DNA from: Rhodospirillaceae bacterium
Lineage (GTDB): Bacteria; Pseudomonadota; Alphaproteobacteria; Rhodospirillales; Casp-alpha2
Assembly (NCBI GenBank): GCA_018665815.1
Contig: JABJBP010000130.1
Coordinates: 62,001-126,000 of the forward strand
DNA: 64,000 nt
Reading direction: 5' to 3'
Part shown: positions 1-64,000 of the stretch, in pieces
Layout: the number at the start of each line of letters is the position of its first letter
Position numbering within the stretch: position 1 is the stretch's first letter
The notes under the pieces: model-generated
What the model was told of the DNA's origin: nothing
Databases searched by the model: none
Seen by the model: only the letters and a program-made list of their open reading frames with translations
Position numbers and translations under genes: made by a program

Positions 1-4
1 AATC

Positions 5-691
5 CTAGCGCAATTCGCCGGCGCGTGCTGCCTCTTGATTTTTTAAATCCGCCAGCACGGTTTCACCGGCTACCGCCAACTGACCGACACAGACCAATGG
101 TTCGACGCCATTAGGGAGATAGACATCGACCCGGCTGCCGAAGCGGATCATGCCAAACCGTTGCCCGGCCTTGTAGGCATCGCCGACTTTCGCCTGACAC
201 AAGATGCGCCGTGCGATAAGGCCGGCAATCTGTACAAACCCAATATCGGCGCCGTCGGCGGTCGTCACCTTGAGGCTTTGACGTTCGTTGTCGATGCTGG
301 CTTTATCAAGCGACGCGTTCAAAAACTTACCGGGCCGATAGGCTGCACCGGTTATGGTGCCGTCAACGGGGACCCGGTTCACATGCACGTTGAAGACGTT
401 CATGAAAACCGCGACGCGGGTGAGTGGTGCTGTGCCCATCTCTAGTTCTTCCGGCGGCGGTGCGTGTTCAATGGATCGCACGACGCCATCAGCCGGGCTG
501 ATGACCAGTCCGTCGCGCGTCGGTGTGATCCGCGGTGGGTCGCGGAAAAAATAAATGCACCACGCGGTCAAGACGAGGCCGATGAAACCAAGGGGCGCAA
601 TCCACCAGGTCATTGCCGCCGTTAATATGGCAAAAATCGCAATAAACGGCCGTCCGGCCGGATGGATGGGTACGAGAACCGTCTTCAACAT
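5..691 (-). CDS. psd: Phosphatidylserine decarboxylase proenzyme
   Basis: Makes phosphatidylethanolamine from phosphatidylserine at the inner membrane. The protein of about 228 residues has the length of the short Psd form common in alphaproteobacteria. Two hydrophobic segments fill roughly residues 15-50 and are followed by FFRDPPR, a family hallmark. The conserved [12 protein letters not shown] stretch is near residue 97. The Gly-Ser self-cleavage site that yields the pyruvoyl group lies in [11 protein letters not shown], with Ser at about 186. The ATG at 691 was preferred to a TTG one codon upstream. The stop is a few bases from the window edge, so the usual partner pssA may lie just outside, which cannot be seen here. 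Confidence 0.95.
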
Positions 692-865
692 CAAAAGGTG
701 TTTCCGTAAGCAATTAGAGTTCGATGCGGATTGTCCCGGTTTTATCGCTCATATCAAGAAATTACCGAGGTCGCACACGAACGATCAAATCTCGTTGATA
801 GGATGTGAACCCATGTACATTCCTATTGCAGGCGCAATGTGGCGTGATAATTTAGCTTTGCTAAT

Positions 866-1366
866 ATGACGGACGCACAGCGGAACTCGAAATTCAAAAC
901 GATGTACTCTCCAGGACAACCTTTACCAGCTATGCTCGATCAATCGGCGGGGGACGACTTTGCGCCGATGGGATTGGATCAGGTTGCCAGCCTTGGCGGT
1001 AAGGATGCCGACGGGCCGTTAGAGTTCAGCTTCGAATATCAAGGTTACATTTTTGCGGTCCAGGCCGACGCCAGTGAACAACGGACAAACATCAAATTCC
1101 GCGCCAATTTGGGCAGTCTTCCCTATACGGCGGAAGACCCAGTCGCGCGGTCCAGTGCTTACGCGGTATTGCGAGCGGCCAGCCAGGTGCTTGGTGGGAA
1201 GGTCCGCCTGACCCCCCGCCAACGGGTCATTCTGCTTGACGATATAACCGTAGATGAACCGTTTACGCCGGTTGTTTTGCTTTCACTGTCAACACGGGTT
1301 CTGGTTCAAGCGAAACCGTATCTGGAATTGCTGGCGACATTTATCAGTCCGCCGGTACCAGCTTAA
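866..1366 (+). CDS. Hypothetical protein (166 aa)
   Basis: I do not recognise a named family. The protein is soluble, with no signal peptide or membrane segment. The middle part (about residues 50-125) alternates strand-like and helix-like stretches and contains a basic motif RLTPRQRVILLDD. It reads as a real gene because codon use resembles the neighbours, the gene fills the space between psd and the thioredoxin-fold gene, and no better frame overlaps it. The ribosome-binding site before the ATG is weak, so the start is uncertain. Confidence 0.6.
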   Translation: MTDAQRNSKFKTMYSPGQPLPAMLDQSAGDDFAPMGLDQVASLGGKDADGPLEFSFEYQGYIFAVQADASEQRTNIKFRANLGSLPYTAEDPVARSSAYAVLRAASQVLGGKVRLTPRQRVILLDDITVDEPFTPVVLLSLSTRVLVQAKPYLELLATFISPPVPA

Positions 1367-1424
1367 AATTTGGGGAATGGATGGGGCCGTCAGGGATGAC
1401 AGACATGACTAAGGAGAATACCGA

Positions 1425-2057
1425 ATGTCCGAAAATCCCATCCGCGTTACTGTGTTCCGTTGGGCTGGTGCCTGGGGGCCTTTCAAGGTCAATATCCCGT
1501 GCGGCGAATGCTCACTAACCAAAGACGTTATTCAAGACACCATTGAGACGGAATTGGCCGGCGTGCCGGTTGTCGTTGATATGCGCGATTGGTTGACGGA
1601 GTGGTGGAAGCCGCTGTTCAAGGGCGGATGGCATGCCCCGATTGTTCTGGTCGAGGGCAAGATTGTGTCCCAGGGCGCGGCGCTCAACCGGGGCGTCCTC
1701 GCCCAAGCGGTGATCGAGGCCCACGCCCGCCGAACACCGTCACCCGGCAACCACGTGTTCGGCAAAGCCACCTGTCCGCATTGCGTCCGCGCCAAAGGCT
1801 ATTTGGATGAAGCTGGGATCGATTACGCCTACCACGATGTGGTCAAGGAACCGCGCGCACTTTATGAAATGTTGGCCCGCGTCAAACCGATCGTCGGCCC
1901 GAAAACGCCGGTCACGGTGCCGCAAATTTGGATCGATGGCAAATACGTCGGCGGGGCTGATGACTTGCAGAAGATCACGCAGCTGGACGTTGAGCCGAAC
2001 ACCGACCGCGGGCAATGTTCGCTATCGCCCGGCAGCATGACGAAGACCGCTGCATAA
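1425..2057 (+). CDS. Tandem thioredoxin-fold protein with C-terminal glutaredoxin domain
   Basis: A 210-residue protein made of two thioredoxin-like halves. The N-terminal half has a CGEC pair (Cys26, Cys29) after a first strand and ends near residue 100. The C-terminal half, from about residue 108, is a glutaredoxin with CPHC (117-120) and the cis-Pro stretch TVPQIWIDGKYVGG that binds glutathione. Likely role: cytoplasmic thiol-disulfide exchange, with the two sites possibly relaying electrons; that relay is inference. AAGGAG lies about 8 bases before the ATG, which fixes the start. The tail after residue 195 is low complexity. There is no obvious partner reductase nearby. Confidence 0.8.
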   Translation: MSENPIRVTVFRWAGAWGPFKVNIPCGECSLTKDVIQDTIETELAGVPVVVDMRDWLTEWWKPLFKGGWHAPIVLVEGKIVSQGAALNRGVLAQAVIEAHARRTPSPGNHVFGKATCPHCVRAKGYLDEAGIDYAYHDVVKEPRALYEMLARVKPIVGPKTPVTVPQIWIDGKYVGGADDLQKITQLDVEPNTDRGQCSLSPGSMTKTAA

Positions 2058-2198
2058 ACCGTATTTTCACGTGATTCCCGCCTACCGGTATTGAAGTTCC
2101 ACCGTTGGATCATAACTTAGAGGCTATGATCCCGGCCTTGCCGCGGCCTGAAAATATGGCGGCAGGGATTAATTCAGTTCACAATCGGAGACGGTGAA

Positions 2199-2540
2199 AT
2201 GAAGTTCGGCGGATTCAATGACCTGTTCCCGAACATCACAATTCCTATGTCGACCATCACCTTGCTGGGCACAGCCGAGGTCTTGGGTTTTATCGGATAC
2301 CTGAGTGGCATGTTCGAAATGAACGAAGATGGGGATCGGGTGCTACGTGTCGGTTATTGGGACGTGGAGCGAGTCAGCTATACGGCAGCCATGTGGATTT
2401 GCTGGGGCCTCATCATTTTCATGGTGATGAGAACGAGAGATGACTCGAATTTGAAACTCGGTGTCTGTACCCTTGTCAGCATGCCCGTCGTGGTTTTCGT
2501 CATTCTGTTTTTCGACCTGATCCAACTCAGTCCGAAGTAA
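2199..2540 (+). CDS. Small membrane protein, unknown function
   Basis: This 113-residue protein has about three hydrophobic segments (roughly residues 18-38, 62-77 and 85-108). Between the first two sits a charged loop (MNEDGDRVLRVGYWD) that resembles a short extramembrane hairpin. A GGAG ribosome-binding site lies about 8 bases before the ATG. No named family is recognised. It is followed by a convergent LysM gene, so it is probably transcribed with the glutaredoxin gene or alone. Confidence 0.6.
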   Translation: MKFGGFNDLFPNITIPMSTITLLGTAEVLGFIGYLSGMFEMNEDGDRVLRVGYWDVERVSYTAAMWICWGLIIFMVMRTRDDSNLKLGVCTLVSMPVVVFVILFFDLIQLSPK

Positions 2541-2655
2541 TTTTTCCGCAGCGCGTGCCGCGCCCACAGGCGTGAAAGACGCCGGCCGAATTATCGTAGA
2601 ATCTTGGCGCGGTGAGCTCTAAACAGTACCGCAGTTGCACTATTCCCATGGTAGA

Positions 2656-3672
2656 TTAGTTGGTTGCCGGCACCGCCAGGACTTGGCCTGGGAAAATCAT
2701 ATCCGGGTCAATGATCTGTTCTTTGTTGGCCGAATAAATCGTGGTGTAGCGGAAGCCTGTCCCATAGGCGCGTCGGGCTAGCCGCCAGAGACTGTTGCCG
2801 GGTTGCACGATCACAAAGGGTTCGGGCGGCATGCTGTCGAGGGCTTCGGCGCGCGAGAACGGCAATTCGATGCGCGCCAGGACCTTGCCCGCAGCGTTCA
2901 CTTCATCGGCGCGCAGTTTATATAATCCGGGCGCCACCGGACTGTCGGGCTTGATCCGCCAGCCGCCGTTCTCATCAACTTCGACGCGGCTGATGGGCTT
3001 GTTATCCATGTATAGCTGGACATAGCGCCCCGGTTTTCCCCGTCCGCTGATATGCAGCCGGCCCGCATCATCATAATCGACCGTATCGACGGATAATTGC
3101 TTGGCGGCGCTTTCCGGTGTTGGTTTTTGCAGGACGGTAGATGGCCCATCACCTTGGCGGGGGAATTTTAGAGCCAGGGCTTGGCCCGGACGCTTGGTCG
3201 GTCGGCCGGCGATGTCTTTGTTCTTTTCCGGGACCACAACCACCACCACGTCATCTGACGGGACTGCCGGTTTGCCTTTGCTCCGCTGTTCAAGGGACAG
3301 TTGCCGGCTGCCCGGTTCCAGCGGCTTTTCAGGCGCGAACACCCATTCACCGCGCTCATCAGCATCGAGTTGTCCGACGAACTGACCGTTGTCGATGATT
3401 ACCACGGTGCTTTTCGGCGCGGCTTGGCCGGCGAACACGGCGTTGCCTTCGGGGGTTACACGGACCACATCGAAGCTTGGCTTGGGCTTCGCGGCAATGG
3501 GCTTGGCCGGTTTGGGCGCCGGTTCGGGCGCGGCGGGCTTTTGCTTTTGCGCGGCCTGTGCCACGTGCACCGGCGTGTCGACTTCGTCATTCCACAGATA
3601 GACGTTAACACCGATAGCGGTGGAGACGGCGGTGGCGCCAAGCAGCGCTAGTATGAGCGGGTTCGACCACAT
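2656..3672 (-). CDS. LysM-domain envelope protein
   Basis: A membrane-anchored cell-wall-associated protein. One N-terminal hydrophobic segment (about residues 5-26) is followed by a Lys/Pro/Ala-rich linker (about 40-65). Two beta-rich repeats with GEWVFAPEKPL and GGWRIKPDSPV resemble bacterial Ig-like modules. A C-terminal LysM domain occupies about residues 287-336 (FVIVQPGNSLWRLARRAYG through FPGQVLAVP). LysM binds N-acetylglucosamine-containing glycans such as peptidoglycan. The architecture is common in Rhodospirillales, where the specific role is unknown. It is divergent from the cytochrome b561 gene. Confidence 0.85.
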   Translation of the reverse strand: MWSNPLILALLGATAVSTAIGVNVYLWNDEVDTPVHVAQAAQKQKPAAPEPAPKPAKPIAAKPKPSFDVVRVTPEGNAVFAGQAAPKSTVVIIDNGQFVGQLDADERGEWVFAPEKPLEPGSRQLSLEQRSKGKPAVPSDDVVVVVVPEKNKDIAGRPTKRPGQALALKFPRQGDGPSTVLQKPTPESAAKQLSVDTVDYDDAGRLHISGRGKPGRYVQLYMDNKPISRVEVDENGGWRIKPDSPVAPGLYKLRADEVNAAGKVLARIELPFSRAEALDSMPPEPFVIVQPGNSLWRLARRAYGTGFRYTTIYSANKEQIIDPDMIFPGQVLAVPATN

Positions 3673-3792
3673 GATGACTATTCCATATTAGCACGGGCCA
3701 GCGGGCAAGTGATTTACATCGTGACCTGCGCAAAGATGATAAACTCTACTATAATTTGGACACGCGGAACCAGAGGACTGGAATACCCAAAG

Positions 3793-4536
3793 ATGGATAA
3801 CGAACTCAAGGCGCCCTTTGGCGAAACCGAGCCCTCTGATGACGGGCGCCGGACTTACGTTTGGGACCTGCCGGTGCGAGCTTTCCACTGGTCTTTGGTC
3901 ATCTTGGTCACCACGTCGCTCGTCACCGGTAAAACTGGTCATATGGATATCCATCAGTTATCGGGTTTCGGTGTCCTGACGCTGGTGATATTTCGCCTCA
4001 TCTGGGGAGTCGTTGGCGGGCGCCACGCGCGGTTCAATAGTTTCCTTCGTGGCCCCATGGCGGTCATCGACTATCTCAAGCGCCACATGCGGGGTGAAAT
4101 ACCGCAATTTCTCGGCCATAACCCGATGGGGGGCTGGTCAGTCGCGGTGATGATTGGGCTGTTGGCCCTGCAAACGGCCACCGGGTTGTTCGGCAATGAC
4201 GATATTCTGGTCGAGGGACCATTGATGCAATTCATCGAGAAGGAAACCAGTGATTATCTAACCTGGGTGCATTATCTGTCGAGTAACGCGCTCATGGCGG
4301 TGATCGCGTTACATCTTTCGGCCATCGCATTCTATCGGATGAAGGGCGAAAGCCTAGTGAAACCGATGATCACGGGGATTAAGGAAATCCACCAGGAAAT
4401 CCACGGCGACACAAAAGAAGAAACAGATAATGGCGGCAAGGTCGGTCCCGAAATCAATCCTCGGGGGAACGTCCTTGCCGCCTTGATAATCTTCGCGGTC
4501 GCTGCGGGTATAGTGACGTACGTCGTCAATTTGTAG
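3793..4536 (+). CDS. Cytochrome b561 family protein
   Basis: A di-heme b-type cytochrome of the inner membrane that probably passes electrons from quinol to a periplasmic acceptor. The protein has 247 residues from the ATG at 3793; a GTG 84 bases upstream would only add an unlikely leader. The first segment begins DLPVRAFHWSLV, whose His is the typical first heme ligand. Further His residues lie in MDIHQLSGF, WVHYLSSN and ALHLSAIAFY, giving four hydrophobic helices, plus a C-terminal anchor (about 223-245) after a hydrophilic stretch. It is convergent with a cytochrome c' gene 15 bases away, a natural redox partner. Confidence 0.9.
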   Translation: MDNELKAPFGETEPSDDGRRTYVWDLPVRAFHWSLVILVTTSLVTGKTGHMDIHQLSGFGVLTLVIFRLIWGVVGGRHARFNSFLRGPMAVIDYLKRHMRGEIPQFLGHNPMGGWSVAVMIGLLALQTATGLFGNDDILVEGPLMQFIEKETSDYLTWVHYLSSNALMAVIALHLSAIAFYRMKGESLVKPMITGIKEIHQEIHGDTKEETDNGGKVGPEINPRGNVLAALIIFAVAAGIVTYVVNL

Positions 4537-4551
4537 GTAACGACTGGGCTA

Positions 4552-5016
4552 TTACTTTTTCTTCGCGCGGAAAGGTTTGTGACACGCTCCACAGGCGTTC
4601 TTGCCTGTCATGCCAATCTGTTTCGCGGCACCTTCCATATCCCCGGCTTTCGCCATCTCTGCTAGTTTTGCTGTCTCAGCGATGAAGGCATCTGCGACTT
4701 TCTTAAAGTCGGCGGGCTTTTCCCAAATGGCATCTAGGGCGCGGGTCTTGCCATCTTTTTGCGATGACCCTTTAGGGAAGGCATGTAGTGAAACCCTGGC
4801 TAGTTCGTTCAGCGCGTGGGCATGTCCGGCGAAATCCTTCTTATCGCCACCCTGGCCCTTGAGGATGGTCTTCATGGCTCCCCAATGGCCGCCCACGGCC
4901 TTCATTACGGCCTGACGGTAAGCAATATCGCCTTTGCCGGCGAATGTCGGTGTGGCTATCGATGCCATTAACGCAACGGCAATCGCGGCGAATAAGGTTT
5001 TTTTCATTGAAGTCAT
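4552..5016 (-). CDS. Cytochrome c'
   Basis: Periplasmic four-helix-bundle heme protein of 154 residues, which in this family binds NO or CO and helps nitrosative-stress tolerance. A cleavable signal peptide ends near TPTFA. The heme attachment motif CGACH lies close to the C-terminus, as expected for this family and unlike class I cytochromes. The start at 5016 is set by GGGAGAG eight bases upstream; a longer frame begins at 5100 but has no site. It follows a broken small exported gene on the same strand and is convergent with cytochrome b561. Confidence 0.92.
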   Translation of the reverse strand: MTSMKKTLFAAIAVALMASIATPTFAGKGDIAYRQAVMKAVGGHWGAMKTILKGQGGDKKDFAGHAHALNELARVSLHAFPKGSSQKDGKTRALDAIWEKPADFKKVADAFIAETAKLAEMAKAGDMEGAAKQIGMTGKNACGACHKPFRAKKK

Positions 5017-5117
5017 GTTATCTCTCCCTATGTGGCACGCCGTCCTTACCCCACGGCGATCCTCGTTGAGTGGAAATTCGATGATCGGGATAGTCGCCAA
5101 TCGGTTATTTGCCCAGG

Positions 5118-5387
5118 TTATTTACCCAGTGCGGACCTGACTTGACCGAGTTCCAGAACGGCTGCGTTCATCTTCACGTATTCACCCTGAGCGGTGAACT
5201 TGTCGTGGGCCATTTCGCTTTGCTTGATCACTTGCATCAAGGCCGCTTTCTTTTCGGTGCTCAGCGTACTCTACATAAGTGCGTCGGCGGTTTTCTTGTA
5301 TCCGTGCTCACCTTGGCAGGCCAAGGCCGGTCCGCTGACGGCGGCAATCGATGCCGCCAGGGCGATGCTAAATGTTAATCTTTTCAT
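5118..5387 (-). pseudogene. Small exported protein interrupted by an in-frame TAG
   Basis: A perfect GGAGG (5396-5400) precedes an ATG at 5387. The frame encodes a signal peptide (MKRLTFSIALAASIAAV through PALA) and a mature start CQGEHGYKKTADALM, then TAG as codon 39 (5271-5273). The same frame continues without another stop for 50 codons (STLSTEKKAALMQVIK onward, ending LGQVRSALGK) to TAA at 5118. The intact product would be an 89-residue, helix-rich periplasmic protein upstream of cytochrome c'. The stop differs from CAG (Gln) by one C-to-T change. It may be a recent nonsense mutation, a sequence error or, less likely, readthrough. The family is not recognised. Confidence 0.7.
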
Positions 5388-5513
5388 TGCTCGAGCCTCC
5401 GTTTCCTGAAATGGTCCGACCATGCTAACCGAGCCTAGAACCCGAGAACAATAGGGTCATGGCCAGCTCACGAAAAATTCATTTCCCCTTATGTACAGCG
5501 AATATCTTAAACC

Positions 5514-6098
5514 ATGAATGATTTCAATTCTTTATGCGTGTTTTGCGGCTCCAAGGTCGGTGCCAACCCGGCCTTTGAGGCTGAGGCGCGTCGGCTGGGC
5601 ACGTTGATGGCCGAGCGGGGCATTCGGTTGGTTTACGGCGGCGGCCGGATCGGCCTGATGGGGGTGGTCGCCGATGCGGTTTATCAAGCCGGCGGTGAGG
5701 TGATCGGCGTAATCCCTGAGTTCCTCATGCACCTGGAGGTCGGCAACGAAAAGGTCGGTGAACTGATCGTCACCGACAGCATGCACACCCGGAAAGCCAA
5801 AATGTTCGAGCTTTCGGACGCCGCCATTGCGCTACCGGGCGGCATTGGCACGCTGGATGAAACGATTGAGGTGATGACGTGGAAGCAACTCCGCCAGCAC
5901 GGCAAGCCGATCATCTTGATCGACGTCGAGGGATACTGGAAACCGTTTTTGGATCTTCTTGACGCGGTTATAGATGGCGACTTCGCACATCCGAAAATCC
6001 GCGAGCTGATATCCACCGCGCCTGACGCTGATGGCGTGTTTGAAGCGCTGGCGAATGCACCCGAGCCCGATCAGGAAGTTTTGACCAGTCATTTTTGA
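5514..6098 (+). CDS. LOG family protein (nucleoside 5'-monophosphate phosphoribohydrolase)
   Basis: A Rossmann-fold hydrolase of the family that includes cytokinin-activating Lonely Guy enzymes. It cleaves the N-glycosidic bond of purine nucleoside monophosphates, releasing the free base and ribose 5-phosphate. The 194-residue length is typical. The N-terminus has LCVFCGSKVGANP and GLVYGGG-like sequence (LVYGGGRIGLMG). The signature PGGIGTLDE and the following MTWKQL are present, together with Arg in MHTRKAKM. In bacteria many members act on AMP or modified purines; the exact substrate cannot be read from the sequence. Confidence 0.93.
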   Translation: MNDFNSLCVFCGSKVGANPAFEAEARRLGTLMAERGIRLVYGGGRIGLMGVVADAVYQAGGEVIGVIPEFLMHLEVGNEKVGELIVTDSMHTRKAKMFELSDAAIALPGGIGTLDETIEVMTWKQLRQHGKPIILIDVEGYWKPFLDLLDAVIDGDFAHPKIRELISTAPDADGVFEALANAPEPDQEVLTSHF

Positions 6099-6137
6099 GG
6101 GCGGAAAGGCAAATGCCTGACCGGCAAGTCTGCACAA

Positions 6138-6881
6138 TTACCCGCCAAACACCTTGCTCAGAATTTCCGTGGTCCGTTTCGCCGGATTCTTGCGGATTTC
6201 CGCTTCTTCGGCGGCCAGGTAATGGAACAATCCCTTGAGCGCCAGATCGGTGGTGTGTTGTGACAGATTGGCTTTGACGTCGGGGACGAAGGGCAAGGCT
6301 TTGTATTGGCCCATGAGTTGATCGTAGGTCGAGATCGCGCCGACCTCGGCCAAGGAACTGTCGACCACGGGTTTCACCGTCGCCGCCAAATCATTTGTCG
6401 CGACTTTCTTGAAATATTGTGTAGCGGCATCATCGGGGCCCTTATAAATCGCCATGACGTCATCGAGGGTCATTGATGAAATCGCTTTCCAGATCAATTC
6501 CTTGGTTTTCGGCGCGGCCGCCTCGGCGGCTCGGTTGAGCCGCAGTTCGACATCATCGGCGAGCGCCGAAAGGCCGAATTTCTTCAGCAATCCTTAGACT
6601 TTCTGAAGTTGCGGCGGCAACGGAATATGAATGGCCGGATCGGCGTTAAAACCGTCATTGGCGCCGATAGACGAGACCACCCGTTCGGTGCCCACTTTGA
6701 GCGCTTCGCGCAGCCCCGCCGTGACGTCCGATTGGCTAAGCCCGCCGCCCGACGAGGTGCCGCCCGATTGGCCGGTCACCGAACCGATGGCGCCCTGCAG
6801 CTTATCGAACAGACTTTGCGCCGATGCATCCGACGCTAGTAACGCAAGCGCGACGCTAAGCGAAATGACCATGTGTCGCAT
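6138..6881 (-). pseudogene. DUF4197 protein gene interrupted by an in-frame TAA
   Basis: The frame from the ATG at 6881 encodes a signal peptide (ending ASDASAQS) and the start of a DUF4197 protein (LREALKVGTERVVSSIGANDGFNADP would be the conserved core). It stops at TAA (6594-6596) right after PPQLQKV. The same frame resumes at once with GLLKKFGLSALADDVELRLNR and runs to the normal C-terminus (NPAKRTTEILSKVFGG). Together the two parts give one full-length DUF4197 protein of about 247 codons. The stop differs from CAA (Gln) by one C-to-T change. A TTG codon at 6590 could in principle restart a 150-residue C-terminal product. The gene follows bioD on the same strand; the family function is unknown. 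Confidence 0.85.
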
Positions 6882-6935
6882 GGACGGATTCTCTTTAATC
6901 AAATACGGCGCGGCCCCCTGCCTTGCCGTTGTCAT

Positions 6936-7607
6936 TTAGGTTGCCAAATCAACCAACAATTCAGGTTGGTCCGGCGAATATTTGCCCCGAGGCAATGATC
7001 GCAGATCGATGTCGGGCAAAAATCGGCGAATGGTCTCGACGGTCTCTTCAAGCGGCACAGGGCTATCTTCGGACTCGCTGACAACAAGCGTCGCGATTTC
7101 CAGGCCGCGGGCCCGCATCGCTTCGACGGTGGTTAACGTATGGCTCAATGTCCCGAGATACGACCCCACAACAACGATGCACGGAATGTCGAGGGTCGTA
7201 ATCCAGTCGGCGACGGTGTGGGTTTTATCCATTGGGACCATGACGCCGCCGACACCCTCGATCAGGCCGACATCGCTGCCGTTTGCCATGGTGTCGCGGC
7301 AAAACTCAATCAATTCATCGAAGTCGACGGCGCGGTCTTCGCGGCTCGCGGCCATATCAGGTGACAGGGGCTCTTCAAACCGCCACGGCGACAAAGCTTT
7401 GACGTTCTCGAACTCCGGTTTTAGATCCAGCGCGCTCAGCAGCCGTCCGGTATCCGAATATTGAAGCGCATGCCAAGTAAAGCCGGTGATCACCGGCTTG
7501 ATCGCGTTGACGGTTTTGCCCGCCGCCGAAAGTTCCCGGATGAACCGGGCTGTCACCACGGTCTTGCCTACACCGGTGCCGGTGGCGGTGACAAAGAACT
7601 GTTTCAT
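6936..7607 (-). CDS. bioD: ATP-dependent dethiobiotin synthetase
   Basis: Closes the ureido ring of dethiobiotin from 7,8-diaminopelargonate, CO2 and ATP, the penultimate step of biotin synthesis. The 223-residue protein opens with MKQFFVTATGTGVGKT, the P-loop of BioD. It also shows the Lys of AIKPVITG, the Mg-binding EGVGGVMVPM and the later GSYLGTLSHTLTTVEA segment. It overlaps the end of bioF by 4 bases, so the two are translationally coupled. It is the last biotin gene of the operon. Confidence 0.96.
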   Translation of the reverse strand: MKQFFVTATGTGVGKTVVTARFIRELSAAGKTVNAIKPVITGFTWHALQYSDTGRLLSALDLKPEFENVKALSPWRFEEPLSPDMAASREDRAVDFDELIEFCRDTMANGSDVGLIEGVGGVMVPMDKTHTVADWITTLDIPCIVVVGSYLGTLSHTLTTVEAMRARGLEIATLVVSESEDSPVPLEETVETIRRFLPDIDLRSLPRGKYSPDQPELLVDLAT

Positions 7608-8785
7608 GACACGTCTTCCCCGATGATCTTTTCGCGGATGATTTTTGCAAGCCTGATAACGTCTGCTTCCTTATGACCTGCAGAAAACGTAATACGAAGC
7701 CGTGCTGTCCCTTCCGGTACTGTGGGCGGTCGGATGGGTACGATCAAGAAACTTTCGTCGGCCAACAACTTCGCTGCGGCCAGGGTTTTATCCGTATCGC
7801 CCAAAATCACCGGCACGATGGGGCTCTCGGCCGCCGGTAAATTGAGTTCGCGGGTGAATGTTCGGGCCAAGGTGAGGGGCCGCTCAGTGAATTCCCGGTC
7901 GCCTTCAATGAGACCAAGGGCGGCAATGGAGGCGGCAACGGCACCCGGTGGCAAACCTGTTGAGTAAATGAATGTCCGGCATCTGGTCCGGATGAGTTCG
8001 CACACGGCATGACTGGCACATAAATATCCGCCATATCCGCCAATAGCTTTCGATAGGGTGCCCATTTGCAGCGGTACGGCATGGCGTGCGCCATGGGCAA
8101 AGCTGGAACCTCGGCCGCCGCCGACCACGCCGATGCCGTGGGCATCATCCGTCATCAGCCAGGCGTCATGCGTCCCCGCCAGTTCAACCAAATTTCCGAT
8201 CGGTGCCAGATCGCCATCCATGGAAAATACCCCGTCAGTGGCGATCATGGCGTGTGGATGCTTGTGGCGTTCGGCTTCCAAAAGTGCGCGAAGATGATCC
8301 ATGTCGTTGTGGCGGAAAACATGGTGGGCGCCTTGGGTCAGCCGAGCGCCGTAAAATATGCATGCGTGGGAGAGTTCATCGAGAAATACAGCATCATCGG
8401 GCCCAATGAGCGCCGGAATAATGCCGCTGTTGGCTAGGAAGCCCGAGCCGAAGACGACGGCGTCCTCGCTGCCCTTGAGCCGGGCAAGTCGCATTTCCAA
8501 TTCTTGATACAAGGGGTGATTGCCGGTGACCAGCCGTGATGCGCCGGCGCCGGCGCCATATTTCTCCGTTGCCTCCATGCTGGCTTTCTTGATCAAAGGG
8601 TGTTGATTGAGGCCGAGATAATCGTTCGATGAAAAATTGATCATCCGGCGCCCGCCCTGCATGACTTCGACGGCGCCAAGCGGTTCGGTGACGGTGAGGC
8701 GTCGGCGCAGATTTTGCGCTTCCATGCCATCTAACTTGGCCAGGGCGAAGTTTTCCAGCGAAGAGGGCGTTTTACTCACGCCCAT
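7604..8785 (-). CDS. bioF: 8-amino-7-oxononanoate synthase
   Basis: PLP-dependent condensation of pimeloyl thioester with L-alanine, releasing CO2. The 393-residue protein carries NDYLGLNQHP near residue 54, the cofactor-binding DDAHG (Asp214, His216) and the Schiff-base lysine in GTLSKAIGG (Lys246). The GTG/ATG start region overlaps the bioA end by 10 bases, and its own stop overlaps the bioD start by 4 bases. It is part of bioB-bioA-bioF-bioD. Confidence 0.96.
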   Translation of the reverse strand: MGVSKTPSSLENFALAKLDGMEAQNLRRRLTVTEPLGAVEVMQGGRRMINFSSNDYLGLNQHPLIKKASMEATEKYGAGAGASRLVTGNHPLYQELEMRLARLKGSEDAVVFGSGFLANSGIIPALIGPDDAVFLDELSHACIFYGARLTQGAHHVFRHNDMDHLRALLEAERHKHPHAMIATDGVFSMDGDLAPIGNLVELAGTHDAWLMTDDAHGIGVVGGGRGSSFAHGARHAVPLQMGTLSKAIGGYGGYLCASHAVCELIRTRCRTFIYSTGLPPGAVAASIAALGLIEGDREFTERPLTLARTFTRELNLPAAESPIVPVILGDTDKTLAAAKLLADESFLIVPIRPPTVPEGTARLRITFSAGHKEADVIRLAKIIREKIIGEDVS

Positions 8786-10086
8786 TCTCCGCGTTTTTCA
8801 GACCACATGGCGGTGATCTCGACGACGGCGTCGGTCAAGGTGGTCAAATCGGCGGGATCAATATTAAAGGCCGGCATCAGATAGATAACGTTGCCGAAGG
8901 GCCGGACCCAACAGCCTTTGGCGATGAATTGGTCGCGGATCCAATACATGTCGCCGAGTGTTTCCAATTCGATGACCCCGATACCGCCCCATACCCGCAC
9001 GTCCATAACACCCGCGATGTCGCGGCAGGGCGCCAGCGCATCGATCATCTGCGCCGCCATGGCCTGGACTTGGTCGAGTCTTGGTTCAGTCTCAAACAAA
9101 TCAAGGGACGCGTTGGCTGCCGCACAGGCCAACGCGTTGCCCATGTAGGTGGGACCGTGCATCAGGCAGCGTTCCAACTCATCGGCGTAGAAGGCCTCGA
9201 AGATACGGTCGGTGGCAATAGTTGCCGCCAAGGGCATGGTGCCGCCGGTCAGTGACTTCGACAGCGTCATCAAATCCGGTGTCACGTCTGCTTGTTCACA
9301 GGCAAAGGTCGTGCCCAACCGGCCCAGCCCGACCATGATCTCATCAAGGATCAGCAATATGCCGTGGCGATCGCAAACATCACGAATAAATTTAACGGTC
9401 TCAGTGGCATGAAATATCATTCCGCCGGCGCCTTGAACCAAGGGCTCCATGATGATACCGGCCAAGGTGCCTGCATGTTCGGCGGCCAGCGCTTCAAACG
9501 CTGTGCGGTCTGTCTCATTGGCCGGCAGATCGACCACCAACTGTTGCGCCATCAGGCCGTGGAAGGGGCCGTGCATGATGTTGTCCGGGTCGCCGACGCC
9601 CATGGTGCCGATGGTGTCGCCGTGATAGCCGTTCTTGAAAGCAATGAACCGATTGCGGTTTTTATGCCCTTGATTGATCCAAAACTGGACCGCCATTTTC
9701 ATGGCTATTTCCACCGACACGGAGCCCGATTCGGAAAAGAATACGCGATTGAGATCGCCCGGCGTCATCGCCGCCAACCGGGCAGCCAAGGTAAACGCCG
9801 GCTCATTGGAAAGCCCGGCCAGCATGACGTGCGGCATGGTCTTCGCCTGACGGGTGATGGCGTCGACGATATGCGGGTGATTGTAGCCGTGACACGCCGA
9901 CCACCACGACGCGATGCCGTCAATCAGTTCGCGCCCGTCTTCCAGGCGTATCCGCACACCCTCGGTCGATTTGACGGCCTGCGGCAGGGGCGACGATTTC
10001 ATCTGGGTGTAAGGCATCCAGATGTGCTTATGGCCCGTGGTGAACCAATCGGGATTAGCCGGCGGGACGTCCGACGGCGTGGTCAT
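8776..10086 (-). CDS. bioA: Adenosylmethionine-8-amino-7-oxononanoate aminotransferase
   Basis: Transfers the amino group of S-adenosylmethionine to 8-amino-7-oxononanoate, giving diaminopelargonate. The 436-residue class III aminotransferase has the substrate-side [10 protein letters not shown] at 21-30, DEIMVGLGR with Asp248 contacting PLP, and the catalytic lysine in TLSKSLTGG (Lys277). It starts 4 bases inside the bioB end (ATGA overlap) and overlaps bioF, so the whole operon is tightly coupled. Confidence 0.96.
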
Positions 10087-11081
10087 TGGGTGCCGGTAAT
10101 GCCAAGCCGCTCAAAGAGGATGTCGTCGTGATCGCGGCCGGGATTGGGTGTTGTCAGCAATCGCGGGCCGACAAAAATTGATCCGGCACCGGCCAGGAAG
10201 CACAGCGCCTGAAGTTCATCGCTCATTTCCTCGCGCCCCGCCGATAGCCGGATGACGGACGCCGGCATCATGATCTTCGCCACCGCGATGGTGCGGACGA
10301 ATTCGATGGGGTCGAGCTTCGGCGTCTCCGATAATGGCGTGCCTTCCACTGTCACCAGCATATTCACCGGTACGCTTTCGGGATGTTCCGCCAGCGTCGC
10401 CAGGGTCACCAGCATAGCGGCGCGGTCATCAGGACTTTCGCCCATGCCGACAATGCCACCGCAACACACCTTCATGCCGGCCTGGCGCACGGCGCTCAGG
10501 GTGTCCAATCGATCGGCGTATGTCCGTGTCGTGATGATTTCCGAATAGTACGCTTCAGACGTGTCGATGTTGTGGTTGTAGTAATCCAATCCCGCTGCGC
10601 TGAGGCGTTCGGCTTGGCTGTCCGTGACCATGCCGAGTGTCGCGCAGGTCTCCATGCCTAAGTCCCGGACTTCCGAAACCATCGTGCAAATTTTATCGAG
10701 ATCGGAATCCTTCGGATTGCGCCACGCCGCTCCCATGCAGAACCGTGTCGCGCCGCCGGCCTTGGCGGCTTTCGCCTCAGATAGGACATCATCCACGTCC
10801 ATGATCTTTTCGGCCTTGGTGTCCGTGTCGTAGCGCGCGGCTTGCGGGCAATAGGCACAGTCTTCTGGGCAACCGCCGGTTTTTACCGACAACAGGTTGG
10901 ACATTTGCACCGCATTGGCATCGAAATACTGGCGATGGGCGGCTTGCGCGCGGTAGATCAGGTCATTGAACGGCAGCGCGAACAGCGCCAAGGCTTCATC
11001 CCGCGTCCAATCGTGACGGATGGATTCCGAATCCAAGTGTGGGGCTGGGTGAATGTCGTTGATTTCCATCGTATCGGGCAT
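10083..11081 (-). CDS. bioB: Biotin synthase (radical SAM)
   Basis: Inserts sulfur into dethiobiotin. The radical-SAM cluster ligands are in [12 protein letters not shown] (Cys71, Cys75, Cys78 counted from the ATG at 11081). Other family blocks are [24 protein letters not shown] and [11 protein letters not shown]. The start at 11081 is preferred because AGGA precedes it by about 8 bases and the extra 21 residues of the longer frame (11144) are not family-like. It is the first gene of the operon; no bioC or bioH gene is present here, so pimeloyl-ACP must be made by genes elsewhere. Confidence 0.96.
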
Positions 11082-11243
11082 GGCTGATCCTGCTTCGGCG
11101 ATACTAGGAGCCGGGGTCGTGGGGTCAAGGAAAAAGCCGCCCATCCGTTGATTGTCGACGACCGGTATTGTGTGGTTGGCCAGAACCTTGGGTCGCTAGT
11201 GCGGACGCTATAGAGTGTCGATAAGATATTTCAGGAGGATCAT

Positions 11244-12674
11244 GTGAATTCCGAAGACATCGGCTACCTGCCAGCAACAGAAATGGTGGCAATGATTGCC
11301 GCCAAGGATATTTCGCCCGTTGAAGTGAACGACGCGGTGCTTGAACGCATTGAGACCGTTCAACCAAAACTCAATCCGTTCATCACGATCTGCGCCGATG
11401 AGGCCCGTGTCGCCGCCAAGGCGGCCGAGGCCGCGGTCATGGCCGGCGATGACTTGGGTCCGCTGCACGGCGTGCCGTTCACGGTGAAAGATCTGGTCAA
11501 TACAGCAGGTGTGCGCACGACGTATGGATCACACGCGCTGGAAGACAATATCCCCGAACACGACGCCCTCAGCGTGGCGCGCCTTAAGGCCGCCGGTGGC
11601 ATTATGGTTGGCAAGACGACGACACCTGAGTTTGGCCACAAGCCGATGACCGAGGCGCCGCTTTTCGGGCGCACCCTGAACCCATGGAACCAGGACCGCA
11701 CGTCGGGCGGGTCCAGCGGCGGGGCAGGGGTCGCGGCGGCCGCGGGGCTCGGGCCCTTGCATGTGGGTACCGACGGCGGCGGCTCGATCCGCATTCCGGC
11801 CGCTGCTTGTGGGATTGTGGGCATGAAACAGACCTTGGGGCGAGTGCCCCATGACGGCACACCCGATAGCTTTGCCTTGATGTCGTTTATCGGCCCGATG
11901 ACCCGTACTGTCGCCGATTGTGCACTGATGCTGGACGTCATGTCCGGTCCGCATCCCAGCGACGTCCACAGTCTTGGGCGCGAGACGCCGGACTTGATTG
12001 GCGCGGCGGCCGCAGACGGCGATCTTTCGGGGCTGCGAATCGGGTGCCGGACGTTCCTTGGCAATGAGGTCATCGATACGGAAACCCGCAACCTGTTTGA
12101 CGGCGCCATGCCGGCGTTCTCGGATGCCGGGGGGACGTTGATCGCGTCCGATGGCCCGTTCACGCCGACACTACCGTTTTGGGCACCGTTGACGTATTCC
12201 ATGTGGGCGGCGCGGTTCGGCGGCTATGCGGACCAGCTTGGCGATAAAATGAGTGAAACCCTTAGATATTGGATCAATGAGGCCCAAGGCGTCAGTGGCG
12301 TCGCCGTCCAGGACGCTATGGCTGTGCGCACGCGGATCTTCCGCGAGGTCGAAGCCTGGTTTGATGATGTGGATTTAGTGATCATGCCGACGATCACACG
12401 TCCCGCACTGCCCGTCGATCATGATCCACGCGAAGCCATTGAAATTGAAGGAAAGTCCGTCGATGTGCCGCGTGCGGCTTGGTATCCCTATACGCATCCG
12501 TTCAACCTGACGGGCCATCCGGCAATCACCGTGCCGTCGGGCTGGACGGCGGATGGCATGCCCGTTGGGCTGCAAATTGTCGGGCCGTGGCTTGCGGATG
12601 ATTTGGTCTTACGCGCTGCGGCTTGTTTTGAGCGCTTGCGGCCGTGGGCGGACCGGCGGCCAGATATTGGTTAA
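11244..12674 (+). CDS. Amidase signature family hydrolase
   Basis: A 476-residue amidase of the Ser-cisSer-Lys class. The catalytic Lys is in FTVKDLV (about residue 80). The Gly/Ser-rich core GGSSGGAGVAAAAG supplies the cis-Ser, and GTDGGGSIRIPAA carries the nucleophile Ser. The C-terminal HPFNLTGHPAITVPSG block is also typical. It starts at a GTG, supported by a strong AGGAGG (11233-11238). Without neighbours of a clear pathway the substrate is open; GatA is unlikely because gatB and gatC are absent and the length fits general amidases. It is divergent from bioB. Confidence 0.9.
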   Translation: MNSEDIGYLPATEMVAMIAAKDISPVEVNDAVLERIETVQPKLNPFITICADEARVAAKAAEAAVMAGDDLGPLHGVPFTVKDLVNTAGVRTTYGSHALEDNIPEHDALSVARLKAAGGIMVGKTTTPEFGHKPMTEAPLFGRTLNPWNQDRTSGGSSGGAGVAAAAGLGPLHVGTDGGGSIRIPAAACGIVGMKQTLGRVPHDGTPDSFALMSFIGPMTRTVADCALMLDVMSGPHPSDVHSLGRETPDLIGAAAADGDLSGLRIGCRTFLGNEVIDTETRNLFDGAMPAFSDAGGTLIASDGPFTPTLPFWAPLTYSMWAARFGGYADQLGDKMSETLRYWINEAQGVSGVAVQDAMAVRTRIFREVEAWFDDVDLVIMPTITRPALPVDHDPREAIEIEGKSVDVPRAAWYPYTHPFNLTGHPAITVPSGWTADGMPVGLQIVGPWLADDLVLRAAACFERLRPWADRRPDIG

Positions 12675-12772
12675 ACCGTCCAAGATGGCTTGACGGCGCG
12701 GCGCTGGTCGCCTACAAAATCGTCCGCTTGGGGCCACTACGGCCCGCTTGAAGTTATTAAGAGGATCGACCC

Positions 12773-13063
12773 ATGTCACGACGTTGCGCGCTCACCGGCA
12801 AAGGTGTTCAGACTGGCAATAATGTCTCGCACGCCCACAACAAAACGCGGCGGCGGTATTTGCCGAACCTGCAGCACGTCTCCATCATGAGCGACGCACT
12901 AGGTAAGCCCGTTCGCATGCGCATCAGCGCGGCGGCGATCCGCACCGTCGAACACAAGGGCGGCCTTGACGCCTATATGCTTGATGCCCGCGACGCTGAC
13001 CTGACAGTTGAGTTGCGCCGGCTGAAAAAGCGGATCAAGAAAGCGGCAGGCGCCGCGGCATAG
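12773..13063 (+). CDS. rpmB: 50S ribosomal protein L28
   Basis: A structural protein of the large ribosomal subunit. The 96-residue length is typical for alphaproteobacteria, which have a longer L28 than E. coli. It opens MSRRCALTGKGVQTGNNVSHAHNKT, of which the LTGKG...GNNVSHA pattern is diagnostic, followed by RRRYLPNLQ and a basic C-terminus. AAGAGGA precedes the ATG. A strong terminator follows directly. Confidence 0.97.
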   Translation: MSRRCALTGKGVQTGNNVSHAHNKTRRRYLPNLQHVSIMSDALGKPVRMRISAAAIRTVEHKGGLDAYMLDARDADLTVELRRLKKRIKKAAGAAA

Positions 13064-13085
13064 CGCCGTGACCCGTCGCGAGGAA

Positions 13086-13108
13086 GGCCCGCTTTGCGGG
13101 CCTTTTTT
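13086..13108 (+). terminator. Rho-independent terminator of rpmB
   Basis: Seven-base stem GGCCCGC / GCGGGCC with a TTT loop (13086-13102), followed by six T (13103-13108), 22 bases past the rpmB stop codon. This is the clearest intrinsic terminator in the window. Confidence 0.93.
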
Positions 13109-13130
13109 ATTGTCTGATATGGATTGCTGA

Positions 13131-14061
13131 TCAGCGTAACCGGTATTTCAAAATACGGTTGTTATAGGTGTCTGAAATCCAGACATCCGGGCCTTTCACA
13201 AACACCCCTTCCGGCCAATTCAATTGTCCCTTGCCCAATCCTTTCTCACCGGTGCCGATGAAACCGATGGGACGGTAAGTGTGGTCCAGAATTTTAATTT
13301 GCGAATTGTACTCGTCGGCCAACCAGATGACGCCTTCGGGCGTCGTTGCCAGGTATTTCGGTTCATAAAAATGGTACGGCGCGCCGCAAAGCTGGGTAAT
13401 AAAATTTAAGTCCCGGTCATAGATCATCAGCCGGTTGTTGCCCGAATCGGCGGCAATGACACGCCCCGAGCTTTCATCGAATTCCACATCATGTGGGCGA
13501 TCAAAGACCTTGCCGCCACTGTTGCGACCGTCCACTCGCTTGATGATTTTGCCGCCCTCAATCATTACCAACGAGTTCGAGCCAACATTCGTCACGTAAA
13601 TGCCCGTCGGCGGCCGCAGCCACGCCTTCCGGCCAATCTATACCGTCCGTTATCTCGCCCGCCGGCTCGACCATGGCCTTTCCTTCAATCACGCCGTTGA
13701 AGCGATAGATGGCAATCCGTTCGTTGCCGGTATCGGCAATCAATAAACGCCCGCTGGCATCGAAGTCTGCATCGTGAGGGCCGGCCAGCTCGCCGTCGCC
13801 GAACCGTGCGATGGTTTGCAAGGTGGATGGGTCCAGAACTTTGATAACATCGTTGCCCATGTCGGTGACAACGAGATGACGACCGTCCGGCGCCAGGACA
13901 AGGTTATGAGGACTAAAGAACTTGGTTGAAGAGGTGCCCGTCCGTTCGAGCTTCAGCGCGTCCGGGCGATCGACGCGGTGCGCCTTGGGGGTGGATTGCG
14001 CCGCGATTGCGGGCAAGCCAACGGCTGTCACTAAGCAAAGTATGATCGCAAAACGGGGCAT
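13131..14061 (-). pseudogene. NHL-repeat beta-propeller protein, frameshifted
   Basis: A secreted propeller of about 310 codons. The first part, from the ATG at 14061, has a signal peptide (ending IAAQS) and NHL-type repeats (SPHNLVLAPDGRHLVVTDMGN, GPHDADFDASGRLLIADTGNERIAIYRF). At GACGGGC (the three G pair with 13603-13605) one extra base shifts the frame. The next frame continues in register (IYVTNVGSNSLVMIEGG, then repeats HDVEFDESSGRVIAADSGNNRL and WPEGVFVKGPDVWISDTYNNRILKY). Removing one G restores a single protein. A homopolymer sequencing error is as likely as real decay. It starts only 7 bases after the phytase-type gene, so the two probably form an operon. Confidence 0.8.
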
Positions 14062-14068
14062 CTTCTGA

Positions 14069-15028
14069 TTACTCCATCAATTCAAACATCATCAGTAGAT
14101 TTCGCTGCAGCGGACTGAAATTGTCATCGGAAATAATATATATCCAATTGCGCCCGTCGGCGGACTGGTTAACTTCGATGCCTTCGAAATTGTCGACGGT
14201 CAGGGGGGGGCGGAGTTCAGCGATGATCTGCGGTCGAAGGCGTGCACCGGCGCGGATGCTTGTCCCTTTTAGGCGCCCGATCCTGACGGCCACGCCGGCA
14301 CGCAGGGTAAAGCGACGCTCTAATACCAAGACATCGCCGTTCGCCATGGTGGCGGCACCGGTGGGGCGAAACTTATCGTTTGTGACGTAAGTCATGACTG
14401 ACCATCCCTCGGCGCTGCTGATCCAGGCCAATGCGCTATCGGACTTGTTCGAGCCTTCGGTAATTGCAATGAGGCTACCGTCCGCCAGCAACGTAAGTGC
14501 TTCGATGCCGCTATTCTTTTTCATATCCGCCAGTTCATCCGGCGGCGGCAGCGGTTCTGGGAGGACTTGGCCCGGCATATAGCGCCATAACCGATGGCGG
14601 CGTTCAAAGCTGACGATGATTTCACCTTCGACACCGGGGCTTATCGACTCGGCATCTGATTCTGATTTGGCTTTTAAGGGTTCGCCGTCCAGCCCGGACA
14701 GGGTATCCAAATCAGTTCGGCGAAGACCGGCGAGATCACCGTTTTCGCCATAGACGATCCGCGCGGCCAGCCGGCGCCCCGTGTCGGTAACAGAGAAAAG
14801 TCGCTTGCCGTTGGCACTGACGGCCAATCCAGATAGGCCGCCGAATGTCGCATCACTGGAACGCATGGCGATGCCGCCCCGATAGCGCAATTTGCCGACA
14901 TCAGTTTGGTTAGGGTCCTCCGAATTCAACGGTACCGGTGTGGTAGTGACTTTGATCGATCCGGCAATGGAATCGGGTGCGGCAAACGCAATGAGACCGG
15001 CCAGCACGATGGTAAAAAGTGATTTCAT
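14069..15028 (-). CDS. Secreted phytase-type esterase-like propeller protein
   Basis: A 319-residue exported protein matching the esterase-like activity of phytase family. It has a signal peptide (MKSLFTIVLAGLIAF to about residue 22) and then GGLSGLAVSANGKRLFSVTDTGR, a typical first blade. Later blades include NSGIEALTLLADGSLIAITEG and the closing DNFEGIEVN...YIISDDNFSPLQRNLLM. Such proteins are predicted six-bladed propellers of uncertain substrate; many lie next to ribosomal or envelope genes in Rhodospirillales. The ATG at 15028 gives a clean signal peptide, unlike the longer frame from 15073. It precedes the NHL gene in the same operon. Confidence 0.82.
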   Translation of the reverse strand: MKSLFTIVLAGLIAFAAPDSIAGSIKVTTTPVPLNSEDPNQTDVGKLRYRGGIAMRSSDATFGGLSGLAVSANGKRLFSVTDTGRRLAARIVYGENGDLAGLRRTDLDTLSGLDGEPLKAKSESDAESISPGVEGEIIVSFERRHRLWRYMPGQVLPEPLPPPDELADMKKNSGIEALTLLADGSLIAITEGSNKSDSALAWISSAEGWSVMTYVTNDKFRPTGAATMANGDVLVLERRFTLRAGVAVRIGRLKGTSIRAGARLRPQIIAELRPPLTVDNFEGIEVNQSADGRNWIYIISDDNFSPLQRNLLMMFELME

Positions 15029-15145
15029 CGATTTCTTTGGTAAAGGGTTCAAGGGGCACCGCCCAGGGATCATAACCGAATTGTGACCCGAATCTCCACA
15101 TTCAAGCGCTAAACTGAGGACAGCTAATTTATTAGGGAGGTTTTG

Positions 15146-15934
15146 ATGAACGAGATTTCACGCCGCCGCATGATTAAAGGTGTGGCTGGGGGCATGGCGG
15201 CTGGCATGCCGCTGGCCGCTATTCTTGCGGACCCGAAGTTGGCACAAGCCGCCGCCGGTGGGTTGGAAACCGTGGAAATTACTACGGGAGACGGACGCAA
15301 GGTGTCCGGCGCGATGGCGATGCCGGACAAGACGCCCGCCGCGACCATATTGTTGGTGCATGAATGGTGGGGATTGAATGATCAAATCAAATCCGTCGCC
15401 GCTGAATATGCAAAACAGGGCTACATCGCACTGGCGTTGGATATGTATGACGGCAAGGTCGCCAGTGCCGGCGACCGGGACGGCGCCAGAGTGTTGATGA
15501 AGGCCGTCAATCAGGCCGAGGGCGTGGAAACGGTTCGCGCCTGGGCGAAATGGCTGAAGGCGCACCCGAAAGGCACCGGCAAGATCGGCACCGTGGGCTG
15601 GTGTTTTGGCGGCGGATGGTCGTTGAATACCGCCATGAGCGAGCCAGTCGATGCGGCGGTCATCTACTATGGACGCGTCAACAAGACGGCGGCTGATCTG
15701 GCTAATCTGAAAGGGCCGGTCCTTGGCCACTTCGCAACCCAGGACAAATGGATCAACAAGGACATGGTCGGTGGCTTTGAGGTCGAAATGGCAAAAGCCG
15801 GAAAGGCGTTTACCAATCATTGGTATGAGGCCAATCATGCCTTCGCGAACCCATCAAACGGGCGCTATGACAAGGAAGACGCGCAGGTGAGTTGGAAACG
15901 CACGTTGGCGTTCTTCGCCAAGCACCTTGGTTGA
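15146..15934 (+). CDS. Dienelactone hydrolase family protein, Tat-exported
   Basis: An alpha/beta hydrolase of 262 residues with a twin-arginine signal (SRRRMIKG and a hydrophobic stretch to about residue 36), so folded export to the periplasm is expected. The dienelactone-hydrolase core shows VHEWWGLN, the Cys nucleophile in GWCFGGGWS, Asp in FATQDKWIN and His in EANHAFANP. AGGGAGG (15134-15140) fixes the ATG at 15146. Classic members open dienelactone to maleylacetate in the cytoplasm; a Tat-exported form probably acts on another ester or lactone. Monocistronic in appearance. Confidence 0.9.
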   Translation: MNEISRRRMIKGVAGGMAAGMPLAAILADPKLAQAAAGGLETVEITTGDGRKVSGAMAMPDKTPAATILLVHEWWGLNDQIKSVAAEYAKQGYIALALDMYDGKVASAGDRDGARVLMKAVNQAEGVETVRAWAKWLKAHPKGTGKIGTVGWCFGGGWSLNTAMSEPVDAAVIYYGRVNKTAADLANLKGPVLGHFATQDKWINKDMVGGFEVEMAKAGKAFTNHWYEANHAFANPSNGRYDKEDAQVSWKRTLAFFAKHLG

Positions 15935-15942
15935 GGCGGCGC

Positions 15943-17088
15943 TCAGCCGCTTTTTGGTTTCCAGGTGGCGATGCGCGCCTTCGCTGCCTTGATGTCGGCA
16001 GCGGATAGCCTGCGTATTATTTTCTTTAACGACTTCTTTGATTTGGCGGTCCCGCCTCGGGCAGCCAGGGTGAACCATTTGTAGGCTTCCACTGGGTCCA
16101 GCTTGAGACCGTGTCCAGCGGCATAGAGCGCGCCCAGGATGTGTTGCGCCGGCGCGTGGCCCAATTCCGCGGCCTTCTGTGTCCATGCTGCGCCTTTGCG
16201 CGCATTGCGGTGAATGCCGATGCCTTTCAGATAGCGCTTCGCGACAATGAGCATGTCGGGCGCTGAACGATTTTTTTCGGCTTTTGCGGCGAACGCAGCG
16301 AAATTTTCCGTACGCTTGGCTTTCGCCGCTGCCACCGCTTTGCCTGAGACACCCGTCTTTCGTAGATGCTGGATATACTTTTCGAACCGATCCAAAAGTT
16401 GCGGTACGTCAGGTTTACCGAACCCCCAGGCCTTATCGACGTTGATACCGGAATCGCGCAAATACCGGCTGAAATCGGCGCACCAATTTGACCTGACGTC
16501 GCGCCGGAATCGGATCATATCGCGGCTGTCGCGGCGGACGCCGAAATCTTGATAGGCTTTTTCCTCGTGGATCAAGGCTTCGCATTCGCGGTCGATTTTG
16601 CGGTCATTGGTACCCCGCCCCCGGTAGTGCTGCAGGCCGTGCCCGACCAGTTCATGGACGACGACGGCGGCCAGTTTGTCGATTTCCCATTTAACTCCGA
16701 AACGCCCGACGACGACCAAGAATTGTTTCAGTCCGCCGGCTTCTTTTTGAAAGAAATCGGGAAAAAACGCAGCAATGGTCACCGTCGACATTTGTTTTTT
16801 GGGAAAGGCCGCATCGTAAACGATACTGACGCGACCATTTTTCTTTAATGTTTCCAAATATTTGACGCTGAACGGTGATTTTTTATAGATGCGGTCTAGG
16901 GCGTGTTTGATGTTGGCGACGCCGTCCGCTGGGGCCAATAGGTCAATATCAAATTTTTGTTCGGGCAACGGAAGCCCGACTAAATGGATGCCGTGGTGGA
17001 CCAACTTCACTTCCGGCGTCGCTGCGTTCGTAGCCGGTGGTAAAATGCTCAGAAATAATGCCAGACCCACGTAGGCGAACCAATGCAT
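15943..17088 (-). CDS. Exported Sel1-repeat protein with HELVGH motif
   Basis: A 381-residue protein of unrecognised N-terminal family. A signal peptide covers about residues 1-22. The central domain has VVVHELVGHGLQHY (His145, Glu146, His150, His154) followed by RECEALIHEEKAY (Glu168-Glu176), which looks like a zinc-binding metallopeptidase helix but with one residue more than HExxH. The C-terminal part (about 280-350) holds Sel1-like repeats (AKRYLKGIGIHRNARKGAAW, LGALYAAGHGLKLDPVEAY), which usually mediate protein contacts. I infer a periplasmic metal-dependent hydrolase or a pseudo-enzyme scaffold. It lies 3 bases after the phosphodiesterase gene, in the same operon. Confidence 0.65.
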   Translation of the reverse strand: MHWFAYVGLALFLSILPPATNAATPEVKLVHHGIHLVGLPLPEQKFDIDLLAPADGVANIKHALDRIYKKSPFSVKYLETLKKNGRVSIVYDAAFPKKQMSTVTIAAFFPDFFQKEAGGLKQFLVVVGRFGVKWEIDKLAAVVVHELVGHGLQHYRGRGTNDRKIDRECEALIHEEKAYQDFGVRRDSRDMIRFRRDVRSNWCADFSRYLRDSGINVDKAWGFGKPDVPQLLDRFEKYIQHLRKTGVSGKAVAAAKAKRTENFAAFAAKAEKNRSAPDMLIVAKRYLKGIGIHRNARKGAAWTQKAAELGHAPAQHILGALYAAGHGLKLDPVEAYKWFTLAARGGTAKSKKSLKKIIRRLSAADIKAAKARIATWKPKSG

Positions 17089-17091
17089 GGC

Positions 17092-17916
17092 TCAACTCTC
17101 GGCTATTTCGGGATTTGGCGGCCCGCTGGCGAAATCGAAAATTTTCTCATCGTCGAAATAACTGTGGTCGTGGACGACGACACTGTCCTGATCGACCAGT
17201 ACGATGGCATACGCCGGGTCTTCCACCGTACCCTGTACCGGCGTTTCGTTATCAAGGACCAAGCCGATCTGAAACGAAGTCGCCTTCACTGTTGAGAATG
17301 GCAACCCACGCCAAGCGCCATGACAGGTGCGGTGGAGGTGGCCAAAGAACAAGTGACGGATATGGGTAAATCCCTGTAGGACGGCAATCATGTCCTCAGC
17401 GTTCGTCAGGCGCTGCGCGTCCATGCCGTGGATACCGCTATCAAAGGGCGGGTGATGCATGAACACGAATACGTCGCGGCCGGCGTCGGCGGTTTTTAGC
17501 AATTGTTCGCGAAACCATCTCAATCGGGCTTCGCATAAATATCCGGGACCACGTCCGTCATCAACCGTATCCAGCGCGATGAAAACACCGGCCGGTGTTT
17601 CTAGGGTGTATTGCAAGAACCCATCATCGCGCCAAGGTGCGTCTGGAAATTCTTGGCGCATGGCTATCCGGTCGTCGTGATTACCCATCAAAAGATGCCA
17701 TGGCATATTCAGCCTGCTGAGGATTTCGTTGGTTTCTCCGTAAGCAGCGGCTTCGCCCAGATGCGTGATGTCGCCGGTGACCATGCACAACTCGGCGTCA
17801 GCAAATCGCGCGTTGATGCTCTCGACCGCTTGCGCCAATCGATCTCGGGCTTCGAAACCGAAAATTTCGCGCGACCGAGCAACGAGATGCGGGTCGGTAA
17901 GGTGGATAAATTTCAT
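17092..17916 (-). CDS. Metallophosphoesterase, CpdA-like
   Basis: A class III cyclic-nucleotide phosphodiesterase-like protein of 274 residues. The five metal-binding blocks are present: HLTDPHL (about residue 5-11), CMVTGDITHLG, LLMGNHDD, FMHHPPFDSG and FFGHLHRT. This set is typical of CpdA/Rv0805 enzymes that hydrolyse cAMP or related phosphodiesters. The ATG at 17916 puts the first motif at the usual distance; the longer frame to 18006 adds a non-family leader. It precedes the Sel1 protein by 3 bases. Confidence 0.88.
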   Translation of the reverse strand: MKFIHLTDPHLVARSREIFGFEARDRLAQAVESINARFADAELCMVTGDITHLGEAAAYGETNEILSRLNMPWHLLMGNHDDRIAMRQEFPDAPWRDDGFLQYTLETPAGVFIALDTVDDGRGPGYLCEARLRWFREQLLKTADAGRDVFVFMHHPPFDSGIHGMDAQRLTNAEDMIAVLQGFTHIRHLFFGHLHRTCHGAWRGLPFSTVKATSFQIGLVLDNETPVQGTVEDPAYAIVLVDQDSVVVHDHSYFDDEKIFDFASGPPNPEIAES

Positions 17917-18126
17917 AGGGTGAATGCTAGCCGGGCAGAGCAGCGTGGGAAAGGAAGAAAGGGGAATGGGCTTGTTGTGCACTGCCGTGAACAAAAATCT
18001 CTTCACATCATTTCATAATACAGTTATGCGGACTCAATAAGTTAGCGAATTCCGTCAGCTATATGTCAGTGATTAGTAGGATAATGCGACCGCTGGGGGG
18101 CGATGATGCGACGAAAAGGGGTTCAC

Positions 18127-18477
18127 ATGCGGCACTTATTTTGGCTATCGATTGTGGCGATGATACTAAGCGGGTGCGCGCTGCCCGTGCCGCTTCAGGT
18201 CGCCGGCTGGGTATTGGATGGTTTCAGTATGGTGACGACCGACAAGACTCTCGCTGATCACGGGCTTTCCATGGCTGCAGGCCAGGATTGCTCAATTTGG
18301 CGCGGCATCACCGAAGGCGATGTTTGCGTTGATGAGCGTGGCAACACCCTGATGACAGCGATGGCAGGGCACCGCAGCCCGGCTCTTACGTTGGTGCGTC
18401 CGCCAGTCGAAGTGGCATCTCTGGCCTCGCCTTTTGGCGACCCGCCGATTGCCGCTCCCTATCTTATGGTGCATTGA
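18127..18477 (+). CDS. Small lipoprotein, unknown function
   Basis: A 116-residue protein with a lipoprotein signal: MRHLFWLSIVAMILSGC, where LSGC is the lipobox and Cys17 the lipid-anchored residue. The mature part has a conserved-looking core, QDCSIWRGITEGDVCVDE, with two more Cys that could pair. A purine-rich AAAAGGGG lies upstream of the ATG at 18127. Similar lipoproteins of about this length occur across Rhodospirillales and have no assigned role. Confidence 0.72.
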   Translation: MRHLFWLSIVAMILSGCALPVPLQVAGWVLDGFSMVTTDKTLADHGLSMAAGQDCSIWRGITEGDVCVDERGNTLMTAMAGHRSPALTLVRPPVEVASLASPFGDPPIAAPYLMVH

Positions 18478-18531
18478 GGCCGCAGGCGGTTCGCGCCCGG
18501 TTAGCTATCTTCAAATGAAATTGTTGCCTGA

Positions 18532-20391
18532 TCAGGCTCGGCGTTGGCGGCCCTTGGCAGGGACGTCGTCTTCGAACAGTTCGGCTAGTTGGTTCATCAT
18601 CGTGCCGCCCAGTTCCTCGGCATCAACGATGGTGACGGCCCTGCGGTAATAGCGGGTTACGTCGTGACCGATACCGATGGCGCTGATCTCAACATCGGAT
18701 TTGGTTTCAATCCATTCGATGACGTCGCGCAGATGGCGTTCAAGATAGTTGCCGGGGTTGGCTGACAAGGTTGCGTCGTCCACCGGCGCGCCGTCGGAAA
18801 TCACCATCAGGATGCGCCGTTGTTCGGGGCGCCCCATCAAACGGTGATGCGCCCAAAGCAACGCTTCGCCATCGATGTTTTCCTTCAACAAACCTTCGCG
18901 CAGCATCAGGCCCAAATTCTTGCGCGCGCGCCGCCAGGGTTGGTCGGCGGATTTGAACACGATATGGCGCAAATCATTAAGCCTGCCCGGATTTTTGGGT
19001 TTGCCGTCGGCGACCCATTTCTCACGCGCTTGACCGCCTTTCCATGACCGGGTGGTGAAGCCCAATATCTCAACCTTGACCGCGCAGCGTTCCAGCGTGC
19101 GAGCTAAAATATCACCACACATGGCCGCCACGGTGATCGGCCGGCCGCGCATGGATCCCGAATTATCAACCAGCAGCGTCACCACGGTATCGCGGAAATC
19201 CGTGTCGCGTTCCATTTTGTACGACAACGGTTGGGTCGGATTAACGACAACCCTTGAAAGCCGACCTGCATCCAAGATGCCTTCTTCCAGATCAAACTCC
19301 CACGACCGGGTCTGCTTGGCCATTAAACGACGCTGCAATCGGTTGGCCAACCGCGACACGACACCCTGCAGGTGCGATAGCTGTTGGTCCAGTTGATGAC
19401 GCAACCGGGTGAGTTCTTCGGGGTCACACAATTCCTCGGCGCCGGTTATTTCATCGAACTTGGCGGTAAACGGGTGATAGCGAATATCCGAATTGGCTTC
19501 GTCACGGTGCCAAGGCTCGTTCCAGCGGCTTGGGCCGGCGGGTTCTTCTTCGCCATCGCCAGTGGCGAATTGTTCCTCGTCACCGTCGCCCATATCGCCT
19601 TCGTCGGTCATTTCCATTTCACCGGATTCGCCGGCCATCATGGAATCATCATCCATTTCCGAATCCGCACCTTGATCGGCGTCATCGCCGGCTTCATCGG
19701 GATTGTCTTCGTTTTCCTGATCATCGGAATCGAGCGGCTGTGTGTCGTCGTCGATCAAATCCAACGTCCGGATGATATCGGTGACGGCGTCGGCGAAGCG
19801 TTCCTGGTCGGCGGGGCAGTCGCGCAAGGCGCGCACTTGCTTGCCGATGCGGCCCTCAAGGTCGTGGCGCCAGATATTCATCAGGCCGTGCGCGCTTTCC
19901 GGCGCGGTCTCGCCGGTCAGGCATTCACGGACCATAAGGCCCACCGCATCGGCAAGCATGGCGTCGTTCTTTTCCGTGACCGCGCCGAAGCCCTTGGCCT
20001 TGCATTGTTCATCAAGCAAGGCACCGATATTTTCGGCGATCCCTGAGAACCGGCGCGTGCCGAGGCTTTCGCAACGCACCTGTTCAATGGCTTCGTAGAC
20101 GGCCCGGGCTTCAGGCCCCGACGGCATGTGCTCGCGGTGGACGTCCTGGTCGTGATAGCGCAACCGAAGCGCCAAGGCGTCCGATACACCGCGTAACTTC
20201 TTTAAAGCGGCCAGATCAACGGCACCGACTGGCGTCGGTAATACGGCGGATTCTTTCGTCGCCGAGGCTTGGCCAGGCGTGAAGGCGACGGTCAATTCCT
20301 TCTCCGCCGCCACCGCCTTCAGCGTTGCCGAGGTGACCCGTTTGACCAGTTCGTTGGGTTCTTCCTTGCGTATCATCAGACAGTCCGGCAT
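18532..20391 (-). CDS. cobT: Cobaltochelatase subunit CobT
   Basis: Subunit of the aerobic CobNST complex that inserts cobalt into hydrogenobyrinate a,c-diamide with ATP. The 619-residue protein has the family layout: an N-terminal helical region, a long Asp/Glu-rich acidic stretch (about residues 215-280), then [25 protein letters not shown]. The C-terminal von Willebrand A domain carries a MIDAS motif, [11 protein letters not shown]. It follows cobS by 24 bases. The large subunit cobN is not in this window. Confidence 0.96.
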
Positions 20392-20415
20392 CGCCCGTGC
20401 GGGCGGGCCTGCTTT

Positions 20416-21414
20416 CTATTGAAGAACGGCGTTGGCGGCCGATTCGGGGAGTTCCTGGCCAAAGCAACGCTGGTAGTATTCGGCAACCACCGGCCGCTCA
20501 ATCTCATCGCATTTATTCAAGAATGTGAGCCGGAAAGCGACACCGACATCACCGAATATCTGCGCGTTCTCTGCCCAGGTAATCACGGTGCGGGGCGACA
20601 TAACGGTGGAAATATCACCGTTGACGAAACCCGAACGGGTCAGGTCGGCAACATTGACCATGGCAGCCAGCGATTCACGGCCTTCGTCGGTGTCATAGGC
20701 TGATGCTTTCGCCAGCACGATTTCAAGCTCCGCGTCGTGCGGCAGATAGTTCAATGTGGTGACGATATTCCAGCGGTCCATTTGTCCCTGGTTGATTTGC
20801 TGGGTGCCGTGATAGAGCCCGGTGGTGTCGCCCAAGCCAACGGTGTTGGTCGTCGAAAACAGACGAAAATACGGGTTCGGTTGCATCACCCGGTTCTGAT
20901 CAAGCAGGGTCAATTTACCTTCAACCTCAAGCACACGCTGGATCACAAACATCACGTCGGGCCGTCCGGCATCATATTCGTCAAATACCAACGCCGTCGG
21001 GTTTTGAAGCGCCCAAGGCAGAATGCCTTCGCGGAATTCCGTCACCTGATGGCCGTCGCGGAGCACGATTGCGTCTTTGCCGATCAGATCGATCCGGCTG
21101 ATGTGACTGTCCAGGTTGATCCGGATGCAGGGCCAGTTCAGGCGCGCCGCCACTTGCTCGATATGGGTCGACTTTCCGGTGCCGTGATAGCCTTGGATCA
21201 TGACGCGGCGGTTGTGCGCGAACCCAGCTAGAATGGCCAATGTCGTATCATGGTCAAAACGATAGGCATCGTCGACGGTGGGCACATGTTCATCGGTGTT
21301 GCTGAAGGCCGGAACCTCCATGTCACTTTCGATGCCGAAAATTTGACGGACGGAGACGGTGATATCCGGCTCCTGGGCAGCCAGGGCATCGGACGTGTTA
21401 ACGGCGGCGGTCAT
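20416..21414 (-). CDS. cobS: Cobaltochelatase subunit CobS (AAA+ ATPase)
   Basis: The ATPase motor of the CobNST chelatase; it forms a ring with CobT. The 332-residue protein has Walker [15 protein letters not shown] (Gly75-Ser82), Walker [14 protein letters not shown], and sensor sequence [14 protein letters not shown]. The C-terminal [21 protein letters not shown] is typical. It is transcribed ahead of cobT. The B12-dependent mutase 3 kb away is one possible consumer of the cofactor. Confidence 0.96.
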
Positions 21415-21527
21415 GGCAGAAGATCCATTTCTATTGACGGGTCGGGGTCGCGGAGTATTTGCGCAGTTTGCGGACCAGTGGGTGTAGGGGGAATGCCCCG
21501 TTCAGTCAAGGCGGGGCGGCGGAAAAC

Positions 21528-22127
21528 CTATGTTTCCAGGAAGTCCATAATCAGCCGGTAGGCGTGATTGATTTCCTTGATCCGATCATCTGCATCCGCC
21601 GGCGCGCCTGGTGCGTCCGGATGGTAGGTTTTGACCAAATCCTTGTAGCGTGTCTTGACGGCCACGATATCCACTGGAATTTCGAGATCCAGCACTGCCA
21701 ACGCGCGCCGAATTTCGGCCCCAATGGCGGCAAGGCTTGGATCACTGGCCGGCTTGTCGCCCGAGGCGCGTTCACTGTCGCTTCCGTCATTGTCGAAGGT
21801 GCCAAAAGGATCATCGAATTCGCCGGCCATGAACGCTCTGATCGCCGGCGCGGCGCCTAGCGGCCACGATGGCCTGTTCCAAACCGTGTCGTGGCGGACA
21901 ATGGCTTCGACCTCGTCATCGGTCAAATCGGCGAAGAAATTCCATGCCTTGTTGTACTGGCTTGCATGCACTTTGCAGAACCATCGGAAACTGTTCGGCT
22001 CATCGCGCGACCGGGGAGCACGATGCGGCGCTTCATCATCACAACCGGGCCAATCGCAGACCATGAGATCGGCATTCGGATCCGGGCCATAACGTTCAAG
22101 AACGGGTGTGTGGAGCTTCGCTGTCAT
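21528..22127 (-). CDS. J-domain protein linked to cobS
   Basis: A 199-residue protein with a C-terminal J domain (about 135-197) containing the HPD motif in KTYHPDAPG, which stimulates Hsp70 ATPase. The N-terminal part has CDWPGCDDEAPHRAPRS and RWFCKVHASQYNKAWNFF, with paired Cys/His residues that could bind zinc. This gene lies upstream of cobS in many alphaproteobacteria, so a role in folding or assembling the chelatase is possible but unproven. Confidence 0.88.
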   Translation of the reverse strand: MTAKLHTPVLERYGPDPNADLMVCDWPGCDDEAPHRAPRSRDEPNSFRWFCKVHASQYNKAWNFFADLTDDEVEAIVRHDTVWNRPSWPLGAAPAIRAFMAGEFDDPFGTFDNDGSDSERASGDKPASDPSLAAIGAEIRRALAVLDLEIPVDIVAVKTRYKDLVKTYHPDAPGAPADADDRIKEINHAYRLIMDFLET

Positions 22128-22404
22128 GCGACAACTATGCGATCTTGCTTCGCTACTGGCAAGAGATAGCCCGACCGGAAAGCAAATTTCAAACGCCTGT
22201 TCTGGACGCTAAGTTTTTGAATAATTCCACTATTGGTTTTGGTCTATTAATGGTAAGTTTTTCTTATCTGGATAACACTTATTCAGATTACTAAGCGCGG
22301 GATGGGGTGCGCTTGGTAAATAATAAAATACCACCGATGCTGCGGGTGCTGAATTGGGTCCCTGCAATTGATGTATCGGTAGGGACATAAAGGGCCGTAT
22401 TGCC

Positions 22405-22689
22405 ATGAAAAGCCGTCTCATCAGCCGAAATATCAAAATCAATGGGCGCCGCACAAGCATGCGACTCGAGGAAGCCACCTGGGAAGCTATTGACGAAATT
22501 TGTGTGTTTGAAGATGTCAGTCTGCACGTGTTGTGCTCGGCGATCGATGAATGCCGGGACAATTCCAGCCGGACCTCGGCCGTCCGCGCATTTATTATCA
22601 CCTACTTCCACAAGTTCGCGGCCGAATGCGGCGGCCTGACTAGTGGTCGTGCGGAAGACATGTTGCCCGGATTATCGATGACCGGTTGA
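22405..22689 (+). CDS. Ribbon-helix-helix domain protein
   Basis: A 94-residue protein with the RHH_4-type fold. It has KSRLISRNIKINGRRTSMRLE as the basic strand region, followed by two helices (EEATWEAIDEICVFEDVSLHVLC and SSRTSAVRAFIITYFHKFA). Proteins of this family are small alphaproteobacterial DNA-binding or aryl-sulfate-operon-linked regulators. The 278 bases upstream, back to the J-domain gene, are AT-richer than the genes and hold no other reading frame I can support, so they may carry its promoter. Confidence 0.8.
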   Translation: MKSRLISRNIKINGRRTSMRLEEATWEAIDEICVFEDVSLHVLCSAIDECRDNSSRTSAVRAFIITYFHKFAAECGGLTSGRAEDMLPGLSMTG

Positions 22690-22746
22690 ATCCTTTGGCC
22701 GGTGCACCCAGGTGGGACTTGCGTGGCGGGTCTTACGAGGTGGGAC

Positions 22747-23307
22747 TTAATCCTCGCCCGTATAAAATTGTGGCCATGTGCGTTCGACGATGGGACCGTC
22801 ACTCGCATAGGCGTGGCAGGTGTCGAGCACGGGTGGGCGATCGGTTCGTTTTTTAGCATCCTCTGATGACTTGCGGTTACGCATGGGAATAATCGTTTGA
22901 TAAGCGGTTTGCGCAACCGGGCCCATCATCATGTCGCGGACATGGGTGCAGCCCTTGGTGCGGCCCATAATTTTCCGCACCTCTTTGCGCCAACCGGGGC
23001 CGATCGTTAGTCCTGCAATTTCAGGCACGCTGCTGTTGGCGTCCGTGCAAAGAGTATAGGGCGACGACTCGGTGAAGGCTTCGGCGGCCTGCACGACCAT
23101 ATCGTCATTCACCGTCAGCCGAATGGTCATCCGGTGAACCGCCTCGCCGCTGGCAACGCCGCCGCGGTCCACGTTGTCGAAGGAATAAGTTTTCGAATCC
23201 GTCAAAGTTCCTTCGATATCCCAATGCCCGTCATCGCGCTGGAAACCCTGGCACTCGATGCGGCGGGTATGAATGTGTTTTCTGGGGGCCGGACGGGAGA
23301 GCGACAT
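22747..23307 (-). CDS. DUF2889 domain protein
   Basis: A 186-residue soluble protein of the DUF2889 family. It opens PRKHIHTRRIECQGFQRDDG, followed by WDIEGTLTDSKTYSF and MTIRLTVNDDMVV. The C-terminal half has GCTHVRDMMMGPVAQTAYQTI, the family hallmark with conserved Cys and His. The ATG at 23307 has AAGGAA 8 bases upstream; the longer frame to 23370 lacks one. Family members often sit beside CoA-ester metabolism genes; here the divergent neighbour is the TetR gene of the acyl-CoA mutase operon, so a link is possible. Confidence 0.8.
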   Translation of the reverse strand: MSLSRPAPRKHIHTRRIECQGFQRDDGHWDIEGTLTDSKTYSFDNVDRGGVASGEAVHRMTIRLTVNDDMVVQAAEAFTESSPYTLCTDANSSVPEIAGLTIGPGWRKEVRKIMGRTKGCTHVRDMMMGPVAQTAYQTIIPMRNRKSSEDAKKRTDRPPVLDTCHAYASDGPIVERTWPQFYTGED

Positions 23308-23483
23308 GATCGGTTCCTTTTTCGGAGTAGGGCGCGAATTTTTCAAAGCCAGTCCTTGCACCGGTGTCACGAGCTTGTCAATTCGGCGGATGGCTGTGAT
23401 GCTGGCTTGAAATATTACCTAACAAATGTTAGTTAGATAATATAAACCCGCATCAGTGCGGACGTCACGGGAAAATCAAAGCG

Positions 23484-24080
23484 ATGGTGGCAGCGGCTCA
23501 GGTTTATAAAGATCCCTCGGTTGGGCGGGACAATAAATTGCCGCAACTGTTGGATTCCGCGGCCGGTCATTTTCGAACCGAAGGTTATGCGGCGGCATCC
23601 ATGCGCGATATCGCGGCGCGGGCTGGCATGAAGGCCGGGTCCATGTACTATTATTTCGCCTCAAAAGAAGATCTTCTAGTGGCGGTCCACGAAGAAGGCA
23701 TTCGCCGTATCACTGATGCGGTCAGTTCTGCGCTTTTGGATACGCTTGACCCTTGGCAGCGGTTGCAAGCTGCTATGAGTGCGCATCTTGATGCGTTATT
23801 GGACGGCGGCGATTATGCGCAAGTGGTTGTTCGGGAACTGCCGCGCGGTGATGCCGCGGCCAGGCGACGGCTGATTGCGCTGCGTGACGAATACGAATTC
23901 ATATTTCACCGCCTTGTCGATGAACTGCCGCTGGCACCGGATGCGCCACGCCGACATTTAAGATTGATGCTTCTAGGTGCCATGAATTGGACCCAGAATT
24001 GGTATCGGCCAGAAGGCGACAGCCCCCGCGATATCGCTGAGGCCTTCGTTGATTTAATCCGCAAGGGAGAGAACATATGA
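23484..24080 (+). CDS. TetR family transcriptional regulator
   Basis: A 198-residue repressor-type regulator. The N-terminal helix-turn-helix is ASMRDIAARAGMKAGSMYYYFASKEDLL (about residues 38-66, given here as its span), a textbook TetR recognition helix. The C-terminal ligand domain (about 80-195) is divergent, as expected. It overlaps the downstream B12-binding gene by 4 bases, so it is the first gene of the mutase operon and probably autoregulates it in response to an acyl-CoA or related ligand; the ligand is inference. Confidence 0.9.
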   Translation: MVAAAQVYKDPSVGRDNKLPQLLDSAAGHFRTEGYAAASMRDIAARAGMKAGSMYYYFASKEDLLVAVHEEGIRRITDAVSSALLDTLDPWQRLQAAMSAHLDALLDGGDYAQVVVRELPRGDAAARRRLIALRDEYEFIFHRLVDELPLAPDAPRRHLRLMLLGAMNWTQNWYRPEGDSPRDIAEAFVDLIRKGENI

Positions 24081-24550
24081 GCGCCACGAATAGCGCCACC
24101 GATGACGGCTCGACTACGGCTGCCAGTGTAGACCTGCAAGGCCTACTTGGCCGCCCCGCCCGTGTCATGGTCACCAAGATCGGTCTCGACGGACATGACC
24201 GGGGGTCAAGGTTGGTTGCCGGGTTCCTGCGCGACGCCGGGATGGAGGTCATCTACACGGCGCCATGGCAAGCCATCGAGACCGTCGTCAATCAGGCAAT
24301 GGAGGAAGATGTCGATGCCATTGGCATCAGTTCGTTGGCCACCGATCACCTTTTGGTGCCGAAGCTAATGGAGGCTATGCGCGCCGCAAAACTTGATGAC
24401 GTTGTCGTCATCGTGGGCGGTATCGTGCCGGAAAATGATGCCAATGATCTCAGAGAGGCCGGCGTCGCCGAAATTTTTCACCCGGGATCATCGCGCGATG
24501 AGATCGTGACGCGCATTGCCGCCCTTATTTCAGAAAACCGTGGCCGTTAA
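24077..24550 (+). CDS. Acyl-CoA mutase small subunit (B12-binding)
   Basis: A cobalamin-binding domain of 157 residues. The base-off signature DGHDRG is at 38-43 (Asp38, His40, Gly43), where His40 is the lower cobalt ligand. It is followed by the usual SSLATDHL and [13 protein letters not shown] blocks. In separate-subunit enzymes (isobutyryl- and 2-hydroxyisobutyryl-CoA mutases) this small protein pairs with a large catalytic subunit; here that is the next gene, 31 bases downstream. It overlaps tetR by 4 bases. Confidence 0.92.
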
Positions 24551-24581
24551 CGGCCGAAAGTTATCGAACCAGGAGATAGTC

Positions 24582-26255
24582 ATGCCAAAAAACGGATCAT
24601 CTGATCATGACCGCAATGCCGCCGATCAGCGCTGGCAATCGGCTTATGAAGAAAACCTGCCCGGTGATGCGCAGCGTGAAAACCGCTCCGGTATTCCCAT
24701 CAAGCCGCTCTATACGCCCGATGATTGGGACAGCGAGAGCTATATGCCGGATTTGGGCTTTCCCGGCGAAGAGCCTTGGACCCGCGGCATTTATCCAACC
24801 ATGCACCGTGGCCGGGCCTGGAGCCAGCGCCAGCTGGTCGGGTTGGCGACACCCGAACAATACAACGCGCGGATGCGCAAAATTGTTGCCGCCGGCGCCA
24901 ACGCGCTGAGCGTCATTCCGTGTAATTCGGTCTATCGGGGGTATGACATGGATGAGGTCGACCCGGTGCTGTTGGGGACCTGCGGGACCACTATCAACAC
25001 GGTCGACGACCTGGACACTTGCCTTGACGGTGTGCCCATCGATACTACATCGATCGCGTTGAACGACCCATCACCGTTCACCCTTTTGGCGTTCTTGTTA
25101 GCTACTGCCAATCGCCGTGGCATTTCGTGGGACAAGGTGTCCGGCACCTCGAACCAAAGCGATTTCATTTCGCATTTTGTGGCCAATCATATGTTCTTCC
25201 GTCTGGCCTTGAGTGGGGCGCGGCGGGTCTTTGTCGATCACGTCGCTTTCGCCAACGAACATGTGCCGAAATGGAATCCGGTATCGGTGGTCGGTCAGCA
25301 CATGCAACAGGCCGGCGCGACACCGGCCGAAGCCATGGCCTTCACATTGTCCACTGCAATTCAATTTGCCGACGATTGCATTGCGCGCGGCATGGATCCC
25401 GATAAGTTCCTGCCCCGGTTCACTTTTTTCTTCGACATTTCAATCAGTTTTTTCGAAGAAATTGCAAAGCTTCGGGCAGGGCGCCGCATTTGGGCGCGCA
25501 TTGCCCGTGATCGTTTGGGGGCCAAGGATATGCACTCGCATCGGTTCAAGTTCCATGCTCAGACCTCGGGCCTCGACCTGACCCGTCAGCAGCCATTGAA
25601 CAACATCGCACGGGTCACCGCACAAGCTATCGCCGGCATTTTCGGCGGCCTGCAATCCATGCACACGGACGCCTACGATGAAGTGCTCAGCACGCCAACC
25701 GAAGAGGCCGCGAAGATCGCCGTGGCGACGCAGAATATTTTGCGTGATGAAGCACATCTTGATGATGTCATCGATCCGCTGGCGGGGTCATTTTATGTTG
25801 AGACACTGACCAATGACATGGAAGAGCAAATACTGGCGGTGATGGACAAGGTCGAGGCCGCGGGCGGCATGTTTGAAGCCGTACGGACCGGTTTGGTGCA
25901 GCGGATGATCGGCGAGTCAGCAGCAAAATTTCAGGCGAAAGTGGATGGCGGCGAACAAGCCATCGTCGGGGTCAACAAATACCAGGACGATTCCGAAATA
26001 CCGCCGCGCGCCTTGGACAGACCATCAGCCGATGTCATGCAGCGCCACATCGACAATCTTAAGCGGTTCAAGTCGGAACGCTCCAACGAGGCGGTAGCTA
26101 AGGCGCTGGATAACCTTGCCAGGGCATCGGAGGACGAAAGCGACAATATTTTTGGCCGTATCGTCGAAGCCGTCGAGGCAGGTGCGACCAACGGGGAGGT
26201 TTGTGGCCGATTGCGCGATGAGTTGGGCTTCGGGCAACCATTGATTGCCGCATGA
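24582..26255 (+). CDS. Divergent acyl-CoA mutase large subunit
   Basis: The TIM-barrel subunit of a B12-dependent carbon-skeleton mutase, 557 residues from the ATG at 24582 (AGGAGA at 24571-24576). The family frame is clear: [54 protein letters not shown] and [14 protein letters not shown]. The substrate-contacting positions differ from known enzymes by my alignment: Leu85 where methylmalonyl-CoA mutase has Tyr89, Asn202 for Arg207, Gln239 for Tyr243, and IPCNS for the usual FDLPT. Gln192 and His240 (Gln197, His244) are kept. It is therefore unlikely to be methylmalonyl-CoA mutase; the substrate is unknown. It overlaps the thioesterase gene by 4 bases. Confidence 0.9.
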
Positions 26256-26698
26256 CCGCTTTAGAGGATCAGCTGTCGGAATTGCTCAGCGATGACCCGT
26301 TTGCTCGGGCATTGGGTATTTCGTTCGTCAGGGCCGAGGAAGGGCAGGTCACCCTTGAGATGACGATTACGGAAACGCATATGAATTTTCTGGGCGGCGC
26401 CCATGGCGGCGCGATATTCGCGCTTGCCGACATGGCCTTCGGCTTGGCGTCAAATGCCGCCGGCACTGTCTCCATCGGGATCGATACCCATATTGCCTAT
26501 ATTCAAGGTTGCCGCGCCGGCGATGTCATTCGTGCTGAGGCGGTTGAACTTTCACGGGCGCGCCGGACGGCCGTCTACCGGGTTGACGTGACTCGGGATG
26601 CGGAGAACATCGCAACATTCACAGGTACGGTTTACGTAACCGGGCGCCTATTGGAAGAATGGAAAGCGCCTGCGGGTGCTACGAATGGCGCGGCTTAG
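26252..26698 (+). CDS. PaaI-type hotdog thioesterase
   Basis: A 148-residue hotdog-fold acyl-CoA thioesterase. The signature is [20 protein letters not shown], where the HGG turn and the following Ala-Asp form the catalytic helix of PaaI proteins. The length and [15 protein letters not shown] strand are also typical. It is translationally coupled to the mutase (4-base overlap), so it probably hydrolyses the mutase substrate, product or a stalled CoA ester in the same pathway. The convergent CBS gene overlaps its end by 4 bases. Confidence 0.9.
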
Positions 26699-27141
26699 GC
26701 GCCGTAACGGTCACCGAAAACAAAGGCCTGGGTTTCTTCGATGTCTTTTTCCAAGGCCTCTTTCACCGACGCGTAAAGATCGCGGATGGACACGATGGAA
26801 ACGCATTTTCCGTCTTCCGCTACGGGTAAGTGGCGATAACCACGCGTCTGCATCAATTCAAGCGCGTCGCGTGCCGAATCATCCGGTGCTAACGTATCAG
26901 GATTGGCGGTCATAATATCGCCGACTATTGTCGTGTTGCCATTTTTTCCGGCCGCTAAAACCTTTTGCGTCAGGTCGCGTTCGGTGATGATGCCGATCAG
27001 CATGCCGTCTGCGTCAACGATTATGAGTGCGGCAATATGCGCATCGGCCATTTTTTTGGCGGCCGTCAGAATCGTATCACCCACCGTGACGGAAGCGATG
27101 TTCATACGCTCAACGATATCAGGTATGATTTTTCCCTGCAT
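26695..27141 (-). CDS. CBS-domain pair protein
   Basis: A 148-residue stand-alone pair of CBS domains (about residues 10-65 and 75-130). The first has ADAHIAALIIVDADGMLIGIITERDL, the second RGYRHLPVAEDGKCVSIVSIRDLY, given as spans of the CBS ligand fold. Such proteins bind adenosyl ligands (AMP, ATP, NADH) and sense energy or redox state. A GGGAGGAA upstream supports the ATG at 27141. It is convergent with the thioesterase gene and probably unrelated to it. Confidence 0.88.
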   Translation of the reverse strand: MQGKIIPDIVERMNIASVTVGDTILTAAKKMADAHIAALIIVDADGMLIGIITERDLTQKVLAAGKNGNTTIVGDIMTANPDTLAPDDSARDALELMQTRGYRHLPVAEDGKCVSIVSIRDLYASVKEALEKDIEETQAFVFGDRYGA

Positions 27142-27237
27142 AATCCCCGATTCCTCCCGTAACTGATCCAAATCTGAATATTGATTATCTTACGGCAAGC
27201 ATGATGGGCGCGCTAGGGGTATTGGCTAACCCGTTGT

Positions 27238-28527
27238 TTACTCAGCATTTGCATCCACTGCCACGTCATCGGGTTGGTCGGGGGGCGTGATTCTGACTTG
27301 TGTGATCTGATGGCGTTGGCGTTCCAAAATATCGAATCGGAATCCATGAAACATGAACCGCTGCCCGACATCGGGGATACGCCGCGCTTCGTGCAAGACC
27401 AGCCCGGCGATGGTGGCGGCCTCTTCGTCGGGCAATCCCCACTCGTATTCGCGGTTCAAGTCGCGGATCGTCACCTTGCCGTCGACCACATAGCCGCCGT
27501 CCGCAGCCTCGCTAACCCCAATGACAGCGACGTCATGTTCATCATCAATGTCGCCAACAATTTCCTCAAGAATATCCTCAAGAGTTACGACGCCCAAAAA
27601 ACTGCCGTATTCATCAACCACCAAGGCGAAATGTTCGCGGCGCTCACGAAAGGCCTGGAGTTGATCCAGAAGCGGCGTCTGTTCGGGGATGAACCATGGC
27701 GCGGTCGCTTCATTGGCAATGGAGAGACCTTCCGGGTCACCGCCCCGGGCCCATAAGTTGCGCAATAGACCCTTGGCGTGCAGGACGCCGGAAATATTGT
27801 CCTGATCGTCGCGCCATATGGGAATGCGGGTATAAGGACTGTCGACGACTTGTTGGATGAGGTCGGTGACCGGCAGATCGGCGTCCAGGGCCACCACATC
27901 CTTGCGATGGGTCATGATTTCCGAGACCTGAACATCATCAAGATCCAAGACACTGCGCAACATCGCTCGTTCGTGGCGGCTGGATATCTCATCGACGTCA
28001 TGCAGCGCGATGGCGCCACGCAATTCCTCTTCGGTTTGCGTCAGTTGCTCACCATTGCGGGCCTTGACGGATAACAGGCTCAGGGTACCGCGGACCATCA
28101 ATTGAATAGCCTTGGTGAACGGCGAAAACACGGTGACGACGATGTTGACTAAAGGTGCGATGGCCAGCGCCGAACGATCGGCGGTGCGGATGGCATAAGT
28201 TTTGGGCAGGACCTCGGCGAAGATCAGCACGACAAGTGTCATAGCGATGGTCGCGTAGGCTATTCCGGCAGGGCCGAAGATTGAAATCAGCACACCGGTG
28301 GCCATCGCCGACGCCATGATGTTGACCAAATTGTTGCCCAGCAAAATGGCGCCGATCAGGCCTTCCTGATCATCACGCAGGCGATTGACGATGGCTGCAT
28401 TTTCGTCACCGTTCTGTTCCAGTTGATGCATCAATGGCCTGGACGCTGCCGTCAGGGCGGTCTCCGAGCCTGAAAAAAAGGCCGAGAGAAAAATCAGAAA
28501 GCCTATGGCTGCCAGGGTTTCCAGCAT
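27238..28527 (-). CDS. CorC/HlyC-family (CNNM-type) transporter
   Basis: A 429-residue inner-membrane protein. The N-terminal DUF21 domain (about 1-180) has hydrophobic segments and the family stretch FFSGSETALTAASRPLM. Two CBS domains occupy about 200-325 (SEIMTHRKDVVALD; ALVVDEYGSFLGVVTLEDILEE). A C-terminal CorC_HlyC domain (about 345-415) follows, with EYEWGLPDEEAATIAGLVLH. Such proteins are linked to Mg/Co efflux in bacteria. The location before aroB-aroK is common in Rhodospirillales. Confidence 0.92.
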   Translation of the reverse strand: MLETLAAIGFLIFLSAFFSGSETALTAASRPLMHQLEQNGDENAAIVNRLRDDQEGLIGAILLGNNLVNIMASAMATGVLISIFGPAGIAYATIAMTLVVLIFAEVLPKTYAIRTADRSALAIAPLVNIVVTVFSPFTKAIQLMVRGTLSLLSVKARNGEQLTQTEEELRGAIALHDVDEISSRHERAMLRSVLDLDDVQVSEIMTHRKDVVALDADLPVTDLIQQVVDSPYTRIPIWRDDQDNISGVLHAKGLLRNLWARGGDPEGLSIANEATAPWFIPEQTPLLDQLQAFRERREHFALVVDEYGSFLGVVTLEDILEEIVGDIDDEHDVAVIGVSEAADGGYVVDGKVTIRDLNREYEWGLPDEEAATIAGLVLHEARRIPDVGQRFMFHGFRFDILERQRHQITQVRITPPDQPDDVAVDANAE

Positions 28528-28596
28528 GGGTTTGCTCCGTCCTATTCAATAGGGGCTATCAAAGATACTTAACTAAATATCGGTGCAATGATCTGT

Positions 28597-29703
28597 TCAT
28601 CGCGCCATCATATCGGCAACAAGGGCATTGAGAAGGTCCGCCGGTACATCGCGCGTCGTAAAGGCCTCGCCGATCGCGCGGGCGAGCACGAAAGTCAGCT
28701 GCCCGCTTTCGGTTTTCTTATCCTTGCTCATATGTCCGATGATAAGTTCCGGGGTCCAATGCGGCTCGGCAATGTTTTTCACAGATGTTGGCAGGCCGAT
28801 GCCTTCAAGGTGGCGGGCCACGCGCACAACGTCCTGGCCGGTGCACAATTCAAGCCGATGGGACAACTCGAATGCGCACAGGCAACCGAAAGCGACGGCC
28901 TCACCGTGCAGCAATTTATCGGAATAGCCGGCTTCGGCTTCGAAGGCATGGGCGAAGGTGTGGCCAAGATTGAGTAGCGCCCGCCGACCGGCTTCACGTT
29001 CGTCGTCGGCGACGATCTCGGCCTTGGCCCGGCAGGACTGCTCGATGGCATAACGGCGCGCTTCGGCGTCACCGTCCACCAAAGCCTGAGCATTCATTTC
29101 GCACCAATCGAAAAATGCCGGATCGCTGATCATCCCGTATTTGACGACCTCGGCGTAACCGGCCAGGACCTGGCGTCGGGGGAGGGTGTTCAAAGTGTCC
29201 GTATCAGCGAGCACCAAAAGCGGTTGATGAAAGGCGCCGATCAGGTTTTTGCCCTGTGGCGTGTCGATACCGGTTTTGCCGCCGACCGAACTGTCGACCT
29301 GCGCCAGCAAGGTTGTCGGAATTTGGATGAACGGCACACCGCGTAGTGTGATGGCCGCAGCGAAACCCGTCAGATCGCCGATAACGCCGCCACCCAATGC
29401 AACGAGTGTGGTTTTGCGATCGATACCCTGGTCCAGCAACCATGCCGTCAATTCGTCAATACAGCGGATCGACTTGGTTTGCTCGCCGGGCGGAAAAATT
29501 TTCGTCGCGTGCTTGATCCCATGATGGTCCAGGGATTTCTGCAATGGCGCCAACCATGACGCCGCGACATTCTCATCGGTAATCACGAAGACTTGCGACG
29601 ATGGCACGACAGCTTTTATTCGCGCCCCCGCCGTTTCAATCAGGCCATTGCCAATTTCAACCGCGTAGGACCGATCACCAAGATCAACGTTGAGCGATGT
29701 CAT
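28597..29703 (-). CDS. aroB: 3-dehydroquinate synthase
   Basis: Second step of the shikimate pathway, cyclising DAHP with NAD and a divalent metal. The 368-residue protein has the NAD-binding ALGGGVIGDLTGFAAA and IPTTLLAQVDSSVGGKTG, followed by GKNLIGAFHQP. The zinc ligands are in the GYAEVVKYG, LNLGHTFAHA and LLHGEAVA segments. The ATG at 29703 with GAGG upstream avoids the long overlap with aroK implied by the frame from 29736. It is 7 bases after aroK. Confidence 0.96.
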   Translation of the reverse strand: MTSLNVDLGDRSYAVEIGNGLIETAGARIKAVVPSSQVFVITDENVAASWLAPLQKSLDHHGIKHATKIFPPGEQTKSIRCIDELTAWLLDQGIDRKTTLVALGGGVIGDLTGFAAAITLRGVPFIQIPTTLLAQVDSSVGGKTGIDTPQGKNLIGAFHQPLLVLADTDTLNTLPRRQVLAGYAEVVKYGMISDPAFFDWCEMNAQALVDGDAEARRYAIEQSCRAKAEIVADDEREAGRRALLNLGHTFAHAFEAEAGYSDKLLHGEAVAFGCLCAFELSHRLELCTGQDVVRVARHLEGIGLPTSVKNIAEPHWTPELIIGHMSKDKKTESGQLTFVLARAIGEAFTTRDVPADLLNALVADMMAR

Positions 29704-29710
29704 TGTCGGT

Positions 29711-30262
29711 TCAGACCTCATTCGGCTTTGCTCCATCGGTCGGCATCAGTGTTTCCAGTGCTGCCATGATTCCCTGCAATGTATCGCTAACACTTTCCTC
29801 GCCGGTTTCAACGGTGAGGTCGGCCTCAGCATATATGGGATATCGGGTTTCCATGAGTTCGCGTAAAATTTTCTGTGGGTCGCCAGCTTTCAAAATCGGG
29901 CGGCTGTCACGGCGTTTCGTACGCTCGAGCAGAATTTTCAAATCCGCCTTCAGCCATACCGATATGCTGTGCCGGGCAATGAGATCGCGGGTTTGGTCGT
30001 TGATGAACGCACCGCCACCGGTCGCGACGACACTGGGTGTTTCGCTTAAAATCCGTGCCATGACCCGTTCTTCGACTTCCCGAAATGCTTGTTCGCCATA
30101 AATTTCAAAGATGTCCGCGATTGAACACCCGGCCGCGTTAACAATTTCCTCATCGGTATCGATAAAGGGTATGCCGAGTGTGTCGGCCAGTCGTCTACCG
30201 ATGCTCGTTTTACCAGCCCCCATCAATCCCACGAGGACGACGAATTGTTCTGGATTCAACAT
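29711..30262 (-). CDS. aroK: Shikimate kinase
   Basis: Phosphorylates shikimate at O3. The 183-residue protein from the ATG at 30262 begins close to the P-loop GLMGAGKTS, then shows the shikimate-binding DTDEEI and GGGAFIND. The LID region RDSRPIL is also present. The longer frame to 30421 would add 53 residues without family character, so it is rejected. It is the first gene of aroK-aroB; divergent from a 46-residue membrane-protein gene 221 bases away. Confidence 0.96.
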   Translation of the reverse strand: MLNPEQFVVLVGLMGAGKTSIGRRLADTLGIPFIDTDEEIVNAAGCSIADIFEIYGEQAFREVEERVMARILSETPSVVATGGGAFINDQTRDLIARHSISVWLKADLKILLERTKRRDSRPILKAGDPQKILRELMETRYPIYAEADLTVETGEESVSDTLQGIMAALETLMPTDGAKPNEV

Positions 30263-30483
30263 GGATCGGCCAGGGGGCGGGGGAATTGCCGTGTATGCCG
30301 GCGCAATTCGACCGATTGACCCATGGGTAGCGTTGAAAGCGGCCGAGCGAGGCGATAATATGTCGCGGCGATCCGCGCCGAAATTTTGACACAGTCTGTG
30401 GTTAACATTTTCGCATAACATACGCGTACCCGTCCGCCGTCAAGGGGATGGAACACCAAGGGGCCTTTGAGGTTTTATCGCTC

Positions 30484-30624
30484 ATGAAAAATATTTCTCG
30501 GTTGGTTATGATCTTGGTGCTGATGATGTTCGTCGGTGGCGGAGTTTTCCTCGTGACCTGGGATATTCCTGCGCCGTCGAAAAAGATCGAAAAAGAGCTG
30601 CCTGATGATCGCTTCCCGAAATAG
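30484..30624 (+). CDS. 46-residue single-span membrane protein
   Basis: A short gene whose stop (30622-30624) overlaps the next gene by 20 bases. The product opens MKNISRLVMILVLMMFVGG, one hydrophobic span at about residues 6-25, then TWDIPAPSKKIEKELPDDRFPK facing the other side. A GAGG lies about 13 bases upstream. The TWDIPAPS and LPDDRFPK patterns recur, as I recall, in a similarly placed small protein of other Rhodospirillales, which argues it is real. Function unknown; coupled translation with the following helical-repeat protein suggests a joint envelope role. Confidence 0.75.
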   Translation: MKNISRLVMILVLMMFVGGGVFLVTWDIPAPSKKIEKELPDDRFPK

Positions 30625-32602
30625 ACGCGCCTTTAGGGGGGCTGTGTGTGTCGTCGGTCTGATGACCGCCGGCGCGCTAGGTTTGGCCGCCACCGCCGCC
30701 GCCCAGGGTACGGGGCCGGTGAAACTGACCGCGCCGAAAAAACTCAATCCTCGCGACGGCACGCCGCAGGGAGCCTCAGGCACGGCGGTGCCGACATCCA
30801 TCTTTGGATATAAATCAGGACCGAACCGGCGTTCTATAACGGCGCGGCCATCGGTTGGATCGGCAGGCATCCAAGTTGATCAGTTGCGCGCCGTTGAGCC
30901 CGACTCGGCCGGTACCTTAACGGCGAAAACCGGTGGTTTTGGTGTTGATATGTGGGCCGGCTCACAACGCGCCTACGTCATGCGACTGCTGCGCGCGTTG
31001 CCGTCCTATACGGGCTCGGCGACAATCCGTGATGGATTGCGGCGTGCATTGCTAAGTGCCGCCTCGGCCCCCCAGGGATTGCAGTCCGGAGCAAAGGCCG
31101 GACCAAGCCTCGCCGCCGCGCGGCTGCGCGCGTTGATCGCGCTTGGCGATTATGCCGGCGCGTCGGACTTGCTGACGGTCATGCCTCGGCAAGGCCGCGG
31201 CCCGGCGTTACTGCGCGTTGAGGCGGAGTTAAATTTTCTGACCAAGGATCACACCTCGGCCTGTGGGTTGGTTGGCGACCAGGTGCAATCGAATGCTGGG
31301 GATTTTTGGCAAAAGGCTTTGATATTCTGCCAAATCCTGGCGGGGCAGGCGGATAAAGCGGAATTGGGCCTAACTTTGATGCGTGAGACCGGCCTCGAAG
31401 ACCAACTGTTTTTGGCCCTCGCCACCAACCTGATCAACGGCGATCCCGTCAGTATTGAAAACTTCGGTAAGCCCTCGGTCCTTCATCTGACTTTAATGGG
31501 CGCGGCGAAATTCGTGTTGCCCGCCGGTGCCGGCCAGCGCCGCTCAGGCGTGCTGCGATATCTGGCTATTTCTCCGCATATCTCAGCCGAACAACGCATC
31601 AATGCCATTGAACTGGCTGTCGGGCAGGAGTTGTTCGGCGAGGTGTTGTTAAATCGCCTCTACAGCAAAATTGATATGGAAAAGGCGGCGGACAGTGATA
31701 TCGCCCAGATGGCCGTCGAACGCGCCAAGCTTTACCGCGCGGCCATGGGCGCCAAAGTCCCCACGGCAAAAGCCGAAGCGGCATCACGCGCCCTGGAATC
31801 GGGGCGGCAGTCGAAAAGATTTGGTACCGTCGCGCGAATTTTCGGCCCCATGCTGAAGAACATTCCGCCCAGCCATGATTTGTTATGGTTCGCCCCAATA
31901 GCCTTTCGAGCCTTGGCGATAAACGGCGAGGACGATGTTGCCAGGGCTTGGCTTGATCTGGCGCGCCGTAATGCCGCGATATCCGAGGAAGCCGGCAAAT
32001 TACTTCGTGAAATGGCGCCGCTGATACAGTTGTTCGACGATGCCCTGAGCGGCGGCGAGGCGCTACCGGCATCCGCCACATGGGATACCGATCAGGCGGT
32101 CCTGTATTATGGTTTGGCCGAAGCACTGGGCAAGGACGTGCCCGAACATCGTTGGGAGCCACTGGTGCTGAATGCCGCGAAGACACAACCGATGCCCGAT
32201 CCGGCATTGTGGATCAGGTTGGTGCGGTTGAACCAATCCACCGTGGCTGTTGAGGCGCCGCCCGCCCAAACCGTATCGGCCAGCGCCGTGTTGGCTCGGG
32301 GCTCTCTGGCACCTGTCGCGGCTACGACTATCAGCGCAGCGCCCGGTCGCGGCCCTGCCACCAAAGCCTCGGGATCGGTGGTCATGTCGGAAGCCTTGCC
32401 GCCGCCGACCCCTGGTGCTGCCAGTGGCGAAACCCGCGTTGGCGAGCGCCTGTTGTTGATTGCCTTGGCGATGGGCGACAAAGACTTGGACGACGTTAAT
32501 CCGGTAGTTGTCGCCGAAGTGGTCCGTGGGTTGCGCCGGATCGGTCTTGGCGCGGCGGCCCGAAAATTAGCAATGGAGGCCGCGATAAACGCGGGCTTAT
32601 GA
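30605..32602 (+). CDS. Large exported helical-repeat protein
   Basis: A 665-residue protein with a signal peptide (hydrophobic residues about 13-33, ending ATAAAQG). A Pro/Gly/Lys-rich linker runs to about residue 105. The main body is a long series of paired helices (LRALIALGDYAGASDLLTVMP, ARAWLDLARRNAAISEEAGKLL), resembling degenerate TPR repeats. The region around 545-605 is Ala/Pro-rich and disordered. Two Cys at about 219 and 239 could form a disulfide. No enzymatic motif is visible; probably a periplasmic scaffold. Its stop overlaps xerD by 4 bases. Confidence 0.8.
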   Translation: MIASRNRRAFRGAVCVVGLMTAGALGLAATAAAQGTGPVKLTAPKKLNPRDGTPQGASGTAVPTSIFGYKSGPNRRSITARPSVGSAGIQVDQLRAVEPDSAGTLTAKTGGFGVDMWAGSQRAYVMRLLRALPSYTGSATIRDGLRRALLSAASAPQGLQSGAKAGPSLAAARLRALIALGDYAGASDLLTVMPRQGRGPALLRVEAELNFLTKDHTSACGLVGDQVQSNAGDFWQKALIFCQILAGQADKAELGLTLMRETGLEDQLFLALATNLINGDPVSIENFGKPSVLHLTLMGAAKFVLPAGAGQRRSGVLRYLAISPHISAEQRINAIELAVGQELFGEVLLNRLYSKIDMEKAADSDIAQMAVERAKLYRAAMGAKVPTAKAEAASRALESGRQSKRFGTVARIFGPMLKNIPPSHDLLWFAPIAFRALAINGEDDVARAWLDLARRNAAISEEAGKLLREMAPLIQLFDDALSGGEALPASATWDTDQAVLYYGLAEALGKDVPEHRWEPLVLNAAKTQPMPDPALWIRLVRLNQSTVAVEAPPAQTVSASAVLARGSLAPVAATTISAAPGRGPATKASGSVVMSEALPPPTPGAASGETRVGERLLLIALAMGDKDLDDVNPVVVAEVVRGLRRIGLGAAARKLAMEAAINAGL

Positions 32603-33564
32603 GCCCCCGAAATCGCGGCGATAGTGGGCGCGGCATCACCGCCACCACCTCGGCGCATCTGGAAACGTTTCTGGACATGATGGTCGCGGACCGCGGTGCG
32701 GCGGAAAACACCATAGAATCCTATCGCCGCGATCTGGAAGATTTTCTGGGGTTTTTAGTGCGCCGCAAGCGGACACTGGAAAGTGCCGAGACCACCCACA
32801 TCCGAGGCTATTTGAAAACATTATCGGAAGCCGGGATGGCACCCAGCACGTCATCACGCCGGCTTTCGGCAATCCGGCAATTCTACCGGTTCATGCATGC
32901 TGAACGGGTTCGTGACGATGATCCGTCCGGTGGGCTAGATAGCCCGAAGCCCCGAAAAGCCTTGCCGAAGTTTCTGAGCGAGGCTGAGGTTGAGCAATTG
33001 TTGGAGGCAGCACATGGACGGAGCGGTACCGTTGGATTGCGCCTCACAGCGCTGGTCGAAACGCTATATGCGACGGGACTTCGCGTCAGCGAGTTGGTCG
33101 GCTTGCCCATATCGGCGTTGTCTAGGGATGGCACGATGCTGGTATTTCGGGGCAAGGGCGGCAAGGAGCGGATGGTGCCGTTGAGCGAGCCGGCCATTGA
33201 TGGGTTGGCCGCCTATTTGCCGATCCGCGAAAGCTTCCTGCCGCGCGGGCGTGCTGCCGACAACGGGTTCATGTTTCCATCACGAGGCCGCCAAGGGCAT
33301 CTGACGCGGGTTCGGTTCCATCAAATATTGAAGGAACTGGCCATGGAAGCCGGCCTTGACCCCAAGCGGGTGTCGCCGCATGTGCTGCGCCACTCATTTG
33401 CGTCCCATCTCTTGGCGCATGGCGCCGATCTCCGCGCCTTGCAGCAGATGCTGGGCCATTCCGATATCTCAACAACCCAAATTTATACCCATGTGCTGGA
33501 CGAGCGCCTAAAGGCACTGGTTTCTGACGCCCATCCGTTGGCCGATTTGAATAGAGGGAAATAA
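32599..33564 (+). CDS. xerD: Site-specific tyrosine recombinase XerD
   Basis: Resolves chromosome dimers at dif with XerC and FtsK. The 321-residue protein has an N-terminal SAM-like DNA-binding domain (about 15-105) and the catalytic set Arg162 (GLRVSEL), Lys186 (RGKGGKE), His261-Arg264 (HVLRHSF), His287 (LGHSDI) and Tyr296 (QIYTHV). XerD is preferred to XerC because of the neighbourhood with aroK and the helical-repeat protein. It is coupled to the preceding gene by a 4-base overlap; no dif-like site was found here. Confidence 0.94.
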   Translation: MSPRNRGDSGRGITATTSAHLETFLDMMVADRGAAENTIESYRRDLEDFLGFLVRRKRTLESAETTHIRGYLKTLSEAGMAPSTSSRRLSAIRQFYRFMHAERVRDDDPSGGLDSPKPRKALPKFLSEAEVEQLLEAAHGRSGTVGLRLTALVETLYATGLRVSELVGLPISALSRDGTMLVFRGKGGKERMVPLSEPAIDGLAAYLPIRESFLPRGRAADNGFMFPSRGRQGHLTRVRFHQILKELAMEAGLDPKRVSPHVLRHSFASHLLAHGADLRALQQMLGHSDISTTQIYTHVLDERLKALVSDAHPLADLNRGK

Positions 33565-33609
33565 ATTTGTGTGCCGCCGCCTTGGCTGTCGTTTGGCCCG
33601 AGGTTTGGA

Positions 33610-34935
33610 TTATTCAGCCAGCGTGGCGACGATCCAGCGCACGGTACGTAGTAGCCGCGCATCATCGCCTTTCGGTCCGACCACCTGGACGCCAATGGGC
33701 AGGTCATTGTTACCCGCGAGCAACGGAATGGTGACCGCCGGCAGTCCCAGGTAGGTCCAAAGCGTGCAAAATGCGGGGCTTCCGGTGGCATCTAGGCCGG
33801 CCGGTGCTTCGCCGCTCGTCGCAGGCGTAATAATCGCGTCATAACGATCAAAAAATGCCGAAATTTCAGACCGCAACCAGTCGCGCTTATCCATGGCGTT
33901 GCGGTAATCGACGGCGCTGGCTTGCCTGCCGGTCCCGATCATCTCGATCATCTGCGGGCTGAACTGATCTTTTCCGTTGTCATACAAGCCTTGGAGATTA
34001 TGAGCCATATCGACACTCATGACGGTTTGATGAAGCGCCCATCCGTCATCATATTCGATGGGTAACGTGTCTTCGTGGCAGCGCTCGCCAAGGGCGGCGG
34101 CCAATTCGATGAAGGCGGCGGCACCGTCTTCATCGATATCCTTCCATGCGGCGGTTTTAACGAACGCCAAGTCCGGCTCAACCGGGGGGTCGGATAGGGC
34201 GGTTTCGACTAACGCCGGCTTTGCCGTCGGGCGCATATCAGGGTCTGCTGCGTCGAAGGTCATGACCTGCTCGGCAATAAGGGCGAGATCCTCGATGGAC
34301 CGCGCAAAAATGCCCATGGTGTCGAGAATGTGCGAAAGTTTCAGGACCCCCGTCCGCGAGATCAGGCCGTGGGTCGTTTTGTATCCATAGACTCCGCAGT
34401 AGGATGCGGGGCGGATAACCGAGCCGTTGGTTTGGCTGCCAAATGCCGCCGGCACCATATGCGCCGCGACTGCCGCCGCCGAGCCGCTGGAAGAGCCGCC
34501 GGGTGTGTGGTCAGGGTTATGGGGATTGCGGGTTTTGCCTGGCGCGAAATACGCCAGTTCCGTGGTGACTGTCTTGCCCATGATGATGGCGCCCGCTTGA
34601 CGCAACATGGCGACCAGGGCGGCATCGTCGTCGGGCGCGCGCCCGGCATGAATGGGGGTGCCGTTTTCCGTCGGCATATCGGCGGTATCGATAATATCCT
34701 TGATGCCGATGGGAACCCCGTGAAGCGGGCCCAGCGGCAAGCCGTTTTGGCGATGAAGATCATGTGCGCGAGCTTGTTCCAAAGCAAACGCCGGGTCCAG
34801 ATAGGTCCAGGCCTGAACGCCGTCATCAACGGCGGCGATTCGATCAAGGCAGGCTTGGACCAATTCCTCGGACGATATCAGGCCGTCACGAATCTGGCGT
34901 GCCGCTTCGGCAGCGGAAAGTTCACATAGAGACAT
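33610..34935 (-). CDS. Amidase signature family hydrolase, TRAP-linked
   Basis: A 441-residue amidase. The catalytic Lys is in IGIKDIIDTA (about residue 80), the cis-Ser in GGSSSGSAAAVA and the nucleophile Ser in GSQTNGSVIRPAS. GSVIRPASYCGVYGYK is typical of the subgroup near allophanate hydrolase and aryl-amide hydrolases. It is the last gene after a TRAP transporter and a 66-residue membrane protein on the same strand, so I infer that it hydrolyses an amide taken up by that transporter. It is convergent with xerD. Confidence 0.9.
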   Translation of the reverse strand: MSLCELSAAEAARQIRDGLISSEELVQACLDRIAAVDDGVQAWTYLDPAFALEQARAHDLHRQNGLPLGPLHGVPIGIKDIIDTADMPTENGTPIHAGRAPDDDAALVAMLRQAGAIIMGKTVTTELAYFAPGKTRNPHNPDHTPGGSSSGSAAAVAAHMVPAAFGSQTNGSVIRPASYCGVYGYKTTHGLISRTGVLKLSHILDTMGIFARSIEDLALIAEQVMTFDAADPDMRPTAKPALVETALSDPPVEPDLAFVKTAAWKDIDEDGAAAFIELAAALGERCHEDTLPIEYDDGWALHQTVMSVDMAHNLQGLYDNGKDQFSPQMIEMIGTGRQASAVDYRNAMDKRDWLRSEISAFFDRYDAIITPATSGEAPAGLDATGSPAFCTLWTYLGLPAVTIPLLAGNNDLPIGVQVVGPKGDDARLLRTVRWIVATLAE

Positions 34936-34982
34936 GGAGTTCGATCCTTAATGCTGGGGCGTGGTCTTCTGCAAACGGGCAG

Positions 34983-35183
34983 TTATTTCGCTTTGCGAAA
35001 GCAAGTATCCCAAAGGTCGTAAAAAATCAAAGGCAGAACGGTCAAGCAGATCACCCAGAATGGAAGGCCGCCCCAAAATCCCGCAAACCCGGCGGATATG
35101 CCCTGCGCCAGGCCCAGCACGAAAACCGAAACCATCAATGATCCGAGCAAGCCGGATATCTTTTCAAGGGTGCCTGCGGACAT
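34983..35183 (-). CDS. 66-residue membrane protein of the TRAP operon
   Basis: Two hydrophobic spans (about residues 8-31 and 37-55) and a basic C-terminus (DTCFRKAK). GGGAG about 7 bases before the ATG supports translation. It sits between dctM and the amidase on the same strand with short gaps. No family is recognised. A transporter accessory or assembly role is inference from position alone. Confidence 0.68.
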   Translation of the reverse strand: MSAGTLEKISGLLGSLMVSVFVLGLAQGISAGFAGFWGGLPFWVICLTVLPLIFYDLWDTCFRKAK

Positions 35184-35217
35184 GTTTCACTCCCTAAGTT
35201 CGATCAGTGCACGGCGA

Positions 35218-36585
35218 CTACGGAATATACTTACCAAAAAAGTAATCCGGCAGCCACAGTGCGATCTGAGGATATTGATACATCAAGATCATGATCCCGA
35301 TAACAATGCCCAGGTAGGGCATGATGCCTCTGAAAATATCGACCAGTTCAATGACCTTCCCCAGTACCCCTTTGAGATAGTACGCCGACATAGCCATGGG
35401 TGGAGTGAGGAACGAGGTTTGCAGGTTAAGCGCCACCAGCATGGCGAAGAAATACGGATTCACGCCGAATGCCGGCAGCATGGGCAGGAATATCGGCACG
35501 AAAATGATCAAAATTTCCGACCATTCCAGTGGCCACCCAAGCAAGAAGATAATGACCTGAACGAAAATTAGGAATTGCCAGGGCGCCAATTCAAACCCGA
35601 GAATGAAGTGCTCGATGATTTCGTGCCCGCCCAGATATGAGAAAACGGATGCGAAGGTCCAAGAGCCGACAAACAGCCAGCACACCATGGCCGTCGCTTT
35701 CGCCGTCAGGTAAACGGATTCCTTGAGCATATCCCAACTCAATGAGCGATATAACGCAGCCAGAACAAGCCCACCGAAAGCGCCCATGGCGGCCGCTTCC
35801 GCCGGTGTCGCCAGTCCGCCTAGAATTGAGCCCAGCACCAGCATGATCAACGCCGTCAGCGGCACGAACGAGGTCAACAATTGCCAATAAACCACTCGTC
35901 TGGGCGGGACATCTTCATCGCGCGGCTTTGGTGCGATTGATGGATTAATCATGACCCGTATGATGACATAAATGATGTATGATCCAGCCAGCATGAAGCC
36001 TGGAATAATGGCTGCTGCATAAAGCCGCAACGGTGACAGCTCGGCGATAGCAGCGTAAACGATCAACATGATCGACGGCGGAATCAAGATGCCAAGGGTG
36101 CCGCCGGCACAAATTACGCCGGAAGCAAAGCTCTTGTCATAATTGGCTTTGGCCATGGCGGGATACGCCAGTAATCCCATCAACGTCACAACCGCACCAA
36201 CGATGCCGCTGGCCGTTGAAAACACGGCACAGGTAATAAGCGCTGCAATGGCCATGGAACCCGGTAGATTGCGGGCCGCCATTTGCAGGGCATAAAACAG
36301 TTTGTTGACGATATTCGCGCGCTCGACGACGTAGCCCATGAACAAGAACAGTGGGATGGCCACCAGGGTGTCGTTTTCCATCACCGAATAAGTGTTTTGG
36401 TTCAACAGATAGAAAATCTTGTTGTTGAGCACATCGGAAATCGTGCTGATGGAGCCGGCTTCATAATAGGCGTAATAGCCAAAGCCGACCCCCATGGCGA
36501 GCAAGGTGAAGGCGACCGGGAATCCGAGCAATACCATCACGATGAACAGCGACAACATCAAAATTGCGACTTCGGGGTTCGTCAT
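35218..36585 (-). CDS. dctM: TRAP transporter large permease (DctM)
   Basis: The 455-residue 12-span subunit that couples sodium entry to solute uptake in tripartite ATP-independent periplasmic transporters. It shows the family patterns GFPVAFTLLAMGVGFGYYAY near the start, GALVTLMG-like sequence (GIVGAVVTLMGLLAYP), GGTLGILIPPSIMLIVYA and TPAEAAAMGAFGG. The Ile-Pro-Pro motif is a DctM hallmark. It follows the DctQ subunit by 39 bases on the same strand. Confidence 0.94.
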   Translation of the reverse strand: MTNPEVAILMLSLFIVMVLLGFPVAFTLLAMGVGFGYYAYYEAGSISTISDVLNNKIFYLLNQNTYSVMENDTLVAIPLFLFMGYVVERANIVNKLFYALQMAARNLPGSMAIAALITCAVFSTASGIVGAVVTLMGLLAYPAMAKANYDKSFASGVICAGGTLGILIPPSIMLIVYAAIAELSPLRLYAAAIIPGFMLAGSYIIYVIIRVMINPSIAPKPRDEDVPPRRVVYWQLLTSFVPLTALIMLVLGSILGGLATPAEAAAMGAFGGLVLAALYRSLSWDMLKESVYLTAKATAMVCWLFVGSWTFASVFSYLGGHEIIEHFILGFELAPWQFLIFVQVIIFLLGWPLEWSEILIIFVPIFLPMLPAFGVNPYFFAMLVALNLQTSFLTPPMAMSAYYLKGVLGKVIELVDIFRGIMPYLGIVIGIMILMYQYPQIALWLPDYFFGKYIP

Positions 36586-36624
36586 CCTCGTGCGTGCTCC
36601 GTCAAATCAGAAATGAATTAAAGG

Positions 36625-37200
36625 TTATTGGGCTTCGGCCTTGGCCGCTTGAGCCTGCAATAAATCTTCTGTTTCTTGTGCATCCTTAAGGCGCGGTAGC
36701 CATTTGTTTTCCTTGATCGCCAAATAGCACCGCATGCATTCGGCAGTCCCTTGAATAATGAACAAGGCACCTGCCATGGGGATTAGGGTTTTGAAAAAAT
36801 AAATCTGAATTCGGGCGGGGCTGTTCCAGCTAACTTCCTTGTAGCGCCAAGAGTCAGATGCGATTTCCCAGCCGTACCAGAGTAGAGCGAGCATGCCGGG
36901 GAAAAAGAAAATGATATAAAGAATGAGATCGATGCGCGCCTGCCAGCGTACCGACAATAGGCGGTAAACCACGTCGGCGCGCACGTGGGTGTCCTGGGCA
37001 AGGGCATAGGGGCCGGCCATCAGGAACAAAGCGCCATACATCTGGACCATCATGTCGAAAACCCAGACGGTGGGGGCGTTGAGCACATAGCGGACGAAAA
37101 CTTCGTAGGCGACCGACAAAGTCAAAATCAAAATACACCAGCCAAACGCCCGCCCAATCCAAATGCTGAGCCCTTCGATGGCATGGATAATTGAAATCAC
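36625..37200 (-). CDS. dctQ: TRAP transporter small permease (DctQ)
   Basis: The 191-residue four-span partner of DctM. Hydrophobic segments lie at about 13-33, 48-65, 88-110 and 133-155. WVFDMMVQMYGALFLMAGPYALAQDTHVRADV (about 40-72, given as a span) is the typical DctQ stretch between helices 2 and 3. The C-terminal tail is hydrophilic (QETEDLLQAQAAKAEAQ). It lies between the receptor gene and dctM. Confidence 0.92.
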   Translation of the reverse strand: MISIIHAIEGLSIWIGRAFGWCILILTLSVAYEVFVRYVLNAPTVWVFDMMVQMYGALFLMAGPYALAQDTHVRADVVYRLLSVRWQARIDLILYIIFFFPGMLALLWYGWEIASDSWRYKEVSWNSPARIQIYFFKTLIPMAGALFIIQGTAECMRCYLAIKENKWLPRLKDAQETEDLLQAQAAKAEAQ

Positions 37201-37239
37201 TGGTGGTCTCCCGCTTAAACTTTTCTTGTTCAGATATGA

Positions 37240-37265
37240 GAGGGACAGCCCTTGGGCTGTCCCTC
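37240..37265 (-). promoter_or_regulatory. Stem-loop between TRAP receptor and permease genes
   Basis: A perfect 12-base inverted repeat (GAGGGACAGCCC at 37240-37251, GGGCTGTCCCTC at 37254-37265) with a two-base gap. It lies 44 bases after the receptor gene and 39 bases before dctQ. No T run follows on the minus strand, so it is more likely an RNA-stabilising or attenuating structure than a full terminator. Such structures commonly let the periplasmic receptor be made in excess of the permease. Confidence 0.75.
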
Positions 37266-37309
37266 CCTATCATCACTGATCATTTGATCTTGCAAATTCG
37301 CCGATCAAA

Positions 37310-38425
37310 TCAACCGAAATGGTGCTTGTAGGCAATACCATAATCGGGTTGGTTCAGAAGCAGGTAGTTCATCACTTTCTTGGCGTAAGTTTTTTGTGAT
37401 TTAACCACCTTGGCGAAGAACGGATCTTCTTTCGAAATCTGATCCACAACAACATCCCACGCCTTCAACTGGTCTTTCATGACCGAGTCAGGGGTGCGGT
37501 AGACGTTAACGCCATGCTTTTCTTTGAGCTTAATCAGATCATCCGCATAACGAAGCGTGTTGTTCCAATAGAAGTTCGAGTTCTCGGCTTCGGAAGCGTA
37601 TTCCAGGATGGCCTGCAGCTCTTTCGAAAGGGAATCGAATTTTTTCTTGTTGAACGTGACTTCGAAGCATTCCTGAGACTGATGGAAGCTGGCCAGATGG
37701 TAGTGCTTGGAAACGTCCTGCATACCAAAGTCGCTGTCTGAGGTCGGGTTGTTGAACTCGGCAGCATCGATCAGGCCGCTTTTCATCGCCGGCTGGATTT
37801 CTCCGCCCGGCAACTGCACAACCGCCATGCCCATTTCCTGAAGAACGTTGGCGGCCAAGCCAACGGTCCGGTATTTAAGACCCTTCATTTGCGATGAGTC
37901 TTTGACTTCTTCCTTGAACCAGCCAAGGGGCTGAGCCGGCATCGGGCTGTTGAAGAAGCTGACCAAGTTCAAGCCGAGGGAACTCATCAGTTCTTCAAAA
38001 AGAGCCTTACCGCCGCCATAATGGATCCAGCCGAGCATTTCCTGCGCCGACCAGCCGAAGCACGGGCCGGTACCGAACAGCGAAGCTGCTTTCGATTTGG
38101 AATACCAATACGCGGGCACATAGTGTGCGCCATCAAGAACGCCACGGTGTACGGCGTCTTGCATTTGGCTGGTCTTAACAACCGAGTTCACCGACAAGAG
38201 GTCGATCTTCAGGCCCTTACCAGCCATCTTGTTGACGCGATCGACATAGCTTTTGGCGTTTTCAAGGAAAATGCCGCCGCCCCAAGCCGCTTGAATTTTC
38301 AAGGTCGTTGGTGCTGCCGTCGCGATGTTCGGCATAGCCAATGTCGCCGCACCTGCGGCGCCAGCGGCAACAGCGCCGCTTTTGATAAACTTACGGCGCG
38401 AGACCGCTTTTGTTGTTTTCGTCAT
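37310..38425 (-). CDS. dctP: TRAP transporter solute receptor (DctP), Tat-exported
   Basis: A 371-residue periplasmic receptor with a twin-arginine signal SRRKFIKSG and hydrophobic stretch ending near residue 37 (PNIATAA). The core follows the TakP/keto-acid type: KIQAAWGGGIFLENAK, FGTGPCFGWSAQEMLGWIHYGGG and LKYRTVGLAANVLQEMG. In the last of these, the Arg binds the ligand carboxylate in this family. GGEIQPAMKSGLIDAAEF is the second conserved block. The ligand is probably a carboxylate, though the amidase in the operon hints that it carries an amide. Confidence 0.93.
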   Translation of the reverse strand: MTKTTKAVSRRKFIKSGAVAAGAAGAATLAMPNIATAAPTTLKIQAAWGGGIFLENAKSYVDRVNKMAGKGLKIDLLSVNSVVKTSQMQDAVHRGVLDGAHYVPAYWYSKSKAASLFGTGPCFGWSAQEMLGWIHYGGGKALFEELMSSLGLNLVSFFNSPMPAQPLGWFKEEVKDSSQMKGLKYRTVGLAANVLQEMGMAVVQLPGGEIQPAMKSGLIDAAEFNNPTSDSDFGMQDVSKHYHLASFHQSQECFEVTFNKKKFDSLSKELQAILEYASEAENSNFYWNNTLRYADDLIKLKEKHGVNVYRTPDSVMKDQLKAWDVVVDQISKEDPFFAKVVKSQKTYAKKVMNYLLLNQPDYGIAYKHHFG

Positions 38426-39007
38426 GGAAGTCCTCCCAAGTATTTTAAGTCAATTTAACGTGCAATCCTGCCTCTTCGATAAACCAATGTACAGACGCAG
38501 GAATTTAGTGAAACGAAAGTTCCGAAAACTTATTCGGCCCTTTCATCAAAATTAGCCCCATCAACTCGTCAGTTAATGATGAAAGACTGACAATTCAGAG
38601 TTCTAATTGTATTTCTCCTCAGGCCTTAGCGGTCATATTCTATGATCGGTATTTTTATATTCCGCTGTTGTTGGCCTATTCAAGGCTTCTCTTGGCGGTT
38701 GCGCGTGTGCCTATATCGGCATCTCGGTTGGCTCAGTATGGCATCCATCTTGACTAGGTTGACATAGTTCACACGCTATTACCATTTAACTGCATCAATT
38801 ATAGAGACCGGTGGCAAGGATGGAAATTCGGGCGTTTGCGTACGCGTCTACGGGTTAACACGTAGACAAATAATATGCGGATAATATCAAGCCTGCGGCA
38901 AATTCCGTCGCAGATGATCGACGTAGGCAATTGGGCAATTGGACCATAATCGTGTTAACATCACGCCGCTTTGCGCACTGGGGCGCCGTGGCATTGGAAT
39001 TTTGACG
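38426..39007 (+). promoter_or_regulatory. Divergent control region with inverted repeat
   Basis: A 582-base stretch between the TRAP receptor gene and the histidine-kinase gene, AT-richer than its surroundings. I see no reading frame I can support. It contains a 7-base inverted repeat GTCTACG / CGTAGAC at 38846-38867 with an 8-base spacer (GGTTAACA), a shape suited to a dimeric regulator. It presumably holds divergent promoters for dctP and the kinase; exact promoter elements cannot be assigned by eye. Confidence 0.45.
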
Positions 39008-40468
39008 ATGCGACCACCTTACAAGATCATGTTGCAGGCCTTGATCCCGGTGATCATCATCGCGTCGGTCATTACTTTGTTTACGAATTATCATTCGCAA
39101 CGCCTGACGAAGGATGAGATCGCGGCGTTCGAAAACAGTCTTCTAGACGCGAAGAAGACCGTTCTTCGGAGCTATATCTCCTTGGCCCAGGCATCAATTC
39201 GCAATGCGGATTTGTCACCCGGTGCGCATGGCTTGACGGGGCCTCCTGATAAGCCGACGCGCGATGAGGCGATCCGGATTTTGGCCACGCTTGCGACGGA
39301 ACCGGATGCCGATTTTTTTGTCTATGATTTCGGCGGCAACAATTATGTCCATCCGCGCCAGCCCGGACAGGTCGGAAAAAATCAGCTTGAATTGAAGGAT
39401 TCCAATGGTGTGCCAGTCGTCCGGAATTTTCTTCGCCGGGCGCGAAATGGCGGTGGTTTTGAGCGCCATGCATGGAAGAACGCCGAGAGTGGCAAGATGA
39501 CTGACCGCATGAGTTATGTAGTTGCCCTTGAAGATTGGCAGTGGGTTTTAGGCGCTAGCGTTAATCTCGCTGATGTTAACCAGCTCATTCAGGCGACCGA
39601 TGTCGAAACGGCGGCCCGGTTCCGTCAAAATTCCATCGTCATTGGCGGATTGACCGTCAAGGCGGTGATCATCATCGTCGTCACGGGGATTTTTTTCGGA
39701 TTGCATGAGCGCCGCGAAGCCGACACCAAGTTGAAGGAACTGACCCAGCGTATTGTTGAGACCCAAGAAGAGGAACGCGGGCGGGTTGCCAGGGAATTGC
39801 ACGATGGTATTTCCCAAGTTCTGGTGTCCGTTAAATATTCCCTTGAATTGGCGCGGTTGCGCGCCGAGCAAAAATCAGATGATGTCGGCGACGCCATCGA
39901 CAAAGGAGCCGAAGGCCTGAATTCGGCAATCCGTGAAGTGCGTCGAATTTCCCGTGATCTGCGGCCACACATGCTCGATGATCTTGGCCTTTCGCCGGCG
40001 CTTGAAAGTTTGGCCGGGGAGTTTTCCGAACGGACCGGTATTGATGTCAAAATTTCAACGACCCCTTTCCGTCGCTCATTGCCGACCGATGCCAAGACAA
40101 CCTTGTTCCGCGTCGCTCAGGAAGCGTTGACGAATATTGAGCGCCACGCCGGTGCCGCGAATACTAAAATTGAGTTGGGGCTCACACGGCGCGGCGTGGA
40201 ATTGAAGATCACAGATGACGGCAAAGGGTTCGAGACGTCACGCTACGAAGGCAATCAGCATTCCACCGGCGGGCTTGGCTTGCGCAACATGAAAGAGCGT
40301 CTCGCTTATCACAACGGCGAGTTCAACGTCGTCTCAACGGCCAATGGCACGACGATCTACGCCCGACTGCCGAGATCATTATTGCGCAGCGACGCGGACG
40401 GAAAGCCGGCGGAAATCTATCAACACGAAACCGAGGAGGCATGGCGTGACTCAACCAAGCCGGCCTAA
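39008..40468 (+). CDS. Cache-domain sensor histidine kinase (NarX/UhpB type)
   Basis: A 486-residue membrane kinase. Two hydrophobic helices (about 8-27 and 210-232) enclose a periplasmic Cache domain (ADFFVYDFGGNNYVHPRQPG, WQWVLGASVNLADV). A HisKA_3 dimerisation helix follows, with the phospho-accepting His265 in ARELHDGISQV. The HATPase domain has EALTNIERHA (N box), TDDGKGF and GGLGLRNMKER. Small-molecule carboxylates or amino acids are usual Cache ligands. The ATG at 39008 was chosen; the longer frame lacks a site. It overlaps the regulator gene by 23 bases. Confidence 0.9.
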   Translation: MRPPYKIMLQALIPVIIIASVITLFTNYHSQRLTKDEIAAFENSLLDAKKTVLRSYISLAQASIRNADLSPGAHGLTGPPDKPTRDEAIRILATLATEPDADFFVYDFGGNNYVHPRQPGQVGKNQLELKDSNGVPVVRNFLRRARNGGGFERHAWKNAESGKMTDRMSYVVALEDWQWVLGASVNLADVNQLIQATDVETAARFRQNSIVIGGLTVKAVIIIVVTGIFFGLHERREADTKLKELTQRIVETQEEERGRVARELHDGISQVLVSVKYSLELARLRAEQKSDDVGDAIDKGAEGLNSAIREVRRISRDLRPHMLDDLGLSPALESLAGEFSERTGIDVKISTTPFRRSLPTDAKTTLFRVAQEALTNIERHAGAANTKIELGLTRRGVELKITDDGKGFETSRYEGNQHSTGGLGLRNMKERLAYHNGEFNVVSTANGTTIYARLPRSLLRSDADGKPAEIYQHETEEAWRDSTKPA

Positions 40469-41096
40469 GATCAGGGTCCTGCTGGCGGATGACCACCCTA
40501 TGGTGGTCGACGGCATCCGGTCGTGCCTTGAGGTCTATGACCATATTGATGTGATCGGCACAGCTGAAAACGGCCGTCAGGCATTTGAGAAATCTCGCGC
40601 CGACGCCCCCGATATTGTTCTCATGGATATCAACATGCCCGAAATGAACGGCCTGGATACAGCGGATTTGTTCCGTGACCAGCTGCCCGATGTGAAATTG
40701 TTGTTCTTGAGCATGCATGATTCCCGCGAGTACATATCACGCGCCGTGCAATGCGGCGCGCGAGGCTACGTATTGAAGGACGTTCCCACCGTCGAAATCG
40801 TCACCGCCATCGAAGCGGTCAACAATGGCGGCACCTATTTCAGTTCCGGCGTATCGGAAATTTTGTTGTCCGATGGTGGCGCGGCCGATAGCCCGCTGAC
40901 GGATCGCGAACAGGCGATATTGCGGCTTGTCGCGGAAGGCATGTCGAACAAATTGATCGCGCGACATCTGGACATCAGTCTGCGCACGGTGGAAACCCAC
41001 CGCCGCAATATCAAAAGAAAACTCGACGTCGACTCGACCGCCGGTCTGACCCGCTACGCGATTGAGCAGGGCATTATTGAGGTGGCAAAGGTATAG
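40446..41096 (+). CDS. NarL/FixJ-family response regulator
   Basis: A 216-residue regulator starting at a GTG (40446) with GAGGAGG six bases upstream. The receiver has Asp15/Asp16 and the phospho-acceptor Asp61 in IVLMDINMPEMNGL. The C-terminal LuxR-type helix-turn-helix (about 152-210) has LTDREQAILRLVAEGMSNK and LRTVETHRRNIKRKL. It overlaps the kinase gene by 23 bases, so the two form one system. The likely target is the divergent TRAP operon; this is inference from position. Confidence 0.92.
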   Translation: MTQPSRPKIRVLLADDHPMVVDGIRSCLEVYDHIDVIGTAENGRQAFEKSRADAPDIVLMDINMPEMNGLDTADLFRDQLPDVKLLFLSMHDSREYISRAVQCGARGYVLKDVPTVEIVTAIEAVNNGGTYFSSGVSEILLSDGGAADSPLTDREQAILRLVAEGMSNKLIARHLDISLRTVETHRRNIKRKLDVDSTAGLTRYAIEQGIIEVAKV

Positions 41097-41104
41097 GTTT
41101 GATC

Positions 41105-41491
41105 ATGGCCGAATTGACCAACGATTTGAACTGGCTGGCGGTCATTGTCGGCGCCGTGGTGGCTTTTTTATTGGGCTGGCTTTGGTATTCACCGAAAATG
41201 TTTGGCACCAAGTGGGCCGAAGGCGTCGGCGTTGAATTGGACAAGGTCGACGCCATGCCCATCGCCGCCATGGTGACGCAGATCGTCGGCACGGTTCTGT
41301 TGTCCGTGGTGATCGGCATATTGCACGCCTCGGGCAGCATGGCGATGACCGGACTGGTGGTGTTGACGATCATCATGCTGCTGGTCGCCGCCGGGTATTT
41401 CGCGCAAAAAAGCAATTATGCGATCGCCACGGAATCTGGCTTCATTGTCGTCATGACCGCGATCATGATCGCCGCCCAGATAATGTTTTAG
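41105..41491 (+). CDS. DUF1761 membrane protein
   Basis: A 128-residue protein with four hydrophobic spans and the DUF1761 pattern: LNWLAVIVGAVVAFLLGWLWYSPKMFGTKW (about residues 7-36, given as a span). Trp-Leu-Trp-Tyr-Ser-Pro followed by a Phe-Gly-Trp context is typical. It begins 8 bases after the response regulator, so it may be cotranscribed. Function unknown. Confidence 0.85.
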   Translation: MAELTNDLNWLAVIVGAVVAFLLGWLWYSPKMFGTKWAEGVGVELDKVDAMPIAAMVTQIVGTVLLSVVIGILHASGSMAMTGLVVLTIIMLLVAAGYFAQKSNYAIATESGFIVVMTAIMIAAQIMF

Positions 41492-41529
41492 GTCCGAGTG
41501 TGATCGCTCGGCACCGTGCCGATTTGATT

Positions 41530-42227
41530 TTATTGAAGAACGCCGTCCAGTGCCTGACGCAGGGCTTGGCTATCCCTGAGGCCACTTGAAAACCCATGCC
41601 CGGCGCCTTCGACTTCTAAGTACACCGCCGCCAAACCGCGTGCCTGTGCTGCCGCCACGTAGGCTTTTGCCAGATAGGGCGCGGTATTTGTATCCCTGGT
41701 TCCAGTGACCGTATAAATTTTCGCGCTCGGCTTGACCTTGTCGAGATAGTCATGCGGCGATTGAGCGTTATTCAAGGGCTTGCGTCCGCGCCGGTCGCGC
41801 CATGTCGGCACGTCACAGGGGCACGAATTAAAATCACCGCGTCGACGATGTCCGGCCGGCTTCCAAGCAAGACGCCGGCATTCGCCGCGCCGCCGGAATG
41901 ACCGATCATCACCACCCGACCAGCCTTGTGGTGCGCCTTCAGTGCCGCCACGGCGGCACCGACGCTATCGAATTCGGCGGCTGAATAGATTTGGTCACGG
42001 TTCTGGTCGCGGCTTGCCAAACCCGATGACGTGCGCCCATCACCGGTATACCCGGGCCGCATCATGGCGATCCCGACAGCACCTCGTGCCGCCGCCGCCT
42101 CAATCTGCAGGCAATGATCGGTGCCGCTGACCGACATGATGTTGTCCGGCGCGTCGCAGGTCCCCGCATGAGCCGTCCCGGCGGTGATCAGAGCCAATGC
42201 CGCAAGGAATGCCACAATTCGTATCAT
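41530..42227 (-). pseudogene. Exported alpha/beta hydrolase, frameshifted
   Basis: From the ATG at 42227 (AGGAAGG upstream) the frame encodes a signal peptide (IRIVAFLAALALITAGTAHA), a CDAPDNIMSVSGTDHC Cys pair and the nucleophile elbow VMIGHSGGAANAG. After DAVILIRAP one C is missing from a run at 41818-41821. The other frame continues in register (CDVPTWRDRRGRKPLNN), then supplies TGTRDTNTAPYLAKAY and the catalytic His in EGAGHGFSSG. Adding one C restores a protein of about 232 residues. It could be an assembly error in a C run. It follows the SDR gene by 11 bases. Confidence 0.78.
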
Positions 42228-42238
42228 TGTTTTCCTTC

Positions 42239-43024
42239 CTAAAACCCGATATGCGAGCCGCCATCGACGGACAAATGTTGGCCCGTGATATAGCTTGCCG
42301 CATCCGACAGCAAAAAGCACATGGGCGTCGCAACTTCCTCAGGCGTTGAGAAGCGGCCCAATTGGATCTGGTCCAAATATGTGTCGCGGAATTTGTCCGA
42401 GCGAATGGTTTCCGTCATGTCCGTTTCGACCACCCCGAAAGCGATGGAATTGACTCGGATGCCGTGGCGCCCCCATTCCTTAGCGGCGCTCATGGTGATT
42501 CCCAAGACGCCGGATTTCGCCGCCCCATAATTGATTTGGCCAATAGTGCCGCGGCGCCCGGCAATGGACGAGACGTTGACGATGGCGCCGGGGTTTTTAT
42601 CGCCGTTCTTGGCGCGCGCAATCATGTGCCGCCCAACGGCCTGCAGGCAATAGAACACGCCACTGAGATTGACGCCGCTGACATCTTGCCACGTTTCCAC
42701 CGGCATCTTGTGAATCATTGCGGCCCGGACGATGCCGGCATTGTTGACCAGCCCGTGAATCGCGCCAAGCTTATCCGCGGCGTCATTGATCATGTCCTGG
42801 ATGAAACCAGGGTCCGTCACGGAGCCTGCGTAGACAAGCGCACTGTCGCCCAATTCATCGGCGACGCCTTGCAGTTTATCTTCCTGGACATCGCAAAGAA
42901 CGACCCGCCCGCCCAAACGGACAACCTGTCGCGCGGTCTCTGCACCAATACCCTGACTGGCGCCAGTGATGAGAATGTTCCGTTCCGCAAGGCTCATGAG
43001 GTTTGGGCTTATGGAATCGTTCAC
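42239..43024 (-). CDS. SDR-family oxidoreductase (FabG-like)
   Basis: A 261-residue short-chain dehydrogenase. The NAD(P)-binding motif is ILITGASQGIGAETA, followed by the NNAG stretch (LVNNAGIV). The catalytic Ser is in VNVSSIAGRRG and the Tyr-x3-Lys in NYGAAKSGV. The C-terminal ITGQHLSVDGGSH is typical of 3-oxoacyl-ACP reductase-like enzymes. A GTG at 43024 has AGGAGG eight bases upstream. The substrate is not evident; the downstream exported hydrolase gives no pathway hint. Confidence 0.92.
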   Translation of the reverse strand: MNDSISPNLMSLAERNILITGASQGIGAETARQVVRLGGRVVLCDVQEDKLQGVADELGDSALVYAGSVTDPGFIQDMINDAADKLGAIHGLVNNAGIVRAAMIHKMPVETWQDVSGVNLSGVFYCLQAVGRHMIARAKNGDKNPGAIVNVSSIAGRRGTIGQINYGAAKSGVLGITMSAAKEWGRHGIRVNSIAFGVVETDMTETIRSDKFRDTYLDQIQLGRFSTPEEVATPMCFLLSDAASYITGQHLSVDGGSHIGF

Positions 43025-43176
43025 CGATTTGTCCTCCTGCGTTGATGTATCTAAGGGTAACGCGCGCGAATTGTATGCTCAAACGTCACGCGCCTTCCTT
43101 TTTATCGGTCGAAAGGAATTTGATGCGGTGTTTTTTTTGGGCTCGCCGAGGGTCCAGTTTCTGCTATCATCGGGCC

Positions 43177-44163
43177 ATGAGATATGTACTTTTCATCGCG
43201 CTTGGCATTTCCCTACTGCTGACTGGCGGCGTGCACGCCGACGAAGCCAAGGGATTCGCGAAAATTGTCGAAATCTGCAAGGCTGGCAAGGAAAAGGCCG
43301 TGGCTTGCGAGAAGGCGGTTTGGGATTTCGCCGATGTCGTCAAGGACGACAAATTGACGATTGCCGAAGTGTCGCGGCTCATTCGCGGCGGCGCTGTATA
43401 TGCCGAAGCCGAGATCGCAAAAAAACAAAAGGCCCAAGGGCAAGCGGCGACGGGGTTGCAAGGCCAAGCCGTTTTGCTGGGTTACTTGCTGGGGCCGATG
43501 GCGGCTCCGATGATGGTTTACAATTTTGACTATGACGGCGATGGCAAGATCGCCCGCACGGAACTCTATGCCGATTATCCAGAAGGCAAGATGGTTGATT
43601 TCGTTCTCGGGTTTGCGGAGGGCGACTGGAAGTCAAAAGGCCTAGGCGTCGGGCAATTGCTCAGCATGCTGCCAAAGAACATCCTGGGCGGCGCCATGCC
43701 GGGATTGTCCATGAAGCCGCCCACGGCGAAAACGTTTGATTTTCCAGCGATTGGGGGCGCGGTGGCCGCGATGCCTAAAATGTCCGCAATGCCTAAAATG
43801 CCGGTGATGCTCCGCATCCAACCCTTGCACTTGGTCGAATGGACGGCCCAATTTGTTCGGGCCGGCGGCAAACCCCAATACAAAATGCGCTATACCTTGC
43901 GCAACCATTTGCAGAAAGACGTGAAACGCATCGATGGCACGCTCTGGTTCAAGGACAAACAAGGCCGACCGTTTTTCGCCGTCAAAATTGCTAAAACCAA
44001 GGGCGTGAGAGAAGGCACGCAGGCAACGCTCGGCGGTGACTATCCGCTTGATCTTCAATCGTCCGGTCATCTCAAGCTCCGCGACATGAGCAAGCTGGAT
44101 ATCGAGGTTGAGATTAAAATCGACCGCGTTGAGTTTGGCGACGGCTCGTCTCGGATGTTCTAA
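43177..44163 (+). CDS. Exported EF-hand protein, unknown function
   Basis: A 328-residue protein from the ATG at 43177 with a signal peptide (MRYVLFIALGISLLLTGGVHA). A canonical calcium loop DYDGDGKIARTE lies at 118-129 (Asp118, Asp120, Asp122, Glu129), and a degenerate loop DVVKDDKLTIAE at 53-64 makes a likely EF-hand pair. A low-complexity Met/Pro/Lys stretch (MPKMSAMPKMP) is near residue 200. The C-terminal 130 residues look beta-rich (YTLRNHLQKDVKRIDGTLWFKD), perhaps a chaperone-like or Ig domain. Family not recognised. Monocistronic. Confidence 0.7.
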   Translation: MRYVLFIALGISLLLTGGVHADEAKGFAKIVEICKAGKEKAVACEKAVWDFADVVKDDKLTIAEVSRLIRGGAVYAEAEIAKKQKAQGQAATGLQGQAVLLGYLLGPMAAPMMVYNFDYDGDGKIARTELYADYPEGKMVDFVLGFAEGDWKSKGLGVGQLLSMLPKNILGGAMPGLSMKPPTAKTFDFPAIGGAVAAMPKMSAMPKMPVMLRIQPLHLVEWTAQFVRAGGKPQYKMRYTLRNHLQKDVKRIDGTLWFKDKQGRPFFAVKIAKTKGVREGTQATLGGDYPLDLQSSGHLKLRDMSKLDIEVEIKIDRVEFGDGSSRMF

Positions 44164-44393
44164 GGACTGCGCCGAGCGACGAGTGCGCCGCGGTCCAACT
44201 CATGGCACCACAACGTGTGGTCAGGTGGCCGATCAAGCGTTCAGTCTGGCTTGTCCATGGGCATCTGTTGCAGAAGAAAAATTCGCTTGGCACAATTATC
44301 GATTGCTGGAAGACAATCCGAGCCGTTGGCGAAATGACGATGTCGTCGAGTTCAGGAGTTATTTAAGCGCTCTGTCCAATCCGACGGCGCAAT

Positions 44394-45719
44394 TTAGGGG
44401 GCCATGTTTTTTTCTTCCACCCGCGTGGCGGCCAGCGGTCGGCGCAGCGAATTTGGTGCGATTCCGGCCTTCAGTGCGGTCATTACGCCAACTGCTTCCC
44501 AGTAATTTTCCACCATATGCAATTGGCCCGGCGCCCAGGGCAGCGCTGACAGGTCATTTTGCATCAGGTTGTTATTCTCGCGCACGGCGATGATCGGGAT
44601 TCCCTGTTCCAGTGCCGCCAGCGTGGGCAGACCAAGGCATTTGTCTGGAATCACAAGGCACGACACATCGGCCACCGTCAACAAGCCGGCCATTCCCATC
44701 ACTTTGGGGTCCGTGATGATCCGCGGGCTACGATGCAGGCCTTTCAGCATGCATTGAATAAATGTCAGCGACACGGCCTCGGCGGCGAGCCTGGGCTCGA
44801 CCAGACCTAAGTCGAAATTCGCCACCTTGTGGTTCTCAAGCATGGGCGAATGGGCCGTCGGAACATCATAGAGCAACGACACCGCATGGGTCAGCATCGC
44901 TTCGACGCCCCCCCAGGGATTGATCATCTCGCCGTCGCCCTGGAAATACGCTTCGTGAATTTCATCATTAAGGTCGATGACCGAGGCGATGGCCACTGCA
45001 TCGAAGGCGCCGTGATTCTCATCGATTACCGCGCGGATGCGCTCTAGCCCATTGATCTCTCCGGCGGCCCTGCCCGAAGCCGTAAATTCCGCCGCCATGC
45101 GAAGCGGGGGGGCGAGCTTGACGACGCCGGCGCAGTCAAAGCCATAGGTGGCCCTGGCCGCGCTCACCGCATTGACGGTATCGTTTGCGAACATCTCAAT
45201 CTCGTGGGCATCAATGATCACCAGCACGCGATTTGCCCGCACCCGCTGCAATGCCGCTGTTCCCATCATCATCCGGGTGATCGAGCTGCCCTCCACATAG
45301 AGCGCGTTCTCCGGCATTTCGTTGAGATCGGAGGCATTAACGACATTCGGATGGGTGATTAACACATCGCAGGCCTCGGCGAGAACCCGTGCGGCGGGGG
45401 TCGCGTCCCCGGCGTGTCCACCGATCTCGGCGCCGATGCCGGTCGGCACTAGGAAAACGGCGTTGAAGGCATCGGTGCGCTCGAACTTCCGCGGCACCAA
45501 TCGAAAGATCGAACTCAGATCTTTGGCCACCCCGGAATCTAACCCATCAAGCGTGCCGAATTCACATTCATAACCCGCCTCATCCATGCACGTGATCGCG
45601 AAGCGCACCGGAACGGTGCCATCGTCGAGGTGCGATTTCACCGCCTTTTGAATTTGGGCGCACAAATTTTGATGACCCGGTGACGCCGGGATCGTCATGC
45701 GCTGTTCGATCATTTTCAT
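44394..45719 (-). CDS. DUF3326 domain protein
   Basis: A 441-residue soluble protein of the DUF3326 family. Conserved-looking blocks are VPTGIGAEIGGHAGDATPAAR, LITHPNVVNASDLNEMP and the later LGLVEPRLAAEAVSL; each is glycine- or Asp/His-rich like a ligand-binding site. IPDKCLGLPTLAALEQGIPIIAV near residue 375 resembles a Rossmann-like segment. The ATG at 45719 follows a GAGG that overlaps the stop of the AdoMet decarboxylase-like gene, so the two are coupled. The family has no established function; here it ends the DUF350-DUF1190-ATP-grasp operon. Confidence 0.8.
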   Translation of the reverse strand: MKMIEQRMTIPASPGHQNLCAQIQKAVKSHLDDGTVPVRFAITCMDEAGYECEFGTLDGLDSGVAKDLSSIFRLVPRKFERTDAFNAVFLVPTGIGAEIGGHAGDATPAARVLAEACDVLITHPNVVNASDLNEMPENALYVEGSSITRMMMGTAALQRVRANRVLVIIDAHEIEMFANDTVNAVSAARATYGFDCAGVVKLAPPLRMAAEFTASGRAAGEINGLERIRAVIDENHGAFDAVAIASVIDLNDEIHEAYFQGDGEMINPWGGVEAMLTHAVSLLYDVPTAHSPMLENHKVANFDLGLVEPRLAAEAVSLTFIQCMLKGLHRSPRIITDPKVMGMAGLLTVADVSCLVIPDKCLGLPTLAALEQGIPIIAVRENNNLMQNDLSALPWAPGQLHMVENYWEAVGVMTALKAGIAPNSLRRPLAATRVEEKNMAP

Positions 45720-45729
45720 GCGCGCAACC

Positions 45730-46146
45730 TCAAACCCGATCGATGAACCTGGCCGAACACTCGGCGGCGCCGAACCATTCGATCGAGAATTCCTCTGCCA
45801 CATTGGGGTCGAAAGCCTTGCACGAAAACATGTTGATATAGACCGCGCGCAATTGGTCCAGCGTATGGATGACGATGGAACTGGTCAGGATAAACTGAAC
45901 GGCCGACGTGCCTTGGGTATGCGGCAATGTTTGCTTGTCTTCTTCCGGTACGCCGATGTCGTCCCAAAAATGCAAATCTTCGCGTTGCATATCGATAAGC
46001 ACGCAAAGGCGTTCAAAATACGCCGAAATGCTTTCGCGGGTGAATTTCGACGCGTCGCAGCCGTGCATGTCGAGGATCAGCTCAATGCCGTACTTCCTCG
46101 TCACCCGTCCAGCCGTCTGGTCGGTGGTGCCGTCGCTGTCAATCAT
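45730..46146 (-). CDS. S-adenosylmethionine decarboxylase-like proenzyme
   Basis: A 138-residue protein aligned by eye with class 1B AdoMet decarboxylases (SpeH/SpeD). LILDMHGCD near residue 23 matches the family LLLDLYGCD. The processing region reads LTSSIVIHT, where the family has the Glu-Ser-His-x-Ser-Ile-His-Thr pattern. Ser89 falls on the pyruvoyl-forming Ser, His94 and Cys109 (MFSCK) on the other catalytic residues. The Glu before the cleavage site is Thr88 and the His after it is Ser90. Decarboxylated AdoMet is the aminopropyl donor of polyamine synthesis. No aminopropyltransferase gene is nearby. Confidence 0.82.
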   Translation of the reverse strand: MIDSDGTTDQTAGRVTRKYGIELILDMHGCDASKFTRESISAYFERLCVLIDMQREDLHFWDDIGVPEEDKQTLPHTQGTSAVQFILTSSIVIHTLDQLRAVYINMFSCKAFDPNVAEEFSIEWFGAAECSARFIDRV

Positions 46147-46202
46147 GTTCGCCCAATCCGATAATCTCTAGTCCGATATAATCTGGGGTCATATAGCATT
46201 GT

Positions 46203-47369
46203 TCAGTCCGCGATCACATGGGGAACGATGCGGGCATTTCTGCCGGTCACCAAGGTTTTGTCTTCGCGTATGCACAATCCAACCGCCTTGCTGGCCACCA
46301 ACCAACACCCAACCAGTGGATAATGGCCGCCAAATTCCGGCAACGGCTGGAAGCCTTGTATGATATGTGCATCGTCTCCGTAGAGGCCGTCGGTGTGGTG
46401 GAGCGTCTTGCCATCACGGACGATCTCAATATTGGCCCCCTGGCGCGACAACATGGGTTTGCGGACATAGGTGCCGGCGTCTGCAAATGAGGCGGCGGCG
46501 GGGTCATCTTCAAAAAATGCCGGCAACAGATTGGGATGTCCTTCGAACATCCCCCACAATAATGCCAGCATGCCTTTGTTAGACAAAATTGCCTTCCATG
46601 GCGGCTCAATGAACTGAACGCCCGATCTTGGCACATGGAGCCCAAAATCCTCATTCATGATCCATTCCCAGGGATACAATTTTATCAGGGTCGTGATGAC
46701 CCGGTGATCAAGATCTGTGAAGCGTCCTTGATCGTCGATGCCAATGTCGCTCATGGCCAGAAAGCAAGTCTTTAGCTCGGCTTCCCCGGCGCATTCCTCA
46801 AGATATTTCAGCGTCTCTGTATCATCTTCAATATCCGGGTTGCATGCGAAGTGCGATAAGGCCCCGACACCCAGTTGCGGCAAAGCCTTCACGATGCTTT
46901 CGTGGACGTCGTTGAATTGATCGCTGTCTTTCGGAGCCAGCCCCGCTTCGATGGCATGCTCCAACCACTCCCATTGAAATACCGCCGTTTCATATAGCGC
47001 CGTCGGCGTGTCGGCATTGTATTCCAACAATTTTGCCGGCCCGTTGCCGTCATATGAGAGATCCATTCTCCCATAGAGATTCTTCTCATTGTTGCGCCAG
47101 CTCTCGGCCATGTAATCCCAAAAGGGTTCTGCAATACCGAGGCGGCGCAAAACCTCTTCGTTGCCAAGGGCGCGATCGACGATTTGAAAACACAGGCCTT
47201 CGATTTCTTCCGCGGCGGCTTCGATATCTTCGTCGACCTGGCGCGCCATGAATTGGTAGTAGGCGCGTTCATCCCAACCGGTGATGCCTTCGCCGGCGGT
47301 ATACTCAAGGCCATGTTCAGCGGCCGCACGCGCAAGATCGGGGCGTTCGGTGACGGGAATGCGCTGCAT
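46203..47369 (-). CDS. YgiC/YjfC-like ATP-grasp ligase (glutathionylspermidine synthase family)
   Basis: A 388-residue protein of the glutathionylspermidine-synthetase C-terminal family. The start MQRIPVTERPDL mirrors the E. coli YgiC opening, so the ATG at 47369 is preferred. ATP-grasp elements appear as LYGRMDLSYDGNGPAKLLEYNADTPT (about residues 100-125, span), LFWSNKGML-like ILSNKGMLALLWGMFEGHPNLLPAFFEDD, and YVRKPMLSRQGANIEIV near 325. YPLVGCWLV closes the protein. The peptidase half of true Gsp synthetases is absent. Predicted reaction: ATP-dependent amide bond between a carboxylate and an amine, perhaps a polyamine; the substrates are unknown. Confidence 0.88.
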   Translation of the reverse strand: MQRIPVTERPDLARAAAEHGLEYTAGEGITGWDERAYYQFMARQVDEDIEAAAEEIEGLCFQIVDRALGNEEVLRRLGIAEPFWDYMAESWRNNEKNLYGRMDLSYDGNGPAKLLEYNADTPTALYETAVFQWEWLEHAIEAGLAPKDSDQFNDVHESIVKALPQLGVGALSHFACNPDIEDDTETLKYLEECAGEAELKTCFLAMSDIGIDDQGRFTDLDHRVITTLIKLYPWEWIMNEDFGLHVPRSGVQFIEPPWKAILSNKGMLALLWGMFEGHPNLLPAFFEDDPAAASFADAGTYVRKPMLSRQGANIEIVRDGKTLHHTDGLYGDDAHIIQGFQPLPEFGGHYPLVGCWLVASKAVGLCIREDKTLVTGRNARIVPHVIAD

Positions 47370-47403
47370 GGCGTCTAAGGGCGAAGTGAAGTGGGGTGTT
47401 TGG

Positions 47404-47946
47404 TCATGTGGCGCCCGACCCGAACCTACGCCCGGATGAACCAAATCCACCGCGCCTGATGGTCGAGCTTTTAAAAGACGGACGGCTTGTGGCGGAACTG
47501 GCGACGCGGGTCCGGCCCGTCGTCGAGCCGGCGCTCCGGTTGTCGGCAGTGCGGAAATTGTTTGGGCTGCTGGCTGGCCGGTAAAGTGGCTGCGAGATCA
47601 TCGAGCTGCGCCCGCCGAGCATGGACCCCATCATGTAGCCCATCATCAAAGGCATGAAAACCGATCCGCCGCTGGTTGTTTTGTAGGGTGCTTGCTCGCA
47701 CCTGCCATCGCCAAAATCGGCCTGGCAATCCTCCTGAGACGTATATTTCGGTGCCACCGCTGCATGCTGATTGCGCGCTTCATTAAAGTTGGCTTCACAT
47801 TGATCAGCGAGCATACCTGGCTCATCCTTGCACTGCTGCAAGCTTTCGAATACCGCCGCGTCGACTTTTGGTTCTTCACAGGCGGTCAACGCGATTAAGC
47901 TCACACTCATCACCAAGGCGGCAGGAACAGAATTCCAGCGTTTCAT
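47404..47946 (-). CDS. DUF1190 lipoprotein (YgiB/YjfM-like)
   Basis: A 180-residue envelope protein. The lipobox LTAC places the lipid-anchored Cys near residue 23. The DUF1190 core follows: ESLQQCKDEPGMLADQCEANFNEA, then YTSQEDCQADFGDGRCEQ, with four Cys likely in two disulfides. A Gly/Met-rich stretch (PLMMGYMMGSMLGG) and a Ser/Arg-rich tail ending RRGGFGSSGRRFGSG follow. GGAG precedes the ATG. In E. coli the homologue sits directly before ygiC or yjfC, as here (34 bases). Confidence 0.88.
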   Translation of the reverse strand: MKRWNSVPAALVMSVSLIALTACEEPKVDAAVFESLQQCKDEPGMLADQCEANFNEARNQHAAVAPKYTSQEDCQADFGDGRCEQAPYKTTSGGSVFMPLMMGYMMGSMLGGRSSMISQPLYRPASSPNNFRTADNRSAGSTTGRTRVASSATSRPSFKSSTIRRGGFGSSGRRFGSGAT

Positions 47947-48018
47947 CGTGTTATCTCCGATTGGGTTTGACGTGGGTTCTCTGCCCTATGTGTCACACAA
48001 TAGATGTACGTTTGTTGA

Positions 48019-48429
48019 TTAGTTCGTCATCGACGCAGCGTTCAAGACGCCGCCGGCGAGTGAGGCAGCGCCAAGCCATAGACCGCTGGCCAACTCGCCT
48101 TTTTCGATCCGCTCTGAAATTTTGGGTATCGGCATACAGACGAGATAAAAAATTGTAATTTGGACGATCACAGCGACGGCGCCCCATAGAGCACAATCCA
48201 CCAAAGAGCCCGAATTTTCGATCGCGCTGGCCAGCGGCACGCAAAAGCCGATCAGGCTGCCGGCAAAGGCGACGGAGGCGGCGGCGTTGTTTTCCCGGAT
48301 CAACTTGATCTCCGGGTGCGGTGTGACCCAGATGTAAATGACCACATAGCATAGAGTGAGACCCACAGCCGTTGCCATATAGGCAAGGAACCAGGGCAAC
48401 TCGTTGAGCGTAGCGCCAACTGTTTCCAA
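48019..48429 (-). CDS. DUF350 membrane protein (YjfL-like)
   Basis: A 136-residue protein with four hydrophobic spans, matching the DUF350 family in length and in patterns such as EIKLIRENNAAASVAFAGSLIGFCVPLASAI (span about residues 45-75). The first residue is taken as a TTG at 48429 with GGGAG about 10 bases upstream, because the longer frame adds 44 non-family residues. It is the first gene of the five-gene unit and lies 72 bases before the DUF1190 gene. E. coli yjfL-yjfM-yjfC has the same order. Confidence 0.83.
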   Translation of the reverse strand: METVGATLNELPWFLAYMATAVGLTLCYVVIYIWVTPHPEIKLIRENNAAASVAFAGSLIGFCVPLASAIENSGSLVDCALWGAVAVIVQITIFYLVCMPIPKISERIEKGELASGLWLGAASLAGGVLNAASMTN

Positions 48430-48899
48430 AAGACTTATACTCCCTAAGTCACTAATAATTATGAGCCCGAAAACGCATCTTAGAGGGTAACCAATCAAAT
48501 GCAAATGTTGGCGAACTACCGTTAATCGTTGACCCGGCGCACTTCCACCAATCGTCGACAATTATCGCCCAGGTTCGCAAACCGAGATGGCGACAGGGTG
48601 CAAAAATGGTCCACTGCGCGACAGCCCGCAGGCAAAATCGTATCTTTAGTACAAACACAAAAACCAAATTTCGGCGAATATTATGACCCAGTTTCTCTAT
48701 TTCCTTATTATCTGCACCGGTCATCAGCGTAAGATGTGAGAAAGGTTTGGCGGCCCTTCAACAGATGTGAAACTCGTGCTATGCTCATAACATTCAATAC
48801 AGTCCAGTGGATCACTGGGTTGCAGCAATAAGATTGGCAGGTTGTCGGCTTACTATCTGTTGGACCAACTTAAAATGCAGTATCTGCTAGGGGATCAAC

Positions 48900-49109
48900 A
48901 TGCGTTATGAGTACATGACTTCGTGTTCAATGATCAGGACGTATCACCAGATGACGAACGCTAGAGGCCACGACGCACCCAAAGCCAGTGCACCTCGGCC
49001 GCGACGTTTGGCTGAATGGCTGGACGGAATCGGCGAGAGTGCGCCCCAGGATGCCCGAGGACCCGAAGTCGATAACTCTCAGGACATCGAAATAAAACCA
49101 GTCGTTTAA
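48900..49109 (+). CDS. Possible small protein (69 aa)
   Basis: A reading frame with AGGGGA about 7 bases before its ATG. The product has a short Met-rich start and a mid-part RPRRLAEWLDGIGESAPQD that could form an amphipathic helix. No family is recognised and the surrounding DNA is gene-poor, so this could be chance. Confidence 0.35.
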   Translation: MRYEYMTSCSMIRTYHQMTNARGHDAPKASAPRPRRLAEWLDGIGESAPQDARGPEVDNSQDIEIKPVV

Positions 49110-49416
49110 TGCCCGCCTCGGTCACAAACGGAGATAACGACAGGACATGCAGCCTGTCCGTTATTGGGCAATAGGCAGGTGTAAAGAATATTTTCTAAAT
49201 GAAATCAAAAAAAACCTATTAAAGGGTTGAGGTTCTGTTCTCATATTGCTATCTCTTGATCACATGTGCTGGCTAGCCGGCAGGTGCGGACATTATGAAT
49301 AGGGCTTCGGGGCGTGGTTTCGATCATGCGCCGGAGGCCCCACGGGGGCGGCCGCCGAAATGTTTGGTGGGTTGTGAACGGGGGTGAAACTACAGACCGG
49401 TTCGTTTCAATCTCAA

Positions 49417-49449
49417 GCGGGATTGGTATGGCCGGCAAGGCAATCCCGC
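49417..49449. repeat. Palindrome, REP-like copy 1
   Basis: A perfect 9-base inverted repeat GCGGGATTG (49417-49425) / CAATCCCGC (49441-49449) with a 15-base loop. The arm motif recurs at 63761-63769 and, inverted, near 63838, which suggests a dispersed intergenic element. No T run follows, so it is not an intrinsic terminator. Confidence 0.6.
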
Positions 49450-49610
49450 GTGGTGCATGGTTGCCGCCTAACTCAAGCGCGATGGGAATGGTGGGTTGGC
49501 CACTGCACGTGTTTCGCCTACAGAGCAGGTCGAAAAGTTGGTCGCAACGTCCGTCCGGGGGATGCTCAGTGCTTACGCCGCCATGTTAAATGGTGACGGT
49601 CACATCGCAT

Positions 49611-49747
49611 GCGGACAAATGCTGACTAGCGGTGAAATCATGTACACATTTGTGCACCGGTCTAACGCATTGATCCAAAATGAATTTGCTCAATTTCGCC
49701 CGAGAAAATGCGTACAAATGATGACTTTTGCGGACGAATGCTGACTT
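49611..49747. repeat. IS-terminus-like direct repeats
   Basis: GCGGACAAATGCTGACT (49611-49627) recurs in the same direction with one change at 49730-49746. A 17-base sequence ACAAATGATGACTTTTG (49714-49730) is found exactly, in inverse orientation, at 63945-63961. Nested 15-20 base end repeats of this kind are typical of IS21-family termini. No istA or istB gene is visible, so this would be a decayed end. Family assignment is from pattern memory only. Confidence 0.5.
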
Positions 49748-49814
49748 TATAAAATCTCCTGCTGTAAGAGGTGCGGAGATCGGTAATTGCAGCAACGAGT
49801 TCGTTGCGGAGCGC

Positions 49815-49837
49815 GGGATGGCTGACCCGACCATCCC
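49815..49837. repeat. Palindrome, REP-like copy 2
   Basis: A 7-base inverted repeat GGGATGG (49815-49821) / CCATCCC (49831-49837) located 30 bases after the TauD-type gene on the minus strand. Read on the minus strand it continues CGCGCTCCGCAA, very like the sequence after CAATCCC at 63838-63860, supporting one repeat family. Confidence 0.5.
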
Positions 49838-49867
49838 CATCCAGCTTGAGTTTGTGTTTCCAACAAT

Positions 49868-50728
49868 TTAGACCGGCCGCTCTCCGGCGATGGTGACGCG
49901 GTTCATGTGGCGCCGGTGGCCGGCGTAATCGTTGATCGCGAAATGCATGGTGCAGCGGTTGTCCCAGACGGCCAGGGTGTTCGTCGTCCAGGTGAAGCGG
50001 CATTGGAATTCCGGGCGGATGGCGTGGTCATAAAGAAAGTCTAACAGTGGTTGGCTTTCGTCTTCGGTCATGTCTTTGAAGCGCATCGTGTAGATTGGGT
50101 TGATGTAGAGACTCTTGTTGCCGGTCTCCGGGTGGGTTCGGACGACTGGGTGTAGGGTCTCTTTGTCGCCGCTATCGTCGGGGTTGATGGTCATCGAAGC
50201 ACTTTGGTTGTCATCGTCGGTGAAATATCCGCCGGATCCATAATTGCGCTCGGCGCTATGGACGGCGGTGAGTTTCGATAGCATATCTTTCATGCCGTCC
50301 GATAGGGCGTCGAAGGCGGCTTCCATATTGGTGAACAGGGTGTCACCACCGTAGGGGGGGGATTGCAATGAATAGAGGGCGGAGCCCAGGGGCGGCTTCT
50401 CATCGAAGCTGGCGTCGGTGTGCCAAACCCCGCCGAAGTTGTACATATCGCCGTCCTCGGGTTCTTTGACGATGTCGATGATGTCGGGGTAGTCATCGCG
50501 CGCCTTCACAAACGGCACCCGGTAGACTTCGCCGAACACGCCGGCGATGCGCAGGTGATCTTCGGGGGTCAAATCCTGGTCGCGGAAGAACACTACTTTG
50601 TGGTCCCATAGCGCCTGTTGAATTTCGGCTGTCTGGCTATTGGTCAGTTGGGATGACAGGTCGATGCCGGTAATTTCAGCACCCAAAGCGCCAGCGATGG
50701 ATTGAGCGGTTATGGTTTCGTATGGCAT
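49868..50728 (-). CDS. TauD-family Fe(II)/2-oxoglutarate dioxygenase
   Basis: A 286-residue non-heme iron oxygenase. The facial triad is His103-x-Asp105 (VWHTDASF) and His262 (CTMHFAIND), and the 2-oxoglutarate-binding Arg lies in HRRHMNRVTI (Arg273). VVFFRDQDLTPEDHLRIA is a typical TauD/TfdA helix. AGGAAAT precedes the ATG at 50728. Family members hydroxylate taurine, alkylsulfates, phenoxyacetates or other small acids. No sulfonate transporter lies beside it, so taurine is not assured as substrate. Confidence 0.9.
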   Translation of the reverse strand: MPYETITAQSIAGALGAEITGIDLSSQLTNSQTAEIQQALWDHKVVFFRDQDLTPEDHLRIAGVFGEVYRVPFVKARDDYPDIIDIVKEPEDGDMYNFGGVWHTDASFDEKPPLGSALYSLQSPPYGGDTLFTNMEAAFDALSDGMKDMLSKLTAVHSAERNYGSGGYFTDDDNQSASMTINPDDSGDKETLHPVVRTHPETGNKSLYINPIYTMRFKDMTEDESQPLLDFLYDHAIRPEFQCRFTWTTNTLAVWDNRCTMHFAINDYAGHRRHMNRVTIAGERPV

Positions 50729-50951
50729 GAGAATTTCCTGCGTTGGCGGTGATGATCGGCGAAAGCCTAAATGCGGCATTGGCGCTTGTCCACCGAGGCC
50801 AGCAATTCGGTTCGCCTCGTGAAACGCGGAATTTTTGGGTGTTCAGAGGTCCTTGAGGAACCGCAGCGTTTTGAGAAATGTGGTGTCAAATGACGAAGCT
50901 GAAGAGGGGGGGGAGCAGAGGGCATTGCCCGGATGCATGTCATTCAAGCCG

Positions 50952-52007
50952 CTATTGATGATGGGCCGTCATGGCAAGCTCGCGGTTGTTGACGAACCAG
51001 TCCACCGACCGCTCAAGGCCGTTGCGCAAACCGACCTGCGCTTCGAAACCAAGCTTGTCGCGCAATTTTGTACTATCACAGTTGCGCCGGGGCTGGCCGA
51101 TATACGGCGTCGGCTTGAATGCCGGTGACATTTTTTCGCCGCGGACCGTGCCGACAATGTCGCAGACCATACCGGCCGCGTCACCGATACTGACTTCCTC
51201 ATCGGTGCCGATGTTCAGTGGGTCGTGCTCGGCATAGCGCGCGGTGATCTCGATCAGGCCGCGCGCAATGTCATCGACGTAGAGAAACGAACGGGTCGGC
51301 GTGCCGTCCCCCCATACGGGCAATGTACCATCGGTAGATTCGAACGCCTTGAGGATGAGCGCCGGCAGGACGTGGGAGCTTTCGGGATTGTAATTGTCGC
51401 GCGGGCCATAGGTGTTGTAGGGCCGCGCGATAGCGACTTCCAAGCCGTATTCTTCATGGGCCGCAGTCGAAAGAAATTCTTCCATCCGCTTAGCCCATCC
51501 ATATCCGGCGTTCGTCGGTTCCGGGCCCGCGATAGTGCCTTCAGTCTCGGGTGTCGGAATGGTGCAATGGCGGGGGTAGATGCAGGCCGAGCTGGTGACC
51601 ATCAATCGCTCAACCCCGTTGTCGCGGACAGCTTGCATGACATTCAAGAACGCGCGCATATTGGCCTGGAATACGGTTGCCGGATGGGTCGCGTTGTACT
51701 CAATGCCGCCGACGCTAGCCGCTAAGTGCATCACCACTGAGGCGCCTTTTAGCGCGTCAATCGCGGCGGCGCGCTCGCCGAGATCGACATGGCGAATATC
51801 GACATCGTTGGTCAAATGCGCCAAGAACGGCGGCGCGATTTGGCGGGTCGGCACCACGGGGTTGGCGCCCAGCGACAACAGTTGCTCAACAACATGCGAG
51901 CCAATGAAACCGCTGCCGCCGGTGATGCTAACGGTGCGTCCGGCGAAATAGGCGCGCGATAGGTTTGAAAAATTTTCAAGCCTGACGCTGCTGCGATAAA
52001 TACTCAA
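50952..52007 (-). CDS. NAD-dependent sugar-nucleotide epimerase/dehydratase
   Basis: A 351-residue extended SDR. The Rossmann motif is SITGGSGFIGSHVVEQ near residue 30; catalytic residues are TSSACIYP and Tyr-x3-Lys in GYGWAKRMEE. ARPYNTYGPRDNYNPESSHVLPALI and WGDGTPTRSFLYVDD are typical of GDP-L-fucose synthase and related GDP-sugar enzymes. It is isolated between the dioxygenase and phaC rather than in a polysaccharide cluster. The precise sugar is unknown. Confidence 0.9.
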   Translation of the reverse strand: MSIYRSSVRLENFSNLSRAYFAGRTVSITGGSGFIGSHVVEQLLSLGANPVVPTRQIAPPFLAHLTNDVDIRHVDLGERAAAIDALKGASVVMHLAASVGGIEYNATHPATVFQANMRAFLNVMQAVRDNGVERLMVTSSACIYPRHCTIPTPETEGTIAGPEPTNAGYGWAKRMEEFLSTAAHEEYGLEVAIARPYNTYGPRDNYNPESSHVLPALILKAFESTDGTLPVWGDGTPTRSFLYVDDIARGLIEITARYAEHDPLNIGTDEEVSIGDAAGMVCDIVGTVRGEKMSPAFKPTPYIGQPRRNCDSTKLRDKLGFEAQVGLRNGLERSVDWFVNNRELAMTAHHQ

Positions 52008-52239
52008 TGCCGTTCCTTCGTTTGGTGTGGATTAAATGGCTGGCTCATTCGGACCCAGATACTGTACTTGGTTGTCCGTTTGATTAGATCACAACGGACA
52101 GATCGAACTCAAAATGTCTTTTGCCTGGCTATAGTATTCGGTCGGGTCGTGCAGGCATAGTTAACTGCGGCTTCGCTTTGCTTTCCAAGCCCTTAGTGCC
52201 GGTTTACTCTTGTATTCGCCATAGGGAGGCGCGACCAGT

Positions 52240-54036
52240 ATGAGTGACAATCAAGAAACCGGAACGCTTGCGGACGCCGAGGCCATGTCACGTTTGATGG
52301 GCGATTTCGCCGAGCGCTCGCAACGCATCGTCCAGTCGTTTTGCGATCGCCAGACCGCTGATGGTGGCTTTCAAGTCGCCGATCCAGTGATCATCGGTAA
52401 GGCCTTCATGGATATGACCGCCAAATTGATGGCCGATCCGCAAAAACTGGCGGAGGCCCAAGCTGAATTGTGGCAAGGATACGCGAAGCTTTGGGAAAAC
52501 ACGGCGAAGCGCATGGCCGGCGAAGAAGTGGAGCCCGTTGTCGCGCCGGCCAAGGATGATCGCCGTTTCAAGGATGCAGCCTGGAGCGAGCAGGCGATGT
52601 TCGACACCATCAAACAGTCTTATTTGTTGGCGGCGAATTGGATGCAGGGGACGTTTCGAGACGTCGATGGCTTGGATGATAAAACCCGCGAAAAAATCGA
52701 TTTTTATACACGCCAGTATGTCGACGCCTTGTCGCCGACAAACTTTGTCGCGACAAATCCGAAAGTGTTGGAAAAAACCATTGAGACCAAGGGCGAAAAT
52801 CTGCTGAAAGGGTTGGATCATTTGTTGGGCGATCTTGAAAACGGTCAAGGTCAGCTCAAAATTTCGATGACCGACACCGATGCCTTTACGCTCGGCGAGA
52901 ACGTCGCCACAACACCGGGGAAAGTCGTCTATCAAAACGACTTGATGCAATTGATCCAGTATACGCCGTCAACCGAGAAGGTGTTTTCGACGCCGTTGCT
53001 GATCGTTCCGCCATGGATCAACAAGTTTTACATCTTGGATTTACAGCCGAAAAATTCACTGATCAAGTGGGCCGTCGATCAAGGGCATACTGTGTTCATC
53101 ATCTCTTGGGTCAACCCCGATGAACGCCATGCGGACAAACGGTTTGATGACTACATGCTGGAAGGACCGTTGGCCGCGCTGGATGCAATCGGTGAAATTA
53201 CCGACGAAGAGAAAATCAATATCATCGGCTATTGCATCGGTGGCACGTTGACGGCTTGCACACTGGCCTATATGGCGCATAAGGGTGACGACCGCGTCAA
53301 TTGTGCGACGTTCTTCACCACTATGGTGGATTTCGAGGAACCGGGTGAGTTGGGGGTATTCATTGATGAAGAGCAACTCGCGAAACTCGAAGAGCATATG
53401 TCCGAGAAGGGGTATTTGGACGGGGGGCATATGTCCCAAGTCTTTAACATGATGCGTGACAACGACCTGATTTGGTCGTTTGTGATCAACAATTACCTAA
53501 TGGGGCGGGAACCCCTAGCTTTTGATCTGTTGTATTGGAACGCCGATTCGACCCGTATGCCGGCCATGATGCATTCGCTTTATCTGCGTGAAATGTATTT
53601 GAATAATAAGCTGGTTGAACCGGGCGGGATTACCCTTGCCGGCGTGCCGCTTGATTTATCGAAAATCGATCTTCCGATGTATTTGATTTCAACCAAGGAC
53701 GATCATATCGCGCCGTGGAAATCGACCTATAAAGCGACGCAATTATATAAGGGTAAAGTGCGATTTGCGCTTTCTGCATCCGGTCATATCGCAGGTGTTG
53801 TAAACCCACCGGCAGCCGGAAAATATTGCTTTTGGACGAATGCCAAACAACCGAGCGATCCCGACGAATGGTTTGAAGGCGCTACGCAACACGATGGTTC
53901 ATGGTGGCCAGATTGGCAAAAATGGGTAAAAAAATTCACAGGCCCTCAAACCGCCGCCCGCCAGCCCGGAAACAAGAAACATAAACCCATTGAAGATGCA
54001 CCGGGTGCATATGCCAAAGTTCGGCTAAGTTCCTAA
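52240..54036 (+). CDS. phaC: Class I poly(3-hydroxyalkanoate) synthase
   Basis: Polymerises 3-hydroxyacyl-CoA into storage polyester on granules. The 598-residue length suits class I. The catalytic triad is readable: Cys332 in IIGYCIGGT (the lipase-box-like motif), Asp488 in STKDDHIAPW and His516 in ASGHIAGVVNPP. LIVPPWINKFYILDLQPKNS and the N-terminal PhaC_N domain are family-typical. GGGAGG precedes the ATG. The phaA and phaB genes are not in the window. It is followed 15 bases later by the regulatory phosphatase gene. Confidence 0.96.
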   Translation: MSDNQETGTLADAEAMSRLMGDFAERSQRIVQSFCDRQTADGGFQVADPVIIGKAFMDMTAKLMADPQKLAEAQAELWQGYAKLWENTAKRMAGEEVEPVVAPAKDDRRFKDAAWSEQAMFDTIKQSYLLAANWMQGTFRDVDGLDDKTREKIDFYTRQYVDALSPTNFVATNPKVLEKTIETKGENLLKGLDHLLGDLENGQGQLKISMTDTDAFTLGENVATTPGKVVYQNDLMQLIQYTPSTEKVFSTPLLIVPPWINKFYILDLQPKNSLIKWAVDQGHTVFIISWVNPDERHADKRFDDYMLEGPLAALDAIGEITDEEKINIIGYCIGGTLTACTLAYMAHKGDDRVNCATFFTTMVDFEEPGELGVFIDEEQLAKLEEHMSEKGYLDGGHMSQVFNMMRDNDLIWSFVINNYLMGREPLAFDLLYWNADSTRMPAMMHSLYLREMYLNNKLVEPGGITLAGVPLDLSKIDLPMYLISTKDDHIAPWKSTYKATQLYKGKVRFALSASGHIAGVVNPPAAGKYCFWTNAKQPSDPDEWFEGATQHDGSWWPDWQKWVKKFTGPQTAARQPGNKKHKPIEDAPGAYAKVRLSS

Positions 54037-54051
54037 GATCGTGCGGAACTC

Positions 54052-55842
54052 ATGAACGACACGCCTATCCCTAAGGCATCCGAGACGGCCTCCAGCGAAA
54101 GCCAGGTGTTCGACCATCTGGAATTGCTTTCGCAAATGGGCCAGGATTTTGTCTCAACCCGTGATTTACAGTCATCGCTTGTCCGAGCCGTCCAACACAT
54201 TACCGATTATGTCGGCGCAGAGGGCGGTGCGCTGTTCATGTTGGAAGACGAAGACACAATGTTGGAGTGCCAGGCTTGTGTCGGCGTGACAGAAATCACA
54301 GGCCTAAGGTTGCCGAGCGATCAGGGGATCGTTGGACGCTCGGTCCAGGAAGATGCGCCGGAAATCATTCGTGACGCCCAAAATGATCCGCGTTTCTACA
54401 AAGGCGTCGACAAGCAAACCGGCTTTACGACACTGTCGATCCTTTGCGCGCCGATGAGCGTCAAAGGTGAGCGTATCGGTGCCATCGAATTAATTAACAA
54501 GAAAAGCGGCGACGGGCTGTTCGATGACAGCGATCTGCATCTTTTGCGAGCGATGAGTGCGTCGGCAGCATTGGCTATTCACAATGCGCGCATGGCAGAA
54601 GCGCTTGTTGAACAGGAGCGATTGGCCCGTGAATTGGAACTGGCGGCGGAAATTCAGCGATCCTTGTTGCCAAGTGAGCCGGAAGATGATTTTCCGGTTT
54701 TCGGCATAAATTTTCCGGCCCGTACGGTATCCGGTGACTTCTTCGATTTTTTTGAACTACCCGACGGTCGCATCTGCTTCAATTTGGGAGACGTGTCCGG
54801 TAAAGGCATGAACGCGGCATTGTTGATGGCGAAGACCGCAAGCCTCTATCGTTGCCTTGGCAAGACTATTGAACATCCCGGCAAGCTACTGGCATTGATA
54901 AATGAAGAGGTCTGCGAAACCGCGGCGCGCGGCATGTTCGTCACAATGGTTGGTGGAATCTACGATCCGAAAACTGGAATTGTCTTAATGGCGAACGCCG
55001 GCCATGAGCCGCCGTTGCTGCATTCGGCAAGTGGTGAATTTTCGGAATTACCGGCGGAAGCGCCGCCCCTTGGCATTTCAACCATGCTGGTTGATGAAGA
55101 CGGGTACCCCGAAGAGGAATTCGATCTCGAAGGCGGCGCGCTGTATATTTTCACCGATGGCGTGACCGAGGGGTACAAAAAAGACGGTTCGGAACTTGGC
55201 GCTGAAGGCGTGAAGGAAATCCTGTCAAAGCACCAAAAAGACCAAATCAAAGTTCGATTAAACACAATTGCCGGGAAAATTGCTCGAAGCGGCGAAGCGT
55301 TGCGCGATGATCTGACATTGATCGGTATCGATGGCGCAGCAGCGCAAGTCGCGAAGAAAGCAGCTGGGCAGTCCGAGAACATGAACGCGGACATTGGTGA
55401 AGGTGGCGGCGAGGGACAAGTCCTCGGTGCCGAAACCATGTCGTCATTGCGGATACTCTCGCAGCCGAACCGGCTAAAACTGGTTCGCGAACTGGTCGCT
55501 GAAACGGCCAACCTTGCTGGGTGCTGCATGGAGGACACTCGTGATTTGGTGATTGCCGTTGATGAGGCACTGCAGAATGTTATTCGCCATGCCTACGGTG
55601 GTGCACCTGACGGCGATATTGTCATCACCATGGAGCGCCAGAAAGAAGATCTTGTTATCTATGTGCGTGATCACGCACCGACAATTGATCCGAGTAATGT
55701 AAAACCTCGCGATTTGGATGATATTCGCCCTGGTGGGTTAGGCACGCACTTCATTCGCGAGGTCATGGATGACGTGGAATTTCTTCCGCCACCCAAGGAT
55801 GGCGGTAATGTGCTAAGGATGGTAAAAAGAATTAAGCAATAA
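54052..55842 (+). CDS. GAF - PP2C (SpoIIE/RsbU) - histidine-kinase-like (RsbW) fusion
   Basis: A 596-residue soluble signalling protein with three parts. An N-terminal GAF domain covers about 20-170 (VGAEGGALFMLEDED, PMSVKGERIGAIELINKK). A PP2C-type phosphatase covers about 190-430 (LAAEIQRSLLPSEP linker helix, TVSGDFFDFF metal Asp, GDVSGKGMNAALLMA, FTDGVTEGY). A C-terminal RsbW-type ATPase covers about 460-590 (AVDEALQNVIRHAYG N box, GGLGTHFIREVMD G box). It thus carries both the activity that dephosphorylates and the one that phosphorylates a STAS protein. The STAS gene is next, 34 bases on. Confidence 0.92.
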   Translation: MNDTPIPKASETASSESQVFDHLELLSQMGQDFVSTRDLQSSLVRAVQHITDYVGAEGGALFMLEDEDTMLECQACVGVTEITGLRLPSDQGIVGRSVQEDAPEIIRDAQNDPRFYKGVDKQTGFTTLSILCAPMSVKGERIGAIELINKKSGDGLFDDSDLHLLRAMSASAALAIHNARMAEALVEQERLARELELAAEIQRSLLPSEPEDDFPVFGINFPARTVSGDFFDFFELPDGRICFNLGDVSGKGMNAALLMAKTASLYRCLGKTIEHPGKLLALINEEVCETAARGMFVTMVGGIYDPKTGIVLMANAGHEPPLLHSASGEFSELPAEAPPLGISTMLVDEDGYPEEEFDLEGGALYIFTDGVTEGYKKDGSELGAEGVKEILSKHQKDQIKVRLNTIAGKIARSGEALRDDLTLIGIDGAAAQVAKKAAGQSENMNADIGEGGGEGQVLGAETMSSLRILSQPNRLKLVRELVAETANLAGCCMEDTRDLVIAVDEALQNVIRHAYGGAPDGDIVITMERQKEDLVIYVRDHAPTIDPSNVKPRDLDDIRPGGLGTHFIREVMDDVEFLPPPKDGGNVLRMVKRIKQ

Positions 55843-55876
55843 GAAGGATTTTTGGGAAGGGGTCCAAGGGTAGCGA

Positions 55877-56209
55877 ATGAAACACGAAATTAGGGAAGAA
55901 CAAGGGGCGTTGGTTGTTGCCTTTAATGGTGACATCGATTTGCAAAGCTCGCCCGAAGCTCGCCAGGTCCTGCTTGAAGCGGTTGGCAAGAATATGCCGA
56001 TACTCGTTGATCTCAGCGGCGTTGGGTATATTGATTCGTCTGGGGTCGCCTCGTTGGTTGAAAGCTTTCAAACGGCGCGCAAGGGCGCCCAGAATCTGGT
56101 GCTTGTGTCAGTTAGTGACGGTGCCAAGCGGGTTCTGCAATTGGCGCGTCTCGATAAGGTTTTTACAATCTGCGACAGTCTCGACGACGGGATTGCCGCC
56201 GTCGGCTGA
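55877..56209 (+). CDS. STAS-domain protein (SpoIIAA/RsbV or MlaB type)
   Basis: A 110-residue single STAS domain. The switch loop YIDSSGVASL (Asp53, Ser54, Ser55, Gly56) carries the phosphorylatable Ser of anti-anti-sigma factors. DLSGVGY precedes it as the usual strand. It sits between the phosphatase/kinase fusion and mlaE, so two roles compete: target of the fusion, or MlaB subunit of the lipid transporter, or both. E. coli MlaB lacks the DSSG serine, which favours phospho-control here. Confidence 0.88.
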   Translation: MKHEIREEQGALVVAFNGDIDLQSSPEARQVLLEAVGKNMPILVDLSGVGYIDSSGVASLVESFQTARKGAQNLVLVSVSDGAKRVLQLARLDKVFTICDSLDDGIAAVG

Positions 56210-56219
56210 GCGTTGATTG

Positions 56220-57035
56220 ATGGCCACTGAAAACGAACATAATTCCGCAGGCCGCTTTTTTGAAAACGTTGGCCGTAGTGCTGTCCATGGCATCGAGGAA
56301 GTGGGCAATGGCGGCGTTATGGTTCTCGAAAGCCTCTATTGGACTATCTTCGGTTATCGGTTGAAGCAACCGGTGCGGATGAATGCCGTCATTGAGCAGA
56401 TGATGGAAATTGGTATTACCGCGATCCCTATCATTGCCATGCTTGGCGGCGCAATTAGCGTCACCTTGGCCATCCAAGGGATTCACACGTTGCGTATTTT
56501 TGGTGCTGAAAGCCACGTCACGGCGGGGCTAGCATTTGTCGTTGTGCGTGAATTTGCACCGATGATCACCGGCATCCTGGTTGCCGGGCGATCGGGTTCT
56601 GCGCTGGCGGCCCGGATCGGCACAATGAAAATCAATCAGGAAATTGATGCCCTTAAAGTTATGGGGATCAATCCAATCCGATATCTGGTGGCGCCGCCGC
56701 TTATTGCCATGGTCATCATGGTACCGTGTTTGACAATCATGAGCGCTGGTGTCGGTTTATTTTTGGCTGGGGTTTATATCAACGTTGAGCTTGGCATATC
56801 GTTGTCAGCATATCTCGATCAGGTTATCGACATCTTGAAAGTTGATGATGTCGCCCAAGGATTAAGTAAAAGCTGTATTTATGCGGTTGAGATAGCTGTT
56901 ATCGGCGTCGTCAACGGCGCAGGTGTCAGAGGCGGCGCCGAAGGCGTCGGGAAAGCAACGACACGCTCGGTCGTCCAAGCTATTTCAGCAATCATCGTGA
57001 CGGCCATGATCGTCGTGATCATGTCGACGGTATAG
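56220..57035 (+). CDS. mlaE: MlaE-family phospholipid ABC transporter permease
   Basis: A 271-residue inner-membrane permease of the Mla system, which moves glycerophospholipids between outer and inner membrane. Five or six hydrophobic spans are visible. RSGSALAARIGTMKINQEIDALKVMG (about 120-145, span) is the MlaE signature with the coupling helix, and PIRYLVAPPLIAMVI follows. The ATG at 56220 is used. It begins 10 bases after the STAS stop. Confidence 0.94.
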   Translation: MATENEHNSAGRFFENVGRSAVHGIEEVGNGGVMVLESLYWTIFGYRLKQPVRMNAVIEQMMEIGITAIPIIAMLGGAISVTLAIQGIHTLRIFGAESHVTAGLAFVVVREFAPMITGILVAGRSGSALAARIGTMKINQEIDALKVMGINPIRYLVAPPLIAMVIMVPCLTIMSAGVGLFLAGVYINVELGISLSAYLDQVIDILKVDDVAQGLSKSCIYAVEIAVIGVVNGAGVRGGAEGVGKATTRSVVQAISAIIVTAMIVVIMSTV

Positions 57036-57049
57036 TCGGGGGCGGCGCG

Positions 57050-57913
57050 ATGAGCGAGCAAGATATTGTGATGGAGGATCGATCTGCGGCCCAGAGCGTG
57101 CCGCCGTCTGTGATTGAGGTTGAAGACCTAGTCACTCATTACGGTGAGCGCGAAATTCTCAAGGGTGTCACCATGGAGGTTCGCGAGGGCGAGATCATGG
57201 TGATCATGGGTGGCTCGGGTTCCGGCAAATCAACCTTGCTGCGTCATTTGATGGCGCTTGAGCAAAAAACCTCCGGCACAATGACCATCTTGGGCCAGAA
57301 TATCGACGATTTGAATATGCAGGAATTCACCGATCTTCGTAAAAAGCTTGGCGTCGCGTTTCAGGGCGGCGCGTTGTTCAGTTCGCTGACAGTCGGTGAA
57401 AACGTCATGTTGCCGCTCTACGAGCATACTGGCCTTGATCGCAAAACCATGGAAATCATGGCGCGCATGAAGATGGAAGTCGTCGAGCTTGGTGGGTTCG
57501 AAGATCTGATGCCGGCGGAGCTTTCTGGCGGAATGATCAAACGGGCGGCTTTTGCCCGCGCTGTCGTCATGGACCCACGGATTCTTTTCTGTGATGAGCC
57601 GTCTGCAGGGTTGGACCCGGCAGTTGCGTCGGCGCTCGACGAGTTGATCCTTAATCTCCGCGATGCCATGGGCATGAGTATTGTCGTTGTCACGCACGAA
57701 CTAGACAGCGCTTTCAAGATTGCGGATCGGATCACTATTCTGGACAGGGGCCATATCTTGATGATTGGCACCGTCGACGAAGTCAAAAGCTCTACGAATG
57801 AACGCATTTATAACCTCCTCAACCGGGTGCCGGACGGTGAAAACCTTGATCCGGATGAATATTTGGCACGTCTTACCGGTGAGGAATCCGGGGTCGGGAA
57901 CCAGCCTTTATGA
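57050..57913 (+). CDS. mlaF: MlaF-family phospholipid transporter ATPase
   Basis: ABC ATPase that powers MlaE. The 287-residue protein has Walker A MGGSGSGKSTLLRH, signature ELSGGMIKRAAFARA (the Mla-type LSGGM), Walker B ILFCDEPSAGLDP and the switch His in VVTHELDS. The N-terminal 20 residues form an extra hydrophilic leader before IEVEDLVTHYG. It overlaps mlaD by 4 bases. Confidence 0.95.
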   Translation: MSEQDIVMEDRSAAQSVPPSVIEVEDLVTHYGEREILKGVTMEVREGEIMVIMGGSGSGKSTLLRHLMALEQKTSGTMTILGQNIDDLNMQEFTDLRKKLGVAFQGGALFSSLTVGENVMLPLYEHTGLDRKTMEIMARMKMEVVELGGFEDLMPAELSGGMIKRAAFARAVVMDPRILFCDEPSAGLDPAVASALDELILNLRDAMGMSIVVVTHELDSAFKIADRITILDRGHILMIGTVDEVKSSTNERIYNLLNRVPDGENLDPDEYLARLTGEESGVGNQPL

Positions 57914-58887
57914 GAAGTTCAAAAATTAATTACCTTGTCGTCGGCCTGTTCGTTTGCGGCATGATGGCCGCTCTAGTCGTCACCATTGCCGCATTGACCG
58001 GGCGTACTGGCGCGGTCGACAATTACTATGCGATTTACCGCAACGTCACTGGAATTAAATTCGGTACACAGGTGATTTTTGAAGGCTATCCAATTGGCCA
58101 GGTTGAGAAAGTGACGCCGCGACCTCAGGAAGGCGGCATGGTTTTCCGTGTTGATGTCGCGGTGGTCAGTGGCTGGAAGATTCCGGCAAATAGTGATGTT
58201 GAGATTGCCGCGCCCAGTCTACTTTCAGCGAAAACCCTGAGCATTCATGCTGGCACATCGAAAGCCGCATTGAAGCCTGGAGACGAAATTCCAACAGTCG
58301 GCTCCGCAGATGTATTCGGCGCCATGGGGACCTTGGCAGACCAGATTTCCGGGTTGATTGACGGGGAGGTCAAACCGCTTTTGCAGAACGTTGGTATTGC
58401 GGTCAAGGACATCAATAAATTCTTGGTCAGTGACGGCAATGAACTGGTCAAGGATGCCGCCGGGCTGGTTAAGGATTTGGGGGACCGAATTCCGAGGATC
58501 GCCCATCAGATCGAAACTTTCTCGACCAATATGTCGGATGCCAGCGAACAAGTGATGAAACTCGCCTCATCGAAAAATCGCGAGAGTATCGAGCGATTGC
58601 TGAAAGACATGAATGCGACTGTCGGTCAGGTGCAGGGCGTGCTGGGGACAATGAAGCAGGTGATGGCAAATTTGGATCAGCTTGTGGTAGAGCCAAAGGA
58701 GAACGTTGGGAAAATCTTGAAGGAAACGCGCTACATTGTCGATTCCGTGTCGCGTCATATCGACGCGATTAATCAAAACATGGAAGGCGCTGCCCGAAAC
58801 ATGAACGAGTTTTCACGTCAAATCAGGGCCAATCCAGGGTTGTTGCTTGGTGGTTCACCGCAAGAAGATAAGACCGGGAGCCGATAG
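57910..58887 (+). CDS. mlaD: MlaD-family MCE-domain protein
   Basis: A 325-residue periplasmic lipid-binding protein with an N-terminal membrane anchor (about residues 6-29). The MCE domain covers about 38-115 (YAIYRNVTGIKFGTQVIFEGYPIGQVEKV span; ISIHAG-like TLSIHAGTS). The remaining half is helical, with heptad-like stretches (about 150-310), as in PqiB/YebT tunnels. This is longer than E. coli MlaD and closer to the long alphaproteobacterial forms. It overlaps mlaF by 4 bases and is followed immediately by the lipoprotein gene. Confidence 0.93.
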   Translation: MRSSKINYLVVGLFVCGMMAALVVTIAALTGRTGAVDNYYAIYRNVTGIKFGTQVIFEGYPIGQVEKVTPRPQEGGMVFRVDVAVVSGWKIPANSDVEIAAPSLLSAKTLSIHAGTSKAALKPGDEIPTVGSADVFGAMGTLADQISGLIDGEVKPLLQNVGIAVKDINKFLVSDGNELVKDAAGLVKDLGDRIPRIAHQIETFSTNMSDASEQVMKLASSKNRESIERLLKDMNATVGQVQGVLGTMKQVMANLDQLVVEPKENVGKILKETRYIVDSVSRHIDAINQNMEGAARNMNEFSRQIRANPGLLLGGSPQEDKTGSR

Positions 58888-59562
58888 ATGGTGAGGGCCT
58901 TATTTATGAGCCGGAAGTTTAATCATACCTCAATAGAGTTGACGGCGCTTAGGGTATGGCGTCAGAGCGTTGCTAGAGCTGGCATGGCTTTGATAACCGT
59001 CCTCATCATTTCGTCGTGCAGCTCCGCGCCGCCCGTTCCCGAGGATCACTATTACCGGCTACAAGCGGTCCATGCGGGTGAGCAAAAAGCGGCCAAATTG
59101 TTTGCGGGCACCATTGAAATTGACCGCTTTGTCGCTGATGGGCTGACTTCCGAGCGCGCTATTGTCTACTCCAAAGCGGGTAGCCCGAACGAGGTTAAGG
59201 CACATCATTATCATTTCTGGATTAAGCCGCCGACGGTCATGCTCCGCGATGAACTCGTCAGTTTTCTGCGTCAAGCCAAGATATCGAAAGCAGTGGTGAC
59301 GCCCGCCATGCGGGTGCGTGCAGACTATGTCGTAACTGGCAAAATCAGACACCTTGAACGCGTCACAGGTGAAAATGGCCGGACCCGCCTGGAAGTAGAG
59401 CTGGGCGTACGCAATCCGTCGGATGGAGAACTCTTGTTCCTGAAAACTTACAAACAGGACAACGCGACAGTGGACGCCAGCGTTGCTTCGGGGGTCGAAG
59501 CATTAAACACCGCGCTATCGATCATATACGCGGATTTTCTTAGTGACGTATCGAAGCGTTGA
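58888..59562 (+). CDS. PqiC-like transport auxiliary lipoprotein
   Basis: A 224-residue lipoprotein of the ABC-type transport auxiliary family. The lipobox ISSC sits at about residue 44, an unusually distant position that suggests a later start, for example the Met at residue 33 (58984). The body matches the family: DHYYRLQA at the mature start, AGTIEIDRFVADGLTSERAIVY, and a C-terminal VASGVEALNTALSIIYADF. In Pqi and related MCE systems this protein sits in the outer membrane and accepts lipids. It directly abuts mlaD. Confidence 0.85.
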   Translation: MVRALFMSRKFNHTSIELTALRVWRQSVARAGMALITVLIISSCSSAPPVPEDHYYRLQAVHAGEQKAAKLFAGTIEIDRFVADGLTSERAIVYSKAGSPNEVKAHHYHFWIKPPTVMLRDELVSFLRQAKISKAVVTPAMRVRADYVVTGKIRHLERVTGENGRTRLEVELGVRNPSDGELLFLKTYKQDNATVDASVASGVEALNTALSIIYADFLSDVSKR

Positions 59563-59580
59563 CTGCTCCCGGGCGAAGTC

Positions 59581-60201
59581 ATGATGTCTGAGCGTCAGAT
59601 CGCGAGTGAGTTCCAAGCGACGGCCTTATCTCCCTCTCGCCGATGGGCACGGCACGGTCATCGTGGCGGAGTTCTTTGGCTAACAGGACTATCGGGGTCG
59701 GGAAAGTCGACCTTAGCGGTTGCCCTGGAACAGGAATTGTTCAGCCAGGGGGCGCAGGTCTTTGTCCTTGATGGGGACAATCTTCGACACGGACTAAATG
59801 GTGATCTCGGTTTTTCACTGGCTGATCGGCGGGAAAACGTGCGCCGAGTTGCGGAAGTTGCCCATGCTTTTGCAGAAACAGGGATGATCGTTATAAGTGC
59901 ATTCATATCGCCGCTTCATGCCGATCGCGACAATGCGAGAAAGATGATCGGCGCGGGCTTTCACGAGGTTTATTTGGATGCGGACCTCAGTGTTTGTGAA
60001 AAACGAGACCCCAAAGGCCTCTATCGCAAGGCGCGAGCCGGCTTCATTGAAGACTTTACCGGAATATCGTCACCCTATGAAAAGCCCCAAACGCCGGAAC
60101 TCACGCTGCATACCGGTATTGATCAGATCGAAATGTGCGTTGCCGAACTGCTGGCTTACGCGGACACCATATTTGCGCTTTCGGAAACAAAGCCGGAATA
60201 A
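59581..60201 (+). CDS. cysC: Adenylylsulfate kinase
   Basis: Phosphorylates APS to PAPS. The 206-residue protein has Walker A WLTGLSGSGKSTLAVALE, VLDGDNLRHGLNGDLGFS with the APS-binding Arg, ENVRRVAEVAHAFAETG, and the ISPLHADRDNAR and DPKGLYRKARAG blocks of CysC. No cysN, cysD or cysH gene is near, so PAPS may serve sulfation rather than assimilation here; that is inference. It follows the lipoprotein gene by 18 bases. Confidence 0.93.
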   Translation: MMSERQIASEFQATALSPSRRWARHGHRGGVLWLTGLSGSGKSTLAVALEQELFSQGAQVFVLDGDNLRHGLNGDLGFSLADRRENVRRVAEVAHAFAETGMIVISAFISPLHADRDNARKMIGAGFHEVYLDADLSVCEKRDPKGLYRKARAGFIEDFTGISSPYEKPQTPELTLHTGIDQIEMCVAELLAYADTIFALSETKPE

Positions 60202-60230
60202 ACGTCCAACTCGCCGCCGATTATTGTCGA

Positions 60231-60473
60231 CTACATACCCAAAGCGCGTTTATAGACATCCAGAACTTCTTCCATTTCGCTACGGTCGCTGGCGTCCATC
60301 TTCCGCAACGCAACGATTTGACGAAGGATCTTCACGTCGAAGCCAGTTCCTTTAGCTTCCGAGTAGACCTCCCGGATATCATCGTTTAATGCTTTTTTTT
60401 CTTCTTCCAACCGTTCGATTCTTTCGATAAAGGTGCGCAATCGCTCACCGGAAATACCGCCAACATCTGACAT
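60231..60473 (-). CDS. UPF0335 (DUF2312) protein
   Basis: An 80-residue all-helical protein typical of alphaproteobacteria: [21 protein letters not shown] near the start, followed by [27 protein letters not shown]. It looks like a coiled-coil hairpin. Function unknown. It is convergent with cysC. Confidence 0.93.
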
Positions 60474-60656
60474 CAGTCTGTTCTCCTATTATCAATGTGA
60501 AGCCTTTGCAGCGCCGCAAGATACGGACACGGCAATTGATGTGCAAGCGACAGTTCTTTCCCCACCTTGATGATGGAAACCGTGCCGTATAGTTGCGTCC
60601 GTACGACGGCATATGTAGATTCTAACGAGGTTCGAACCGGTGCGTGGAGAGCGTGA

Positions 60657-61042
60657 TTGACCAGCTATAACTTCAATCGCTGTAACATTCTCTTGGTTGA
60701 GGATAATGCCTATATACGCAATACCATGGAGGAGTTACTTCGCAGCTTCAAATTTGCGAGAATTTCGACGGCGGAAAACGGCGAAGAAGCCATCGATTTT
60801 TTGAAATCGATGCATATGGCGGACAATCCGGGACCGGATATCATTATCTCTGACCTCGTAATGTCGCCCATTAACGGATTGCTGATATTTTCGGCGCGTT
60901 GACAGACGAGCGGTCCTACAAACCCGCATTCCCGCCGGCCAAGGCGTTTGCGATTTTGGAAAGCATGCAAACCGGCATCGACCAAAACCTGTTGATGCTG
61001 TTCAAGGATATTTTCGGCGGCGATCCCGAATCAGGCCTCTAA
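60657..61042 (+). pseudogene. Remnant of a response-regulator / HD-GYP-type gene
   Basis: The frame from a TTG at 60657 (GGAG upstream) gives most of a receiver domain: ILLVEDNAYIRNTMEELL and the phospho-acceptor region IIISDLVMSPINGL. It then shifts frame into stop TGA at 60900. From 60881 another frame reads ADIFGALTDERSYKPAFPP and continues to TAA at 61042, which strongly resembles the last part of an HD-GYP domain (family pattern DVFDALTSERPYK). The end of the receiver and nearly all of the HD domain are missing. This is best explained by a large internal deletion joining two parts of one or two regulators. Confidence 0.75.
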
Positions 61043-61107
61043 CAGCCAGCGCCAGATCCCTAATAGACGGCGTCTAATAGCAGCCCTCACACCTTCAACA
61101 GTTGATC

Positions 61108-62271
61108 TCAGGCCTTTAGCGGTAAGACACCGGTGCGACCGGCATCTTTGGTTTCTTCAATCAACATATCGACGACCGCTTTTAGCGCCTGGTCCGTATC
61201 CTGGCCGTCTTTCAGAGCAGATTGGTAGGTGGCGACTTGGCGATGCGCGCTGGTACCCTCCGCGCGGATGGTTCGAAGATGTAGGATTTCCTGCTTACAG
61301 CCGAGCGCTTCGGCATCTTCGCTGATCAAATCAATGATCTCTTCGAGCAACCCTTCATAGGGAACAATTTCCCCGCGGCCGAAATCAACGAGGCCCGCGT
61401 CGATGCCATAGCGTTGGGCGCGCCAGCGGTTTTCATTCACCAACATGGCTGAATATTGCCGCCAGCGCTGATTGTTCTGGCGCAGCCGGTAAAGCATCCG
61501 AAGAATGCACTGGAACAAGGCCGCGACCGCCAGCGCATCGTCAATGCGTGTGCAGACATCGCAGATGCGCATTTCCAATGTCGGGTAGCGCGCGCTGGGG
61601 CGCACATCCCACCAAACCTTGGTGCCGTCCTCAATCAGCCCGGCCTGGACCAGCACGTTGACGTGGCGCTGATAGTCGGTGAATGAATCAAAGAAATACG
61701 GCAACCCGGTGCGCGGCATCTCATCCCAGACACTCATCCGATATGATTTCAGCCCCGTATCCCCGCCCTGCCAGAACGGTGACGACGTGCTCAACGCTAG
61801 TAAGTGCGGCAGGAAGTAGATCACCTGGTTCATCAAGTCGATCCGCAGGTCATCATCGCCGATGCCGACATGCACATGCATGCCGCAAATCACCAACCTG
61901 CGGACCACCGCCTGTAAATCCTCGGCGATAATGTTGTAGCGTTCGGCGTCGGTGTGATCTTGTTCCGACCATTGCGAAAACGGATGGGTCGAGGCGGCGA
62001 TGGGCGCGAGGCCGTGTTCGGCGGCTTTCTCGGCGATACACGCACGCATCTCCGCCAGGTGCGGCTGGATCTCGCCGACGGTGTCACATGGCGGACTGTT
62101 GATCTCAATCTGGGCGCGCAGGAATTCATGCGCGACCTTATCGCCGAGCGCCGCCGAGCAGGCTTCGAATAGTGCTTTCGGCGGGTCCTTCGCCAAACCG
62201 CGGGTTTCCAAATCAACCAGCAAAAACTCTTCTTCGATGCCGACGCTAAACTTGGGAACTCCATAAACCAT
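61108..62271 (-). CDS. YbdK-type carboxylate-amine ligase (GCS2 family)
   Basis: A 387-residue ATP-dependent ligase of glutamate-cysteine-ligase family 2. FSVGIEEEFLLVD at the start carries the metal-binding Glu residues. AQIEINSPPCDTVGEIQPHL, CGMHVHVGIGDDDLRIDLMN and WWDVRPSARYPTLEMRICDVCT are the family blocks. E. coli YbdK has weak glutamate-cysteine ligase activity; the physiological substrate is uncertain. It is preceded by the N-formylglutamate amidohydrolase gene, with which it shares one base. Confidence 0.92.
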   Translation of the reverse strand: MVYGVPKFSVGIEEEFLLVDLETRGLAKDPPKALFEACSAALGDKVAHEFLRAQIEINSPPCDTVGEIQPHLAEMRACIAEKAAEHGLAPIAASTHPFSQWSEQDHTDAERYNIIAEDLQAVVRRLVICGMHVHVGIGDDDLRIDLMNQVIYFLPHLLALSTSSPFWQGGDTGLKSYRMSVWDEMPRTGLPYFFDSFTDYQRHVNVLVQAGLIEDGTKVWWDVRPSARYPTLEMRICDVCTRIDDALAVAALFQCILRMLYRLRQNNQRWRQYSAMLVNENRWRAQRYGIDAGLVDFGRGEIVPYEGLLEEIIDLISEDAEALGCKQEILHLRTIRAEGTSAHRQVATYQSALKDGQDTDQALKAVVDMLIEETKDAGRTGVLPLKA

Positions 62272-63074
62272 TAAAATTGTTCAATCCGATTGAGGCCGTC
62301 GATGGCCAAAATTTCGACCATGATATCACCCAAAATACGCGCCCAACGGCCTATCCCTTCCGGGTCGCGGACCTGATCTTGATTGATCTCAATGACGCAA
62401 TTGGCCAGACCCGCCTGGCCGCCGTGCAGATCTATGGTATTGGCCATATCGCGTCCCGAATAGGGCTCGTTGTCACCAACGTTGAGCCCGGCGTCGGCCA
62501 GTCTTTCCATCAGCGGTTGGGCTAGGCGCGGATCGCGATTCCACAAAACGCCGATATCCCACGGCCGGGGCGCCGCGCCATACCCCGGTGAAAAACTGTG
62601 GACGGAAAACAATACCGGTGGCCGGGCGCGGGCCATGACCGCGTCGAGGACGCGCCCGATGGCACCATGATAGGGCGCGTACAGTTCGCGGTCGCGCTCT
62701 TCGCGGGCCGTCATGTTGAGGCCGAGATTACCGGGAATAGGGGTGTTGTCGATTTCCTCAACGATGGAGTCCGGATGGTCGATAGGTCGGTTGAGATCAA
62801 TGACCAGACGCGAAAACCCGGCCAATACCAAGGGGGCGTCCAGGCGCCGCGACAAGAGCCTGGCGACTTCGGCGGCACCGATGTCATAGCCGATATGGCG
62901 ATCGAACACTTCGGGGCCGAGGCCAAGATGGTGAAGGCATTCGGGCACCGTCCGGCTGGCGTGGTCGCAAATCAATACGACGCCGGCAGAGCCGTCCAAG
63001 TTCACGATCTCAAAGGGAGCCGGGTCCGTCGGGCCGAGCAGGGGTGCCAGCGGGTCGTTCAATGCCTTGTCCAT
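62271..63074 (-). CDS. N-formylglutamate amidohydrolase family protein
   Basis: A 267-residue zinc hydrolase of the FGase/HutG family. GVVLICDHASRTVPECLHHLG opens the catalytic domain, HIGYDIGAAEVARLLSRRL follows, and the ligand-binding FSVHSFSPGYGAAPRPWDIGVLW (span about 148-172) is typical. True HutG removes formate from N-formylglutamate in histidine breakdown, but no hut gene is near and this subgroup usually pairs with YbdK-like ligases, as here. The product may be another N-acyl amino acid. Confidence 0.88.
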   Translation of the reverse strand: MDKALNDPLAPLLGPTDPAPFEIVNLDGSAGVVLICDHASRTVPECLHHLGLGPEVFDRHIGYDIGAAEVARLLSRRLDAPLVLAGFSRLVIDLNRPIDHPDSIVEEIDNTPIPGNLGLNMTAREERDRELYAPYHGAIGRVLDAVMARARPPVLFSVHSFSPGYGAAPRPWDIGVLWNRDPRLAQPLMERLADAGLNVGDNEPYSGRDMANTIDLHGGQAGLANCVIEINQDQVRDPEGIGRWARILGDIMVEILAIDGLNRIEQF

Positions 63075-63252
63075 TCGCCAACTATAGATCAGCCGCCCGA
63101 GAAAACCATGCCCGATGGCTTAGTCTGATCTGCCGGCCAAGCACGAATTCTCCTTCTTCTTTGGCACGTCTTTCGGCATATTGGGATCGTGGTAACTTAA
63201 CCCGCCAATCGGGACGGGTCGGGATATGAACCGAACATGGGGAGCAACAATC

Positions 63253-63741
63253 TTGTCACGTGATGATTTTCTGGAAGGCATGAGCCGGGCCGCGCAAACG
63301 GTCTCGGTAATCACCACCGACGGTCCTGCGGGGCGGGCCGGGGTGACCGTCAGCGCTATGTGCTCGGTGTCCGCTGACCCGCCCATGGTTTTGGCCTGCA
63401 TCCATCACCAAAGCCGCGCTGTCCCGGCGATCAGGCAAAACACGGTGTTTTGCGTCAACGTCCTGGCCGACACCATGGCCGATGTCTCGAACGTCTTCGC
63501 GGCACGCACACCCATCGATGACATGTTCGTGGCAGGTAGTTGGCAGGCGGCCTCCACCGGCGCACCGGCGCTGAACGGCGCCCTGGCATCGTTTGATTGC
63601 AGGGTTGAGGAAATTCACCGCGCCGGAACGCACTTCATATTCCTGGGCACCGTCGAGCAAACCATGCTCGGCGACGGCAAACCGTTGATTTACGGGTCCA
63701 GGTCCTACGGCACACCGTCGTTTTTTGACGGAGAAGGATAA
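63253..63741 (+). CDS. Flavin reductase family protein
   Basis: An FMN-binding split-barrel reductase of about 162 residues. The core shows FLEGMSRAAQTVSVITTDG, VTVSAMCSVSADPPMVLACIH (span near residues 35-55), FCVNVLAD and YGSRSYGT at the end. Such proteins supply reduced FMN to two-component monooxygenases or act as stand-alone reductases. The start is taken as a TTG at 63253 with GGGGAG eight bases upstream; an ATG at 63226 would add nine residues and is the alternative. Divergent from the amidohydrolase gene. Confidence 0.88.
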   Translation: MSRDDFLEGMSRAAQTVSVITTDGPAGRAGVTVSAMCSVSADPPMVLACIHHQSRAVPAIRQNTVFCVNVLADTMADVSNVFAARTPIDDMFVAGSWQAASTGAPALNGALASFDCRVEEIHRAGTHFIFLGTVEQTMLGDGKPLIYGSRSYGTPSFFDGEG

Positions 63742-64000
63742 CTCGCAAAGACAGTCTCTAGCGGGATTGGGGTGATGTTCTGTGACCGTCGCTCCGGTGG
63801 AGCGAGGGTCGATCTCCGACGCTCGGAGGGAGCAAGGCAATCCCACGCTCCGCAATCGAAAAACGTCAGATAAATTCGCGAGGCCCGCGCGCCTCAGGTG
63901 GCACATAAGCCACCCGCTATTTTTACTTTGTCAGCAAACGTCTACAAAAGTCATCATTTGTCCCCATTTTGCTTGGCGTATTTAGCGGGTATCGTTTTTT
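63742..64000. repeat. Right-end interval with REP-like and IS-terminus-like repeats
   Basis: No supported gene. GCGGGATTGG (63761-63770) and GCAAGGCAATCCC (63832-63844) repeat the arm sequences of the palindrome at 49417-49449, with a longer insert between them. CAAAAGTCATCATTTGT (63945-63961) is the exact inverse of a 17-mer at 49714-49730, and TCAGCAAACGTCTA just before it matches the neighbouring bases there imperfectly. The pattern suggests that an IS21-like element may begin here and continue beyond the window. Confidence 0.5.

What the first reader, a model, noticed from the sequence alone, without database searches (positions are those of the whole stretch)
44394..48429. Five-gene envelope amide-ligase unit joined to AdoMet decarboxylase and DUF3326
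One strand, short gaps (72, 34, 56 and 10 bases): DUF350 membrane protein, DUF1190 lipoprotein, YgiC-like ATP-grasp ligase, AdoMet decarboxylase-like proenzyme, DUF3326. The first three match E. coli yjfL-yjfM-yjfC, whose function is unsettled. Adding an aminopropyl-donor-making enzyme and DUF3326 suggests a self-contained route: decarboxylated AdoMet made locally, used by DUF3326 or an unlinked transferase, and the resulting amine ligated to a carboxylate or a protein at the membrane. The presence of DUF3326 beside these genes is to my knowledge not a described system.
Basis: partly seen in the sequence, partly recalled or inferred. Interest (0 to 1): 0.78.

Follow-up and report, generated by a model that had tools for sequence, protein, structure and literature searches.

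The report
Decarboxylase–DUF3326 cassette on envelope ligase operon
The five genes are really there and are conserved as a unit, but the key part is a two-gene cassette (a small amine-making decarboxylase plus an uncharacterised enzyme, DUF3326) that occurs across many bacterial phyla and is attached to different stress or anti-phage machineries, so it is probably an undescribed biochemical module rather than a route to decarboxylated AdoMet.

Summary
In detail: DUF350, DUF1190, GSP_synth ATP-grasp, AdoMet_dc-like and DUF3326 lie on one strand with gaps of 72, 34, 56 and 10 bases. The same order recurs in 14 of 80 related loci. Across phyla, 78 of 79 informative loci of this DUF3326 subfamily have a decarboxylase directly upstream: a SpeD-like pyruvoyl enzyme in 44 and an unrelated NspC-like PLP enzyme in 34. 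What precedes this pair is exchangeable: the envelope ligase unit, Septu PtuA-PtuB, a membrane protein, or a cyclase-like protein with a PRMT-like protein. Two Marinimicrobia share about 82% identical DNA on both sides but carry a membrane protein versus PtuA-PtuB at the same place. The window's genome has no spermidine synthase and no other SpeD, so local dcAdoMet production for aminopropyl transfer is poorly supported. Best reading: the pair makes an amine-bearing metabolite, here feeding the YjfC-like amide ligase. Substrate, DUF3326 reaction and any defence role are inferred. DUF350/DUF1190/ligase operons with polyamine genes were known; I found no description of the DUF3326 pairing or its link to Septu.

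The parts
48019..48429 (-). DUF350 (YjfL-like) membrane protein, TTG start
   Evidence: Pfam PF03994 125 bits
47404..47946 (-). DUF1190 (YjfM/YgiB-like) lipoprotein; lipobox-like LTAC near the N-terminus
   Evidence: Pfam PF06693 139 bits; sequence
46203..47369 (-). GSP_synth ATP-grasp ligase (YjfC/YgiC-like)
   Evidence: Pfam PF03738 433 bits over nearly the full model
45730..46146 (-). SpeD-like (class 1b AdoMet decarboxylase fold) pyruvoyl proenzyme; Ser81, Ser89, His94 and Cys109 conserved, WPE motif lost
   Evidence: Pfam PF02675 49.7 bits; AF2 model pLDDT 89.7, Foldseek to T. maritima AdoMetDC E 6.6e-9, TM 0.82 by target length; alignment
44394..45719 (-). DUF3326 protein, 441 aa, two alpha/beta domains, many invariant polar residues; function unknown
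   Evidence: Pfam PF11805 311 bits; AF2 model pLDDT 92.3; invariant columns

Best explanation
The core is a two-enzyme cassette: a decarboxylase (SpeD-like pyruvoyl enzyme here, NspC-like PLP enzyme elsewhere) followed by DUF3326. The decarboxylase removes CO2 from an alpha-amino acid, most likely a basic amino acid or a carboxy-polyamine-like compound rather than AdoMet, giving a primary amine. DUF3326 then converts that amine, or makes the decarboxylase's substrate. In the window the product is used by the YjfC-like ATP-grasp ligase, which joins an amine to a carboxylate of a peptide or protein at the membrane, with DUF350 and the DUF1190 lipoprotein as envelope partners. Elsewhere the same cassette serves other stress or defence machineries. 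SHOWN: the near-obligate pairing, the swap of unrelated decarboxylases, the exchange of partners, conservation of the self-processing and catalytic residues, the absence of SpeE. INFERRED: the substrate, the DUF3326 reaction, the use of the product by the ligase.
For: 78 of 79 informative DUF3326 loci from many phyla have SpeD-like (44) or NspC-like (34) directly upstream on the same strand, often overlapping or within a few bases. The decarboxylase type changes at least 7 times on the DUF3326 tree by parsimony, of which 2 are forced by well-supported branches. Ser55, Ser63, His68 and Cys83 equivalents are kept in the SpeD-like proteins, and the fold is AdoMetDC. SpeD homologues that decarboxylate arginine or ornithine are known (PMC10407285; PMC9992855), and PLP fold-III decarboxylases act on similar basic substrates (established knowledge). 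No SpeE and no canonical SpeD in the genome; SpeE tracks canonical SpeD, not the module gene. The E. coli ligase homologues join peptides to spermidine (cited in PMC12568646).
Against: No activity has been measured. Loss of the WPE motif does not prove loss of AdoMet activity: the validated AdoMet decarboxylase of Sinorhizobium phage phiN3 lacks it too. The pair also stands beside Septu, where no amide ligase is adjacent, so feeding a ligase cannot be its general role. That the two decarboxylases do the same reaction is an inference from their position.
Confidence: 0.4

Rival explanations
1. Signal-maker with exchangeable effectors: the decarboxylase-DUF3326 pair makes a small molecule that switches on, or protects against, the neighbouring effector (Septu nuclease, membrane protein, cyclase-like plus PRMT-like proteins, envelope ligase), in the general logic of CBASS or Pycsar.
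For: Constant pair with exchangeable partners (at least 10 partner changes on the tree). A clean swap of a membrane protein for PtuA-PtuB at one locus. PtuA and PtuB match PADLOC models at E 1e-54 to 1e-59. One Phycisphaerales genome holds cassettes with a Septu partner and with a membrane-protein partner.
Against: No sensor domain was seen in PtuA or PtuB, which look like ordinary members. No cassette found in the plasmid or phage collections. The window itself has no defence gene among the five.
Confidence: 0.25
2. One reading: the SpeD-like enzyme makes decarboxylated AdoMet and DUF3326 is a new aminopropyltransferase, whose product is ligated at the envelope.
For: AdoMetDC fold and catalytic residues are kept. 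An association of AdoMet decarboxylase genes with such ligase/DUF350 operons is known (Li 2019, cited in PMC11237479; original not held). A phage AdoMetDC without WPE is active.
Against: Replacement by an NspC-like PLP decarboxylase in 34 of 78 loci; to my knowledge no PLP fold-III enzyme decarboxylates AdoMet. No SpeE in the genome. The DUF3326 model gives no confident structural match, and none to methyltransferase-fold aminopropyltransferases among the rows shown.
Confidence: 0.15
3. Housekeeping supply: the SpeD-like/NspC-like gene is simply a putrescine or agmatine source (SpeDC/SpeDA type) that happens to sit near other genes.
For: Such enzymes are widespread (PMC10407285). Many host genomes lack SpeE.
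Against: The strict DUF3326 partnership and the repeated attachment to defence or envelope machinery are not expected. At least 8 host genomes carry canonical SpeD and SpeE as well.
Confidence: 0.15

Closest known systems
E. coli yjfL-yjfM-yjfC / ygiB-ygiC unit (peptide-spermidine ligases)
   Same: DUF350, DUF1190 and GSP_synth ATP-grasp in the same order.
   Different: Those three genes alone; no decarboxylase and no DUF3326 attached.
Polyamine/PspA/DUF350 operons of PMC11237479 and Li 2019 (Biochem J)
   Same: DUF350, DUF1190, GSPS-like ligase, PspA, K+ channel, DUF2491, sometimes AdoMet decarboxylase. The NspC-type relatives of the window (L021, L028, L110) are this operon plus NspC-like and DUF3326.
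   Different: The passages read do not mention DUF3326, the NspC-like replacement, or a link of this pair to Septu.
SpeDA/SpeDC (AdoMetDC homologues turned arginine/ornithine decarboxylases)
   Same: AdoMetDC fold; found in genomes without SpeE, as here.
   Different: Activity untested here; clustered with DUF3326 rather than with polyamine pathway genes.
Septu (PtuA-PtuB)
   Same: 13 related loci carry PtuA and/or PtuB directly before the cassette.
   Different: Classical Septu is two genes; the decarboxylase and DUF3326 are additional. None is adjacent in the window.
Cyanobacterial DUF3326 (fed3-DUF650-DUF3326, PMC4284462)
   Same: Same Pfam family.
   Different: The context described there has no decarboxylase. 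Short relatives about 38% identical in Planctomycetota also lack one.

Membership tests
YjfL-YjfM-YjfC envelope ligase unit | Adjacent DUF350, DUF1190 and GSP_synth ATP-grasp genes on one strand | tested here: met
   Pfam hits 125, 139 and 433 bits; gaps 72 and 34
YjfL-YjfM-YjfC envelope ligase unit | Peptide-polyamine ligase activity | not testable with these tools
   Activity known only for E. coli YgiC/YjfC as cited in PMC12568646
Canonical AdoMet decarboxylase (SpeD class 1b) | AdoMetDC fold | tested here: met
   AF2 model, Foldseek E 6.6e-9 to 1vr7, TM 0.82 by target length
Canonical AdoMet decarboxylase (SpeD class 1b) | Self-processing and catalytic Ser55, Ser63, His68, Cys83 | tested here: met
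   Ser81, Ser89, His94, Cys109 align with them
Canonical AdoMet decarboxylase (SpeD class 1b) | ESH...HTWPE motif and NCBI equivalog score | tested here: not met
   TSS...HTLDQ in the window; TIGR03330 21.1 bits against cut-off 75.65
Canonical AdoMet decarboxylase (SpeD class 1b) | Partner aminopropyltransferase in the genome | tested here: not met
   No PF01564 match in the 98%-complete genome; found in 11 of 14 control genomes
SpeDA/SpeDC amino-acid decarboxylases | Close similarity to validated members | tested here: inconclusive
   35% identity to a SpeD2 next to SpeD-SpeE (L140); a validated AdoMetDC (phiN3) is also similar to L140
SpeDA/SpeDC amino-acid decarboxylases | Decarboxylation of L-arginine or L-ornithine | not testable with these tools
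   Needs an enzyme assay
NspC (replacement decarboxylase in related loci) | TIGR01047 equivalog cut-off 409 bits | tested here: not met
   Module members 235-337 bits; only G844 has a separate canonical NspC at 508 bits
DUF3326 (PF11805) | Score over gathering cut-off along the whole model | tested here: met
   311 bits, model positions 2-337 of 337
Septu defence system | PtuA and PtuB adjacent (window) | tested here: not met
   None of the five window proteins matches PADLOC; PtuA/PtuB are adjacent only in other loci

The most novel reading that the evidence does not exclude
The decarboxylase-DUF3326 pair is the constant core of an undescribed family of modular stress/anti-phage systems: it makes an amine-derived small molecule, by either of two unrelated decarboxylases, that activates or is used by exchangeable effectors (Septu nuclease, membrane protein, cyclase-like plus PRMT-like proteins, envelope amide ligase).
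Probability: 0.3. Interest if true: 0.9.

Novelty: new variant of a known kind. Interest (0 to 1): 0.7.

Why it matters
DUF3326 is a widespread family with no assigned function. A nearly invariant partnership with two unrelated decarboxylases gives a concrete clue to its chemistry and makes it directly testable. The recurrent attachment to Septu and to envelope-stress operons would connect polyamine-like metabolism to bacterial immunity and envelope maintenance. It also warns that an AdoMet_dc annotation does not mean dcAdoMet production.

Tried and rejected
Plasmid and phage collections hold no DUF3326 relative at E 1e-5. Structure searches with the DUF3326 model gave no confident match: best Foldseek E 3e-3 to lumazine synthases over residues 160-332, and VIA Z about 9.9 to GT-B-like proteins over about 135 residues. 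The resemblance of 'GLPTLAALEQGIPIIAV' to the GT4 donor site is a lead only: the two glutamates of the GT4 EX7E motif do not seem to be present. Profile search of PDB sequences with DUF3326 and with the SpeD-like set found nothing significant. I first took the loss of Trp70/Glu72 as proof of a substrate change; the active phage phiN3 AdoMet decarboxylase lacks them too, so I dropped that argument. Eight loci first scored as lacking a decarboxylase; tblastn recovered it in seven of them (and in one more locus where DUF3326 itself had been masked), the misses being ORF-caller artefacts; only L082 lacks it. The pairing is not true of all DUF3326: subfamilies 37-48% identical to the window protein (L029, L030, L174-L181) have no decarboxylase found upstream. 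Promoter and terminator scans gave no more sites than shuffled sequence, so they neither support nor refute one transcript. A paper search for Septu with decarboxylase and PtuA found none.

Full report
OBSERVATION. The five genes are present where stated. Pfam gives DUF350, DUF1190, GSP_synth, AdoMet_dc and DUF3326, with gaps of 72, 34, 56 and 10 bases on the minus strand. The AdoMet_dc match is weak (49.7 bits) and fails NCBI's equivalog model (21.1 against 75.65 bits), but an AlphaFold model (pLDDT 89.7) matches Thermotoga AdoMet decarboxylase (E 6.6e-9), so the fold is right. The self-processing and catalytic residues are kept (Ser81, Ser89, His94, Cys109), while the HTWPE motif of canonical enzymes reads HTLDQ. 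The genome is a 3.9-Mb, 98%-complete draft in 157 contigs.

CONSERVATION. DUF3326 is rare in the group: 6 of 61 relatives, 10 of 385 genomes of the class, 2 of 398 of the phylum sample, the window's genome counted each time. Where it occurs in this form the gene order is kept: DUF350>DUF1190>ATP-grasp>SpeD-like>DUF3326 in 14 of 80 loci and in L017. In the relatives the module-type SpeD-like gene appears only in genomes with DUF3326, while GSP_synth ligases scoring 455-510 bits also occur in seven genomes without it (G040, G046, G047, G052, G054, G055, G059). So the ligase unit can stand alone; the decarboxylase and DUF3326 go together.

THE CORE PAIR. A scan of 84,980 species' genomes found 405 relatives of DUF3326; the best 80 were fetched. 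They come from Pseudomonadota, Chloroflexota, Planctomycetota, Marinimicrobia, Verrucomicrobia, Nitrospinota, Bacteroidota, Nitrospirota, Omnitrophota, Elusimicrobia and others. Of 79 loci with sequence upstream, 78 have a decarboxylase gene immediately upstream on the same strand: 44 SpeD-like, 34 NspC-like. The two are unrelated: SpeD-like is a pyruvoyl proenzyme, NspC-like a PLP fold-III decarboxylase (TIGR01047 at 235-337 bits, below the 409-bit cut-off for true NspC). On the DUF3326 tree the decarboxylase type changes at least 7 times, 2 of them forced by strongly supported branches (quick tree, so the exact number is soft). Repeated replacement of one decarboxylase by an unrelated one in front of the same partner suggests that both do the same job for DUF3326.

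PARTNERS. What precedes the pair varies: the DUF350-DUF1190-ATP-grasp unit in 26 Alphaproteobacteria-type loci, including a long form with PspA, DUF2170, K+ channel and DUF2491; Septu PtuA and PtuB in 13 loci of several phyla; an uncharacterised membrane protein of about 400 aa in 6; a cyclase-like TPR protein, mostly with a PRMT-like methyltransferase, in 4, one of which (L080) also has DUF350-DUF1190-ATP-grasp. The clearest case is L064 against L095 (two Marinimicrobia): about 82% identical DNA on both sides, but L064 has the membrane protein where L095 has PtuA-PtuB. One Phycisphaerales genome (G814) carries cassettes with PtuB and with the membrane protein. The parsimony count of partner changes is at least 10.

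NOT A dcAdoMet ROUTE? The window's genome has no Spermine_synth homologue and no other AdoMet_dc gene. In 28 genomes with the module SpeD-like gene, 8 have a true SpeE, and all 8 also carry a separate canonical SpeD (at least 104 bits); of the other 20 only two do (Fisher p = 1.4e-5). Thus SpeE goes with canonical SpeD, not with the module gene. Residue loss alone is not proof: the phage phiN3 enzyme lacks the WPE motif yet is a validated AdoMet decarboxylase. SpeD homologues that decarboxylate arginine or ornithine are established (PMC10407285), which makes a basic amino acid the simplest common substrate of the two decarboxylase types; carboxyspermidine-like compounds are also possible, since AdoMet and carboxyspermidine share the 3-amino-3-carboxypropyl group (established chemistry; inference here).

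DUF3326. The AlphaFold model is good (pLDDT 92.3, pTM 0.92) and shows two alpha/beta domains. Dozens of residues are invariant over 57 sequences, among them His102, Asp105, His123, Asn125, Glu143, Glu273, His278, His290 and Lys326, as in an enzyme. No solved structure matches with confidence, so its reaction is open.

MECHANISM, in steps. (1) The SpeD-like proenzyme self-cleaves at Ser89 and forms a pyruvoyl group: likely, from conserved residues. (2) It decarboxylates an amino acid that is probably not AdoMet: inferred. (3) DUF3326 acts on the product or supplies the substrate: inferred from the pairing. (4) In the window the YjfC-like ligase joins the amine to a peptide or protein carboxylate at the envelope: inferred from E. 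coli YgiC/YjfC peptide-spermidine ligase activity (cited in PMC12568646). (5) Elsewhere the same product serves or controls a defence effector: speculative.

KNOWN AND NEW. DUF350/DUF1190/GSPS operons with PspA and sometimes an AdoMet decarboxylase are described (PMC11237479, citing Li 2019). In the held library DUF3326 appears in two papers, neither about this. I found nothing on a decarboxylase-DUF3326 pair or its attachment to Septu. The library lacks most subscription papers, so this is not proof of novelty. The pairing holds for the subfamily at least about 50% identical to the window protein; more distant DUF3326 (37-48%) lack a decarboxylase found upstream.

VERDICT. Observation confirmed; interpretation partly supported. 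For the window operon this is a new variant of a known kind. The wider cassette may be a new kind of system, but without biochemistry that is a possibility, not a result.

Noticed in passing
L064:7647-9033 and L095:6569-9033: Two Marinimicrobia genomes share about 82% identical DNA on both sides but carry a membrane protein gene in one and PtuA-PtuB in the other, directly before NspC-like and DUF3326.
   Followed up: yes
L084:45-2401, L104:346-2661, L080:6205-8867, L093:135-1679: A cyclase-like TPR protein, mostly with a PRMT-like methyltransferase, precedes the decarboxylase-DUF3326 pair; possibly another undescribed effector pair.
   Followed up: partly
L067, L072, L076, L078, L089, L106 (Chloroflexota): NspC-like and DUF3326 sit close to an AMP-binding (adenylate-forming) ligase-like gene or to large SecA-like, transglutaminase-like and DUF4178-like genes (the last three names by eye, not by a family search); an adenylate-forming ligase may stand in for the ATP-grasp ligase.
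   Followed up: partly
L183 and L184 (G814, Phycisphaerales bin11): Extra, apparently broken DUF3326 copies in a genome with an intact cassette: L184 has a membrane protein, SpeD-like and only the first part of DUF3326; L183 holds only the C-terminal part.
   Followed up: no
G007, G010, G021, G027, G032: A second weak AdoMet_dc gene lies close to the canonical SpeD on the other strand, in genomes without DUF3326; perhaps an ODC-type SpeD.
   Followed up: no
window 49868-50779 (minus strand): TauD-family dioxygenase upstream of the operon; no evident relation to it.
   Followed up: partly
L174-L178 (Planctomycetota): Short DUF3326 proteins (about 350 aa, 38% identical) that seem to lack the N-terminal 85 residues and have no decarboxylase found upstream: a separate subfamily.
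   Followed up: partly

Follow-up and report, generated by a model that had tools for sequence, protein, structure and literature searches.

The window considered here, a 64,000-nucleotide stretch of an alphaproteobacterial genome, contains an operon that raises the question of what a protein kinase, a phosphatase and a STAS protein control when they are encoded immediately ahead of a lipid transporter. Its six open reading frames, all on the plus strand between 54052 and 59562, proved to be the gene set proposed by an earlier, sequence-only reading (GAF-phosphatase-kinase, DSSG STAS, MlaE, MlaF, MlaD and lipoprotein), with coordinates and Pfam assignments in agreement.

The first gene (54052..55842) encodes a 596 residue protein in which sensor, phosphatase and kinase reside in a single chain. 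A GAF domain, a putative ligand sensor (residues 37-177, 54160..54582; Pfam GAF_2, E 5.7e-15), is followed by a SpoIIE/PP2C phosphatase domain (residues 237-426, 54760..55329; Pfam E 3.9e-36) and an RsbW-like HATPase kinase domain (residues 470-592, 55459..55827; Pfam HATPase_c_2, E 1.5e-26). In a 24-row alignment, the PP2C residues Asp229, Asp247, Asp369 and Asp419-Asp420 were invariant, as were the catalytic residues of the kinase, which has the N-box (Glu505, Asn509, His513), Asp540 and a GGLG motif. Among 162 unique operons, the Glu, Asn and His were kept in 159 and Asp540 in all. The second gene (55877..56209) encodes a free STAS protein of 110 residues (Pfam STAS, E 1.1e-18), of the anti-sigma antagonist type but MlaB-like by position. 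Its Asp53-Ser54-Ser55-Gly56 motif (codons 56033..56044) was DSSG in 161 of the 162 operons and DSSC in the other, and alignment with TM1442 (DSAG) and E. coli MlaB (DTGG) placed Ser54, the first serine after the aspartate, and not Ser55, at the acceptor position, making it the predicted phosphorylation site. The protein passed the generic anti-sigma antagonist family (81.1 bits, cut-off 53.45) and was rejected by NCBIfam mlaB_1 (24.7 bits, cut-off 90), which gave 28.7 bits to the gammaproteobacterial STAS described below. The best family scores of the STAS protein and the kinase were to the RsbV/RsbW and SpoIIAA/SpoIIAB types, and at two loci the two were fused into a single open reading frame. 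With an acceptor serine, the HATPase N-box, G1 and G2 motifs and the SpoIIE-type PP2C metal-binding aspartates all present, the genes have the sequence features of an RsbU/V/W-type module.

The remaining genes encode a MlaE-family permease (56217..57035, starting at TTG 56217 or ATG 56220; Pfam MlaE, E 9.3e-64), a MlaF-like ATPase (57050..57913; Pfam ABC_tran, E 7.6e-31), a 325 residue MlaD/MCE protein with a long C-terminal region (57910..58887; Pfam MlaD, E 1.5e-10) and a PqiC-like lipoprotein (58888..59562; Pfam ABC_trans_aux, E 3.4e-10). The matches listed in a structure-library search were ABC ATPases fitting the MlaF part, with solved MlaF chains ranked first. The view that this is an ordinary Mla operon had to be abandoned: mlaC was absent among the open reading frames of the operon, the NCBIfam cut-offs for the canonical Mla equivalogs were missed by MlaF (188.3 against 441 bits), MlaD (55.9 against 135) and MlaE (149.2 against 315), and MlaE also fell short of TIGR00056 (199.5 against 212.2). 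Judged by its components, the transporter is closer to Mpc, the Mla-Pqi chimera of Brucella, than to canonical Mla. MlaE, MlaF, a long MlaD and a PqiC-like lipoprotein share one operon, as in the definition of Mpc given in the available text of PMC12436622, while the STAS domain, fused to the permease N-terminus in that definition, is a separate open reading frame in the window. Fifteen systems with a fused STAS-MlaE had neither the DSSG motif nor the MlaF tail motif discussed below, and no match to the kinase or phosphatase was found within the stretch read. Apparent STAS-MlaE frames of 375 residues at two further loci (L100, L104), considered as a possible "Rosetta stone", were discarded because a stop lies between the genes.

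MlaE of the window's kind was found in 189 of 317 genomes of the host's order. When loci were picked by MlaE alone, the complete phosphatase-kinase-STAS set lay directly upstream in 86 of 89, and the other three ended at most 272 bp from a contig edge, so that the association of the genes is far beyond chance. In 42 genomes of the order picked as lacking the phosphatase-kinase, no MlaE exceeded 38% identity. The carriers include two named isolates, Magnetovibrio blakemorei MV-1 and Terasakiella brassicae (L214 and L222). No plasmid in PLSDB matched the 596 residue protein at E 1e-60. In two genomes (L086/L241 and L154), the phosphatase, kinase and STAS genes occurred with no adjoining mlaE. 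A second STAS gene was present in tandem at L158/L159, and at another place in the source genome lies a solitary STAS paralogue with 48% identity. A class I phaC gene, whose stop at 54036 precedes the operon, had been suggested as a further membrane-carbon link, but phaC lay within 1.5 kb upstream in just 12 of 99 operons with room for it and was dropped as a component of the system. Downstream, cysC was seen in 19 of 96 operons.

Gammaproteobacteria also have the phosphatase-kinase, STAS and MlaF genes, accompanied in 5 of 19 loci by canonical MlaE-MlaD-MlaA-MlaC, and the STAS motif was DSSG in all 19. At one such locus (L237), where MlaD, MlaA and MlaC were identified through Pfam and NCBIfam, STAS and MlaF were 58% and 60% identical to the proteins in the window, as compared to 32% for MlaE and 21% for MlaD; the latter two were closer to E. 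coli (42% and 35%). STAS, then, travels with MlaF, both being window-like, and not with the membrane part, whose MlaE and MlaD take after those of E. coli. The phosphatase-kinase/STAS/MlaF cassette is thus found on two transporter bodies, one Mpc-like and the other canonical Mla. Two other gammaproteobacterial loci (L354, L370) had the phosphatase, with STAS and Mla absent from the stretch read.

A contact between STAS and MlaF is suggested by the MlaF C-terminal extension, NLDPDEYLARLTG (57842..57880), the counterpart of the E. coli extension (Tyr261, Leu265, Leu266) that docks at the MlaF-MlaB groove and grips MlaB. Tyr271 and Leu275 of its Y-x-x-x-L motif were kept in 160 of the 162 operons. 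According to the accessible portions of two studies (PMC7367683, PMC5016091), E. coli MlaB stabilizes MlaF, Thr52 of MlaB is located at the MlaF interface, the T52E substitution weakens MlaF binding and T52A retains binding but abolishes ATPase activity. AlphaFold modelling of STAS tethered to MlaF gave global scores only, with pLDDT about 96 in both domains, pTM 0.62 and 373 of 678 residues at pLDDT 70 or above; a control pair, PqiC-CysC, gave pTM 0.56 and 358 of 437 residues. In a mean-field coupling analysis of the 162 unique operons (Meff 127-138), none of the pairings STAS-kinase, STAS-MlaF and STAS-MlaE gave an inter-protein signal above noise. Among the six highest STAS-MlaF couplings, two, within that noise, paired STAS Phe64 with MlaF tail residues 264 and 268.

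Because a kinase, a phosphatase and the small STAS protein that is their expected target share an operon with the transporter, phosphorylation probably acts as an on/off switch for a lipid-transport pump of many Alpha- and Gammaproteobacteria. We estimate a probability of roughly two in three that the operon is a partner-switching module with an ABC lipid transporter as its output, in which the free STAS protein would be a dissociable MlaB-like subunit whose action on MlaF is controlled by phosphorylation. In the proposed direction of switching, unphosphorylated STAS would sit on MlaF, gripped by the C-terminal extension, and permit ATPase activity. Phosphorylation of Ser54, predicted to lie at the center of the MlaF interface, by the RsbW-like kinase domain would cause STAS to release or disable MlaF and so stop transport of the presumed lipid cargo, and removal of the phosphate by the PP2C domain, governed by a putative ligand of the GAF domain, would turn transport on. 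That the partner is an ABC ATPase and not a sigma factor, with STAS shuttling between kinase and MlaF and a GAF-ligand-responsive serine phosphorylation gating the lipid pump on both transporter bodies, is the more specific version and seems to us slightly better than an even bet. The kinase could also hold some further partner.

The family scores of STAS and the kinase would also suit a gene-expression switch, in which STAS antagonizes a kinase that serves as anti-sigma factor and the transporter is simply co-transcribed as part of the regulon, and the alphaproteobacterial RbaVWY system does affect gene expression, its target not being identified in the available text (PMC3999984). Of the three Sigma70_r2 matches in the genome, which is about 98% complete, one was RpoH, one a 685 residue frame taken as RpoD from its size alone and one a 125 residue ECF-like frame, so that the search for a sigma partner yielded none of the SigB/F/G type, yet the sigma factor of RbaW was likewise not found, as far as that text goes. 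Simple membership of a regulon would account neither for the linkage in 86 of 89 loci nor for STAS accompanying MlaF into canonical Mla loci, and we regard this explanation as improbable.

It is also unlikely that STAS is a constitutive structural MlaB, with the kinase and phosphatase tuning stability or assembly and no rapid on/off switch. The stabilization of MlaF by E. coli MlaB and the behavior of T52A would fit such a role, but the invariant DSSG, the intact kinase and phosphatase sites and the gammaproteobacterial motif suggest a reversible modification. Even less probable, to the point of being remote, is that the module governs something else, such as lipid synthesis or envelope stress signalling, with a multi-target STAS for which MlaF is one target or none; the modules with no adjoining mlaE, the tandem STAS and the solitary paralogue favor it, but such cases number a handful, as opposed to 162 unique operons that include the transporter. 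A search for a separate mlaB gave five STAS matches in the genome, none adjoining other MlaE-MlaF genes. The partner-switching interpretation is retained, and the original suggestion that a phosphorylatable MlaB-like STAS governs the transporter has gained strong comparative support from the linkage, the conserved STAS and MlaF motifs and the gammaproteobacterial re-use, although the ordinary Mla operon in which it was framed has not survived.

If the proposal is correct, ABC transporters would join the outputs of partner switching, and STAS proteins without a sigma factor would gain a candidate type of target. Whether phosphorylation regulates MlaB-type STAS proteins was asked in 2016 and 2020 and, in the portions of those reports available (PMC5016091, PMC7367683), left open with no kinase at hand. 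With both enzymes encoded next to STAS in an operon that is widely conserved, the question can now be tested directly, also in MV-1 and T. brassicae. No description of a partner-switch module joined to a Mla or MCE operon was found in the open-access literature, which mostly leaves out subscription papers.

The module shares with RsbU-RsbV-RsbW and SpoIIE-SpoIIAA-SpoIIAB the triad of PP2C, HATPase kinase and serine STAS, with their catalytic and acceptor residues, but differs in being tied to an ABC transporter in a genome with no SigB/F/G-type sigma match. RbaVWY of Rhodobacter capsulatus is likewise an alphaproteobacterial partner switch with no identified sigma factor, but RbaY is a REC-PP2C protein and the available text reports no transporter link (PMC3999984). 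In Vibrio fischeri, as described in the accessible part of PMC8256260, the dual serine kinase/phosphatase SypE acts on the STAS-only protein SypA, whose target is not identified there and whose output is biofilm formation. From what is available of PMC12436622, Brucella abortus Mpc has the same four transporter parts and a STAS domain within the system, but that domain is fused to the permease whereas STAS in the window is free. E. coli MlaFEDB, in the portions of PMC7367683 and PMC5016091 at hand, also combines a free STAS with MlaE, MlaF and MlaD, and its MlaF extension has the Tyr and Leu at matching places. However, E. coli MlaB has a threonine (DTGG) and no adjoining kinase or phosphatase gene, whereas the STAS protein in the window has DSSG and adjoins both.

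All of the genes from which the sequence-only reading had constructed a phosphatase-kinase and STAS module ahead of a lipid transporter were found, in the expected order, on the + strand. They encode a GAF-PP2C-HATPase protein of 596 aa (54052-55842), a STAS protein of 110 aa (55877-56209), MlaE (56217-57035), MlaF (57050-57913), an MlaD/MCE protein of 325 aa (57910-58887) and a PqiC-like lipoprotein (58888-59562). These six genes (54052-59562) are spaced like an operon, with intergenic gaps of -4 to 34 bp. The flanking genes, also on the + strand, encode a class I PHA synthase (phaC, 52240-54036) and adenylylsulfate kinase (cysC, 59581-60201). Among operons with room for a neighbour, cysC lay downstream in 19 of 96 and phaC upstream in only 12 of 99, so the suggested tie of phaC to the system was not sustained. 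The STAS protein passed the cut-off of the model for anti-sigma-factor antagonists (81.1 bits against 53.45) and fell below that of the MlaB model (24.7 bits against 90), while the transporter proteins did not reach the canonical Mla equivalog cut-offs.

The association of switch and transporter was widely conserved. MlaE of the window type was present at E <= 1e-65 in 189 of 317 genomes of the order Rhodospirillales. When 89 loci were picked by MlaE alone and then read for neighbours, phosphatase-kinase and STAS genes were directly upstream of mlaE in 86, and in the other three the contig edge lay 8, 238 or 272 bp ahead of mlaE. None of 42 genomes of the order picked for absence of the phosphatase-kinase had an MlaE above 38% identity. 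The linkage and the co-absence suggest that transporter and switch tend to be gained or lost jointly. The gene order was also the same, as far as the contigs extend, in 80 named loci picked by the phosphatase-kinase, except for L241, where no mlaE was found, and L237, which has a different mlaE. In the class Alphaproteobacteria, the 596-aa protein was found at E <= 1e-80 in 14 of 385 genomes, 12 of them outside the order.

L237, from a gammaproteobacterial metagenome-assembled genome titled Ectothiorhodospiraceae, has the phosphatase-kinase and STAS genes followed by mlaE, a 148-aa MlaD, MlaA and MlaC, with mlaF on the opposite strand. Its MlaD (160.9 bits, cut-off 135), MlaA and MlaC were recognised by NCBIfam and Pfam. 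The STAS and MlaF proteins were 58% and 60% identical to those of the window, MlaE and MlaD only 32% and 21%; the latter two were 42% and 35% identical to their E. coli counterparts. A relative of the L237 phosphatase-kinase occurred at E <= 1e-70 in 33 of 369 genomes of its class, and 20 further loci were fetched from the 32 other genomes with a match. Four (L352, L353, L355 and L358) had the canonical layout, which is thus repeated in four other genomes although L237 itself is metagenome-assembled; 14 had the layout of the window, which in L366 could be followed no further than MlaF, and in two (L354 and L370) the stretch read contained the phosphatase but neither STAS nor Mla genes. The constant core is therefore phosphatase-kinase, STAS and MlaF, with membrane and periplasmic parts of two kinds, the pattern expected if STAS acts on MlaF.

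Excerpts of two E. coli studies (PMC7367683, PMC5016091) indicate that MlaB T52 is located close to the middle of the interface with MlaF, that T52E lowers MlaF binding, that T52A abolishes ATPase activity, that MlaF is not retained on the complex without MlaB and that phosphorylation of MlaB was proposed but not demonstrated. The window STAS has a serine, S54, at this position, and the operon adds a kinase and a phosphatase. Together these observations led to a model in which unphosphorylated STAS on MlaF would keep the pump on, phosphorylation of S54 by the kinase would release or inactivate STAS and turn the pump off, and the GAF-controlled PP2C domain would reverse the modification and restore pumping. 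In two loci, L309 (about 2525-3280) and L314 (about 1740-2495, both oriented), an RsbW-like kinase and STAS form one open reading frame directly before mlaE and the phosphatase is a separate gene, a fusion that supports kinase and STAS as probable direct partners. STAS was also tethered to MlaF, with which it shares a reading frame, by translating the window across stop codons. AlphaFold, with a 108-row alignment, gave both domains a pLDDT of about 96 and a pTM of 0.62 (373 of 678 residues at pLDDT >= 70), compared with the 0.43 or so that we estimate for an unplaced STAS, and the prediction tentatively favours a defined STAS-MlaF arrangement. A control, PqiC tethered to CysC, gave 0.56 with 358 of 437 residues confident. 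The coupling signal was too weak to inform.

The residues in question were nearly invariant in 162 unique operons: 1) the STAS motif was DSSG in 161 and DSSC in one, 2) the kinase N-box was E/N/H in 159, and D540 and GGLG were present in all, 3) the MlaF signature LSGGM was present in all and 4) Y271 and L275 of the MlaF tail occurred together in 160, as Y-x-x-R-L in 156; of the two exceptions, one had F271 and the other a tail that could not be aligned. The phosphatase aspartates were invariant in a 24-row alignment. All 19 gammaproteobacterial loci with the operon had DSSG and a Y-x-x-[R/E]-L tail. The closest structural matches of MlaF were solved MlaF chains, with the tail covered, and the tail, DPDEYLARLTG, aligns with E. 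coli D260-Y261-H-A-D-L265-L266, the "handshake" in which Tyr and Leu residues are described as inserting at the MlaF-MlaB groove (PMC7367683, in part).

Two alternatives raised by the sequence-only reading, a separate mlaB and a sigma-factor partner, were sought in the window's own genome (3.89 Mb, about 98% complete), and neither was encountered. A second MlaE-MlaF pair (L046), two further MlaD-domain matches on one other contig and four MlaC matches indicate that a canonical-like Mla set exists besides the window operon. The open reading frame adjoining the second pair is presumably alanine-racemase-like. A PF01740 search, which a divergent MlaB could escape, placed no STAS on the contig of that pair; its five places were the window protein, two long frames of SulP size and two small solitary STAS proteins, neither with a kinase or mla match beside it. 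One of the genome's solitary STAS proteins, at L043:9304-9639 and 48% identical to that of the window, has DSSG and no kinase or mla match nearby. The window HATPase was by far the top HATPase_c_2 match (97 bits, the next 30.6). None of the three Sigma70_r2 matches was a SigB/F/G-type factor: one was RpoH, one an ECF-like frame of 125 aa, and one a frame of 685 aa taken for RpoD on its size. STAS may nevertheless have further partners in some lineages, as several loci suggest. Phosphatase-kinase-STAS occurred without adjoining mlaE in two genomes (L086, with L241 apparently the same contig, and L154, which has a different type of ABC ATPase downstream). In L158 (1279-2009, -) and L159 a tandem pair of STAS genes separates kinase from mlaE; the products share about 45% and 62% identity with the window STAS, and both of those in L158 have DSSG. 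In L079 (about 6850-7560, -) the switch is intact beside short, truncated remnants of mlaE and the lipoprotein gene, with no mlaF or mlaD match, through either deletion or assembly error.

Kinase-less systems offered a contrast. Fifteen MlaE proteins that carry STAS as an N-terminal fusion (within L125-L130 and L375-L385), from genomes of the class, some of them of the same order, had no phosphatase or kinase match beside them in stretches of 3.6-5.2 kb, though a distant kinase is possible. Their acceptor sites were DTAG, DTTG, DTVG, DTMA, DSAG, DSGL, DSGF, DSAF and DSAL, never DSSG, and none of the accompanying MlaF proteins had the Y-x-x-R-L tail. DSSG and the gripping tail thus accompany the free, kinase-linked STAS, whereas in E. 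coli, where the MlaB site is DTGG, the tail occurs with a free STAS alone. As far as the excerpted description goes, the Mpc system of Brucella (PMC12436622) is built like that of the window, which has the 325-aa MlaD and PqiC-like lipoprotein, but differs in that the window STAS is a free protein. Searches of the open PMC library found no paper describing the union of a partner switch with an Mla/MCE operon, and excerpts of a STAS review (PMC8256260) list several STAS-only systems with unknown targets and do not mention MlaB. The component types are already known; the near-obligate union of switch and transporter is the apparently new element.
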